Source: an uncultured Bacilli bacterium
GTDB lineage: Bacteria > Bacillota_I > Bacilli_A > RFN20 > CAG-449
Direction of reading: 5' to 3'
Length of the DNA: 36,675 nucleotides
NCBI GenBank assembly: GCA_947632435.1
Contig: CANRPC010000015.1
Span: 1-36,675 of the forward strand
Shown here piece by piece: positions 1 to 36,675 of the stretch. Numbering within the stretch: position 1 is the stretch's first letter; every line of letters begins with the position of its first letter. Below the pieces are notes generated by a model that saw nothing but the letters and a program-made list of their open reading frames with translations, had not been told where the DNA came from and searched no databases. Both the position numbers and the translations under genes were made by a program.

Positions 1-264
1 AGCGAAAAACCTAATTTTTTTTATATATTAATTATTTTTGCTCCTAAATTTTACGAGGTAATCTGCAAAAAACGGGAAGTAGATATTATTGGCCCAAGTG
101 AGTACTATGTATCATTTATAAATGGGAAATATCGAAGAAAATTTTTATTAAAATACTATAATTTTCAAGATATAAAAGAAGTTTTAATAGAATTTAAAAA
201 TTATATATTGAGCATAAGTAAATTAAATTTACAAATCAATATTGATCCTTATGAGGATTTTTAA
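1..264 (+). CDS. priA: Primosomal protein N' (PriA), C-terminal end only
   Basis: Frame 1 is open from the first base to a TAA at 262-264 and encodes the last 87 residues of a protein that starts outside the window. The segment has the PriA C-terminal signature: a GPS followed by a short strand-rich stretch, then RRKFLLK, and a final INIDPYEDF that matches the family's terminal 'v.iDvDP' strand. PriA is the replication-restart DEAH helicase that reloads the replisome at stalled forks. Its position upstream of rsmB and rlmN agrees with Bacillota gene order. An A/T-only hairpin (10-bp stem, 268-277 with 282-291) follows the stop; it is a poor terminator because it has no GC pairs. Confidence 0.85.
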   Translation, partial: SEKPNFFYILIIFAPKFYEVICKKREVDIIGPSEYYVSFINGKYRRKFLLKYYNFQDIKEVLIEFKNYILSISKLNLQINIDPYEDF

Positions 265-291
265 ATTTTTTTAAATAATTATATTTAAAAA

Positions 292-320
292 TTGTAATTT
301 GGACTTTTTAAGTGCATAAT
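292..320 (+). promoter_or_regulatory. Candidate sigma-A promoter for the DUF1904-like gene
   Basis: TTGTAA (292-297), a 17-bp spacer, then CATAAT (315-320). The predicted start, about 7 nt downstream, would fall just before the AAGGTGG ribosome-binding site at 327-333, leaving a very short leader. In such AT-rich DNA this is only a plausible match. Confidence 0.35.
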
Positions 321-339
321 ATTTTTAAGGTGGTGCAAA

Positions 340-813
340 ATGGTTAACATTGTTTTAAAAGGCATGGATGTTTTTTTAGCAAAAGATTTTGAAGAAAAAT
401 TAACCACGCCTTTAGCAAAATTGATGAATATAAGTGAACATGACATCATGGTGATTGCTTATGACTCTATGATTTTTCATTCTGGAATAGACCAGACATC
501 AATGCATTTATGTATCGATGTTGAATGTGAACGTCAATATGCACATCTTGAAGATAAAATTGCAACTTTTATTTTAAAATTATCAAAGCAATTTGCCATT
601 CACACACATCTTCTCTTTAAATATTTTGAATCACGTCATTTACATGAAGAAATTGATCATCAATATCCTTTATATCTTGATAATTCAAATATCGCAAATG
701 TAGAAACTTCTCAAAGCGATGAGAACACCGAGATTTTTGAAGGTAATATTTTTAGTGACTACGAACATATTTTTCCAAATGATGATGATTTAAAAAATGG
801 AAAAAAACATTAA
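340..813 (+). CDS. DUF1904-like protein
   Basis: 157 residues; ATG at 340 is preceded by a good ribosome-binding site (AAGGTGG at 327-333). The first ~105 residues resemble the small DUF1904 family: a hydrophobic first strand ending in G, a 'pLakl..i.....mviay' segment, then 'IDVECERQYAHLEDKIATF', and a late 'LLFKYFESRHLHEE' stretch. The function of DUF1904 is unknown; these proteins share the tautomerase-like/MIF fold topology, but no N-terminal catalytic Pro is visible here. The last ~50 residues are acidic and low complexity and probably disordered. It occupies the place where def and fmt often lie between priA and rsmB. A strong terminator follows directly, so it is its own transcription unit. 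Family assignment is by eye. Confidence 0.5.
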   Translation: MVNIVLKGMDVFLAKDFEEKLTTPLAKLMNISEHDIMVIAYDSMIFHSGIDQTSMHLCIDVECERQYAHLEDKIATFILKLSKQFAIHTHLLFKYFESRHLHEEIDHQYPLYLDNSNIANVETSQSDENTEIFEGNIFSDYEHIFPNDDDLKNGKKH

Positions 814-814
814 T

Positions 815-850
815 AAAAGTATTCATTTTTTTTGTTGAATACTTTTTTAT
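815..850 (+). terminator. Rho-independent terminator
   Basis: Perfect 11-bp inverted repeat (815-825 with 836-846, arm AAAAGTATTCA), 10-nt loop, followed by a T-rich tract. It starts two bases after the DUF1904-like gene's stop codon and separates that gene from the rsmB-rpe operon. Confidence 0.8.
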
Positions 851-929
851 TTTACAAAGTGAAAGGATTTCTTTTTCTAGTTTTTTTTGAATTTTTAGAG
901 TAGTATTTAATTGATATAGAGGTGAAAAA

Positions 930-2213
930 ATGGCTAATTTAAAAAATTGTTATGTTTATCTTAAAAAAATCTTATCTAAAGAAGAAACTTTTACAAATAT
1001 TTTAAATCGAACTATTTTAACCGCGGATATGGCGGAAAAAGATGCAAAAATAGTTAAAGATACGTTAAAGTCCACGATTAATAAGTTCTTTTTCTTGCAT
1101 TATGAAGTTTGTTCATCTCTAGATACTTTGCAATTAAAAGATGAAGAAAAAAATGTACTTATTATTGCTTTAGCAATGTATCATTATGTCAAAAATATGA
1201 CTTTAGAATATATTGTTTCTTGTTTTGATGCTGATTTGGAATGGTTTAAAAATGAAATTCCTGAATTTCAAATTACTGTAGATATTTTTAAAAAAATTCT
1301 TGAAAAAATTGGCCCTAAACCAATAGAAATCCCTGAAAAATATAATACTATAATGGCTAAAAAACTTTCCCTACTATTTTCGTATCCAGAATGGATAATC
1401 AAATTATTTTTTAAACAATTTGGCTATAAAGATACATTAAAAAGTTTAAGAGCTTCTAGACATAATGTTCCAATAGTAATAAATTATAATCCTTTAAAAA
1501 TAGAATCTTCGCAATTAGATTCTACAAAATTTACAAAAACATTATTATCTACGACTGCATATAGTTATTCAGGTGAAGATAAAATAATTGAATTACCTCT
1601 TTTTAAAGAAAACAAAATTTTTGTTGAAGAAGAAGCATATCAATTGATTGTTGATGTATTAGACCCAAGACAAGGCGAAAATATGCTTTTTATTGATGAT
1701 TCTAGAGGTGTTACTAGTTTAGATGCTGCCTTAAGAGTGGGTGATTTTGCAAAAATTCAAGTTGCTTGTAAAAACATTATTTCCTTAAACAATGTTAAAA
1801 GAATGGCATATCGTTTTAATATTAGATCTATTACTGCTTTTGAATCAGACATGAAATTATTAATTACTCATGTTCCTGAAAAAGATTTTGACAAAGTTCT
1901 TGTTATTCCTGAATCTTCAAATTTAGGTATGGTAAGAAAAAAACCAGATATTCTTTTAACCTTAAAGCGTAAAGAAGTTGATACTATTATTGAAAATGAG
2001 AAATATTCTTTAAAAGAAGCAAGTAACTTTGTAAAAAATGGTGGATCATTAATTTATTGTGTTTTCACAATGAATAACAATGAAAGTCAAGAAGTAATAA
2101 AAGATTTCTTGGCAAATAATCAAGAATTTAAACTAATTGAAGAAAGACAAATATTCCCATACCTTTCTCTATCTGAAGGCTTTTATTATGCTTTATTAAG
2201 AAGAGGTATGTAA
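930..2213 (+). CDS. rsmB: RsmB-like rRNA cytosine methyltransferase, catalytically degenerate
   Basis: 427 residues, with GAGGTG eight bases before the ATG. Length, order (NusB-like helical N-half, Rossmann C-half) and synteny with rlmN identify the RsmB/Sun family, which makes m5C967 in 16S rRNA. The alignment is clear around residues 321-340: FDKVLV-IPESSNLG-MVRKKPDI against the family's V-DAPCSGLG-xIRRxPDI. Here the motif IV Asp is Ile326 and the catalytic Cys is Ser329. The second catalytic Cys of motif VI ('YSTCT') corresponds to Phe379 (YCVFT, residues 376-380). The SAM-binding 'LDxCAAPGGKT' is replaced by LFIDDSRGVTS (253-263). Methyl transfer by the known mechanism looks impossible. 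The reading frame is intact and embedded in an operon, so it is probably a maintained pseudoenzyme, perhaps still binding 16S rRNA. The gene ends 3 bp before rlmN. Confidence 0.8.
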   Translation: MANLKNCYVYLKKILSKEETFTNILNRTILTADMAEKDAKIVKDTLKSTINKFFFLHYEVCSSLDTLQLKDEEKNVLIIALAMYHYVKNMTLEYIVSCFDADLEWFKNEIPEFQITVDIFKKILEKIGPKPIEIPEKYNTIMAKKLSLLFSYPEWIIKLFFKQFGYKDTLKSLRASRHNVPIVINYNPLKIESSQLDSTKFTKTLLSTTAYSYSGEDKIIELPLFKENKIFVEEEAYQLIVDVLDPRQGENMLFIDDSRGVTSLDAALRVGDFAKIQVACKNIISLNNVKRMAYRFNIRSITAFESDMKLLITHVPEKDFDKVLVIPESSNLGMVRKKPDILLTLKRKEVDTIIENEKYSLKEASNFVKNGGSLIYCVFTMNNNESQEVIKDFLANNQEFKLIEERQIFPYLSLSEGFYYALLRRGM

Positions 2214-2216
2214 TTA

Positions 2217-3272
2217 ATGAAAATTAATCTATACGGAAAAACTCTTGCGCAACTTGAAGAACTTATGATTCAAGAAGGGCAAAAAGCTTTTAGAGCACGT
2301 CAAATATATAAATGGATATATGAAAAAAACGTTACTGATTTTTCACAAATGAGTGATATATCTTTAAAGTTTATTTCTGTTTTAAACGAAAAATATTGTT
2401 TAGAAAAACCTAAAATATATTTAAGACAAGATTCAGTTGATAAAACAGTTAAATTACTTCTTGAAATGCAAGATGGCGCTAAAGTGGAAACTGTTTTAAT
2501 GCGTTATAATTATGGAAATGTAGCTTGTGTATCATCTCAAGTTGGATGCAATATGGGATGTTCTTTTTGCGCTTCTGGTCTTTTAAAAAAAGTGCGTAAT
2601 TTAACAAGTGAAGAAATGATTGGTGAAGTTTTAGTTTTAAATGATTTACTAAGGCAAGAAAATAATAGTAAATTAGTAACTCATGTTGTAGTAATGGGAA
2701 CTGGAGAGCCATTTGATAATTATAACAATGTTATGGATTTTGTTAGAATTTTAAATGAGCAAAGAGGACTTGCTATAGGTGCAAGACATATAACTGTTTC
2801 TACCTGTGGCATTCCTGATAAAATTAGAGCTTATGGTAAAGAAGGTTTACAAATTAATTTAGCTATTTCTTTACATGCACCTAACAACAAAATAAGAGAT
2901 AGCATAATGAAAATTAATAAAGCTTATCCTTTAGAAGAAATAATTTTAGCTGTAAAAGATTATATTGAAAGTTCCTCACGTAGAGTAACTTATGAATATA
3001 TACTTTTAAAAGGTATTAATGATTCAATAGAAAATGCTGATGAATTAACAAAACTTATTGCTCCAACGTTTGCTTATGTGAACTTAATACCATATAATGA
3101 AGTTGCCGAAAATGGTTATAAACGTGCTGATAATAAAAGTGTTAAAGCATTCATGGATCGTCTTATTAAAAATGGCGTTAATGTTACCATTCGTAAGGAA
3201 TTTGGTAGCGATATAGATGCTGCATGTGGACAATTGAGAGCAAAAAATGAAAGGATGATAAAAAATGGCTGA
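2217..3272 (+). CDS. rlmN: 23S rRNA (adenine2503-C2)/tRNA (adenine37-C2)-methyltransferase RlmN
   Basis: 351 residues, normal family length. A radical-SAM enzyme that methylates C2 of A2503 in 23S rRNA and A37 of some tRNAs. The [4Fe-4S] motif is C111-x3-C115-x2-C118 within CNMGCSFCASG. Other family landmarks are VLMRY, GTGEPFDNY, TVSTCGIP (a mechanistic-region Cys), SLHAPN, YEYILLKGIND, LIPYNE, and a C-terminal 'VTIRKEFGSDIDAACGQL' that contains the methyl-carrying Cys. ATG 2217 lies 3 bp after the rsmB-like stop; the ribosome-binding site (AGAGG) lies inside the end of that gene, pointing to translational coupling. The 3' end overlaps prpC by 8 nt. Confidence 0.95.
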   Translation: MKINLYGKTLAQLEELMIQEGQKAFRARQIYKWIYEKNVTDFSQMSDISLKFISVLNEKYCLEKPKIYLRQDSVDKTVKLLLEMQDGAKVETVLMRYNYGNVACVSSQVGCNMGCSFCASGLLKKVRNLTSEEMIGEVLVLNDLLRQENNSKLVTHVVVMGTGEPFDNYNNVMDFVRILNEQRGLAIGARHITVSTCGIPDKIRAYGKEGLQINLAISLHAPNNKIRDSIMKINKAYPLEEIILAVKDYIESSSRRVTYEYILLKGINDSIENADELTKLIAPTFAYVNLIPYNEVAENGYKRADNKSVKAFMDRLIKNGVNVTIRKEFGSDIDAACGQLRAKNERMIKNG

Positions 3273-4011
3273 ATATAATTATTATTCTTTAACAGACATA
3301 GGGAAAGTACGTTTAACAAATGAAGATAATGCCTATCAAAAAACTAATAATTTTCAAGATACTTTATTAATGCTTTTAGATGGTATGGGTGGCCAACAAA
3401 AAGGAGATGTTGCTTCTAAATTATCTATAGATTTTATCAGTAAACATTTTTTAAATCGCACCAATAAATTTAAAAATAAAAATGACATGAAAAAATGGTT
3501 ATATGATGTCTTAAAAGAAGCTAATCAATATATATATAGTATTGCTAATTCTGCACCACATAGCAAAGGAATGGGAACAACTATTGTTTGTGTTTTAATT
3601 TCCAAAGATAATTATCTTTATGCTAGTTTAGGTGATACTCGTTGTTATATTTTAAAAGATAAAATTCTTAAACAAATTAGCAAAGATGATACATATCCAA
3701 ATTTTTTATTAGAAAATGGAAAAATTACATTAGAAGAATGTCAAAAACACGAAAAGAAAAATGTTTTAACAAATGCTTTAGGTTCTTATAATACTTTCAA
3801 TTGTAATATCAATTTTATCGAGGAAAATTTTGATTCAATTTTCTTATGCACAGATGGACTTTATAATATGGTTTCTTTAAAAGAAATTGAAGAAATTTTA
3901 AATAAAAATGACTATGATGTTAAAACTAAATGTGTCAAATTAGTTAATTGCGCAAATAAACATGGTGGCAAAGACAATATTGGTGTTTTACTTTGCGAGG
4001 TGAGAAAATGA
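3265..4011 (+). CDS. prpC: PP2C-family Ser/Thr phosphatase (PrpC/Stp)
   Basis: 248 residues. A Mn2+/Mg2+-dependent PP2C phosphatase that removes phosphates placed by the adjacent kinase. Metal-binding motifs are present: TNEDNAY near the N-terminus, LLDGMGG, GDTRCYIL (GDSR-type), CTDGLYNMV and GGKDNIGVLL near the C-terminus. The start overlaps the rlmN stop by 8 nt with an AAGGA ribosome-binding site; the end overlaps prkC as ATGA. Phosphatase and kinase are therefore co-translated, as in B. subtilis prpC-prkC. Confidence 0.93.
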   Translation: MAEYNYYSLTDIGKVRLTNEDNAYQKTNNFQDTLLMLLDGMGGQQKGDVASKLSIDFISKHFLNRTNKFKNKNDMKKWLYDVLKEANQYIYSIANSAPHSKGMGTTIVCVLISKDNYLYASLGDTRCYILKDKILKQISKDDTYPNFLLENGKITLEECQKHEKKNVLTNALGSYNTFNCNINFIEENFDSIFLCTDGLYNMVSLKEIEEILNKNDYDVKTKCVKLVNCANKHGGKDNIGVLLCEVRK

Positions 4012-4892
4012 ATGAGATAAGAACAGGCGATGTTATCGATGAAAGATATCGTATCATTAAAGAATTAGGTGAAGGCGGAATGGCAATTGTCTATGAAGCT
4101 TATGATATGATAATCAAAAAAAATGTTGCCATTAAAATTATTCGTGAAGATACTATGAAAAATCCTATAAATATTACTCGTTTTGAAAGAGAAGCACGTG
4201 CCGCGGCTAGTTTATCAAGTCCTAATATTGTAAGAGTAATTAATATTGGTACTCACGATCATCGTCCATATATGGTAAATGAATTAGTTGTTGGACAAAC
4301 CTTAAGTGATGCTTTAAAAAAGCGCGGTAAATTCTCATTTTTAGAAGCAATAGATATAATGTATGGATTAACATCCGCGGTTATGGATGCTCATAGACAT
4401 AATGTTATTCATCGCGATATTAAATCACAAAATGTATTTTTAACTCCAGATGGAACAGTTAAACTAGGTGATTTTGGAATTGCTACTTTTCAAAACGCTA
4501 ATGCTCGCTTAACACGTTCTGAAGTTGTCGTAGGCTCTATTCATTATTTAGCGCCCGAAATTTATAAAGGTGGGAATGCCACACCTCAATCAGATATATA
4601 TTCTTTAGGAGTTACTTTTTTTGAACTTATTACAGGAAGAGTACCTTATGAAGATGAATCAGCAATTTCTGTGGCCTTAAAGCACACTAACGATAAATTT
4701 CCTTCAGCGAAAAAATATAATCCTCAAACGCCAAAAATTATTGATAAAATAATTCAAAAAGCATGTGCAAAGGATTTGTCAAAAAGGTATTCATCAGCAT
4801 TTGAAATGCGTAAAGATATCGCAAGAATTAGAAATGATCCTTCTTTAATAAGAAAGAAATCATTTTTTGAAAGGTTATTTTCAAGAGATTAA
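4008..4892 (+). CDS. prkC: Ser/Thr protein kinase, PrkC/PknB-type catalytic domain only
   Basis: ATG 4008 is chosen: it overlaps the prpC stop (ATGA) and has GAGGTG at 3997-4002. An upstream in-frame TTG at 3993 contains that ribosome-binding site and is less likely. 294 residues with a complete Hanks kinase: glycine loop GEGGMA (21-26), catalytic Lys43 in VAIKII, HRDIKSQN with Asp137, DFGIA, an activation loop with SEVVVGS, and APEI. The protein ends about 30 residues after the kinase fold in a basic segment (KKSFFERLFSRD). The transmembrane helix and extracellular PASTA repeats of PrkC are absent, as is the usual ~300 residues of C-terminal sequence. The kinase is thus predicted to be cytosolic and unable to sense muropeptides or lipid II in the usual way. 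Confidence 0.92.
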   Translation: MNEIRTGDVIDERYRIIKELGEGGMAIVYEAYDMIIKKNVAIKIIREDTMKNPINITRFEREARAAASLSSPNIVRVINIGTHDHRPYMVNELVVGQTLSDALKKRGKFSFLEAIDIMYGLTSAVMDAHRHNVIHRDIKSQNVFLTPDGTVKLGDFGIATFQNANARLTRSEVVVGSIHYLAPEIYKGGNATPQSDIYSLGVTFFELITGRVPYEDESAISVALKHTNDKFPSAKKYNPQTPKIIDKIIQKACAKDLSKRYSSAFEMRKDIARIRNDPSLIRKKSFFERLFSRD

Positions 4893-4893
4893 A

Positions 4894-5754
4894 ATGGAAG
4901 AAGGAAGAATTGTAGTTAAATGCTTAGGTCAATATCAAGTTTATTTTGAAGAAAAAAATTATATTTGTTCTTTAAAAGGAAATTTAAAAAAAAGCAAAAT
5001 TAAACCTTTAGTTGGTGATAAAGTATTATTTTCTAAAGAAAATTTACAAATAGAAACTATTTTACCACGTCAAAATGAGCTTATTCGTCCAAGCATGGCA
5101 AATTTAGATTATGGAATTATTGTCACTTCTTTAAAAGATCCTGATTTTTCACAAGAATTATTAAACAAATTTATTACTTTTTTAAAATTTTATAATGTTG
5201 AACCTATGATTATTTTTACGAAAAGTGATTTGTGCCAAAATGAAATTCCTTATGAAATGATTGAACATTATAAAAGCAAAGGATTTTTAGTTTATATCAA
5301 TAACAAACATGATGAAATACCATTAAATTTTTTAACTTCTATTGAAGACAAAGTTGTTGCTTTTTTAGGACAAACAGGCGTTGGAAAATCAACATTAATA
5401 AATAAAATCGTTCCTTCATTAAATCAAAAAATTGGTGAATATTCCACAGTTTTAAAACGTGGTAAACATCAAACAACTAACACTATTCTTGTACCATTTA
5501 ATTCATCTTTTATCGCAGATACGCCTGGATTTTCAAGTGTAGAATTATCTTGCTTTAAAGAAGATTTTGCAAAATATTATTTAAATTATGATAATTATAA
5601 TGCTGATTGTTTTTTTAAAGATTGTCTTCACTTAAATGAAAAAGGGTGCGTTATTAAAGAAAAAATAAAAACACCTTATGATAAATTAGATTATGAAATA
5701 TATTTGAAATTACAAGAAAAATTATCTTATAGAAAGGATAGATATCAAAAATGA
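4894..5754 (+). CDS. rsgA: Ribosome small-subunit-dependent GTPase RsgA
   Basis: ATG 4894 is preferred over an in-frame TTG at 4867: it lies 1 bp after the prkC stop, and the resulting N-terminus (MEEGRIVV) matches the family's 'MpEGrI' start of the OB domain. 286 residues. Circularly permuted GTPase order: OB fold, G4 (FTKSD), then G1 GQTGVGKS at 159-166, the switch with HQTTNT, G3 DTPGF, and a C-terminal zinc knuckle C-x4-C-x-H-x5-C. RsgA checks late 30S assembly and releases RbfA. It overlaps rpe as ATGA. Confidence 0.94.
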   Translation: MEEGRIVVKCLGQYQVYFEEKNYICSLKGNLKKSKIKPLVGDKVLFSKENLQIETILPRQNELIRPSMANLDYGIIVTSLKDPDFSQELLNKFITFLKFYNVEPMIIFTKSDLCQNEIPYEMIEHYKSKGFLVYINNKHDEIPLNFLTSIEDKVVAFLGQTGVGKSTLINKIVPSLNQKIGEYSTVLKRGKHQTTNTILVPFNSSFIADTPGFSSVELSCFKEDFAKYYLNYDNYNADCFFKDCLHLNEKGCVIKEKIKTPYDKLDYEIYLKLQEKLSYRKDRYQK

Positions 5755-6410
5755 TTAAAGTATCACCATCATTATTATCAAGCGATTTATTGGATTTACG
5801 TTCTGCATTGAAAAATCTTTATGAAGCAGGTGCCGATTATGCACATGTTGATTGTATGGATGGACATTTTGTTAATAATATGGCCTTTGGACCTAGTTTT
5901 GTTTCTGCGCTTAAAAAAGAAAATCTTTTACCATTAGATGTACATCTTATGATTGATAATCCTTTAAAATTTATTGATTTATATTTAAATGCTGCAAGCA
6001 TAGTAACTATACATGTAGAAACTATTGATGAAAAAGATTTTTTTGATATTGAAAAAAGAGTTCATAGTAAAAAGAAACTTTTAGGAATAAGTTTTCGCCC
6101 AAATACTTCAGTAGCCACTTTAGAAAAATATTTACCTTATGTTGATGTTGTTTTAATTATGTCTGTTATGCCTGGATTTTCAGGGCAAAAATTTATGGAT
6201 GTTGCCTATGCTCATTTAGATTTTTTAAATGATTATCGTCAAAAAAAGCACTTAAATTATTTATTAGAAGTTGATGGAGGTGTTGATGAAAATATCTACC
6301 CTACTTTAATAAATAAAAAAGCGGATATAATTGTGTCTGGTAAATATCTTTTTGATGATATCAACATGATGAAATCAAAAATTCAAAAAATGAAAAATAT
6401 AGGAAATTAA
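5751..6410 (+). CDS. rpe: Ribulose-phosphate 3-epimerase
   Basis: 219 residues, normal length. A (beta/alpha)8 metal-dependent epimerase interconverting ribulose-5-P and xylulose-5-P in the pentose phosphate pathway. Motifs: SPSLLSSDLL at the N-terminus, VDCMDGHFVNN (metal-binding Asp and His), DVHLMI, MSVMPGFSGQKF (phosphate loop) and EVDGGV. Overlaps rsgA by 4 nt, a conserved arrangement in Bacillota. Confidence 0.95.
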   Translation: MIKVSPSLLSSDLLDLRSALKNLYEAGADYAHVDCMDGHFVNNMAFGPSFVSALKKENLLPLDVHLMIDNPLKFIDLYLNAASIVTIHVETIDEKDFFDIEKRVHSKKKLLGISFRPNTSVATLEKYLPYVDVVLIMSVMPGFSGQKFMDVAYAHLDFLNDYRQKKHLNYLLEVDGGVDENIYPTLINKKADIIVSGKYLFDDINMMKSKIQKMKNIGN

Positions 6411-6411
6411 G

Positions 6412-7041
6412 ATGGCTATATTATATTCTTTAATTATAAGTATTTTTGTTTTTTTACTTTGTTTTATCTGCGGTTTAATAGTTTTTAATAATAAAATGAA
6501 ACATCGTTATAATTTATTAAATCACTTCCCATATGAATTAGAAACTCAACATACTTATCCATTTTTAAATTGTCTTTTTGCTTTATCTATTGCTTCTTTA
6601 ATGATTTTTCATTTAGATTATTTTTTTATTGAAAAAACAATTCATAGTTCAAATTTTGTAAATAATTTTTTTGGTATCATTTTATTAATTCAAGACATAC
6701 TTTGTTTTATGATTTTCAATAGCCGTATTCATAATTCATTTAAAACCCATATTATTTTTGCCTCATTTTATTTTGCTTCATCTTTAGCAAGCAATTTATA
6801 TGCAATTTACTTTATAATTTTCAGTCATTATTTTTCTTTATATTTTCTAATTTATTTTATTATTTTTTCCTTATTGGAGATTATATTAATTTTTTTACCT
6901 CAAATGAAAAAAACATTTATTATTGAAAAAAGCGACAAAAACAATCGAAATAAATATAATCATCTTGCTTTTTGTGAATGGTTATTTATCTTTTCTTTTT
7001 TTAGTTTTAATATAATACTTTATTTAATAAGAGTTATTTAA
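6412..7041 (+). CDS. Polytopic membrane protein of unknown function
   Basis: 209 residues starting one base after the rpe stop. About six hydrophobic segments are visible (roughly residues 3-25, 48-72, 82-104, 112-135, 138-162 and 186-207), with a lysine-rich loop around residues 166-182. No recognised family motif. It sits where thiamine pyrophosphokinase (thiN) follows rpe in B. subtilis, but shares nothing with that enzyme. Phe, Ile and Leu content is extreme even for this genome. Co-transcription with the downstream lipid-kinase-like gene (2 bp gap) hints at a membrane or envelope role, but that is only context. Confidence 0.7.
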   Translation: MAILYSLIISIFVFLLCFICGLIVFNNKMKHRYNLLNHFPYELETQHTYPFLNCLFALSIASLMIFHLDYFFIEKTIHSSNFVNNFFGIILLIQDILCFMIFNSRIHNSFKTHIIFASFYFASSLASNLYAIYFIIFSHYFSLYFLIYFIIFSLLEIILIFLPQMKKTFIIEKSDKNNRNKYNHLAFCEWLFIFSFFSFNIILYLIRVI

Positions 7042-7043
7042 TT

Positions 7044-7958
7044 ATGAATTGTTTAATTATATATAATCCTTATTCTGGAAGAAAAAAATCTTCAAAATAT
7101 ATAATCAATATTCAAAATAAATTGAAAACAATATATCAAAAAGTAGATATATTTATTTCATCTAAAAAAGATTCCATTAGGAATAAAATATCTTCTATTA
7201 ATAATGAATATCAAATTTTATTTGTTTTAGGCGGTGATGGAACTTTACACGAAGTTATTAATGCTATTATAGATTTTAAAAAACAAGATCTATTAAGTAT
7301 TTATTATTTTCCATGTGGTACTTTAAATGATTTTGCTCATTCTATGCACCTTAAAGTAAATTTAAATAAAGCTATAAAAATTTTAAAAGAAAATAATATT
7401 AAAAATTACAATGTTGTTAAATTAAATAATAAACATTTTCTTTATGGTTCGGCTTTTGGTAAGTTTTCTTCTGTTAGTTATGATATTAATAATAGCTATA
7501 AAAAATTTTTCCGTTCTTTTGCTTATTATTTAAAAATTATTAAAAATTTTTTTAAAAAGGAAAATAGTCAATATAAAATAACTTTTTCTGATAAAGAATT
7601 TATAATAAATAATTATGTTACATTTTTTTTAAATACCTTAAAAATGGGTGGATTTACTATGCATTATAAAAATAATATTTATTTTGATGACACAGAATTT
7701 AAAATTGTCATAATTAAAAAATCAATTTTTAGCATCTTTAATTTCGTTTTATTTTTCCTTTTTGGCGAATATTATCATAATAAAAATATTCTCAATTTAA
7801 ATACCAATAAAGCTAATATAAAAATAAATAAAATTGTAAAAATAAATGGTGATGGTGAATTATTAACTATAACCGATAATATTTTTCTTTCTATTAATAA
7901 TAATGAGTATATAAAATTTTTTCTTCCTAAAAAGATGAATAAATATTTTAAGCAATAA
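7044..7958 (+). CDS. Diacylglycerol/lipid kinase family protein (DagK-like)
   Basis: 304 residues, the usual size for the DagK/YegS/BmrU family, which phosphorylates diacylglycerol or related lipids to recycle phosphatidic acid. Visible motifs: N-terminal NPYSGRKKS, the nucleotide-binding VLGGDGTLHEVINAI, and PCGTLNDFAHS. The C-terminal beta-sandwich is divergent and Asn/Ile/Lys-rich, though 'NGDGELL' near residue 271 fits the conserved 'DGE' element. Last gene of the operon, followed at once by a terminator. Lipid substrate not determinable. Confidence 0.85.
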   Translation: MNCLIIYNPYSGRKKSSKYIINIQNKLKTIYQKVDIFISSKKDSIRNKISSINNEYQILFVLGGDGTLHEVINAIIDFKKQDLLSIYYFPCGTLNDFAHSMHLKVNLNKAIKILKENNIKNYNVVKLNNKHFLYGSAFGKFSSVSYDINNSYKKFFRSFAYYLKIIKNFFKKENSQYKITFSDKEFIINNYVTFFLNTLKMGGFTMHYKNNIYFDDTEFKIVIIKKSIFSIFNFVLFFLFGEYYHNKNILNLNTNKANIKINKIVKINGDGELLTITDNIFLSINNNEYIKFFLPKKMNKYFKQ

Positions 7959-7960
7959 AA

Positions 7961-7997
7961 AAACTTTTAGAAATCAATAATTATTTTCTAAAAGTTT
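7961..7997. terminator. Bidirectional rho-independent terminator
   Basis: Perfect 13-bp inverted repeat (7961-7973 with 7985-7997, arm AAACTTTTAGAAA), with an A-tract on the left and T-rich sequence on the right. It lies between the convergent DagK-like gene and rpmB and can serve both. Confidence 0.8.
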
Positions 7998-8003
7998 ATT
8001 TTA

Positions 8004-8201
8004 TTATTGAGCATTTTTTTCTGCTTTTCTAAGAGTTTTAATTGCACGTGCAGATAATTTTAAAGTAACGACACGACCATCAATTTCAACTTTAACAGGT
8101 TGAAGATTAACATTCCATCTTCTACGTGTTGCTCTTAATGAGTGAGAACGTGCATTACCGCTCATTGGTCCTTTTCCTGTTAATGGACAAAATCTAGACA
8201 T
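8004..8201 (-). CDS. rpmB: 50S ribosomal protein L28
   Basis: The start at 8201 gives 65 residues beginning MSRFCPLTGKGP, the family's canonical N-terminus, with a strong AAAGGAGG ribosome-binding site (complement of 8213-8220). A longer in-frame reading up to 8246 would include that site and is rejected. The conserved core is GPMSGNARSHSLRATRRRW and the NLQPV segment. L28 binds 23S rRNA near the exit-site side of the large subunit. In B. subtilis rpmB also lies opposite this operon. Confidence 0.95.
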   Translation of the reverse strand: MSRFCPLTGKGPMSGNARSHSLRATRRRWNVNLQPVKVEIDGRVVTLKLSARAIKTLRKAEKNAQ

Positions 8202-8287
8202 ATTGATACTAACCTCCTTTAGGGATTTACTATGTAAATATAACATTTAACAAGCTTTATTGCAAATATTTTTGAAACTAAACAAAA

Positions 8288-9427
8288 TTATCTTGAAAGT
8301 AATAAAGCTAATTCTTTAATTTGAGATTTAGAAACAGCATTTAATGCACCTTTAATAGTAACACTTTGAACAATTTCAATATTTTTTAAATTGCTTAATT
8401 TTTCTTTCATAATTTTATTAGCATTAGGTGCCCACATACCATTTTCTATTAATGCAACTTTTCGATTTTGATAATTATGTTCTTCTAAAGTAGCAATAAA
8501 TGTTTTCATAAAAGGAAATATATCACCATTATAAGTCGTGGTTGCTAAAACTAAACGATCATATCTAAAAGCATCTTCAATTGCTTCGGCATTATCAGAT
8601 CTAGCTAAATCAAATAAAGCTACTTTTTCCTTTTTCTTTTCTAATTCTTCTTTTAGTAATTGAACAGCTTTTAAAGTGTTACCATATACCGAAGTATAAC
8701 AAATTGTTACACCTTTATCTTCTGGTTCATATTTACTCCAAATATCATATTTGTTTAAATAATATGAAATATTTTCTTTTAAAATTGGTCCGTGTAAAGG
8801 ATAAATTGTTTTTATTTCTAAATTGCTTAATTTTTTTAAAACATTTTGTACATTTAAACCAAATTTTGAAACAATACCAAAATAATATCTTCTTGCTTCA
8901 CATGCCCAGCCATCTTTATCTTCATAATCTAAAGCGCCAAATTTTCCAAATGCATCTGCACTAAATAAAGATTTTGTAGATGATTCATAAGAAAAAATTA
9001 CTTCTGGCCAATGAACTAAAGGTGCAGTGAAGAAAGTTAAAGTATGATGACCTAATTCTAATTTATCATTATCTTTAACGACAATTCTTCTTGAAACAAA
9101 ATCATTTTCAAAAAGATTTTTCATCATATTAAATGCTCCGATAGAAGCTACAACTTTGGCATTTTTATATGTATTTAAAAAAGCTTCAATATTTGCAGAG
9201 TGATCCATTTCCATATGATGTACCACAAGATAATTTGGTTCTCTACCATTTAAAACTTTTTTTAAATTAGCTAACCATTCATCTTTAAAATTATAATCAA
9301 CCGTATCAAGAACACAAATTAAATCATCCATAATTACATAAGAATTATATGACATTCCATGCTCTACAATATATTGCCCTTCAAATAAATCAATTTTATG
9401 ATCATCTACACCTATATAATTAATCAT
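8288..9427 (-). CDS. fprA: Flavodiiron protein (A-type flavoprotein, FprA-like)
   Basis: ATG at 9427 is chosen (AAGGA 10 bases upstream, typical MINYIGVDD start); an in-frame TTG at 9448 lies inside the upstream gene. 379 residues. The N-terminal metallo-beta-lactamase-like domain carries the diiron ligands H71-M-E73-M-D75-H76, a later LVHWPEV, 'SADAFGKFG' and YPLHGPI; the C-terminal flavodoxin domain begins near residue 250 with TSVYGNT (FMN phosphate loop). The family reduces O2 to water or NO to N2O using rubredoxin or a reductase. It follows the superoxide reductase gene by 2 bp: one operon for oxygen and superoxide removal in an anaerobe. No rubredoxin gene is in the window. Confidence 0.93.
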   Translation of the reverse strand: MINYIGVDDHKIDLFEGQYIVEHGMSYNSYVIMDDLICVLDTVDYNFKDEWLANLKKVLNGREPNYLVVHHMEMDHSANIEAFLNTYKNAKVVASIGAFNMMKNLFENDFVSRRIVVKDNDKLELGHHTLTFFTAPLVHWPEVIFSYESSTKSLFSADAFGKFGALDYEDKDGWACEARRYYFGIVSKFGLNVQNVLKKLSNLEIKTIYPLHGPILKENISYYLNKYDIWSKYEPEDKGVTICYTSVYGNTLKAVQLLKEELEKKKEKVALFDLARSDNAEAIEDAFRYDRLVLATTTYNGDIFPFMKTFIATLEEHNYQNRKVALIENGMWAPNANKIMKEKLSNLKNIEIVQSVTIKGALNAVSKSQIKELALLLSR

Positions 9428-9429
9428 TT

Positions 9430-9855
9430 TTAAGCATCCTTTTTCCAAAGACCATGTAAATTACAATAAGCATAAACAGCTTTTACTTTTTCTTCATCTT
9501 CTAATTCAAATTCTGCATACGGAGCATCATTTGGTTTTAAATATTTGATTTCATGATCTAAATTTGTTATTAAACAAATCCATTCAATATAATGAGCATC
9601 TGTCATTGGATGAAGTACTTCACCAACTGTTACACATACTTTATTATCTTTAAGAGTATAAACAGGAATATGTTTTTCTACGGCAGCATCTACTGTATTT
9701 GCTTTTAATTCTTTCAAAGGTTCATTAGTACAACATTTAAGCGTAACATTTTCACAATTAGTAACAGTGAAATTAGAATCATCACAATAAAAAGTATCCC
9801 CAATTTTAACAAAAACTTTACCACAATTTTTACATCTATAAAATTTTTCTTCCAT
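9430..9855 (-). CDS. dfx: Desulfoferrodoxin (superoxide reductase)
   Basis: 141 residues. Reduces superoxide to H2O2 without making O2. N-terminal desulforedoxin-like iron site: C8-x2-C11 and the vicinal C41-C42, with a longer gap than in classical desulfoferrodoxin and extra Cys at 24 and 34. The C-terminal catalytic iron centre has the family's four His and one Cys: EKHIPVY, HPMTDAHYIEWI and CNLHGLW. The ribosome-binding site AAGGAGAT precedes the ATG. First gene of the dfx-fprA operon. Confidence 0.93.
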   Translation of the reverse strand: MEEKFYRCKNCGKVFVKIGDTFYCDDSNFTVTNCENVTLKCCTNEPLKELKANTVDAAVEKHIPVYTLKDNKVCVTVGEVLHPMTDAHYIEWICLITNLDHEIKYLKPNDAPYAEFELEDEEKVKAVYAYCNLHGLWKKDA

Positions 9856-9885
9856 TTAAATTATCTCCTTTTTCTCTTTACAAAT

Positions 9886-9891
9886 ATTATA
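9886..9891 (-). promoter_or_regulatory. Candidate -10 element of the dfx-fprA operon
   Basis: On the minus strand this is a perfect TATAAT, about 30 bp upstream of the dfx start codon. The -35 region is not convincing. Confidence 0.4.
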
Positions 9892-9920
9892 GGCATATCT
9901 TATTTTTATTTCTATGGAAA

Positions 9921-10913
9921 TTATTTAAGATTTTCTTTAAAAAATGTTTCAATAACATCAAAAGGAATAATTTCTTTGTTATCGTATAAATCAGTATGAA
10001 CTGCATTAGGAATAATTAATAATTTTTTATTTTGAGTATATTTAGAATTACTAATCATATTTTTATATGCATCTTTACTAAAATAACAAGAATGAGCTTT
10101 TTCACCATGTATCATTAACACTGCACTTCTTATTTCATTACTATATTGTAAAATTGGTTGATTAATAAAGGACATACAACCAATTTTATTCCATCCTGCG
10201 TTAGAATTTAAGCTACGCTTATGATACGCTCGACCTTTATAATATTCACTATAATCTTTAACATAAAATGGTACATTTTCAGGAACTGGCAAATCTAAAC
10301 ATCCTCCATTAAGTTCATATTTACCATTTTTATAATCAATTGTTCTTTGTTGATTAAGTTGCTTTTTCATTTCATATCTAGCTTGTTCATTATTATTAGC
10401 GTCAAAATATCCATTTGCATTAACTCTAGACATATCATACATAGTTGAAGTTACTGTTGCTTTAATTCTTGTATCTAAAGAAGCAGTATTCAAAGCTAAA
10501 CCACCCCATCCACATATGCCAACTATACCAATTTTATCTATATCTACATTATCTAAAGTAGATAAATAATCAATTGATGCTTGAAAATCTTCAGTGTTAA
10601 TATCTGGACTAGCCATATATCTAGGTTCTCCAAGAGATTCTCCAGTGAATGAAGGATCAAATGCTAATGTTAAAAATCCTCTTGAAGCTAATTCTTGAGC
10701 ATATAAACCACTTGCTTGTTCTTTAACCGCGCCAAAAGGGCCACATACACTTATTGCAGGCAATTTTCCTATTTTATTTTTAGGTGTGTATAAATCTCCG
10801 ACAAGAGTTATTCCATAACGATTATGAAATACAATTTTTTTATGGTCAACATTTTCATTTTTCGCGAATGTTTTATCCCAATTATTTTCTAAAATTAATT
10901 TTTCTTCTTTCAT
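9921..10913 (-). CDS. Dienelactone-hydrolase-type alpha/beta hydrolase
   Basis: 330 residues of a secreted-signal-free alpha/beta hydrolase. An oxyanion-region sequence (VCGPFGAVKEQ) is followed by FDPSFTGES, and the nucleophile elbow is GICGWGG with Cys134 instead of the more common Ser, as in dienelactone hydrolases and the COG1073 subfamily. The likely acid lies in the segment after VLMIHGEK, and the catalytic His is in PNAVHTDLYD near the C-terminus. Substrate unknown. The minus-strand ribosome-binding site AAAGG lies upstream of the ATG. Its upstream neighbour is the NERD protein, but the 54-bp gap gives no clear operon link. Confidence 0.8.
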   Translation of the reverse strand: MKEEKLILENNWDKTFAKNENVDHKKIVFHNRYGITLVGDLYTPKNKIGKLPAISVCGPFGAVKEQASGLYAQELASRGFLTLAFDPSFTGESLGEPRYMASPDINTEDFQASIDYLSTLDNVDIDKIGIVGICGWGGLALNTASLDTRIKATVTSTMYDMSRVNANGYFDANNNEQARYEMKKQLNQQRTIDYKNGKYELNGGCLDLPVPENVPFYVKDYSEYYKGRAYHKRSLNSNAGWNKIGCMSFINQPILQYSNEIRSAVLMIHGEKAHSCYFSKDAYKNMISNSKYTQNKKLLIIPNAVHTDLYDNKEIIPFDVIETFFKENLK

Positions 10914-10967
10914 AAATTTATTAACCTTTCTTTTATTTAATTATAACAAAAAATATTTTTCATTTAT

Positions 10968-11681
10968 TTATTCTTTTAAAATAAATTTACATTTCGGATA
11001 ATTATTACATCCAATAAAATTTCCATACTTTCCAACTCTATCTACAAGTTTTCCTCCACATCGAGGACAAACACCATCTTTAATTTTACTTTGAGTATCA
11101 GCGATATTTTTTAAATGCTCTTTATTATTTATTTTTGATGCCTTAAGTAAAATTAAATTCTCAATTTCCTCCATTTCACTATCTAACAAATGAGTTCCAT
11201 CATTGAAATTTTTTAAATAAGTATTTAAATCTTTTAAATTAATAACATAAGGAACATCTATTTTATCAGCATTGTTTTGTACCATTACTATCACAGAATT
11301 TATTTTATATTTATTATCTAAAATTTTACTTAAATGATAAATATGAGAACGATTTTGTTTAATGGGATTTAAAAATTGGTGTTTTTCATGATTATAAAGA
11401 GTTTGTGTCCATTTATCTAGATCTTCACTTCCAAATATCCATCCTTTATAATTTTTCGTTTCAATACAAAATATTCCATTTTCTCTAATTTCTACATGAT
11501 CAATTTGATGACTTTTTCCTCTTTCATCCATTATTATTAAATTATTTATTTGTCTATGATTAACTTTGTTAAAAATTAAAGGGTTTAATTTTGCATTAAC
11601 TTTGGATTCTCCTTGTTTTCCTTTAAAATCATTTACTATAGGTTTTGTTATTTCTTTAAATAATTTTTTTATTAGTCCCAT
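10968..11681 (-). CDS. NERD-domain (nuclease-related) protein with topoisomerase-type zinc finger
   Basis: 237 residues. N-terminal amphipathic or hydrophobic segment, then a NERD domain with the PD-(D/E)xK-like catalytic set: D61 in 'HQIDHVEI', E74-x-K76 in 'IFCIETKNYKGW'. The C-terminus (about 200-237) is a zinc ribbon of the topoisomerase I repeat type, C-P-R-C ... G-C-x5-C, ending in FILKE. NERD proteins are thought to process DNA and are common in mobile and defence-associated regions. The stop of the decayed AlbA-type gene lies 26 bp upstream on the same strand. No strong ribosome-binding site is visible. Confidence 0.85.
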   Translation of the reverse strand: MGLIKKLFKEITKPIVNDFKGKQGESKVNAKLNPLIFNKVNHRQINNLIIMDERGKSHQIDHVEIRENGIFCIETKNYKGWIFGSEDLDKWTQTLYNHEKHQFLNPIKQNRSHIYHLSKILDNKYKINSVIVMVQNNADKIDVPYVINLKDLNTYLKNFNDGTHLLDSEMEEIENLILLKASKINNKEHLKNIADTQSKIKDGVCPRCGGKLVDRVGKYGNFIGCNNYPKCKFILKE

Positions 11682-11707
11682 ATTTTAATAACTATTTTTT
11701 ATTAAAC

Positions 11708-12791
11708 TTATTTTATTATATTCCAATAGCCAGATTTTGTCGAACCAACATGTTCTATTTTTCCATTTTTTTTCATTTTATTAAGATAATATTTAACCCC
11801 TTCTTCACTTAAACCCATTAACTGAGCAATTTTTTTTCTTGTTAATTTATTATTTAATTTAATTAAATTTATTATTCTTTCTTCCATAGATAAACTTTTA
11901 TCATTAGCTTTTAAATTATTTTCTTGGGTAGTTTCTTGGGTAGTATTTTGATCTTCTTGGGTAGTTTCTTGGGTAAAATCCCGATTTTCTTGGGTAGTAT
12001 TTTGATTTTCTTGGGTAGTTTTAAATAAAGAATTGAATGGTATAGTTACTTTTAAAAAATTATCTAAAAATTCAAAAGCATTTTTTCCATATTTTTCAAC
12101 TACTAACAATACACCATGACCTGTTTGTTCAATCAAACCTAATTGAATAAAAATCCTAGTTAAAATGATATTCACAGGTCTACTTATGCCACTAAAAAAA
12201 TCTTTCTTAGTCATATTATTAGGAAGTCCACCAGTAGAAATAATTTCTAATCTATCATTAAATATATAAATTGCAGGAGGTGTTTTTTCAACCCAGTTAT
12301 TATGTAAACAAGCATTAAACCAAGCTTCTCTAAATGCTACCTCATCAAACAATTTAATATCTTCTCTTACTCCATTTTTAAAAATAGTTTTTGTTTGATT
12401 AATAACATCTTTGCAGTATTCATAGGCATTTTTTCATGGCAACAATCAAACATTTATAACCATATTCATTTCTAATAGTTATATTAGATGCTTTTGAGTT
12501 TCCATCAAATTTAACAACTTTTATTGAATAATCGTTTTCATCAGCTAAAAGTTCTGCTTGAATATTGAATTCTCCAAATTCATTTTTTAATTTATTATTT
12601 TCCAAAAAAGTTTCATCATTAATAGAAAGTCCATTTTCTTTAAATAACATTTTTAAATAAGTAAATTTTAATTTTTTTCTCGAAGAAGGAATATCTGTAA
12701 TTTGAAGTTTAGAAGCCATTTTTAAATTAAATTCTTTCTCAATTTGTTTTTTAGACATTATTACTTTTACCTTTCTTTTTAATAATTTCAT
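11708..12791 (-). pseudogene. Decayed AlbA-type/HATPase-domain transcriptional regulator
   Basis: Two minus-strand frames form one broken gene. The upstream part (12420-12791) carries the central domain (SSRKKLKFTYLKML, ELLADENDYSIKVVKF, YGYKCLIVAMKK) and then hits a TGA. The downstream part (11708 to about 12432) continues in the +1 frame with KNAYEYCKDVIN, ending in a HATPase-like domain (FREAWFNACLHNNW, IISTGGLP, GLIEQTGHGV), a Thr-Gln-Glu-rich linker and a winged helix. The shift falls in a run of six T (12429-12434); removal of one base restores the frame and gives a family-like junction. The N-terminal AlbA_2 domain of about 130 residues is also missing, so there were at least two lesions. 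A short protein from the downstream part could still be made. Confidence 0.8.
11921..12020 (-). repeat. Imperfect tandem repeats encoding a (T)TQE linker
   Basis: Six copies of TCTTGGGTA (plus strand, starting near 11922, 11934, 11954, 11966, 11988 and 12008) at spacings of 12 to 22 bp, all in frame. They encode six Thr-Gln-Glu units between the HATPase-like domain and the winged helix of the broken regulator. Low-complexity linkers at this point are typical of the family. Confidence 0.85.
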
Positions 12792-12829
12792 TACATTTTT
12801 ACTATTTTATCTATTATCACAATTCTTAA

Positions 12830-13792
12830 TTATTTATTATTAAACTTTTTTATATATTTATCATATTCGTTATATATTTTTTGACCTAAATATTTAGGAG
12901 AGATGATATTTATTTCACCACAGAAAGAAATAAAATAAAAGAACAATTGCCCGAAAGAACAATAAAATGTATAACAATTTCCATCCATTTTTATAGGAAT
13001 AGGTCTATGTAAATAACGTTGATTAAATAATTTAATTCCTCGCTTGGTAAATTCTATAATGGCTTCGCAAAACCTATTTTCTGCAAACTGTACTCCTTTT
13101 TCAATATTTAATTCTAATATTTCAATTTGATCTTTGCTAAATTTAATAGGTTTATTAATTGGCATAACATTTATAATTTTATAAATATGAATTGCTTCAA
13201 TTTTATCATTGTCATACCCAATTAAATAAGAATATAATTCTTCTTTAGATGTTGTTATTTTATATGGAATAAATTCAAAAATTCTTTTTTCAAGTTCTAG
13301 AGTTAAACATGTTTTATTTTTAATACATTCATTGATAATATCGATATTTTTACGATAAATAATACATTCTCTTTTATATTCAGGTAGTAATAAATAATGA
13401 TTAATTAAGTTTCGAAAATAAGATGATGCTGCTTGATAATTAATACCTGAATTAATATTATTAAAAATAAATTCATTATGATTATTTAGATAAAATGTTA
13501 ATGAGTTATCAAAATAATTTTCTGAAGATATAAATTCAATTTCACAAAGTTCATTTGCTAAATCACATGAAAGATTATAATTATTAATATTATATTTTTG
13601 CGTAATTAAATTTGCTTTTTCTAATGCCTTATTTTTTATATTTTGATAATCTTTATAATAATTTTCAAATAATAGATTCATAAATTTGTTTTTATTTATT
13701 GATCCATCTTTTTTTAAAATTTTGAAAATTTGCATATCGTTTATAATAGAATTAAGACTTTTTTTATCAAGATTTACTTTTATTTTTAACAT
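12830..13792 (-). CDS. WYL-domain regulator, probably RHH-WYL type
   Basis: 320 residues. The N-terminus (1-50) reads like a ribbon-helix-helix DNA-binding unit: a short strand IKVNLD, a helix, then 'NKNKFMNLLFENYYKDY'. The middle contains the WYL fold (FIPYKITTSKEELYSYLIGYD... HIYKIINVMPI), and the last ~60 residues match a WYL C-terminal extension (FYFISFCGEINIISPKYLGQKI). WYL domains bind nucleic acid or nucleotide ligands, and RHH-WYL proteins include WYL1, known as a Cas13d accessory protein. It is transcribed divergently from rtcB, which suggests control of the rtcB operon. AGGAG lies just upstream of the ATG. Confidence 0.75.
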   Translation of the reverse strand: MLKIKVNLDKKSLNSIINDMQIFKILKKDGSINKNKFMNLLFENYYKDYQNIKNKALEKANLITQKYNINNYNLSCDLANELCEIEFISSENYFDNSLTFYLNNHNEFIFNNINSGINYQAASSYFRNLINHYLLLPEYKRECIIYRKNIDIINECIKNKTCLTLELEKRIFEFIPYKITTSKEELYSYLIGYDNDKIEAIHIYKIINVMPINKPIKFSKDQIEILELNIEKGVQFAENRFCEAIIEFTKRGIKLFNQRYLHRPIPIKMDGNCYTFYCSFGQLFFYFISFCGEINIISPKYLGQKIYNEYDKYIKKFNNK

Positions 13793-13803
13793 ATAATCTC
13801 CTA

Positions 13804-13824
13804 TTGTTATAAATTATACAACAA
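13804..13824. promoter_or_regulatory. Imperfect palindrome over the WYL-gene promoter
   Basis: TTGTTATAA followed by ATTATACAACAA forms an imperfect inverted repeat that includes a TATAAT read on the minus strand, about 20 bp upstream of the WYL gene. It could be an autoregulatory operator. The AT bias makes chance palindromes common. Confidence 0.3.
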
Positions 13825-13902
13825 AAAAATTAATAAAAATAAAATATAAATCATTATTTCGGGAATTTTAATAAATTTATATACCACAAAAATATAATTA
13901 AA

Positions 13903-13931
13903 TTGAACATTTTTTTATTTTTTAATATTAA
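13903..13931 (+). promoter_or_regulatory. Candidate sigma-A promoter of the rtcB operon
   Basis: TTGAAC (13903-13908), 17-bp spacer, TATTAA (13926-13931), placing the transcript start about 20 bp before the rtcB ATG and just upstream of its GAGGTG site. Confidence 0.45.
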
Positions 13932-13958
13932 ATACTATATATCTGTGAGGTGAAAGAA

Positions 13959-15173
13959 ATGAAAATATTACAAGGAAAATTTAATAAAGCAAATATTTAT
14001 GCTTCAATTATTGATGAAGAAACAGAAAAACAAATAAAAACTTTGCTTGATCAAGAATTTATCAAAGATTTACATGTTGCTATTATGCCTGATTGTCATG
14101 CGGGAAAAGGTTGTGTAATTGGCACTACAATGACAATTAAAGATAAGATAGTTCCAAATTTGGTAGGTGTCGATATTGGATGTGGAATGCTATGTGTATG
14201 CTTAGGTAAAGAAGAAATTGATCTTAAAAACTTAGATAATTTTATACATGAAAATATTCCTGTAGGAATGAAAGTAAATCAAGTTAAAACTAACTTTAAT
14301 GTACCTTTAACAAAATTAAAATGTTATAACGAATTAAAAAATAGCTCATATTTAGATAAATCTATCGGTTCTTTAGGTGGAGGTAATCATTTTATTGAAA
14401 TTGATGTTTCTAAAAATGGAACTTATTATTTAATTATTCATTCAGGATCTCGTAACTTAGGTAAACAGGTCGCAGAAATATATCAAAATAAAGCAATTAA
14501 ATATCATGAAAATAAAATTTTTAATAAAACTAAAAGAAATAAAATTATCCGTGAATTAAAAGAACAAAATCGTCAAAAAGAAATTCAACAAGTTCTAAAA
14601 GATTTTAAAAATGCAAAAATTAATCTTCCTATACCAGAAGAATTATGTTACCTCGAAGGTGAAGAATTTGAAAACTATATGTCTGATATAAAAATTTGCC
14701 AAGAATTTGCAATGGAAAATCGCAAAGAAATAGCCAAAAGAATTATCAATTATTTAAATAAAAATTTAAATGATTTAGATTCATTTGAAACTATTCATAA
14801 TTATATAAATATGAAAGATAAAATTTTAAGAAAAGGCGCTATTTCTGCATATGAAAATGAAGTTGTTTTAATTCCTATTAATATGAAAGAAGGATGTATT
14901 ATTGCCAAAGGTAAATCTAATCAAGAGTACAATTATTCTGCACCTCATGGAGCGGGAAGAATCATGTCTAGAAGTCAAGCTTTAAAAGAAATTAATATAA
15001 ATGATTTTGTTGATTCTATGAAAGGAATTTATTCTTCAACAATAAGTAAAAAAACTCTTGATGAATCACCTTTTGCTTACAAACCGCTAGAATCTATTAT
15101 AAATAATATTAAAGATACTGTGGACATTATTGAAATTATTAAGCCAATTTATAATTTTAAATCTGAAGAATAA
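13959..15173 (+). CDS. rtcB: RtcB-family RNA ligase
   Basis: ATG at 13959 is preferred: GAGGTG ends 7 bases upstream, and the earlier in-frame GTG at 13950 overlaps that site. 404 residues, the short bacterial RtcB form. RtcB joins 2',3'-cyclic phosphate (or 3'-phosphate) ends to 5'-OH RNA ends using GTP and Mn2+. Catalytic features are intact: MPDCHAGKG, VGVDIGCGM with metal ligands D72 and C75, GGGNHFIE, HSGSRNLG, and SAPHGAGRIMSR with the guanylylated His330. No archease or RtcA gene is nearby. It is divergent from the WYL regulator and followed by two same-strand genes (gaps of 91 and 61 bp), probably an operon. Confidence 0.93.
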   Translation: MKILQGKFNKANIYASIIDEETEKQIKTLLDQEFIKDLHVAIMPDCHAGKGCVIGTTMTIKDKIVPNLVGVDIGCGMLCVCLGKEEIDLKNLDNFIHENIPVGMKVNQVKTNFNVPLTKLKCYNELKNSSYLDKSIGSLGGGNHFIEIDVSKNGTYYLIIHSGSRNLGKQVAEIYQNKAIKYHENKIFNKTKRNKIIRELKEQNRQKEIQQVLKDFKNAKINLPIPEELCYLEGEEFENYMSDIKICQEFAMENRKEIAKRIINYLNKNLNDLDSFETIHNYINMKDKILRKGAISAYENEVVLIPINMKEGCIIAKGKSNQEYNYSAPHGAGRIMSRSQALKEININDFVDSMKGIYSSTISKKTLDESPFAYKPLESIINNIKDTVDIIEIIKPIYNFKSEE

Positions 15174-15221
15174 CATAATTAAAATTAAATAATAATGCTT
15201 TACAAATCTGACAATAATTAT

Positions 15222-15251
15222 AATCTAAATTATAATAATCTAAATTATAAT
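15222..15251 (+). repeat. 15-bp tandem repeat upstream of the ATPase gene
   Basis: AATCTAAATTATAAT occurs twice head to tail (15222-15236 and 15237-15251), preceded by a partial unit (ATTATAAT). Each unit contains TATAAT, so the array may offer stacked -10 elements or an operator. It ends 13 bp before the chosen start of the ATPase gene. Confidence 0.75.
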
Positions 15252-15264
15252 AATGGAGAAAATT

Positions 15265-16638
15265 ATGTTTATTGGTCGTGAAAAAGAATTAAAGCATTTA
15301 AACAAACTATATAGTGACACTGCTTTCCAATTTGTAGTAATGTTTGGAAGAAAAAGAATTGGTAAAACAGAATTACTTAAAGAATTTTCTAAAAATAAGA
15401 ATGCCATTTTTTATTCTGCACTTGAAAAAAAATCAAATCTTGATGAATTTTCTTCTGAAGTTTTTAAACACTTTAATGAAAATAATAATCTTCTTTTTAA
15501 AACTTGGAAAGATGCATTTCAATATATAAGCAATCATACAAAAAAAAGACAAGTTTTAATTATTGATGAATTTCCTTATATTGCTAAAGCAGAGCCAGAA
15601 ATCAAAAGTATTCTTCAACATATAATTGATCATGATTGGAAAAACAAAAATATAATGCTTATTTTATGTGGCAGTTCTGTTTCATTTATGACTAATGGAA
15701 TTATGGGAAGAAAAAGTCCTCTTTATGGAAGAAATACTTCTGTAATGGAAGTACTTCCATTCGATTATTCTATAACTAATAGTTTTTTACCAAAATACTC
15801 TAAAAAAGATAGAATGATAGTATATGGAATACTTGGAGGTGTCCCATATTATTTATCGAAATTTGAAGATACAAAATCATTAGAAAAAAATATTGCTGAC
15901 ATTATAATTGATTCATCATCTTATTTAAGAGAAGAACCAATATCTTTACTTAAATCAGAATTAAGAGAACCTATGACATATAATAGTATTTTAGAAGCAA
16001 TTGCAACAGGTGCAAATAAGCTAAACGAAATAGCGGATAAAACAAAAATCGATGCGACAAAATTACCAATATATATTAAAAATCTTATTGAAATGAGAAT
16101 TGTAGAAAAAATAATTTGTTGCGGTGAGAAAACAAATTCAAAAAAAAGTCAATATATCATAAAAGACAATTTTTTTAGTTTTTGGTATCGCTTTGTTTTT
16201 GCAAAACAAACAAAAATTGAATTAATGGAACCTTTAAATTATGTAAAATCTATTATGAATGAAATCAATGAATATATGGGATTTAAATTTGAAAAAATTT
16301 GTTACCAATTTATGATATCACTTGCTAAAAAAAATGAATTACCATTTATACCATCTTCTTTAGGCAAGTGGTGGGGAAATAATCAAAAGACAAAAAAAGC
16401 CGATGAAATAGATATCTTAGGAATTGAAAATGATAAATATCTTTTTTGCGAATGCAAATTCAAAAATGAAGCTTTTGATTTAAAAGAATTTAAAGATTTA
16501 ATTGAATCCTCAAATAATTTTAAAAATGCAAAAGAAAAATATTTTTATATTTTTATAAAAAGTAGTTTTACAAATGCAGTAATTTCAGAAGCCAAAAACT
16601 ATAATGTAAAATTAATAACAATTGAAACAATGTTATAA
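15265..16638 (+). CDS. Archaeal-type ATPase with C-terminal DUF234 nuclease-like domain
   Basis: The ATG at 15265 is chosen because GGAG lies at 15255-15258 and the product begins MFIGREKEL, the family's standard start; an ATG at 15253 overlaps the ribosome-binding site. 457 residues. The N-terminal STAND/AAA-like ATPase has Walker A GRKRIGKT (28-35), Walker B VLIIDEFP (97-104) and a GSSVSFM sensor segment. A winged-helix region follows (about 225-290), then a PD-(D/E)xK-like domain with EIDILG (E381, D383) and CECKF (E396, K398). Such proteins abound in accessory regions, and their biological role is not established. Placed between rtcB and the WYL-helicase. Confidence 0.82.
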   Translation: MFIGREKELKHLNKLYSDTAFQFVVMFGRKRIGKTELLKEFSKNKNAIFYSALEKKSNLDEFSSEVFKHFNENNNLLFKTWKDAFQYISNHTKKRQVLIIDEFPYIAKAEPEIKSILQHIIDHDWKNKNIMLILCGSSVSFMTNGIMGRKSPLYGRNTSVMEVLPFDYSITNSFLPKYSKKDRMIVYGILGGVPYYLSKFEDTKSLEKNIADIIIDSSSYLREEPISLLKSELREPMTYNSILEAIATGANKLNEIADKTKIDATKLPIYIKNLIEMRIVEKIICCGEKTNSKKSQYIIKDNFFSFWYRFVFAKQTKIELMEPLNYVKSIMNEINEYMGFKFEKICYQFMISLAKKNELPFIPSSLGKWWGNNQKTKKADEIDILGIENDKYLFCECKFKNEAFDLKEFKDLIESSNNFKNAKEKYFYIFIKSSFTNAVISEAKNYNVKLITIETML

Positions 16639-16699
16639 GTAATGATATTATTTTTTTGTAGTAAATGAGAATATTTTAATATTTTTTTAGGAATTTATA

Positions 16700-19600
16700 A
16701 TGGAATGTAAGCAAAAAAAATCAAAAAATAGTTTAATAAGAAATACAATTTTAAGATCCATATATGAAGGTTGTTGGTTAGAAATAACTTATCAAAATGC
16801 AAATGACATAGTAAAAACATTTTGGATATCTATAAAAATGATTTATTTTGATAGCAAAACATTACAATGTTATTCTTTAAGTTTAGATGAAGATAAAAAT
16901 AAAATAAAAACAATATCAATTTATTTAGATAGAATTTTAAGCGCCAAATGCCTTCCTAATACATATATCATGAATTCAGAAGAGTTAGTAAAATATTTAG
17001 ATGAGCATGCCGAATGTACAAAAGAATTATTTCCATCATTTGATTATGAAAATGTTTTATCATATTTAAGTGCTTGTGTAAATGATGATGATTCACCTGT
17101 TAAAATGGAATCCGCGGCAATTGAAGGTATCGATTTAAATGTTTTAGAAGATAACGATTATATTCCTCTTAGTAATAAGCAAATAAAAGAATTAAAGAAA
17201 AACTTTATTTTTAAAAATAATGGAGAACTTGTAAATATTGAACTTGCTGTGAATTTAATTTCTTTTGTCTATACTAATGGAAAACAACTTATTTTAGCTT
17301 ATAAACCAGTAAAATGGGATATTAAAAATCAAAAATTAAAAATTATTAATTCTATTTTATTTTGCAATAAATTTAAAGATGAAGAAGGTATAGAGCATAA
17401 TCTTTTAGAAAAATACATCTATGAAGATGAAAAATATTTATTAGAAGAATATACAAAAAATTACCATATTATTAAAGAATTAATAATGAGTAGAATAAAA
17501 GATCAAAATATTAATTTTAATGATACAAGCAAGTTAATTTTAATAAAAAGGGTTAAAAATATAGACATTGAAACTCAATTTGATGGTATACGTACAATGT
17601 ATGAAGCAAATACAACTACTATTCCAATTAAAGCTTTTTTTGGAGAGGTTAATATCAATAGAAATCGAAAATATTACCCATTTTGTTTTACCAATAATAA
17701 TTTAAATCCATCACAATTAGTTTCTATTTTTTCAGGACTAAAAGACGATTTAAGTTTTATACAAGGTCCACCTGGAACTGGTAAAACACATACTGTCTTA
17801 AATTTAGTGACTACAGCTTTTTTTAATGGTTTAACTTGTTTAGTAACAACAAATAATAATCAACCAATGAAAGATCTTAAATCTAAATTTGAAAATATTG
17901 GGAATTATAAAAACGAACCAATAGAACTCCCTCTTTTAAGATTGTCAGCGAAAGATAAAATGACCGAAACAATTAAAAATATGAATCATCTATATTTAAA
18001 ATATAAAGATGCAAATGTTAACGATAGGATTTTAGAGCAAAATTCAAAATATCAAAAAGAAAATCTTAATCAAATAGTTAAAAAACTTAATGAATTTGAT
18101 GAATTTAAAACACAAAAAATTAGAAGAGAGAATTTTCAAAAATTTGTAGAGGATAATGAATATAAAAATCTTACTTTAGATATTAAATTTCAAACAAAAA
18201 ATAACATTGAAGATTTTGATTTCTCAAGCTTAAACGAATCAATTCAATTAAATGAAGTAGTCAACAAATCATTTTTATATTTTAATTCCGCAAAATATAT
18301 TCAAAAATTAGATAAACCTAAATACCAAAAATTAAAAGACATAATATCAATTGATATTAATGATGAAGATGCATTAAAAAATTCCGTTGAAAAATTTCTA
18401 GCATTTTTAAAAGAAGAAAATGGCATGGAAATGCTTTTAGATGTTTTTCCAATTGTAATATCCACAAATTTATCATCTGCTAAATTGGGATCTCCAAAAC
18501 CTTATTTTGATATATGTATTATTGATGAAGCAGGTCAATGCAATGTTGCAACATCTTTAATTTCAATTATCCGTGCTAAAAAGTTAATTCTTGTAGGGGA
18601 TATTCAACAATTACAACCAGTCATAACTTTAGAAAATTCTAATAATGAATATTATAAAAATTTATATGATGTTGATGATGTTTTTGATTATAAAAATAAT
18701 TCAATTTATTCTACCATGATTTCTAATGCTCCTAGATATAAAGAAACATTATTAAATGAACATTATAGATGTGCTTATGATATTATAAATTTTTGTAATA
18801 AAAAATATTATAAAAAAATGTTAGATATTAAAAATGAAAAAGATAAACAAAATCATTTATTTGTTATTGATGTTTCTTTTGATAATTATGATTTAGGAAA
18901 AAATGTTTCAAGCCAAGAAATATTAAAAATATTAAATCTTTTAGAAAAATTTAAAAATCAAAATAAAAGCATTGGAATTATTACACCTTATGTTGCTCAA
19001 AAAAGATACTTAATGGATAAAATTAAACAAGAGAATTTTAAAAATGTTGAAGTATCAATTGGAACAATACACACATTTCAAGGAAATGAAAAAGATATTA
19101 TTATATTTAGTACAACAATTAATAAAAATACAAAAATTGGAACATATAGATGGCTTAAGAATAATAAACAACTAATCAATGTCGCTGTATCAAGAGCAAA
19201 AGAAGAATTTTATTTATTAACTAATATTAAAAAATTAGAAGAACTCCATTATAAAACTACATATAACGATGAAAAAGAAAAAGATGATATTTATGATTTA
19301 TATAAATACATTGTTGAGAAAGGTGAATATGAAGTTATTGCAAATTCTATTTCATCTCAAGCATTAGATGAAAATAATTTTATAACCTTCTTAGACAAAG
19401 AAAAATTAATCTCCTATAAACTTGCTTTATCAACAATTTTATGCGAAGGATCTAAATTTAAAGAAAAAGTAAATGTTAATACATTAATTAAAGACTATGT
19501 AGGAACAGAATATTTTGATTTTGTTATTTATAATAAAAAAAATATAGAATGCGTATTTCAATTAATTAAAGCAACTAAAAAATATGAACACAATCAAAAA

Positions 19601-19705
19601 ATAGAAGATTTTTGTCAAAAACACAATATAAAATATATACCTATTAAACCATCAGAAACACGTTCTTACTTTGAAATTAAAGAATCACTAAAAGAATTAA
19701 TTTAA
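16700..19705 (+). CDS. UPF1/DNA2-like SF1 helicase with N-terminal WYL-like domain
   Basis: 1001 residues; AGGA precedes the ATG. The helicase core is complete: motif I GPPGTGKT (356-363), motif II DEAGQ (609-613), motif III GDIQQLQP (from 633), NEHYRC, motif V GTIHTFQGNEKD (from 788) and motif VI VAVSRAK (828-834). It belongs to the AAA_11/AAA_12 UPF1-like class, which unwinds RNA or DNA 5' to 3'. Residues about 14-86 look like a WYL domain: 'WLEITYQNANDIVKTFWI', then IYFDSKTLQCYSL and IYLDRILSAKCL. A second strand-rich segment lies at about 180-225. The C-terminal ~110 residues contain 'VIYNKKNIECVFQLIKA', resembling the core of a degraded or divergent endonuclease-like fold. Third gene of the rtcB cluster. 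The WYL call is by pattern only. Confidence 0.85.
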   Translation: MECKQKKSKNSLIRNTILRSIYEGCWLEITYQNANDIVKTFWISIKMIYFDSKTLQCYSLSLDEDKNKIKTISIYLDRILSAKCLPNTYIMNSEELVKYLDEHAECTKELFPSFDYENVLSYLSACVNDDDSPVKMESAAIEGIDLNVLEDNDYIPLSNKQIKELKKNFIFKNNGELVNIELAVNLISFVYTNGKQLILAYKPVKWDIKNQKLKIINSILFCNKFKDEEGIEHNLLEKYIYEDEKYLLEEYTKNYHIIKELIMSRIKDQNINFNDTSKLILIKRVKNIDIETQFDGIRTMYEANTTTIPIKAFFGEVNINRNRKYYPFCFTNNNLNPSQLVSIFSGLKDDLSFIQGPPGTGKTHTVLNLVTTAFFNGLTCLVTTNNNQPMKDLKSKFENIGNYKNEPIELPLLRLSAKDKMTETIKNMNHLYLKYKDANVNDRILEQNSKYQKENLNQIVKKLNEFDEFKTQKIRRENFQKFVEDNEYKNLTLDIKFQTKNNIEDFDFSSLNESIQLNEVVNKSFLYFNSAKYIQKLDKPKYQKLKDIISIDINDEDALKNSVEKFLAFLKEENGMEMLLDVFPIVISTNLSSAKLGSPKPYFDICIIDEAGQCNVATSLISIIRAKKLILVGDIQQLQPVITLENSNNEYYKNLYDVDDVFDYKNNSIYSTMISNAPRYKETLLNEHYRCAYDIINFCNKKYYKKMLDIKNEKDKQNHLFVIDVSFDNYDLGKNVSSQEILKILNLLEKFKNQNKSIGIITPYVAQKRYLMDKIKQENFKNVEVSIGTIHTFQGNEKDIIIFSTTINKNTKIGTYRWLKNNKQLINVAVSRAKEEFYLLTNIKKLEELHYKTTYNDEKEKDDIYDLYKYIVEKGEYEVIANSISSQALDENNFITFLDKEKLISYKLALSTILCEGSKFKEKVNVNTLIKDYVGTEYFDFVIYNKKNIECVFQLIKATKKYEHNQKIEDFCQKHNIKYIPIKPSETRSYFEIKESLKELI

Positions 19706-19723
19706 ATTTTTTAATGCTTATTT

Positions 19724-19766
19724 AACTGTCACAAATTTGAAATTATTTTTAATTTGTGACAGTTAT
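19724..19766. repeat. Palindromic 40-bp repeat, copy 1 (also a terminator)
   Basis: Perfect 14-bp inverted repeat (arm AACTGTCACAAATT at 19724-19737, complement at 19751-19764) around a 13-nt AT loop. The 40-bp stretch 19727-19766 matches 21028-21067 at 39 of 40 positions in the same orientation. This copy overlaps the stop codon of the AAA_14 gene and lies 19 bp after the helicase gene, so it may terminate transcription of both convergent genes. Confidence 0.85.
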
Positions 19767-20986
19767 GATAAATTAATATCTACTTTATTTAAAAGCCATT
19801 TTTCTATATTTATATGAGTTATTCCATCTTTTGACATATCGTATTCGTCTAAACTAAATACATACTTTGGTGAAGGATCACGCACTGAATCAAATGCTTT
19901 AAATTCTCTTTCAATAATATCATCATCCATTAACAAATATGCGACTTGAATAAAACATTTTTTACCATCTTTTATAGCAACAAAATCAATTTCACCTTTA
20001 TAAGTTTTGCCTATTTTAACATCATATCCACGATATATTAATTCGTTATATATTATATTTTCTAAAGCATGACCTATAAATATTTTATTAGAATCATTAC
20101 AAGCAAGTAAAAAACCATTATCAACAACAAATTGTTTTTCTATTTGTTTTAAAGTTCTTTTTGTAGCAATATCAAATCTTTTCACTCTAGATATTAAACA
20201 AGCTTGTTCTAATTTTTCTAAATATCTATAAACTATTTTTCTATATATATTATCTTGATTATTTAAATTATAATAATCCACTATATTTTGAACGGAAAAT
20301 TCCTTGGAAATATTATTGATAATGTATTTAGCTATTAAAATAAATGTTTCTTTATCAATTTTAGATTTTTTATCACAAATATCTTTATCAATAATTCCAT
20401 AATATATTGACTTCAAATATTCCTTTATATCTTCTTCTAAGACATAATCCATTCGTTGAGGCATTCCTCCAAATCTTATATAATTTTGAAGTGGATTATT
20501 AGGAAGTTCTAATTTATTTACCTCATAAAATTTAATAAATTCACTATAAGTAAATGGCATTATTTTAAATTCTTTACATCTACCAACAAGTAAACTTGCA
20601 AGTCTACCTGATAAAAGTTTTGAATTGCTACCAGTCACAAAAATAGAGACATTTTGAGTCGCTTTTAAAGATGCTAATACTTTTTCAAATTGATTAACAT
20701 GTTGAATTTCATCTAAAAAAATATAGTATTTTTTATCATCTTTAATTTGCTTTAAAATATAATTATTTAGTTTATTGTAATTATTAATTTTTGAAAACTT
20801 AACATCTTCAAAATTAATAAAAATAATATGATCTTTATTTATCTTTCCTTCAATTTCTAATTCTTCTTTGATTTGATTTAATAAAATACTTTTACCGCAT
20901 CTTCTTATACCAGTTAAAACTTTAATTAAGTTTGATTCATAAAATCTACTTATGTGTTTTAAATATTGATCTCGTTTAATTAACAT
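19763..20986 (-). CDS. AAA_14/DUF4143 ATPase, repeat-flanked
   Basis: 407 residues. N-terminal AAA_14 ATPase with Walker A GIRRCGKS (26-33), Walker B YIFLDEIQHV, a sensor TGSNSKLLSG, and the 'GGMPQRMDYV' segment typical of this class. A winged helix follows and a C-terminal DUF4143 nuclease-like fold with GEIDFVAI and CFIQVAY, where the expected E-x-K is Gln-Val-Ala, so the nuclease-like site is probably inactive. The family has no settled function; it is abundant in accessory DNA of anaerobes. The gene is bracketed by two copies of a 40-bp palindromic repeat. The minus-strand upstream copy overlaps the promoter region. GGTGA precedes the ATG. Confidence 0.85.
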   Translation of the reverse strand: MLIKRDQYLKHISRFYESNLIKVLTGIRRCGKSILLNQIKEELEIEGKINKDHIIFINFEDVKFSKINNYNKLNNYILKQIKDDKKYYIFLDEIQHVNQFEKVLASLKATQNVSIFVTGSNSKLLSGRLASLLVGRCKEFKIMPFTYSEFIKFYEVNKLELPNNPLQNYIRFGGMPQRMDYVLEEDIKEYLKSIYYGIIDKDICDKKSKIDKETFILIAKYIINNISKEFSVQNIVDYYNLNNQDNIYRKIVYRYLEKLEQACLISRVKRFDIATKRTLKQIEKQFVVDNGFLLACNDSNKIFIGHALENIIYNELIYRGYDVKIGKTYKGEIDFVAIKDGKKCFIQVAYLLMDDDIIEREFKAFDSVRDPSPKYVFSLDEYDMSKDGITHINIEKWLLNKVDINLS

Positions 20987-21027
20987 AGCTGTTCACCACA
21001 TACATAATAACATATATATTTAAAATG

Positions 21028-21067
21028 TGTCACAAATTTAAAATTATTTTTAATTTGTGACAGTTAT
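21028..21067. repeat. Palindromic 40-bp repeat, copy 2
   Basis: Inverted repeat with 11-bp perfect arms (TGTCACAAATT at 21028-21038, complement at 21052-21062). It differs from copy 1 by a single base. It lies about 40 bp upstream of the AAA_14 start codon on its minus strand and just downstream of the broken HTH gene, so it could act as operator for the one and terminator for the other. Confidence 0.85.
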
Positions 21068-21092
21068 TATAAAAATATTTTAAACTAACATA

Positions 21093-21279
21093 TTATCTAT
21101 AATAATCAATTTCTATATTTTTTTCTTTACACATTTTTTCAATGCGAACTCTTACTATTTTAACTCTATTATTTTCCCTTCTATCAAAAAAGAGAAAAAT
21201 AACATCAAGTTTAGATGCTAATTCTATTTGATATATCAAGTTTTAATCTTAATTCTATTAATGCTTTTGAATATTTCAT
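21093..21279 (-). pseudogene. Frameshifted XRE-type helix-turn-helix gene
   Basis: ATG at 21279 with an AAGGA ribosome-binding site opens a frame reading MKYSKALIELRLKLDIS, then runs into a stop. The next frame continues the same family pattern (QIELASKLDV...FDRRENNR...RIEKMCKEKNIEIDYY) to a TAA at 21093. Together they match a ~60-residue XRE/Cro regulator ('LR..L.lSQ.ELA..L.VS...V.RWEN'). The shift lies at 'GATATATCAAATAG', consistent with loss of two bases inside a Ser codon. The tryptophan of the RWE motif is also Arg. It sits upstream of the palindrome-flanked ATPase and may be its former regulator. Confidence 0.7.
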
Positions 21280-21436
21280 ACTATCATCCTTATTTGACTA
21301 TTTTAAATAAAACTAAATATAACAATTTTTTTGTTACAATTAACTTATTAATGTTTAAAATTTTTACATTCACTTTATAAGAATTTAAACTTCAAAAATA
21401 TGATTGAAAGAACTTTTATAGATATAATATTGATAC

Positions 21437-21511
21437 TTATTTAATAATTTCATATCCTACTTTACTTGATAAAATTCCTGCATCTCTATAATCTTTATTT
21501 ATAATGGCATA
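21437..21511 (-). other. Possible coding remnant in a gene-poor stretch
   Basis: The region 21280-21517 holds no intact gene. Within it a 24-codon minus-strand frame without a start reads YAIINKDYRDAGILSSKVG, then YEIIK and a stop. The composition looks protein-like but no family was recognised, so it may be chance. The rest of the stretch is AT-rich sequence with nothing recognisable. Confidence 0.2.
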
Positions 21512-21517
21512 TTATAA

Positions 21518-22861
21518 TTAGTACTCTTGTATTAAAAAAGTAAGATAGTGAGGAATGTATAGAACATTACCGATTAAAGCAATATTACCTTCTCTAATCT
21601 TAATTGCCCTATCAACGTGATAATGGTCATAATTTTCAAGAATAGTAGTAAGTGCTTTAGCTTTACTGTTATTTGCTTTTACTTCAATCAAAGTACATTT
21701 ACCTTTAAAACGTGTAACAAAATCAATTTCAAGGCCACTATCTTTATGATAATAATAAAGTTTTCTATTCATTTTAGAAAAGGCATCGGCAATGATATTT
21801 TCATATATTGCACCTTTATAAATCGATAGATTACCATTTAAGATATCTGCATATGTTCCTTCTTCAAGCATTGCAACAAATAAACCACTATCTTGCATAT
21901 AAACTTTAAAAACATCATCTTTTTTATTACCTTCTAAAGGTAATTCAGTAATTGATAAAGCATAGCAACGACTGATAATGCCTGCATCTTCAAGCCATTC
22001 TAAAGCTCGTTTAAAATCATCATTTTTTCCATTCCCTTTTATTTTTGAAAATTGAAATTTTTTATTTTCTTTTGCTAATTGACTTGGGATAGAATTAAAC
22101 ACAGCAAGAATAGTTGCAAGTTCCTTCTTATCTACATACAAAGAGTTATCCTGTTTTAAATGTCTACCAAAATCATCTTGATAAGATTCTAAAATATTAC
22201 GTTGCAATTTTAAAACTTTATTTAAGTCACCATTTTCAATAAATGCCGCGACTACTTCTGGCATACCACCAACACAAATATATTTACGAAATAAATCTGA
22301 GATTCTTAAATGTATCGCTGGTAAAATTTCTTTGCATTCTATAAAACAATTTTTTAATTCATCAATTGTTTTTGATGAAATGCCATTAGCCCACATGAAT
22401 TCTTCAAAATCCAAAGGTTTCATATAAATTACATCTTCATATCCAACAGGAATTGCATTATCACTTCTTTGACTATAACCTTTTATGCCAAGTAAGGAAC
22501 CAGTGCAAATAATATCATATCTACCATCTTCATAAAAATATTTTAAGGAGGATCTTGCATTAGGGCAATCTTGTACTTCATCAAAAATAAGAAGCGTTTT
22601 GTACGGAATCGCATTAACATTTAAAATATTGGCAGTTATTTGACTAATTAAATCATTAATAATAAAAGAATGATCAAAAATAGCTCGTAATTCATGATTT
22701 TTACGAAAATCAAGGTAAATTACATTTTCATAGTTCTCTTTAGCAAATTGTTTAACAATATAAGTTTTACCAACTTGCCTTAAACCTTTAATTACTAAAG
22801 GTTTTTTATTTTTACTCTGTTTCCATTTTAAAAGTTCACTATATATTTTCCTTTTTAACAT
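21518..22861 (-). CDS. AAA_14/DUF4143 ATPase with intact nuclease-like motif
   Basis: 447 residues. Walker A GLRQVGKT (about 25-32), Walker B LLIFDEVQDC, sensor TGSLLG, and the 'PLDFEEFMWANG' and 'VGGMPEVV' motifs of the DUF4143 class. The C-terminal PD-(D/E)xK-like fold is complete here: GLEIDFVTR followed by LIEVKANN (Asp ... E-x-K), unlike the neighbouring paralogue. AAAGGAG precedes the ATG, with a TATAAT (minus strand) about 30 bp upstream. Two operator-like palindromes lie further upstream. Similarity to the other ATPase is limited to fold-level motifs, so this is not a recent duplication. Confidence 0.88.
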   Translation of the reverse strand: MLKRKIYSELLKWKQSKNKKPLVIKGLRQVGKTYIVKQFAKENYENVIYLDFRKNHELRAIFDHSFIINDLISQITANILNVNAIPYKTLLIFDEVQDCPNARSSLKYFYEDGRYDIICTGSLLGIKGYSQRSDNAIPVGYEDVIYMKPLDFEEFMWANGISSKTIDELKNCFIECKEILPAIHLRISDLFRKYICVGGMPEVVAAFIENGDLNKVLKLQRNILESYQDDFGRHLKQDNSLYVDKKELATILAVFNSIPSQLAKENKKFQFSKIKGNGKNDDFKRALEWLEDAGIISRCYALSITELPLEGNKKDDVFKVYMQDSGLFVAMLEEGTYADILNGNLSIYKGAIYENIIADAFSKMNRKLYYYHKDSGLEIDFVTRFKGKCTLIEVKANNSKAKALTTILENYDHYHVDRAIKIREGNIALIGNVLYIPHYLTFLIQEY

Positions 22862-22922
22862 AGTAACTCTCCTTTATGTTCATTATAACAAAAAATGATA
22901 AAAAACAATGGAATATATTTTC

Positions 22923-22980
22923 AATTTAGTAAATTTTTATACCGAATATTACCTTAATTTAGTAAATTTTTTAAACGAAT
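22923..22980. promoter_or_regulatory. Pair of operator-like palindromic repeats
   Basis: Two 25-bp direct repeats start at 22923 and 22956, 33 bp apart (about three helical turns). The core AATTTAGTAAATT (22923-22935 and 22956-22968) is a perfect palindrome around a central base; the conserved tail ends in CGAAT. They lie 60-120 bp upstream of the second AAA_14 gene, upstream of its TATAAT, the place expected for cooperative regulator binding. No other copies were noticed in the window. Confidence 0.65.
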
Positions 22981-23087
22981 AATATATCAAATTAGAAAAA
23001 AAATAAAACTAAACATTTAAAATAAATATACACAATAATAAAATTTATTTAATTTTTACATTCATTGCTATAAAATAATTATTTTTT

Positions 23088-23204
23088 TATACTGCTACAC
23101 CTTGCGTTAATAAAGTTCTCGGTTGCCGTGTAGAAGATCTGTTAGAGTACGATAATAGCAAGATTGAAGATAAGCATCTTTTAATTTCTTGCACTTTTTT
23201 TTAA
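23088..23204 (+). pseudogene. C-terminal remnant of a Cro/CI-type HTH regulator
   Basis: A plus-strand frame with no start codon encodes TPCVNKVLGCRVEDLLEY, then a charged tail and a TAA at 23202-23204. 'L.C.VEDLLEY' is the hallmark C-terminal helix of small XRE/Cro regulators, usually preceded by 'TL.kiC..L'. The recognition helices are absent upstream, where the sequence is plain AT-rich DNA. Base composition here is richer in G+C than the flanks. It lies 4 bp from the 3' end of the tRNA gene, on the opposite strand. The remainder of the 22862-23207 gap holds only the operator repeats. Confidence 0.5.
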
Positions 23205-23207
23205 TTT

Positions 23208-23283
23208 TGGTGGAACTGACGAGGATCGAACTCGCTACCTATTCGTTGCGAACGAATCGCTCTCCCAAATGAGCTACAGTCCC
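23208..23283 (-). tRNA. tRNA-Ala (anticodon CGC)
   Basis: Minus-strand cloverleaf with 7-bp acceptor stem, D stem GCTC/GAGC, anticodon stem ATTCG/CGAAT (plus 23241-23245 and 23253-23257), loop TTCGCAA with anticodon CGC (complement of 23248-23250), T stem GCGAG/CTCGT with loop TTCGATC. The acceptor stem has the G3:U70 wobble pair that defines alanine identity, and discriminator A73. CCA is encoded (complement of 23208-23210). CGC reads only GCG, and UGC-anticodon tRNA-Ala normally suffices, so this is a dedicated isoacceptor. The gene marks the boundary of the accessory island. Confidence 0.93.
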
Positions 23284-23295
23284 AATTGCATATTT

Positions 23296-23324
23296 ATTTT
23301 ATAAAATTATTTTCAAATATACAA
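23296..23324 (-). promoter_or_regulatory. Candidate promoter of the tRNA-Ala gene
   Basis: On the minus strand TTGTAT (complement of 23319-23324), a 17-bp spacer, then TAAAAT (complement of 23296-23301), 12 bp before the mature 5' end. It lies just downstream of the thioesterase gene's stop codon. Confidence 0.4.
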
Positions 23325-23327
23325 CGA

Positions 23328-24065
23328 TTAAATATTTTTTTCACATTCAATTTTGCAAAGAAAAATATTATCTTCATTTTTTATTCCTTTTGCAAAAAAG
23401 ACATTTTCTTCTTGCTTAATATAAATTTTTAAGGTGTCATCTTTTTTTAATTCATGTAAATAATTTATTTCTAAATTACGAATTAAATAATTTTTATCTA
23501 ATTTTAAAATATTAGTAATATATTGCACATATTTTATATTATTTATATGTCCATTATGATCTAAATCAGAAAAAGAACATTTAACTTCATAAGGGACTAA
23601 TGAAGAAATATCAAAATCATCAATTTTTTTAAAATCAGTTTCAAAATTTTTTTCTTGACATATTTCTTTTATTGGATATTCAAAATTTCTAGGTAATATA
23701 AGTCTTCTAGTTTTGTAATCAACGATTGCCCATTTTGATTGAACTTTACATATTACATCATCATTTTCATCAGTAATTAAAGTATCTCTATCAAAATCCA
23801 CTCTACCTTTTTCTCTTGGCCATGTTTTTACTTTTAATGTTGAATATAAAGGAGGATATTTCATCATTTCAAAACGTGTTCTTAATAATATCCAAATATG
23901 ATTTTCTTTCATAAAGTCATCAAAACCAATATTCAGAATATCTGCATGTTTACCAGCAACATCCTGAGCTAAATCCAAAATTGCTACAGGTGTTAAATGA
24001 TCATAACAGTCATAATCAGAAATTCTTAAGCGAAATTTTTCTTCATAAATAGCGTTATTATCCAT
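23328..24065 (-). CDS. Acyl-ACP thioesterase
   Basis: 245 residues forming two tandem hotdog domains, the usual length for bacterial acyl-ACP thioesterases (FatA/FatB superfamily), which hydrolyse acyl-ACP to free fatty acids. N-terminal half: 'RISDYDCYDHLTPVAILDLAQDVAGKHA', split here as RISDYDCYDHL and LDLAQDVAGKHA, followed by WILLRTRFEM and 'TWPREKGRVDFDRD'. C-terminal half: SDLDHNGHINNIKYVQYI, the conserved D-x-N-x-H-x-N-N catalytic loop. It overlaps the upstream membrane-protein gene by 8 nt, so the two are probably co-translated. Product chain length cannot be told from the sequence. Confidence 0.88.
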   Translation of the reverse strand: MDNNAIYEEKFRLRISDYDCYDHLTPVAILDLAQDVAGKHADILNIGFDDFMKENHIWILLRTRFEMMKYPPLYSTLKVKTWPREKGRVDFDRDTLITDENDDVICKVQSKWAIVDYKTRRLILPRNFEYPIKEICQEKNFETDFKKIDDFDISSLVPYEVKCSFSDLDHNGHINNIKYVQYITNILKLDKNYLIRNLEINYLHELKKDDTLKIYIKQEENVFFAKGIKNEDNIFLCKIECEKNI

Positions 24066-24690
24066 TAATTTTTCCTCTTAATTTTCTTAATAAAGGTACT
24101 AAAAGTAATCCTAAAGAATTGCCTAATAAAATAGTAAAGAATTTGCTCCATAATCTTCCTTCAAATTTCGCTGTGAAAAGGAAAGAAGCAAAACCAATAT
24201 TTACATTTAAAAAGGCTCCACACCCTATAATACATAATATTAAAACTAAAAATCTTGCAATCGGTTGTTCTGCTTTTTTATATGTATTAACACCAAAATA
24301 TATTAAAATGCCATTAATAAATCCATAAAATAAAATTTCAAAATGATTCAAATTTACATAATTATCTCTAAAAACATTTAAAATATCATTGTTATAAAAA
24401 GGTGTTAAATGTAATATTCCACCTATTAACATTGCACCAAGAATATTACCAATTAAGGAAACTATTGTTTCTAAAAAATAGATGGGATTATTATCAAAAA
24501 CGTAAGGTAATTTAATTAAATAAGCATCATAAGCATAAAGCAAACATAAAATAAATCCAATCCCTAAACTAAACATACCAATGTAGTTATCAAAATAAAT
24601 ATACATTGCTCCAACTATTGCAAAAATAATGCCTGCGATTAAAGAATTAATCAAAGTTTTTAATAATTTTGAAATAATTAAATTTTTCAT
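24058..24690 (-). CDS. Polytopic membrane protein, formate/nitrite-transporter-like
   Basis: 210 residues with about six transmembrane segments (near residues 12-33, 36-57, 68-92, 108-128, 145-170 and 182-204). The repeated glycine-asparagine motifs in two half-helices (NILGAMLIGG and GNSLGLLLVP) and a 'GCGAFLNVNIGFASF' stretch resemble the broken helices of FNT-family anion channels, and the length is close to that family (about 250-280) but shorter. The histidine that lines the FNT pore is not evident. Assignment is tentative. First gene of a two-gene unit with the thioesterase. Confidence 0.5.
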   Translation of the reverse strand: MKNLIISKLLKTLINSLIAGIIFAIVGAMYIYFDNYIGMFSLGIGFILCLLYAYDAYLIKLPYVFDNNPIYFLETIVSLIGNILGAMLIGGILHLTPFYNNDILNVFRDNYVNLNHFEILFYGFINGILIYFGVNTYKKAEQPIARFLVLILCIIGCGAFLNVNIGFASFLFTAKFEGRLWSKFFTILLGNSLGLLLVPLLRKLRGKING

Positions 24691-24789
24691 AAAAATTGCT
24701 CTCCAAAAAAACTTTACTCTTAAATTTTATATAAGTAAATAATTAAAACTTTTTTCTTAAATTTATGTTATGATATTTAAGGTGATTTT

Positions 24790-25503
24790 ATGGATATTAA
24801 AACGTATAAAAAAGATTATTTTTATTCTTATACTCTTGGTGCATTTCCAACTTTAGAATTAATAAAAAATCATAAAGAAGAAATTTTAAAAGTTTTAATT
24901 CATAGTTCTTTTACAAATGAAGAAGTATTAAATAAAATAAAAGATAATTCATCATATTATGAAATGAGTTATAATGATAAATTAATTTCTAAATTGGCAT
25001 CTAAAGGTAATTGTTATATTGTTGCAATATTCAAAAAATATAAAATGACTTTAAATAAAGATAAAAATCACATCTTGCTAGTAAATCCTATGGACATGGG
25101 TAATCTAGGAACGATTATAAGAAGCGCTCTTGGTTTTAATATTAAAGATATTGCTATTATTTCACCATGCGTAGATATTTTTGATCCAAAAGTTTTAAGA
25201 GCATCGATGGGAAGTTTCTTCTCTGTAAATATTGTTATTTTTAAATCTTTAAAAGAATATCAATCTCTTTATCCTGAACATGTTATTCATGCATTTATGT
25301 TACAAGCTAAAAATAAATTACAAGATTTTAAATTTAATGCTAAATATACTACTTTAACATTTGGCAATGAATCTTCTGGTTTAGATATTAGTTATTTAGA
25401 TGATAATGCAATAGTTATTGAGCACAAAAAAGATATCGATTCATTAAATTTACCGATATCTATTGGTATTGCTCTTTATGAATTTACTAAACAGCAAAAA
25501 TAA
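24790..25503 (+). CDS. TrmH/SpoU-family RNA 2'-O-methyltransferase
   Basis: 237 residues. An alpha/beta-knot (SPOUT) enzyme that methylates ribose 2'-OH in rRNA or tRNA. Motif 1: NPMDMGNLGTIIRSALGF (about 95-112) with the N-x-G-x-x-x-R signature; motif 2: TFGNESSGL; motif 3: SLNLPISIGIALYEF. The N-terminal ~85 residues form a small RNA-binding-type region. AAGGTGA lies at the end of the leader, and a TATGAT -10 candidate at 24769-24774. It converges with the GntR-type gene, with one base between the stop codons. Target nucleotide cannot be inferred. Confidence 0.9.
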   Translation: MDIKTYKKDYFYSYTLGAFPTLELIKNHKEEILKVLIHSSFTNEEVLNKIKDNSSYYEMSYNDKLISKLASKGNCYIVAIFKKYKMTLNKDKNHILLVNPMDMGNLGTIIRSALGFNIKDIAIISPCVDIFDPKVLRASMGSFFSVNIVIFKSLKEYQSLYPEHVIHAFMLQAKNKLQDFKFNAKYTTLTFGNESSGLDISYLDDNAIVIEHKKDIDSLNLPISIGIALYEFTKQQK

Positions 25504-25504
25504 T

Positions 25505-26134
25505 TTATTCTTCTACCCCATACTTTAAAAATGCAAGAACACGTTCATAAGATAATTCATCTTTACCAACAAAAATAATTTTATCTTCAGCATTTAAAGG
25601 CATATCTGGGCCAGGACTAACTTGCAAAAGTCCATCACTTTTTCTTAAAATTGCCACGATTGTCGCTTCCGTATAATTCCAAAAATATACTTCACCGATA
25701 GTTTTATTACAAATCCAACTATCTTTATCTATAATAACTTCAAAAAACGAAATTTTTTCATTGACTTGAAATCGAAAATCACTTTCAAATTCATTAAGTG
25801 CAGTATCAATTTTATCAAATAAAGCCTTTGAATCCTCGATTAAAGATTTAATATAATGAGATTTATCGCTAATAGTTTTTTTAGATTTAAATGATTCTTT
25901 ATATTTAATAGCCTTTACTTGAGAATCAACAAATACTCCTACACCATGCTTAACAAAAAGAATTTTTTCATTTGCTAAAAGTTGAATAGCTTTACGAATT
26001 GTTTCAGGAGAAACATTATATAAAGAAGCAAGTAAAGACCTACCTTTTAAAATACTCCCTTCAGGAAATTCACCACTTACAATTTTATCTGTAATATCTT
26101 GGGCAATTTTTACATAAACAGCTTCTTTTTCCAT
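25505..26134 (-). CDS. GntR-type regulator with RCK_C (TrkA-C) domain, BusR-like
   Basis: 210 residues. N-terminal GntR winged helix (about 5-70: 'KIVSGEFPEGSILKGRSLLA', split as IVSGEFPEGS and SLLASLYNVSPETIRKAI, then VKHGVGVFV), a coiled linker (about 85-120), and a C-terminal RCK_C domain (about 122-205: EVYFWNYTEATIVAI, LQVSPGPDMPLNAED, KIIFVGK). This is the layout of BusR, the c-di-AMP-responsive repressor of osmolyte or potassium uptake genes. Here it is divergent from a membrane-protein gene rather than busAB. The start has GGAG upstream. c-di-AMP binding is inferred from architecture only. Confidence 0.8.
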   Translation of the reverse strand: MEKEAVYVKIAQDITDKIVSGEFPEGSILKGRSLLASLYNVSPETIRKAIQLLANEKILFVKHGVGVFVDSQVKAIKYKESFKSKKTISDKSHYIKSLIEDSKALFDKIDTALNEFESDFRFQVNEKISFFEVIIDKDSWICNKTIGEVYFWNYTEATIVAILRKSDGLLQVSPGPDMPLNAEDKIIFVGKDELSYERVLAFLKYGVEE

Positions 26135-26257
26135 ATTAGTTAGCTCCTTAACTTACAATTAATTTTATCATATTAAAACTTTAAAAAAAATACTAACTCT
26201 CTTTTAATTGAAATGAAAAATAAAAAAAGTTATTATATCTAAGAAAGGAAACTCAAC

Positions 26258-27406
26258 ATGAATGTTTTAAAGTTTTTAGCCCGCGGTTTATTTTCTAACG
26301 CGGTTATTGTTAAAGAATCCAAAAAACAAAAATTTTATATTGCTATATTGATATTTTTATTAACTGTAGTTATTAGTATTATTCCTATTTTTACTTCTAT
26401 AGCCAATAATTCAGGCGGGAATATATTAACCCAAACAGAAGCTTTACAATTTGATTATTCCTTACAAAGATTTTCTCATGAATATTTAACAAATAATGCT
26501 GATGCTAAATTAGAAATGGAAATCGTAGATGGCAAATTAGTTTTTAAAGAAGGAAAGACATTTCAAGATTTAGAAAATAAAAAAGAAATAGTTTTACTAA
26601 ATAAGTCTACTTTTCCTTATTTAGAAATTCATCGTTCTTTACAAGATAAAGATCAAATTACCCTTTTAGTTTGTTATGTATCTTCAGAAACTTCTGATAC
26701 GGGAATTTACAAAAATTTAAATGAAAAGGTAACTGATGTTTTCAATCGTCTAGCAGTAAATTATCCTATAAAAAATGATGATGGAACAGATTCTAATATC
26801 AGTAAAACATATTCTGTCTTATTGTTTTCCGAAAAAGATTTCGCGGTAAGATTATATGATAATAATGCTCAGACCGAATTTACAAAAGAAAACGAAACTG
26901 TAGCTTTAAAAAAATCTGCTTCAGTAGCTTCATCTGCTTCTGGCATTTATGCTTCGGTAAGTGATGTAAATAGAAATTTGAATTTATTTGATAATGAAAA
27001 TCCAACTCAAATACTTGCTAAGTGGAAAGAATTTTTTACAGAATCTTATAAAGATTTAAAAAATCAAATTTTATTCTTAAATGTAGGAATGTTCTCAGGA
27101 ATAAATGCTCTTTTGCTTTTATTTCTAGCATTATTAATCTTTATTCTCAGTCGCTTTAAATCCTCTATTTGTGGTAAACAAAAATATAGTGATTGCCTTA
27201 AATACATTTCATTTGCTTCTTTGTGTCCTAGTTTACTTGCCTTGTTAATAGGGTTTATGCTTCCAGGATTTCAATCCATTGGTTTTTTAACCTTTGCAGG
27301 ATTAAGAGCAATATTCTTATCTACTAGACTTACACGTGGAGATGTTCCACCTGCTCCAGAAACTAAAGATAACAATAAAAAAATCGTAAATGCAAATAAA
27401 AAATAA
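26258..27406 (+). CDS. Membrane protein, possibly DUF1189-like
   Basis: 382 residues; AAAGGA precedes the ATG. One N-terminal transmembrane helix (about 26-48), a large extracytoplasmic region (about 50-275) with a Ser/Ala-rich stretch (KKSASVASSASGIYASVSD), then three hydrophobic segments (about 276-302, 318-338 and 340-358) and a charged tail. The layout of one helix, a soluble domain and a C-terminal multi-helix bundle recalls DUF1189 (YvdJ-like) proteins, but no diagnostic motif was seen. Divergent from the BusR-like regulator across a 120-bp gap and therefore a candidate target of it, perhaps in turgor or envelope homeostasis. Confidence 0.6.
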   Translation: MNVLKFLARGLFSNAVIVKESKKQKFYIAILIFLLTVVISIIPIFTSIANNSGGNILTQTEALQFDYSLQRFSHEYLTNNADAKLEMEIVDGKLVFKEGKTFQDLENKKEIVLLNKSTFPYLEIHRSLQDKDQITLLVCYVSSETSDTGIYKNLNEKVTDVFNRLAVNYPIKNDDGTDSNISKTYSVLLFSEKDFAVRLYDNNAQTEFTKENETVALKKSASVASSASGIYASVSDVNRNLNLFDNENPTQILAKWKEFFTESYKDLKNQILFLNVGMFSGINALLLLFLALLIFILSRFKSSICGKQKYSDCLKYISFASLCPSLLALLIGFMLPGFQSIGFLTFAGLRAIFLSTRLTRGDVPPAPETKDNNKKIVNANKK

Positions 27407-27410
27407 ATAA

Positions 27411-27441
27411 AAAAGGGTTGTAAAAATCATACAATCCTTTT
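27411..27441. terminator. Bidirectional rho-independent terminator
   Basis: 12-bp stem (27411-27422 with 27430-27441, arm AAAAGGGTTGTA, one G-U pair) with a 7-nt loop, A-tract to the left and T-tract to the right. It serves the convergent membrane-protein and DUF4011-like genes. Confidence 0.8.
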
Positions 27442-27461
27442 TTTATACTTATTTTTTTAAA

Positions 27462-30400
27462 TTATTTATCATCTCTAACAAGCATTGGCTCTTTAACTTT
27501 TATTTCTTCAGGAATGTAAATGGTTAAAATATTTTCATGTAAAGTTAATTTATTTTCATGCACCATTTTAATAATAATATTACGCATATCTTCATAAAGT
27601 TTAGCGTTCATCGTTTTATAACCTAATGAAATAAGCATCAATTTAATCGTGGTATCCATTTCAATGCTTTCACAAGTTTTAATAATAGTTAAAATGCCTT
27701 CTTCAATTTCATCTTTAGCAACTGAAGAAATACTTCTTACGTAATTTTTATTTTTCGCAGATTTAAATACAACTGGTTGATTCTTTAAATAAATAAATTT
27801 ATCTTTAATAAAAATTTTATCTTCTTTTAATAAAACATTTATAAAATTTAAGCCATCTGTTTTAAAAATACCAATCATAACACTTTCTTGAACTGGGAAA
27901 CATGTTTCCAAAACTTTTATAAATAACTTTTCCCTATTAAATTCAAAGGCTGCTTTGTTTTTATAATATACCTCATGTGGATCAACATATTCTAAGAAAA
28001 GAATATCACTAATTTTATGTTTAACAACTTTCTTTTTAGCTTTAACAATATTGGAATTTTCTTGAATTTTTGTAATTAATTTATCTTTTTCCATTTCTTC
28101 ATTTAAAAAGAAAATAAATGGGAATATACGAATATAAGGATATTCACCCTCTAATAATTTGTCTTCAAGCATTATGCTTTCTTGAGTACTTTCTAAAGAA
28201 TAATATGGTAATCTATCAATTAAAATAGCCGTAGAGGTACTTTTATTTTCAACTTTAACAACAAAATCTAAATAACCATTTTTGAATGGAACATTTCTTG
28301 TAACTTTAAAACCCGATCTTTCAAGAAAATTTTGTAAATAATTCATAAAATAAGGATTAAAATGATTTAATTGTAAAGTTTTAATATCATATGTTCGTGA
28401 ATTAAAATCAATCGTTTCATAACTATTTTTCATAGCTGCTAAAAAGGTTTCTGTATCCGATTTATCTATACCATCACCAGCAAAATCATTATTAAAATAA
28501 TCTTCATCAAAAGCAATAATTTGATCTCCACGATATAATGCTGAAAGCATTTCTGAAGTTTTTATTTCTTTATTTGCTAAACATATTACTAGATCAAAAT
28601 GATAATTTTCACTATGTAATAATTTAGAAACTGTTTTTAAAGGAGTAAATATACAACCAATTGTATGAAATATTGATTCATGTGCAAGATAAGTAATACG
28701 TGAAAGTGGGCGAATAATATCTTGCTTTTTTTCATTTTCCACAAAATCATATTCATAACGTTTTAAAATTGCTAAGTTATTACGGAGATAATCTAGTTGA
28801 TAAGTTCTTAATAACGAATCCACAATATTTTCACGATTTTGTTCGCAAATATTATAAATATCTAAACTCTTATAAAAATCTTCTTGTTTATAATTTTTCA
28901 ATTTTGCTTTATTTAATAAATAATTTGCATAATCATAGTAAAAACGTTTATAAAACATCGGTTCATAAAGAGTAAAATTATCTTCATTTAAAAAGGAATC
29001 TGCAAGTCCATGAAACGATGCATTAAGATGAAAACGAGCAACATAAAACTCTAAATAATCATTTATAGAAACAAAATCATTAGTCATAAGACTGACTTTT
29101 TCAAAGATATCATCAAAATTATAAGAAGAAAAATCAAAAATGTTTTTATCAAAATAATCTTGTAAAATAGCTAATTCACTATAAATATGATTAAAAGTTT
29201 TTTGAACTTTTGATTTTAAATTCTCCATTGATTTTTTCTTATTTTCATCTTGAAATTGATCAAGAATACTATAAGAAAATGTTAAATTTTTTGCATTTAA
29301 ATATTTAATAGAATTTTTTAAAAGATTAACTTTTTCTTCTAAATTCTTAATAGTATTTATATCATAATGATTACCTAAAAAGAATTTTTGAAAAACATCA
29401 TTAACATTATTTTTAGCTTGCTCTACTTGATTTTGTAATTCTTCATAATATTTTAATTGCCCATTAACTTTAAAAATAAGATCCAAATTAATCGTTAAAT
29501 TTGCTTTAAAATAATTTTTATACGTTTTAATTTCTTTTTTTGAAAGATTCTTTTTATTATTTATTCTATTTAATAAATCTTTATTTAAAAGAAATACCTT
29601 TTCACCATATTCATCAATAATGCTTTTTTTAGTAAGCTCTAAATCTTGATAAAGTTTTTCCACAATAAGCATCTTATTTTTTTCTTTATCAAAAACAACA
29701 TTTGCTTTAAATAAAGAACTATTTGCTAAATAATCATCAAGAACAGAAAGAATATTTAAAATACCTTTTAATTCTTTCATATTTTTAGCAACTGGGAAAT
29801 TGTAATTATTTTCTAATTTATTAAAATTTGTTTTTTGAAAACTTAAATCTTTAGTCAATTTTTCCGCGGCATCTTTTAATGGCAAATAGTCTTCTTGCAT
29901 CATATTATTTTTGTTAAAGCCATAAAAAGCATGTTTTGTATAAGGTACTTTTAGTTTTTGTAAACTCGTTACAAAGTCAGATATCTGAGTTTCCACAAAT
30001 TCAAAAGTTTCTACATCAAAAGTATCTATTTTTGTAATTTCTCTATCTAATAAAGGACAATCTATACGATAATAATGTTCAATACATTCATTTAAAGACA
30101 AATCAAATTGTTCATTTTTCTTACGAAGTTCATTAATTAATTTTTTAAAACTATTTTTTGTTTCATAATACTTATCCAAAACTTCTTGAGTTGCTACAGG
30201 ATCAAAATAATTTTTGATATAAGTTGTACTTTCATATTGATTTAAATGACTTAATAAATTTAATTTATTCGCACTTAATTCATTTAAATCAAAAGAATAA
30301 GACTTTAATGAAGCATCTAAATTTTGAAATAATTGATTTTTTTGCTCTTGATTTTCATATACAACAAGAACTTTTTTATTGTTTAATAAAAAACTTAAAA

Positions 30401-31328
30401 GAATATTATTTAAAAGATGACTTTTATTTTTAAAATTATTGGTGCGTATAAAAAATGATTCTCTATCTGCGATTCTTTTTAAAATTCGATATTCTTCATT
30501 ATCTACTGGTAATAAAGATAGAACCTTTTTTTCTAATTTGTTTTTATCTTTTTTTAAAAAATGATAAAATTCCGCATTAAAATATGAAATAGATTTAATT
30601 ATTGGCAAATTGGCAATAACGTTTTGATGTTCGATAACATCTTCTAAATAATATTGCATATTAATATCAAATTTAGAAATAAAGCACCCATTATTAACTG
30701 AAAAATGGAACATGTGTACTTTACTTGCAACATATAAAAGATATTCTTCAAGAGAAAAATTGTGATCTAAAGTATAAGAAATATCAACTTTTTTAGATTG
30801 TCTAATATAGTTTATCAACTGTTCATTTAACTGCACTTCTTGATTAAAAATTTTGATTTGATAAAAATTATCTTCTTCATTATAAAGAATATTTAAAGGC
30901 AAAAATACAAGAGGAGCAGAAGCAATTGTATGTTTATTATCAACATCATAGTAATCTAATAAACCAAAACTAATATAAAATAAACTCGTTGAATGCTTTT
31001 TTAAATATTCTTCATTTTCTTCTTTAAAACGTTTTAACCGCTTATTTTGTTCATCTTGTTTTAAATTTGTAAAAATAACTTTATTATTATAAAGTTCGCT
31101 ATTGCTTTGTTGCTCTTCTAAAACATGATAAAAATTATTATCGTCAAAATCTAAATTAGCAATTCTTATTGTTTTATTTTTTATTAAACAATCAAAAATT
31201 TCTAAATAGTTATCATTTACAATGCGAATAACATCTTTTGCATTATGGTCAAATTTAAAAGTATTACTACTATTCAATGCTTTTATTAAATCATCTATCC
31301 ATAATTCTACTTTAAACCGATTTTCCAT
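27462..31328 (-). CDS. Giant DUF4011-type helicase relative with destroyed ATPase motifs
   Basis: 1288 residues. Domain order follows DUF4011 / SF1 helicase / MTES_1575 (Vsr-like) / DUF3320 proteins. DUF4011-like region: LFYISFGLLDYYD and APLVFLPLNILYN (about 110-145). P-loop position: FFIRTNNFKNKSHLL (about 291-305) followed by NKKVLVVYENQEQ, in place of GPPGTGKSQT then kkVLfVseK. Next a long coiled-coil insert (about 385-800). GCIFTPLKTVSKLL and FDLVICLANKEI (911-922) stand where FDlVIFDEASQi belongs. The second RecA domain is largely missing. Near residue 1021, YLDFVVKV and AILIDRLPYY match a Vsr-like domain lacking its acidic residues. The C-terminus resembles DUF3320. ATP hydrolysis and cleavage look impossible, yet the frame is intact: a maintained scaffold-like protein. 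Lies 50 bp downstream of degV. Confidence 0.7.
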   Translation of the reverse strand: MENRFKVELWIDDLIKALNSSNTFKFDHNAKDVIRIVNDNYLEIFDCLIKNKTIRIANLDFDDNNFYHVLEEQQSNSELYNNKVIFTNLKQDEQNKRLKRFKEENEEYLKKHSTSLFYISFGLLDYYDVDNKHTIASAPLVFLPLNILYNEEDNFYQIKIFNQEVQLNEQLINYIRQSKKVDISYTLDHNFSLEEYLLYVASKVHMFHFSVNNGCFISKFDINMQYYLEDVIEHQNVIANLPIIKSISYFNAEFYHFLKKDKNKLEKKVLSLLPVDNEEYRILKRIADRESFFIRTNNFKNKSHLLNNILLSFLLNNKKVLVVYENQEQKNQLFQNLDASLKSYSFDLNELSANKLNLLSHLNQYESTTYIKNYFDPVATQEVLDKYYETKNSFKKLINELRKKNEQFDLSLNECIEHYYRIDCPLLDREITKIDTFDVETFEFVETQISDFVTSLQKLKVPYTKHAFYGFNKNNMMQEDYLPLKDAAEKLTKDLSFQKTNFNKLENNYNFPVAKNMKELKGILNILSVLDDYLANSSLFKANVVFDKEKNKMLIVEKLYQDLELTKKSIIDEYGEKVFLLNKDLLNRINNKKNLSKKEIKTYKNYFKANLTINLDLIFKVNGQLKYYEELQNQVEQAKNNVNDVFQKFFLGNHYDINTIKNLEEKVNLLKNSIKYLNAKNLTFSYSILDQFQDENKKKSMENLKSKVQKTFNHIYSELAILQDYFDKNIFDFSSYNFDDIFEKVSLMTNDFVSINDYLEFYVARFHLNASFHGLADSFLNEDNFTLYEPMFYKRFYYDYANYLLNKAKLKNYKQEDFYKSLDIYNICEQNRENIVDSLLRTYQLDYLRNNLAILKRYEYDFVENEKKQDIIRPLSRITYLAHESIFHTIGCIFTPLKTVSKLLHSENYHFDLVICLANKEIKTSEMLSALYRGDQIIAFDEDYFNNDFAGDGIDKSDTETFLAAMKNSYETIDFNSRTYDIKTLQLNHFNPYFMNYLQNFLERSGFKVTRNVPFKNGYLDFVVKVENKSTSTAILIDRLPYYSLESTQESIMLEDKLLEGEYPYIRIFPFIFFLNEEMEKDKLITKIQENSNIVKAKKKVVKHKISDILFLEYVDPHEVYYKNKAAFEFNREKLFIKVLETCFPVQESVMIGIFKTDGLNFINVLLKEDKIFIKDKFIYLKNQPVVFKSAKNKNYVRSISSVAKDEIEEGILTIIKTCESIEMDTTIKLMLISLGYKTMNAKLYEDMRNIIIKMVHENKLTLHENILTIYIPEEIKVKEPMLVRDDK

Positions 31329-31378
31329 ATGTAGCCCTCAAAAATATTTTAGCAAAAATAAAATTGAATACAAAGATA

Positions 31379-32227
31379 TTATTTTTTTATATAAAGAATT
31401 CCAATTGTTCCTCTTCCACAATGGGAGGAAACAACACATCCTGCATTAGTTACCATAATTTTAGAACTAGGTATTAATTTGATTAATTCTTGATAAAGAT
31501 AATCTTTATATTCTTCGGCACAAGAATGAGTAATCATAACACAATCTTCATCAATTACATCTTTATCTAATTTAAAAATATCTAAAAGAGTGTTTAATCC
31601 ATTAATTATTTTGCCTCTTGGTTTTTTATAAACAATCATTTTTCCATCCTTAACTAAAATAATTGGATGTATATGTAAATGCTTACCAAAAATATAAGAT
31701 AAAGAAGAACATCTTCCACCTTTATAAAGATAATCTAAGGTGTCAACAATGAATTGGCTACGGACATTAGGAATTATTTTTTCATTTAATAATGTTGTTA
31801 TTTCCTTTAATGATTTACCTTCTTTAATATATTTAACCGCTTTTAAAATTATTAAACCAATTCCTGAAGAAAGATTTCTCGAATCTATACAGCTAATTTT
31901 ATTATCAAATTCTTGGCTTGCTATAACAGCATTTTGATAACAAGAAGAAAAATCACTAGAAATGGTAATACAAAGTATTTCATATCCTAAAGAAGTCCAT
32001 TTCTTAAATCTATTTATAAATGTTTCAACACTAGGAGCTGAAGTTTTAGGCATTAATTTTGTTTCATCAACAATTTTATATAATTCTTTTGTAGTTAAAT
32101 TAATACCATCTTCATAACTTTTTTCGTTAAAATTAATTTCAAGAGGAATAATATCTATTTCATTTGCCTCTAAATAATCTTTTTCTAAATCTGAAGTTGA
32201 ATCAGCGATTATTTTTATTTTTGCCAT
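31379..32227 (-). CDS. DegV family protein (fatty-acid-binding)
   Basis: 282 residues, the normal length. DegV/FakB proteins bind a fatty acid and, in FakAB systems, present it for phosphorylation by FakA. N-terminal IIADSTSDLEKDYL, the conserved KTSAPSVETF, ITISSDFSSCYQNA, IDSRNLSSGIGLI, LDYLYKGGRCS and HPIILVKDGKM are all typical. GGAG lies upstream of the ATG. Transcribed toward the DUF4011-like gene. No fakA is in the window; the acyl-ACP thioesterase about 7 kb away would supply free fatty acids, but a functional link is only inference. Confidence 0.92.
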   Translation of the reverse strand: MAKIKIIADSTSDLEKDYLEANEIDIIPLEINFNEKSYEDGINLTTKELYKIVDETKLMPKTSAPSVETFINRFKKWTSLGYEILCITISSDFSSCYQNAVIASQEFDNKISCIDSRNLSSGIGLIILKAVKYIKEGKSLKEITTLLNEKIIPNVRSQFIVDTLDYLYKGGRCSSLSYIFGKHLHIHPIILVKDGKMIVYKKPRGKIINGLNTLLDIFKLDKDVIDEDCVMITHSCAEEYKDYLYQELIKLIPSSKIMVTNAGCVVSSHCGRGTIGILYIKK

Positions 32228-32289
32228 AATTAAGACTATCTCCTTTTATGTTTTAATATTTTAGCATATATAAGCAATAAATGTAAATT

Positions 32290-32318
32290 TTCACAATCTA
32301 AAATTTTAAACATATAAT
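32290..32318 (+). promoter_or_regulatory. Strong sigma-A promoter overlapping a start region
   Basis: TTCACA (32290-32295), exactly 17 bp, then a perfect TATAAT (32313-32318). The -10 element overlaps the first ATG of the downstream frame (32317), so transcription should begin near 32324-32326, only about 4 nt before the next in-frame ATG (32329). Confidence 0.65.
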
Positions 32319-32328
32319 GAATAAGCCT

Positions 32329-32583
32329 ATGAATTTCTCCGCGGAAGACAAAAAAACTGTTAAAAAGTTTGCAACTTTTCTTTTAAGTTTAACGCCTAAT
32401 GAATTCGGTGCACTAGCAAGTTTAATTGGGTTTTTATTATCACAAGATTTAGATTTTTATGCCCAACAAAGTGCAGGAAATTTTTTTGAATGCATTGGAC
32501 AAGTAATGTTAACTATATCCGCGCAGGGATTTACAAGACAACAAGATTTAAACAATAAAAATAATAACAATATTCCTTTTTAG
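32329..32583 (+). CDS. Small protein of unknown function, probably from a near-leaderless mRNA
   Basis: 84 residues from ATG 32329 (MNFSAEDKKTVKKF...). An in-frame ATG at 32317 lies inside the -10 element and should not be transcribed. No ribosome-binding site is present before either ATG. The protein has an amphipathic N-terminal helix, a hydrophobic middle (LTPNEFGALASLIGFLLSQ), a Phe/Cys-containing segment, and a Gln/Asn-rich tail that ends in NNNNIPF. No known family recognised. It contains CCGCGG and an XXC-GCG codon pair like the surrounding core genes, which supports real coding. The 3' end overlaps the convergent Ca2+-ATPase gene by 4 nt. Confidence 0.65.
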   Translation: MNFSAEDKKTVKKFATFLLSLTPNEFGALASLIGFLLSQDLDFYAQQSAGNFFECIGQVMLTISAQGFTRQQDLNNKNNNNIPF

Positions 32584-35153
32584 ATTTCTTTTTTAACAAT
32601 TTCATGAAACAATAAAGGGAAGGAAGAAATTATTAATAATACAAGCCAATCTAAAGGATTAAGTAAAGATGTTTGAAAAAGATTACATAATAAAGGAATA
32701 CTGCACAAAGCATATTGAATGAAAAATCCGATAAAAAAGGTAATAATTAAAACATAATTTTTCTTTTTCAGAATACTTAATAAAGATTTATGCGGACTTG
32801 ACATATTAATCATATGGAATAACTCAGTTAATGATAAAGTTACAAAAGCAAAAGTTCTTGATTTTATTAAAGTTTCTTTATCTTGAAAAATTAAATTTAA
32901 AGTATTAAAAAAATCATTAATATTTTTTATATCATACAAAGCTAATTTGCTAAGAGGAATTAAAAAATAAGCAAACATGGTTAACAAAAAAATAATTGAT
33001 GCATAAGTTATAAGAATTTTTGTTCCACCTTGAGAAAAAATATTATCATTTCTTTTTCTTGGAACTTGTTTCATAACATCTGCTTCTTTTTTATCCATTC
33101 CTAAAGCTAACGCTGGCAAAGAATCAGAAATTAAATTTACAAAAAGAATTTGAATTGCTAAAAGTGGTAAAGGTAATTTCAATAAAAGCGCGGCAAACAT
33201 TACAAACACTTCGGCAATATTACTAGAAAGTAAAAATAAAATAGCTTTTTTAATATTTGCATAAATAGTTCTTCCTTCTTCTATCGCAGCTACAATAGTT
33301 TCAAAACGATCATCTCTTAAAACAATATCAGAGGCATCTTTGGCAACATCTGTACCTATTTTTCCCATTGCAATTCCAACATCGGCCTCTTTTAATGAGG
33401 GAGCATCATTTACTCCATCTCCAGTCATTGCAACAACTTCACCTAATTTTTTATATCCTTTTACAATTTTCATTTTATGTAATGGCGAAACTCTTGCAAA
33501 AGTTGTAACTGTTTTTAGTCTTGTTAAAAATTCTTCTTCACTTAAATTATCAATTTCTTTTCCCTCGATTACTTGATCTAAAGATGTAGCAATTCCTAAT
33601 TCATTAGCAATCGCATATGCTGTATTTTTATAATCACCTGTAATCATTTTAACTTTAATAGATGCCTCTTGAATTTTTAAGACACTAGCTTTGGCCTCTT
33701 TTCTTAAAGGGTCTTTGAAAGCAAGTAATCCAACAAAAATTGTTTCATTTTGCTTTTTTAAGGATAAGGCAATAATTCTTAATGCTTGAGAAGCATATTT
33801 ATCTAATAAAGTGTTTATTTTTTGTTTTTCAAATTGATTTAAAAGTCTTTTATTTTTTAACGAAATATAATTGCATTCTTCTAAAACAATTTCTGGCGCT
33901 CCTTTGGTAATTATTACTTTTTCATTTTTATATAAATTTGTCGTGCGCATATATTTTTTTTCACTAGAAAATGGTTCTTCATCAAGACGTTTATATTCTT
34001 CAAGTGATTGTAAATTGATATTTAAATTTTTTGCTAGTTCAACAATTGCCTTTTCTAAAGGATCTTTAGAAAGCGAAGAAATATTAGAACACAATAAAAA
34101 CAAAATTATTTCATCTTTATATAAAGTAAAGTCTTGACACTCTCCATCAAAATAAGCTTTTTCAATTTTCATCTTATTCTCCGTCAATGTACCTGTTTTA
34201 TCAGTGCAAATACAAGTAACTGAACCTAAAGTTTCTACAGATGGTAATTTAGAAACAATCGCATTGTAATTTACCATTTTTTGCACACCTAAAGATAAAA
34301 CAATAGTAACAACCGCGGATAAACCTTCAGGTATTGCCGCGACACCTAAAGAAATAGAGCTTATTAATGTATCAAAAAAGTCTTCTTTTCTTAATAAAGA
34401 AATGATAAACATTGCAATACAAATACATATAGTTATAATACCTAAAACTTTACTTAAAAAAGCTAATTTTTTTTCTAATGGTGTTTTTTCTTTTTTCTTC
34501 ATGGTTAAAGATGCAATTTTACCAATTAGAGTGTCTTTGCCTGTTGCAAAACAAAGGGCTTCAGCTTTTCCTTCTAAAACATCACTTGAAGCATATAAAG
34601 TATCTAAACGATGTAAATCTTCTTTAGAACATTTCAATCTTTTTTCTACGGGAAGTGATTCACCTGTTAAAGATGATTCATTAACTTTTAGCCCATTTAA
34701 AGAAATAATTAAAGCATCAGAAGGAATAATATCACCTTCATTAACAATAATTATATCACCCACGACAACTTCCTCCGCGGCAATTTGTATTATTTTTCCA
34801 TCTCTTTTAACTAATGTATGAGGTGAAGCAAGACTTTTCAAAGATTCTAAAGCTTTATATGCTTTTTTTTCTTGAGCAAAACCAATAATAGAATTCAATA
34901 TAACCACGAATAAAATAATCGAGGCATCAATAATTTCTTTAAGTAAAAAAGAAATAATCGCAGCAAATATTAAAATTAAAATCATTGGATCCATTAATTG
35001 AGATAAAAATTTTAAAATCCAATTTACTTTTTTTTGGTTAGAAAAAATATTAAATCCATTTTCATGTAATCTAATCTTTGCTTCTTGAGTTGTTAAACCA
35101 TTTGTTAAAGACGTTTTTAATTCATTTGCTAATTTATAAATTTCTTGTTCCAT
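32580..35153 (-). CDS. Ca2+-transporting P-type ATPase
   Basis: 857 residues, the usual size for bacterial P2-type Ca2+-ATPases. Membrane pump with A domain (NESSLTGESLPVEK), phosphorylation motif DKTGTLT with Asp318, nucleotide domain ('KGAPEIVLEEC'), and hinge MTGDGVNDAPSLKEADVGIA. The cation-site sequences are of the SERCA/PMR1 class: VAAIPEGLSAV in M4, and in M5-M6 NIAEVFVMF and NLISDSLPALALGMD. N- and C-terminal membrane bundles are complete (about ten helices). GAGGAAAT precedes the ATG. Predicted to export Ca2+ from the cytosol; substrate is by motif similarity. Confidence 0.92.
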   Translation of the reverse strand: MEQEIYKLANELKTSLTNGLTTQEAKIRLHENGFNIFSNQKKVNWILKFLSQLMDPMILILIFAAIISFLLKEIIDASIILFVVILNSIIGFAQEKKAYKALESLKSLASPHTLVKRDGKIIQIAAEEVVVGDIIIVNEGDIIPSDALIISLNGLKVNESSLTGESLPVEKRLKCSKEDLHRLDTLYASSDVLEGKAEALCFATGKDTLIGKIASLTMKKKEKTPLEKKLAFLSKVLGIITICICIAMFIISLLRKEDFFDTLISSISLGVAAIPEGLSAVVTIVLSLGVQKMVNYNAIVSKLPSVETLGSVTCICTDKTGTLTENKMKIEKAYFDGECQDFTLYKDEIILFLLCSNISSLSKDPLEKAIVELAKNLNINLQSLEEYKRLDEEPFSSEKKYMRTTNLYKNEKVIITKGAPEIVLEECNYISLKNKRLLNQFEKQKINTLLDKYASQALRIIALSLKKQNETIFVGLLAFKDPLRKEAKASVLKIQEASIKVKMITGDYKNTAYAIANELGIATSLDQVIEGKEIDNLSEEEFLTRLKTVTTFARVSPLHKMKIVKGYKKLGEVVAMTGDGVNDAPSLKEADVGIAMGKIGTDVAKDASDIVLRDDRFETIVAAIEEGRTIYANIKKAILFLLSSNIAEVFVMFAALLLKLPLPLLAIQILFVNLISDSLPALALGMDKKEADVMKQVPRKRNDNIFSQGGTKILITYASIIFLLTMFAYFLIPLSKLALYDIKNINDFFNTLNLIFQDKETLIKSRTFAFVTLSLTELFHMINMSSPHKSLLSILKKKNYVLIITFFIGFFIQYALCSIPLLCNLFQTSLLNPLDWLVLLIISSFPLLFHEIVKKEI

Positions 35154-35217
35154 TATTTCCTCTTATAAAGACATAAAAGTCTAATATAAGATATTAAGAA
35201 ATCATGGTAATTATGCT

Positions 35218-36333
35218 TTAATTTTCCCAATCTGGAAATTCTTTATAAGCAATTTCTTTTGCTTTTTTTATTAATTCATCTTCTTTTTCAATTCTACAAG
35301 GATAATAACTTTCTTTAGTCTTCTGCTCATTTTTTAATAAATGTTCAAATACATCGTAAGTTTTTTCTACTTTAACAGCAAGAAGAATACCCGTTTTTAA
35401 GGTTTCATAATTTGCTCCAGATAAAGCAAAATTGCGATATTCTTTATCTAGTGAATAAAAATAATCGTAACATTTTTCATTTGATTCTTTTAAAAGATAA
35501 AAATAAAGTTTATTAACTTCCATTAAAACTACATCTTCATGAAAAGCAAATTTTTTATTTTCCAATAATTTTAAACAACTTTTTTGAGCATTAATATAGT
35601 CATTTTTATCCATAAAATAATAATATTGATACACTAAAGAATTTACTTGAAAAATATCATCGTAATTTTCATATTCAAAATATTTAAGTTCCCCATTTTG
35701 AAAATACAAAGCGCTATATTGTAATAAATTATCAAAATAGGCTTTTCTATTATTTTTTTCTAATAATAATCTAATAGCAAAACCATCATTGACATCATCT
35801 AAATAAACAGGTAATAGATTCATTATTAAGACAATTAATCCCGCTAAAGAAGCAATTAAAGATATATATAATAATTTATTAGTATTATCAACAAAATAAA
35901 GAATTAAAGAAATTATAAATGGAATTAATATACATGTAATAAGTCCTCCAAAATGAAAAAGAATTGGATTACATTTATCATATTCTTTTTTAGCAATAAC
36001 ATGTACCATTCCTCCAAAACCTTCAGGGAAAGTCAAAGATAATTTCCATTTTTTGTTTTGTTTACTAAATGTTAAAAATAAAATATTAATTGCCATTATT
36101 TCAAAACCACTTATTAAAGCAAAAATTGCTTTACCTAAATGATAAATTATGGTAAAAACGATTAATCCTCCTATTAAAGAGCCAATAATAATTCCACTTT
36201 TTTCACGAGAGGAAAAAACATTTGTTTCTGCTTCAAATAATGTTCTAATTAAAACAAAAGCAAAAACAACAACCACGATTAATAAAAACCAAATATAATT
36301 ACGATATGGCTTTTTTTCTTTAACCTCATCCAT
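35218..36333 (-). CDS. M50/site-2-protease-like membrane protein lacking HExxH
   Basis: 371 residues; AAAGGAG precedes the ATG. Four to six transmembrane segments (about 12-31, 48-62, 63-90, 125-147 and 153-173) and a ~190-residue C-terminal soluble, helical region rich in Tyr and Glu that resembles TPR-type helices. The membrane part follows the M50 plan: IIYHLGKAIFALISGF at 62-77 where the family has hElGHa, then a GGM segment, HFGGLITC, and NLLPVYLDDVNDGFAIR matching the N-x-x-P...DG metal motif. The zinc-binding His-Glu-x-x-His is replaced by Y64-H65-L-G-K68, so proteolysis is unlikely. Family link is an inference from pattern. It begins 3 bp after the alcohol-dehydrogenase remnant. Confidence 0.6.
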   Translation of the reverse strand: MDEVKEKKPYRNYIWFLLIVVVVFAFVLIRTLFEAETNVFSSREKSGIIIGSLIGGLIVFTIIYHLGKAIFALISGFEIMAINILFLTFSKQNKKWKLSLTFPEGFGGMVHVIAKKEYDKCNPILFHFGGLITCILIPFIISLILYFVDNTNKLLYISLIASLAGLIVLIMNLLPVYLDDVNDGFAIRLLLEKNNRKAYFDNLLQYSALYFQNGELKYFEYENYDDIFQVNSLVYQYYYFMDKNDYINAQKSCLKLLENKKFAFHEDVVLMEVNKLYFYLLKESNEKCYDYFYSLDKEYRNFALSGANYETLKTGILLAVKVEKTYDVFEHLLKNEQKTKESYYPCRIEKEDELIKKAKEIAYKEFPDWEN

Positions 36334-36336
36334 ATT

Positions 36337-36597
36337 TTATTCTCCTTTCCATGCGCGAATAAATATTTTACGTGCAAGTTGAAGATCCAAATTTTTAATT
36401 CCTGGAATACTTCTCGTTGCAAACGACTGAGCCATGTCTTCCAGTTCATTTTCATTTATTTTTAATTCTTTTAAAGAATGAGGTAAATTTAATCTTTTTA
36501 AAAACGCTTCATATTCATTTATACCTAATAAAGCTTTTTGAAAATCATCTACTTCATTAACATTAAATACCACTTCAGCAAATTTTGCAAACTTTTT
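36337..36597 (-). pseudogene. C-terminal remnant of an iron-containing alcohol dehydrogenase
   Basis: A minus-strand frame of about 87 codons with no proper start: in-frame TAA at 36598-36600, the only candidate starts being a GTG at 36573 without a ribosome-binding site. The sequence KKFAKFAEVVFNVNEVD, then FLKRLNLPHSLKELKI and NELEDMAQSFATRSIPGIK, matches the extreme C-terminal helical domain of Fe-ADHs ('f...lGlP.tL.elgi.e.dl..mA'). The iron- and NAD-binding parts are absent, and the next 75 bases to the window end do not read as Fe-ADH in any frame tried. The upstream part may lie beyond the edge in another frame. Confidence 0.55.
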
Positions 36598-36675
36598 TTA
36601 GTAATTACGCATGAAATTTTTGTTCAAATTTAAGTTTATATCAATTTTGTCTTGAAATGTATTATATCTTTATAT

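Follow-up and report, generated by a model that had tools for sequence, protein, structure and literature searches.

This stretch of DNA from an uncultured Bacilli bacterium (contig CANRPC010000015.1, 36,675 nucleotides, hereafter the window) carries a divergent gene pair, a WYL1-family regulator and the RNA ligase RtcB, that probably acts as a repair switch responding to RNA damage. Judged from sequence, the functional unit is this pair (Table 1). An initial annotation had gone further and drawn four genes into one system; all four open reading frames are present where it placed them, and the regulator and RtcB do belong together, but the ATPase and the helicase that follow did not hold their place as parts of it. 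The case for the pair rests on its recurrence in related genomes, on operator-like sites ahead of the regulator genes and on the company that the regulator keeps elsewhere in the order.

Table 1. Features of the regulator-rtcB region and its neighbours, in window coordinates
Feature	Position	Strand	Basis	Remarks
WYL1-family regulator	12830..13792	-	WYL match and family profile	320 aa
Candidate operator	13815..13902	-, regulator's orientation	two direct repeats TTTTTGT(T/G)GTATA	between the divergent starts
rtcB, 3'-5' RNA ligase	13959..15173	+	PF01139, E 1e-61	404 aa from ATG 13959; catalytic residues intact
Sigma-70-like promoter, CTGACA-17-TATAAT	15208..15236	+	11/12 match, chance 0.0085 in the gap	ahead of the ATPase gene
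ATPase_2-DUF234 ATPase	15253..16638	+	Pfam, PADLOC	start probably ATG 15265, 457 aa; judged a neighbour
UPF1-like SF1 helicase (AAA_11, AAA_12)	16700..19705	+	Pfam	1001 aa; judged a neighbour

The regulator and the ligase

A WYL regulator facing rtcB had been read from the letters alone, and the searches bear this out. The PADLOC WYL model matches the regulator (E 5.8e-8), a Pfam search of the same protein gave no family match, and a profile built from 30 members of its family has one strong match in the PDB, 6oaw (E 2e-27), which is RspWYL1 of a type VI-D CRISPR-Cas system. RspWYL1 binds ssRNA, and its single chain combines two RHH motifs with a WYL barrel and a C-terminal domain that dimerises (PMC6547453). 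The profile match runs from position 7 to 329, that is, over the whole length, and the same order of RHH-RHH, WYL and C-terminal domain is seen in the alignment of the window regulator's relatives. In the window protein the predicted layout is RHH1 at about residues 1-50, a helical insert, RHH2 at about 95-140, WYL at about 147-240 and the C-terminal domain at about 245-320. By this profile evidence the regulator is related over its full length to RspWYL1, the accessory protein of Cas13d, and the comparison with WYL1 that the initial annotation had drawn was right at the level of the family. The two proteins differ in their partners, which here is RtcB, with no cas gene among the window proteins scanned. 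They also differ in the residues through which RspWYL1 is known to bind ssRNA: at R131, R133, K273, K285, K290, K310 and K332 the window regulator has S, T, F, I, a gap, I and I, and in the alignment these positions are mostly not kept across the regulator family. An AlphaFold2 model of the window regulator from single-sequence input had a mean pLDDT of 35, and no regulator homologue was found in the viral contigs searched.

RtcB acts on RNA with 2',3'-cyclic-phosphate or 3'-phosphate ends, which it joins to 5'-OH ends. The enzyme of the window had been described as catalytically intact, and rightly so, with D75, C78, N146, H147, H164, H283 and H333, which we take to be its metal-binding and guanylylation residues, invariant among its relatives. 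The gene probably starts at ATG 13959, with GAGGTG ahead of it at 13947-13952, and not at GTG 13950. Neither RtcA (RTC family) nor Archease was matched in eight genomes with this rtcB, in a search that was positive in control genomes.

Candidate operators ahead of the regulator genes

Regulators of the main clade have a candidate operator core, GACC(A/C)C, ahead of their own start, often as direct repeats and usually flanked by runs of T and A. Counted from the regulator start and reading in the regulator's orientation, they fall in a band at about -10 to -30 and in many cases recur at about -50 to -85. Twenty-two such sites were found at 15 of 21 loci, against a mean of 0.85 and a maximum of 5 in shuffled sequence, one in 181 control genes and none in the reverse orientation. 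The window regulator falls outside the main clade, and its candidate operator is a diverged, weaker form. Its repeats, at 13827-13815 and 13892-13880, are 65 bp apart, and the 23-nt repeat pair agrees at 19 of 23 positions, a likeness equalled in 12 of 400 shuffles and thus marginal when taken alone. The repeats that the regulator's relatives carry at similar positions are far clearer, and L103, a paralogue in the same genome, has two copies of TTTTTGTTCATA. Taken across the family, these sites support the view that the regulators would bind DNA and control their own genes.

Recurrence of the pair

The neighbourhood survey covered 279 genomes of the order, in 10 of which an rtcB of this subfamily is intact. 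At seven of these ten loci (G000, G003, G006, G014, G041, G052 and G077), spread over three families, a homologue of the regulator adjoins rtcB directly or across one gene, and the two are divergent every time; the remaining three have no regulator. Chance adjacency would be very unlikely, since the regulator family is present in only 42 of the 279 genomes and each genome has more than 1000 genes. In a tree of 48 members the rtcB-paired regulators are scattered over several separate branches, so the pairing either was re-formed repeatedly or is old and has frequently been lost, and we read either history as a sign of function. The nearest relative of the window regulator on its branch (L237, 45% identical) has no adjoining rtcB. 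A sample of 346 genomes from the class yielded no further regulator beside rtcB outside the order. Some distant members in the class lie near genes that, named by eye from their sequence, are TIR-, SIR2-, ClpP- or UPF1-like.

The regulator has other partners in the order as well. In two of the seven paired genomes (G041 and G052) a DUF2828 gene stands between regulator and rtcB, on the strand of rtcB and overlapping it by a few bases, and in three others (G056, G165 and G098) the regulator is opposite a DUF2828 gene without rtcB. At six loci it faces a protein of 705-735 aa that belongs to no Pfam family and has no match in the PDB by sequence; from its motifs, and without Pfam support, this protein presumably resembles TerD. 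In the available portions of the literature searched, WYL is nowhere described as forming a system with RtcB or Ro60, and the mentions of DUF2828 found there are in plant papers only.

A predicted Ro60-like partner and its candidate RNAs

DUF2828 has no match in the PDB by sequence, and its kinship was resolved by fold. A phage DUF2828 protein was modelled with 35 aligned phage homologues as input (pLDDT 88), and all of the model's top 11 PDB fold matches are TROVE/Ro60 structures (best E 3e-8), with a TROVE plus vWA fold; the DUF2828 protein thus models as Ro60-like. As the recurring partners of the regulator are RtcB and this Ro60-like protein, the repair of RNA damage is a better-supported reading than phage defence.

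Five cellular DUF2828 genes are paired with the regulator, and the leader of each contains hairpins with ACAGCAA, or a close variant of it, just inside the stem. The weakest of these cases (L107) was missed by a pattern scan and found by a covariance model. In large phage contigs the pattern scan gave 91 matches upstream of DUF2828 genes, in 49 of 80 loci and with 90 on the strand of the gene, whereas a set of 80 RtcB loci gave 3 matches and permuted motifs gave 4-14. A 7-bp stem accompanies 63% of 203 intergenic ACAGCAA sites, which were not chosen by structure, versus 6% after shuffling. In the 57 DUF2828 loci searched, the covariance model, which was built from these sites, found 111 copies, each on the strand of the gene; the 80 RtcB loci had none. 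Run over the 279 genomes, the model had its match directly ahead of a DUF2828 gene or gene fragment, as identified in a separate search, in seven of its eight best-scoring genomes, and three of those seven (G014, G029 and G034) had been absent from the building of both the covariance model and the protein profile. The stem pairs covary, a result to be read with care because the seed units had been selected for their pairing.

Since anticodon-like arms are enriched in the loops (28% versus 3%) and a T-arm occurs in some (4 of 98), the elements resemble reduced tRNAs. The Rfam covariance models for Y RNA and YrlA gave no match at gathering score in the five cellular leaders; weak YrlA matches in L261 lie outside the ACAGCAA elements, and L044 has none. 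The ACAGCAA RNAs are apparently an undescribed family of tRNA-like RNAs with no Rfam family, and are candidate Y-like RNAs for the Ro60-like protein. No such RNA turned up in the window or elsewhere in its genome.

A proposed repair switch and its relation to known circuits

We consider it likely that an autoregulated repressor of the WYL1 family senses broken RNA and, in response, releases RtcB. As to the direction of control, we infer that the tandem RHH domain would bind the repeats and repress both the regulator gene and rtcB. The WYL and C-terminal part would sense RNA breakage, in the form of ssRNA or tRNA fragments that perhaps end in 2',3'-cyclic phosphate. This would lift the repression, and RtcB could reseal the RNA. 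The pair would in this way fill the role that RtcR has with rtcBA and TrcR has with rtcB, by means of another family of regulators, and it is because RtcR and TrcR are the closest tested circuits that, by analogy, we favor a repressor released by RNA breakage.

RtcR senses tRNA fragments with cyclic phosphate (PMC7790460). As in that system, RtcB here would answer to a regulator of its own that has a predicted ligand-sensing domain, whereas RtcR is a CARF-AAA+ sigma-54 activator and the regulator here is of the RHH-WYL type, and neither RtcA nor archease is seen in the eight genomes with this rtcB. TrcR of Anabaena, an autoregulated repressor of the RHH type, acts on rtcB and the trn operon, and rtcB is up 77-fold in a trcR mutant (PMC10272220). 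The proposed switch would share with it an autoregulated RHH-type repressor acting on rtcB, but TrcR acts at many sites, and the available part of its description mentions no WYL sensor domain. The arrangement in relatives, where a Ro60-like gene with tRNA-like RNAs precedes rtcB, recalls rsr-yrlBA, with the differences that the Ro60-like protein is here DUF2828 and that the RNAs are not YrlA. The WYL transcription factors CapW and PafBC likewise combine WYL and a C-terminal domain with an N-terminal DNA-binding part, which is a winged helix there and a tandem RHH here.

The main alternative is that the WYL1-like protein is not chiefly a transcription factor but an RNA-binding cofactor that hands broken RNA to RtcB. 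Its whole-length kinship is to a protein that binds ssRNA and boosts Cas13d, for which WYL1 has been proposed to present RNA in like manner, and both recurring partners, RtcB and the Ro60-like protein, handle RNA. We nevertheless regard it as unlikely: the ssRNA-binding residues of RspWYL1 are replaced here and for the most part not kept across the regulator's family, the oriented operator-like sites point to DNA binding, and regulator and rtcB are divergent, not cotranscribed.

The ATPase and helicase as neighbours

The three genes on the + strand had been taken for an operon, a proposal that the analysis does not support. A promoter-like site ends 17 bp before the ATPase open reading frame, so this gene probably has a promoter of its own, and rtcB, ATPase and helicase genes occur together in none of the homologous loci. 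The ATPase has the D...ECK residues of the PD-(D/E)xK-like motif that was claimed for it. Its description as STAND-like was rejected, the STAND models scoring far below cut-off; it is instead an ATPase_2-DUF234 protein, matched over residues 5-435 by the whole-protein profile PDC-S27 of PADLOC (E 1.1e-66).

The helicase is of the SF1/UPF1 type, as had been said, and the WYL-like domain at its N terminus is suggestive only (hhalign probability 66%, E 5e-5). A DUF2726 nuclease domain of the PD-(D/E)xK type ends 8 of 11 members of its family; the window helicase lacks the FE.DG.EH motif of this domain and its C-terminal nuclease is degenerate. Membership in Mokosh was considered and set aside, MkoC and MkoA matching the helicase part only and Pfam finding no PLD or kinase domain in the scanned proteins. 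Among 58 relatives there are ten homologues of the helicase that are nearly full in length (about 26-34% identity), and the recurrence looked for around them is missing, with different gene neighbours at all ten loci and neither rtcB nor a WYL gene at any, an outcome that the initial annotation had itself named as refuting its proposal. A search of named-genome and viral collections with the helicase returned one distant match only. Given the promoter-like site before the ATPase gene and the lack of conserved linkage, we judge ATPase and helicase to be neighbours in an accessory island rather than parts of the module.

The tRNA that had been proposed as a boundary is real: the region ends at a tRNA-Ala, and gene content beyond it differs between relatives. 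An AAA_14 gene nearby belongs to a candidate defence family. Both features would suit a chance neighbourhood of four independent accessory genes in a defence island, an explanation possible for the window alone; for the regulator and rtcB it is contradicted by their pairing at seven of ten rtcB loci in the order, always divergent, and as a whole we hold it to be improbable. Least credible of all is a four-gene, damage- or infection-responsive RNA processing system that includes the ATPase and helicase: the + strand genes lie close together (gaps of 79 and 61 bp) and no terminator was found between them, so readthrough is possible, but the ten helicase and seven rtcB loci share no other gene except a distant, convergent ATPase in L030 (25% identity), and both the separate promoter and the degenerate nuclease speak against it.

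Implications

More broadly, and tentatively enough that it may well prove otherwise, we suggest that the WYL1 family consists in origin of autoregulated RNA-damage sensors for RtcB and Ro60-type repair. Its DUF2828 branch would use a new family of tRNA-like RNAs, in which a 7-bp stem resembles that of the acceptor, ACAGCAA takes the place of the D arm and a hairpin resembles that of the anticodon; large phages would share these RNAs, which would form a new Y-like class. The RNA elements beside DUF2828 genes offer an experimental handle on the ligands of Ro60-like proteins in bacteria and phages. If true, the proposal would explain how RNA repair is switched on in bacteria without RtcR, would trace the CRISPR helper WYL1 back to the sensing of RNA damage, and would tie WYL regulators to RtcB and to Ro60-like proteins in a single circuit that can be tested.

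RNA Elements and Their DUF2828 Neighbors

Apparently new tRNA-like RNA elements, composed of a 7-bp stem, the sequence ACAGCAA and an anticodon-like arm, were located upstream of the Ro60-like DUF2828 genes, frequently in tandem. A covariance model built from them gave 111 matches in the 57 loci searched and none in 80 control RtcB loci. The phage DUF2828/DUF7788 member models as a Ro60/TROVE protein by predicted structure. In phage contigs L158 and L303, the RtcB and DUF2828 genes share a strand and lie less than 3 kb apart, which hints independently at joint action of the two.

Features in the window and in comparison loci (L-numbers, cut from other contigs)
Feature	Locus	Position	Remark
tRNA-like RNA element	L044	7194-7321	cellular
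tRNA-like RNA element	L045	7851-7962	cellular
tRNA-like RNA element	L104	7022-7141	cellular
tRNA-like RNA element	L106	5542-5669	cellular
tRNA-like RNA element	L107	6980-7033	cellular
tRNA-like RNA elements	L246-L325		phage
DUF2828/DUF7788 gene	L044	7317-8789	
DUF2828/DUF7788 gene	L246	4977-6524	phage
Helicase	window	16700-19705	
AAA_14-DUF4143 ATPase	window	19763-20986	adjoins tRNA-Ala
AAA_14-DUF4143 ATPase	window	21518-22861	adjoins tRNA-Ala
DUF4011 protein, 1288 aa	window	27462-31328	past tRNA boundary
Second WYL1-family gene	L103	3151-4119	window's own genome, contig 33

Other Genes in the Window and Other WYL1-Family Loci

The C-terminal DUF2726-type nuclease motif FE.DG.EH, kept in most aligned helicases, has been lost from the window copy. 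The first AAA_14-DUF4143 ATPase matches the candidate defence family PDC-S01 (E 2e-128), and the DUF4011 protein weakly matches the MTES_1575 nuclease.

The second WYL1-family gene has its own direct repeats, TTTTTGTTCATA. Opposite the regulator homologues in L108, L109, L110, L113, L114 and L115 stands a conserved 705-735-aa protein that has no Pfam family and whose motifs we take to be TerD-like. Distant WYL1-family genes in L236, L239, L240 and L242 adjoin genes named by eye as TIR-, SIR2-, ClpP-like or large UPF1-like helicase genes, and these neighbors suggest a broader role in conflict.

Follow-up and report, generated by a model that had tools for sequence, protein, structure and literature searches.

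The gene considered here raises the question of why a bacterium should keep 1288 codons open for a giant protein that resembles a helicase and lacks the motifs of one, and of what work such a protein might do. It lies on the 36,675-nt contig CANRPC010000015.1 (36.7 kb, 24% GC), the whole of which is called the window, in a genome (G000) of 1.68 Mb and 98% completeness. Comparisons were made across the GTDB family of that genome, f1 (18 genomes in four genera, g1 to g4), and a second family, f5 (23 genomes), both made up of uncultured gut Bacilli. Structural roles of dead helicases have precedents in RecC, in AddB, and in a few machines of eukaryotes; the present gene would add a DUF4011 anti-phage-type helicase-nuclease that was converted whole and then vertically kept as a core gene across two bacterial families, with active relatives at hand for comparison. 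It would illustrate clearly how an enzyme of defence can become a component of the cell without enzymatic function, and its dated series of domain losses shows which parts matter. Annotation pipelines in which proteins of this sort count as defence helicases may misjudge their activity.

Open Reading Frame and Domain Layout

The frame was recovered with exactly the same ends as in an earlier note on this DNA, which had described it as the intact frame of a giant DUF4011-class helicase relative (Table 1). Both parts of that description hold. The product of 1288 aa starts at an ATG with a GAGG ribosome-binding-like stretch immediately upstream, the chance of a frame of this length staying open at 22% GC is ~1e-54, and the GC content of the three codon positions (0.36/0.20/0.12) is similar to that of adjoining genes. 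Kinship with DUF4011 proteins follows from the Pfam match to PF13195 (65 bits versus a gathering score of 22.2), together with the alignment to active relatives. The MTES_1575 profile (PF18741) matches residues 994-1088 of the window protein with 26.1 bits, below its cut-off of 38.2, and exceeds that cut-off in two orthologues (42.2 and 38.7 bits); for AAA_12, no Pfam match was obtained in the window protein. An H(P/A)FYGF motif at residues 466-471 of the helical arm is common to dead forms and active relatives. The C-terminal region occupies the position held in active relatives by the DUF3320-type winged-helix region (PMC3710099), and is putatively assigned to it.

Table 1. Features of the dead helicase gene, with positions in the window.
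Feature	Residues	Position	Strand	Basis
Dead DUF4011 / SF1B helicase / Vsr-like gene, whole, stop codon included	1-1288	27462..31328	-	ORF, Pfam, alignment, dN/dS
N-terminal DUF4011 region (Pfam match 23-173)	1-240	30609..31328	-	Pfam E 1e-17, model
K-x3-YFN(S/A)EF-x-F motif, candidate docking motif	245-258	30555..30596	-	alignment, model
RecA1 (1A) shell, first half; predicted strands 292-296, 320-324, 345-347	263-376	30201..30542	-	alignment, model
Former P-loop (TNNFKNKSHLLNN)	296-308	30405..30443	-	alignment
Long helical arm splitting RecA1	377-881	28686..30200	-	alignment, model
RecA1 shell, second half; Walker B strand at 911-921	882-960	28449..28685	-	alignment, model
Short linker, where ~220 aa (RecA2 / AAA_12) are missing relative to active relatives	961-991	28356..28448	-	alignment
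Vsr-like (MTES_1575) nuclease-like domain	992-1091	28056..28355	-	Pfam, alignment, model
C-terminal region	1092-1288	27465..28055	-	alignment to active relatives; family knowledge, PMC3710099

Loss of Catalytic Motifs

According to the earlier note, the P-loop had become TNNFKNKSHL and the DEAS motif CLANKE, and the alignment bears out both readings. The first of these segments faces GPPGTGKSQT in active relatives from the same taxonomic order, and the second belongs to the strand FDLVICLANKE, in which the Walker B sequence VIFDEASQ has given way to VICLANKE, without the DE pair. Both losses extend to all 17 f1 orthologues, from which GxxGxGK(S/T) as well as DExx are absent. The letters NKS remaining at the former P-loop of the window protein are there by chance, relatives reading NRA, NQS, NKN, NEL, SQS, or AKI; neither the Gly nor the Lys/Ser is conserved among orthologues, which share an invariant H304 and N308 instead. 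Aligned to active relatives, the window protein also shows NEE in place of the SSQ of the Q motif and no counterpart of motif III, GDSKQ(L/M)PP. The second RecA domain is largely gone, as had been said of it: the AAA_12/RecA2 segment of ~220 aa that carries motifs V/VI (QGDExD, NVAxxRA) in active relatives is deleted in all 17 f1 orthologues.

Two broader claims, namely that the Vsr-like domain lacks its acidic residues and that every catalytic motif is lost, stand in part. The Glu of the (E)CDG motif and the DR(D/E)R motif are indeed missing, and so are the helicase motifs. On the contrary, some acidic positions persist in the Vsr-like domain, where D1021 and E1046 are invariant and D1038 is nearly so. 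Judging from its motifs, the protein is very unlikely to hydrolyse ATP, translocate, or cut DNA.

Predicted Structure and the YFNSEF Loop

The structure prediction that the earlier note had proposed as a check gave a confident AlphaFold2 model for residues 1-1100 (14 sequences in the alignment), with a mean pLDDT of 86.1 and a pTM of 0.66. Six strands of a RecA-like sheet are modelled (292-296, 320-324, 345-347, 892-896, 911-918, and 934-941), interrupted by the helical arm, which agrees with the RecA1 fold predicted from the sequence alignment and from the order of elements. The nuclease-like region is modelled as helix-strand-strand-strand-helix-strand, the order being that of Vsr-like domains. 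Sequence searches of solved structures returned no match for the dead form, while the same search with an active form matches SMUBP2, SEN1, and NAM7/UPF1.

Residues 247-258 make up the sole long low-confidence stretch inside a domain of the model. YFNSEF (249-254), within K-x3-YFN(S/A)EF, is among the most conserved segments and is absent from active relatives; the YFN(S/A)EF pattern was also picked independently as the most conserved stretch, and it is new in the dead lineage. Since the segment is conserved yet unfolded in the model, the loop is a candidate docking site for partners.

Conservation and Selection in Family f1

An orthologue is present in 17 of the 18 f1 genomes, at 28-41% identity to the window protein and in every case without helicase motifs. 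All 17 frames are open, and a search for frameshifts in related genomes, another of the checks proposed earlier, thus found no broken orthologue in f1 (that of G017 is interrupted by a contig end and resumes on a second contig). The eighteenth genome, a 200-contig draft (G015), holds an active relative only. Grouping in the f1 gene tree follows the genera (100% support), so inheritance is vertical. No other DUF4011 protein, active paralogues included, occurs in the window's genome, which settles the corresponding check and rules out an active paralogue as partner of the dead helicase; at least eight other f1 genomes likewise hold the dead copy only.

The relaxed selection presumed for this frame is contradicted by substitution rates across related genomes, which reveal strong purifying selection. 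Over the whole gene, one close pair has a dN/dS of 0.039 and three others lie at 0.046-0.056 (0.064-0.081 by YN00), and the dead domains, each taken alone, give 0.02-0.12. Adjoining genes range from 0.026 to 0.154 for the same genome pairs, so the dead helicase is constrained as strongly as its housekeeping neighbours. Between genera it diverges faster, with 41% identity versus 58-66% for DegV and a calcium ATPase. Being a helicase homologue that has lost the motifs and is held by purifying selection, the protein is a pseudo-helicase.

Dead Relatives in Family f5 and Genomic Neighbourhood

Starting from a 1187-aa DUF4011 match in an f5 genome (G038), dead relatives were traced to 21 of the 23 genomes of that family. 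These are more diverged than the f1 forms, their lengths run from 1220 aa down to ~950 aa, and a P-loop was found in none of them. In genus g24 the nuclease-like and C-terminal parts are mostly lost, as is much of DUF4011; loss of the first two parts in many f5 genomes indicates that not every domain is needed. In one f5 genome of 65% completeness two frames, of 254 and 794 aa, stand in place of a single one (L132, G068:C124:1018-4033), owing to a frameshift or an assembly error. At most f5 loci read (L166:6804-7049 and 10 others), a hydrophobic protein of ~81 aa with no Pfam match is encoded just downstream on the opposite strand.

Neighbours of the dead helicase are housekeeping genes, among them prfA, prmC, tsaC, rpiB, rpmE, murA, and degV. 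Several recur in both families: tsaC and rpiB in g1 of f1 and g8 of f5, and prfA in g1 of f1 and two f5 genomes (G041, G052), to which is added a divergent glycosyltransferase gene in g2-g4 of f1 and one f5 genome (G059). As the f1 and f5 junctions are not identical, these shared neighbours lend orthology moderate, not strong, support; no neighbour fixed in both families was found. Across 27462-32227 of the window, the dead helicase and degV point in the same direction, an arrangement seen here only, the two genes being convergent in other genomes where they adjoin, which suggests that a local inversion took place in the lineage of the window. An operon with degV was ruled out on the same grounds.

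Origin and Active Relatives

In a tree of 51 proteins, evaluated by SH-aLRT support and the AU test, a single branch with SH-aLRT support of 100% separates the dead forms of f1 and f5, taken together, from the active helicases, with the caveat that long-branch attraction between the dead forms may play a part. Derivation of the f1 dead forms from active copies of f1 itself was rejected (AU p 0.007), and no shared neighbours were found between the dead-helicase locus and the loci of active copies. All 17 active relatives sampled from other orders of the class keep the P-loop, DEAS, and the motif VI region. Neither the remaining families of the order nor a set of 395 genomes from the class yielded a similar dead form.

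Two other genomes of the window's genus carry full-length PDC-S37/ProA-like copies of 1503 and 1511 aa (L099:910-5421, plus strand; L100:778-5313, minus strand). Their frames are open, and they read GAPGTGKVQ and AAPGTGKAQ against GPPGTGKSQ, and NESS/NEAS against DEAS. From these replacements they apparently represent a second, separate, and earlier stage of active-site loss. A further DUF4011 relative of 1277 aa in G010 (L106:4928-8761, plus strand) contains IDEASQVP and gives no GPPGTGK match, and is possibly an altered member.

Comparison with Known Systems

The closest described families are anti-phage systems. The window protein matches NCBIfam ProA (NF058533) at 8.6e-42, with 142.8 bits versus an equivalog cut-off of 1500, and PADLOC PDC-S37 at 2.9e-52; it has no match to Hhe (NF042953 / PADLOC Hhe), which active copies also match. 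With Hhe/ProA/PDC-S37 it has in common the order of DUF4011, SF1B RecA1 split by a helical arm, Vsr-like MTES_1575, and C-terminal tail, the sequence similarity spanning residues 18-938. On the contrary, it has no P-loop, Walker B, or RecA2, its nuclease site is broken, its scores are far below the curated cut-offs, and its gene is a vertical core gene rather than a mobile defence gene.

In RecC and AddB, Chi is read by SF1 helicase domains that have been inactivated (PMC4824097), and the inactivated nuclease domain of RecC forms a hoop for ssDNA (PMC1185551). By working principle, they would be the closest analogues, as they too keep an inactivated SF1 helicase shell (in RecC a nuclease domain as well) for a non-catalytic role (PMC1185551, PMC4824097). 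They differ in retaining domain 2A and in forming a complex with RecB/AddA, whereas the window gene lacks 2A and has no such adjoining partner. The dead helicase is not AddB in disguise either, as f1 has a separate AddA/AddB-type pair, consisting of PF12705-bearing frames of ~770 and 1020 aa that lie side by side elsewhere in the genomes. According to PMC9539457, Utp25 is similarly a dead helicase, retained for its structural contribution to a larger machine, the eukaryotic small-subunit processome, and differs in being eukaryotic, in its helicase superfamily, and in serving ribosome assembly. Pseudo-helicases are, as a kind, already known. New here is the dead, lineage-wide DUF4011 anti-phage-type form, which is described neither in the literature searched nor by the family models; that literature gave no account of inactive DUF4011 forms either.

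Function of the Dead Protein

Considering that (i) the helicase motifs are lost, (ii) the frame is intact, here and throughout the f1 orthologues, (iii) no active DUF4011 paralogue is present, and (iv) the gene is under purifying selection, a non-enzymatic role, already judged likely in the earlier note, is the best reading, and the dead gene is probably kept for a job of that kind not previously described. With good though not full confidence, the protein is regarded as a domesticated pseudo-helicase, that is, an ancestral anti-phage-type helicase-nuclease that lost its sites and was kept as a non-enzymatic core scaffold or adaptor. The ancestor would have been a DUF4011-SF1B helicase-Vsr nuclease of the Hhe/ProA/PDC-S37 type, and its ATPase site, RecA2, and nuclease site would have been lost before the living members of f1 and f5 diverged. 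The remaining shell, made up of DUF4011, one RecA fold, a helical arm of ~500 aa, a nuclease-like fold, and the C-terminal tail, would have persisted as a core protein, single-copy and inherited vertically, for which no active DUF4011 copy is needed. Such a protein would act by holding something, with neither ATP hydrolysis nor DNA cutting; the likeliest form of this is a protein (or protein-nucleic acid) scaffold on which partners dock via the YFNSEF loop and the helical arm. Whether it goes as far as a new core protein family of two uncultured Bacilli families, in which a whole anti-phage helicase-nuclease became a non-enzymatic scaffold, essential or nearly so, and progressively lost domains across the lineage (from 1288 to ~950 aa), is evenly balanced.

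The earlier note had named a DNA-binding scaffold as a possibility, which, as stated, is unsupported considering the overall pI of 6.1 and the deletion of domain 2A. In its more developed form, a RecC/AddB-like subunit would hold DNA, or steer it, for an active enzyme with an unlinked gene, as part of repair or defence; RecC and AddB themselves are precedents (PMC4824097, PMC1185551), and the first RecA half is basic, with a pI of 9.3. Nevertheless, RecC and AddB bind ssDNA across 1A and 2A, and since 2A is half of the ssDNA track in these proteins and in SF1 helicases, its deletion removes the classic SF1 route of DNA binding. Other members have pI values of ~5-9 with no clear basic trend, f1 possesses its own AddA/AddB-type pair, and the window's intact SF1B helicase is not conserved as a partner, all of which makes a DNA-gripping subunit rather doubtful. 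It is likewise unlikely that the protein still serves immunity, as a sensor, regulator, or decoy that arose from an anti-phage helicase and took a fixed place in the core genome. The anti-phage nature of the closest families speaks for it, and the fast divergence between genera would fit an arms race; presence in nearly every f1 and f5 genome, vertical inheritance, housekeeping neighbours, the absence of a fixed effector gene, and low dN/dS in every domain speak against it.

Some enzymatic activity might be retained through a non-standard site, considering the conservation of D1021, D1038, and E1046 in the nuclease-like domain and of H304/N308 at the former P-loop. This is very improbable, as no Gly-rich loop or Lys is conserved at the former P-loop and the nuclease-like domain is wholly missing in many f5 members. 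A pseudogene caught before its frame broke would explain the lost catalytic motifs, and is practically untenable: dN/dS values of ~0.04-0.06 and long open frames refute it, the gene being present in 38 of the 41 genomes of f1 and f5.

Other Genes of the Window

A separate SF1B helicase of 1001 aa, MkoA/MkoC-like and with AAA_11/AAA_12, is encoded at 16700-19705 on the plus strand. Its motifs are intact (QGPPGTGKTHT, IIDEAGQC, QGNEKD, and NVAVSRA) and its distribution in f1 is patchy; with a similar gene in only 5 of the 18 genomes, it was ruled out as partner of the dead helicase. An RtcB-type RNA ligase gene (13950-15173, plus strand) lies beside an ATPase_2/DUF234 gene and this intact helicase, beyond which two further AAA_14/DUF4143 ATPases are encoded at 19763-20986 and 21518-22861.
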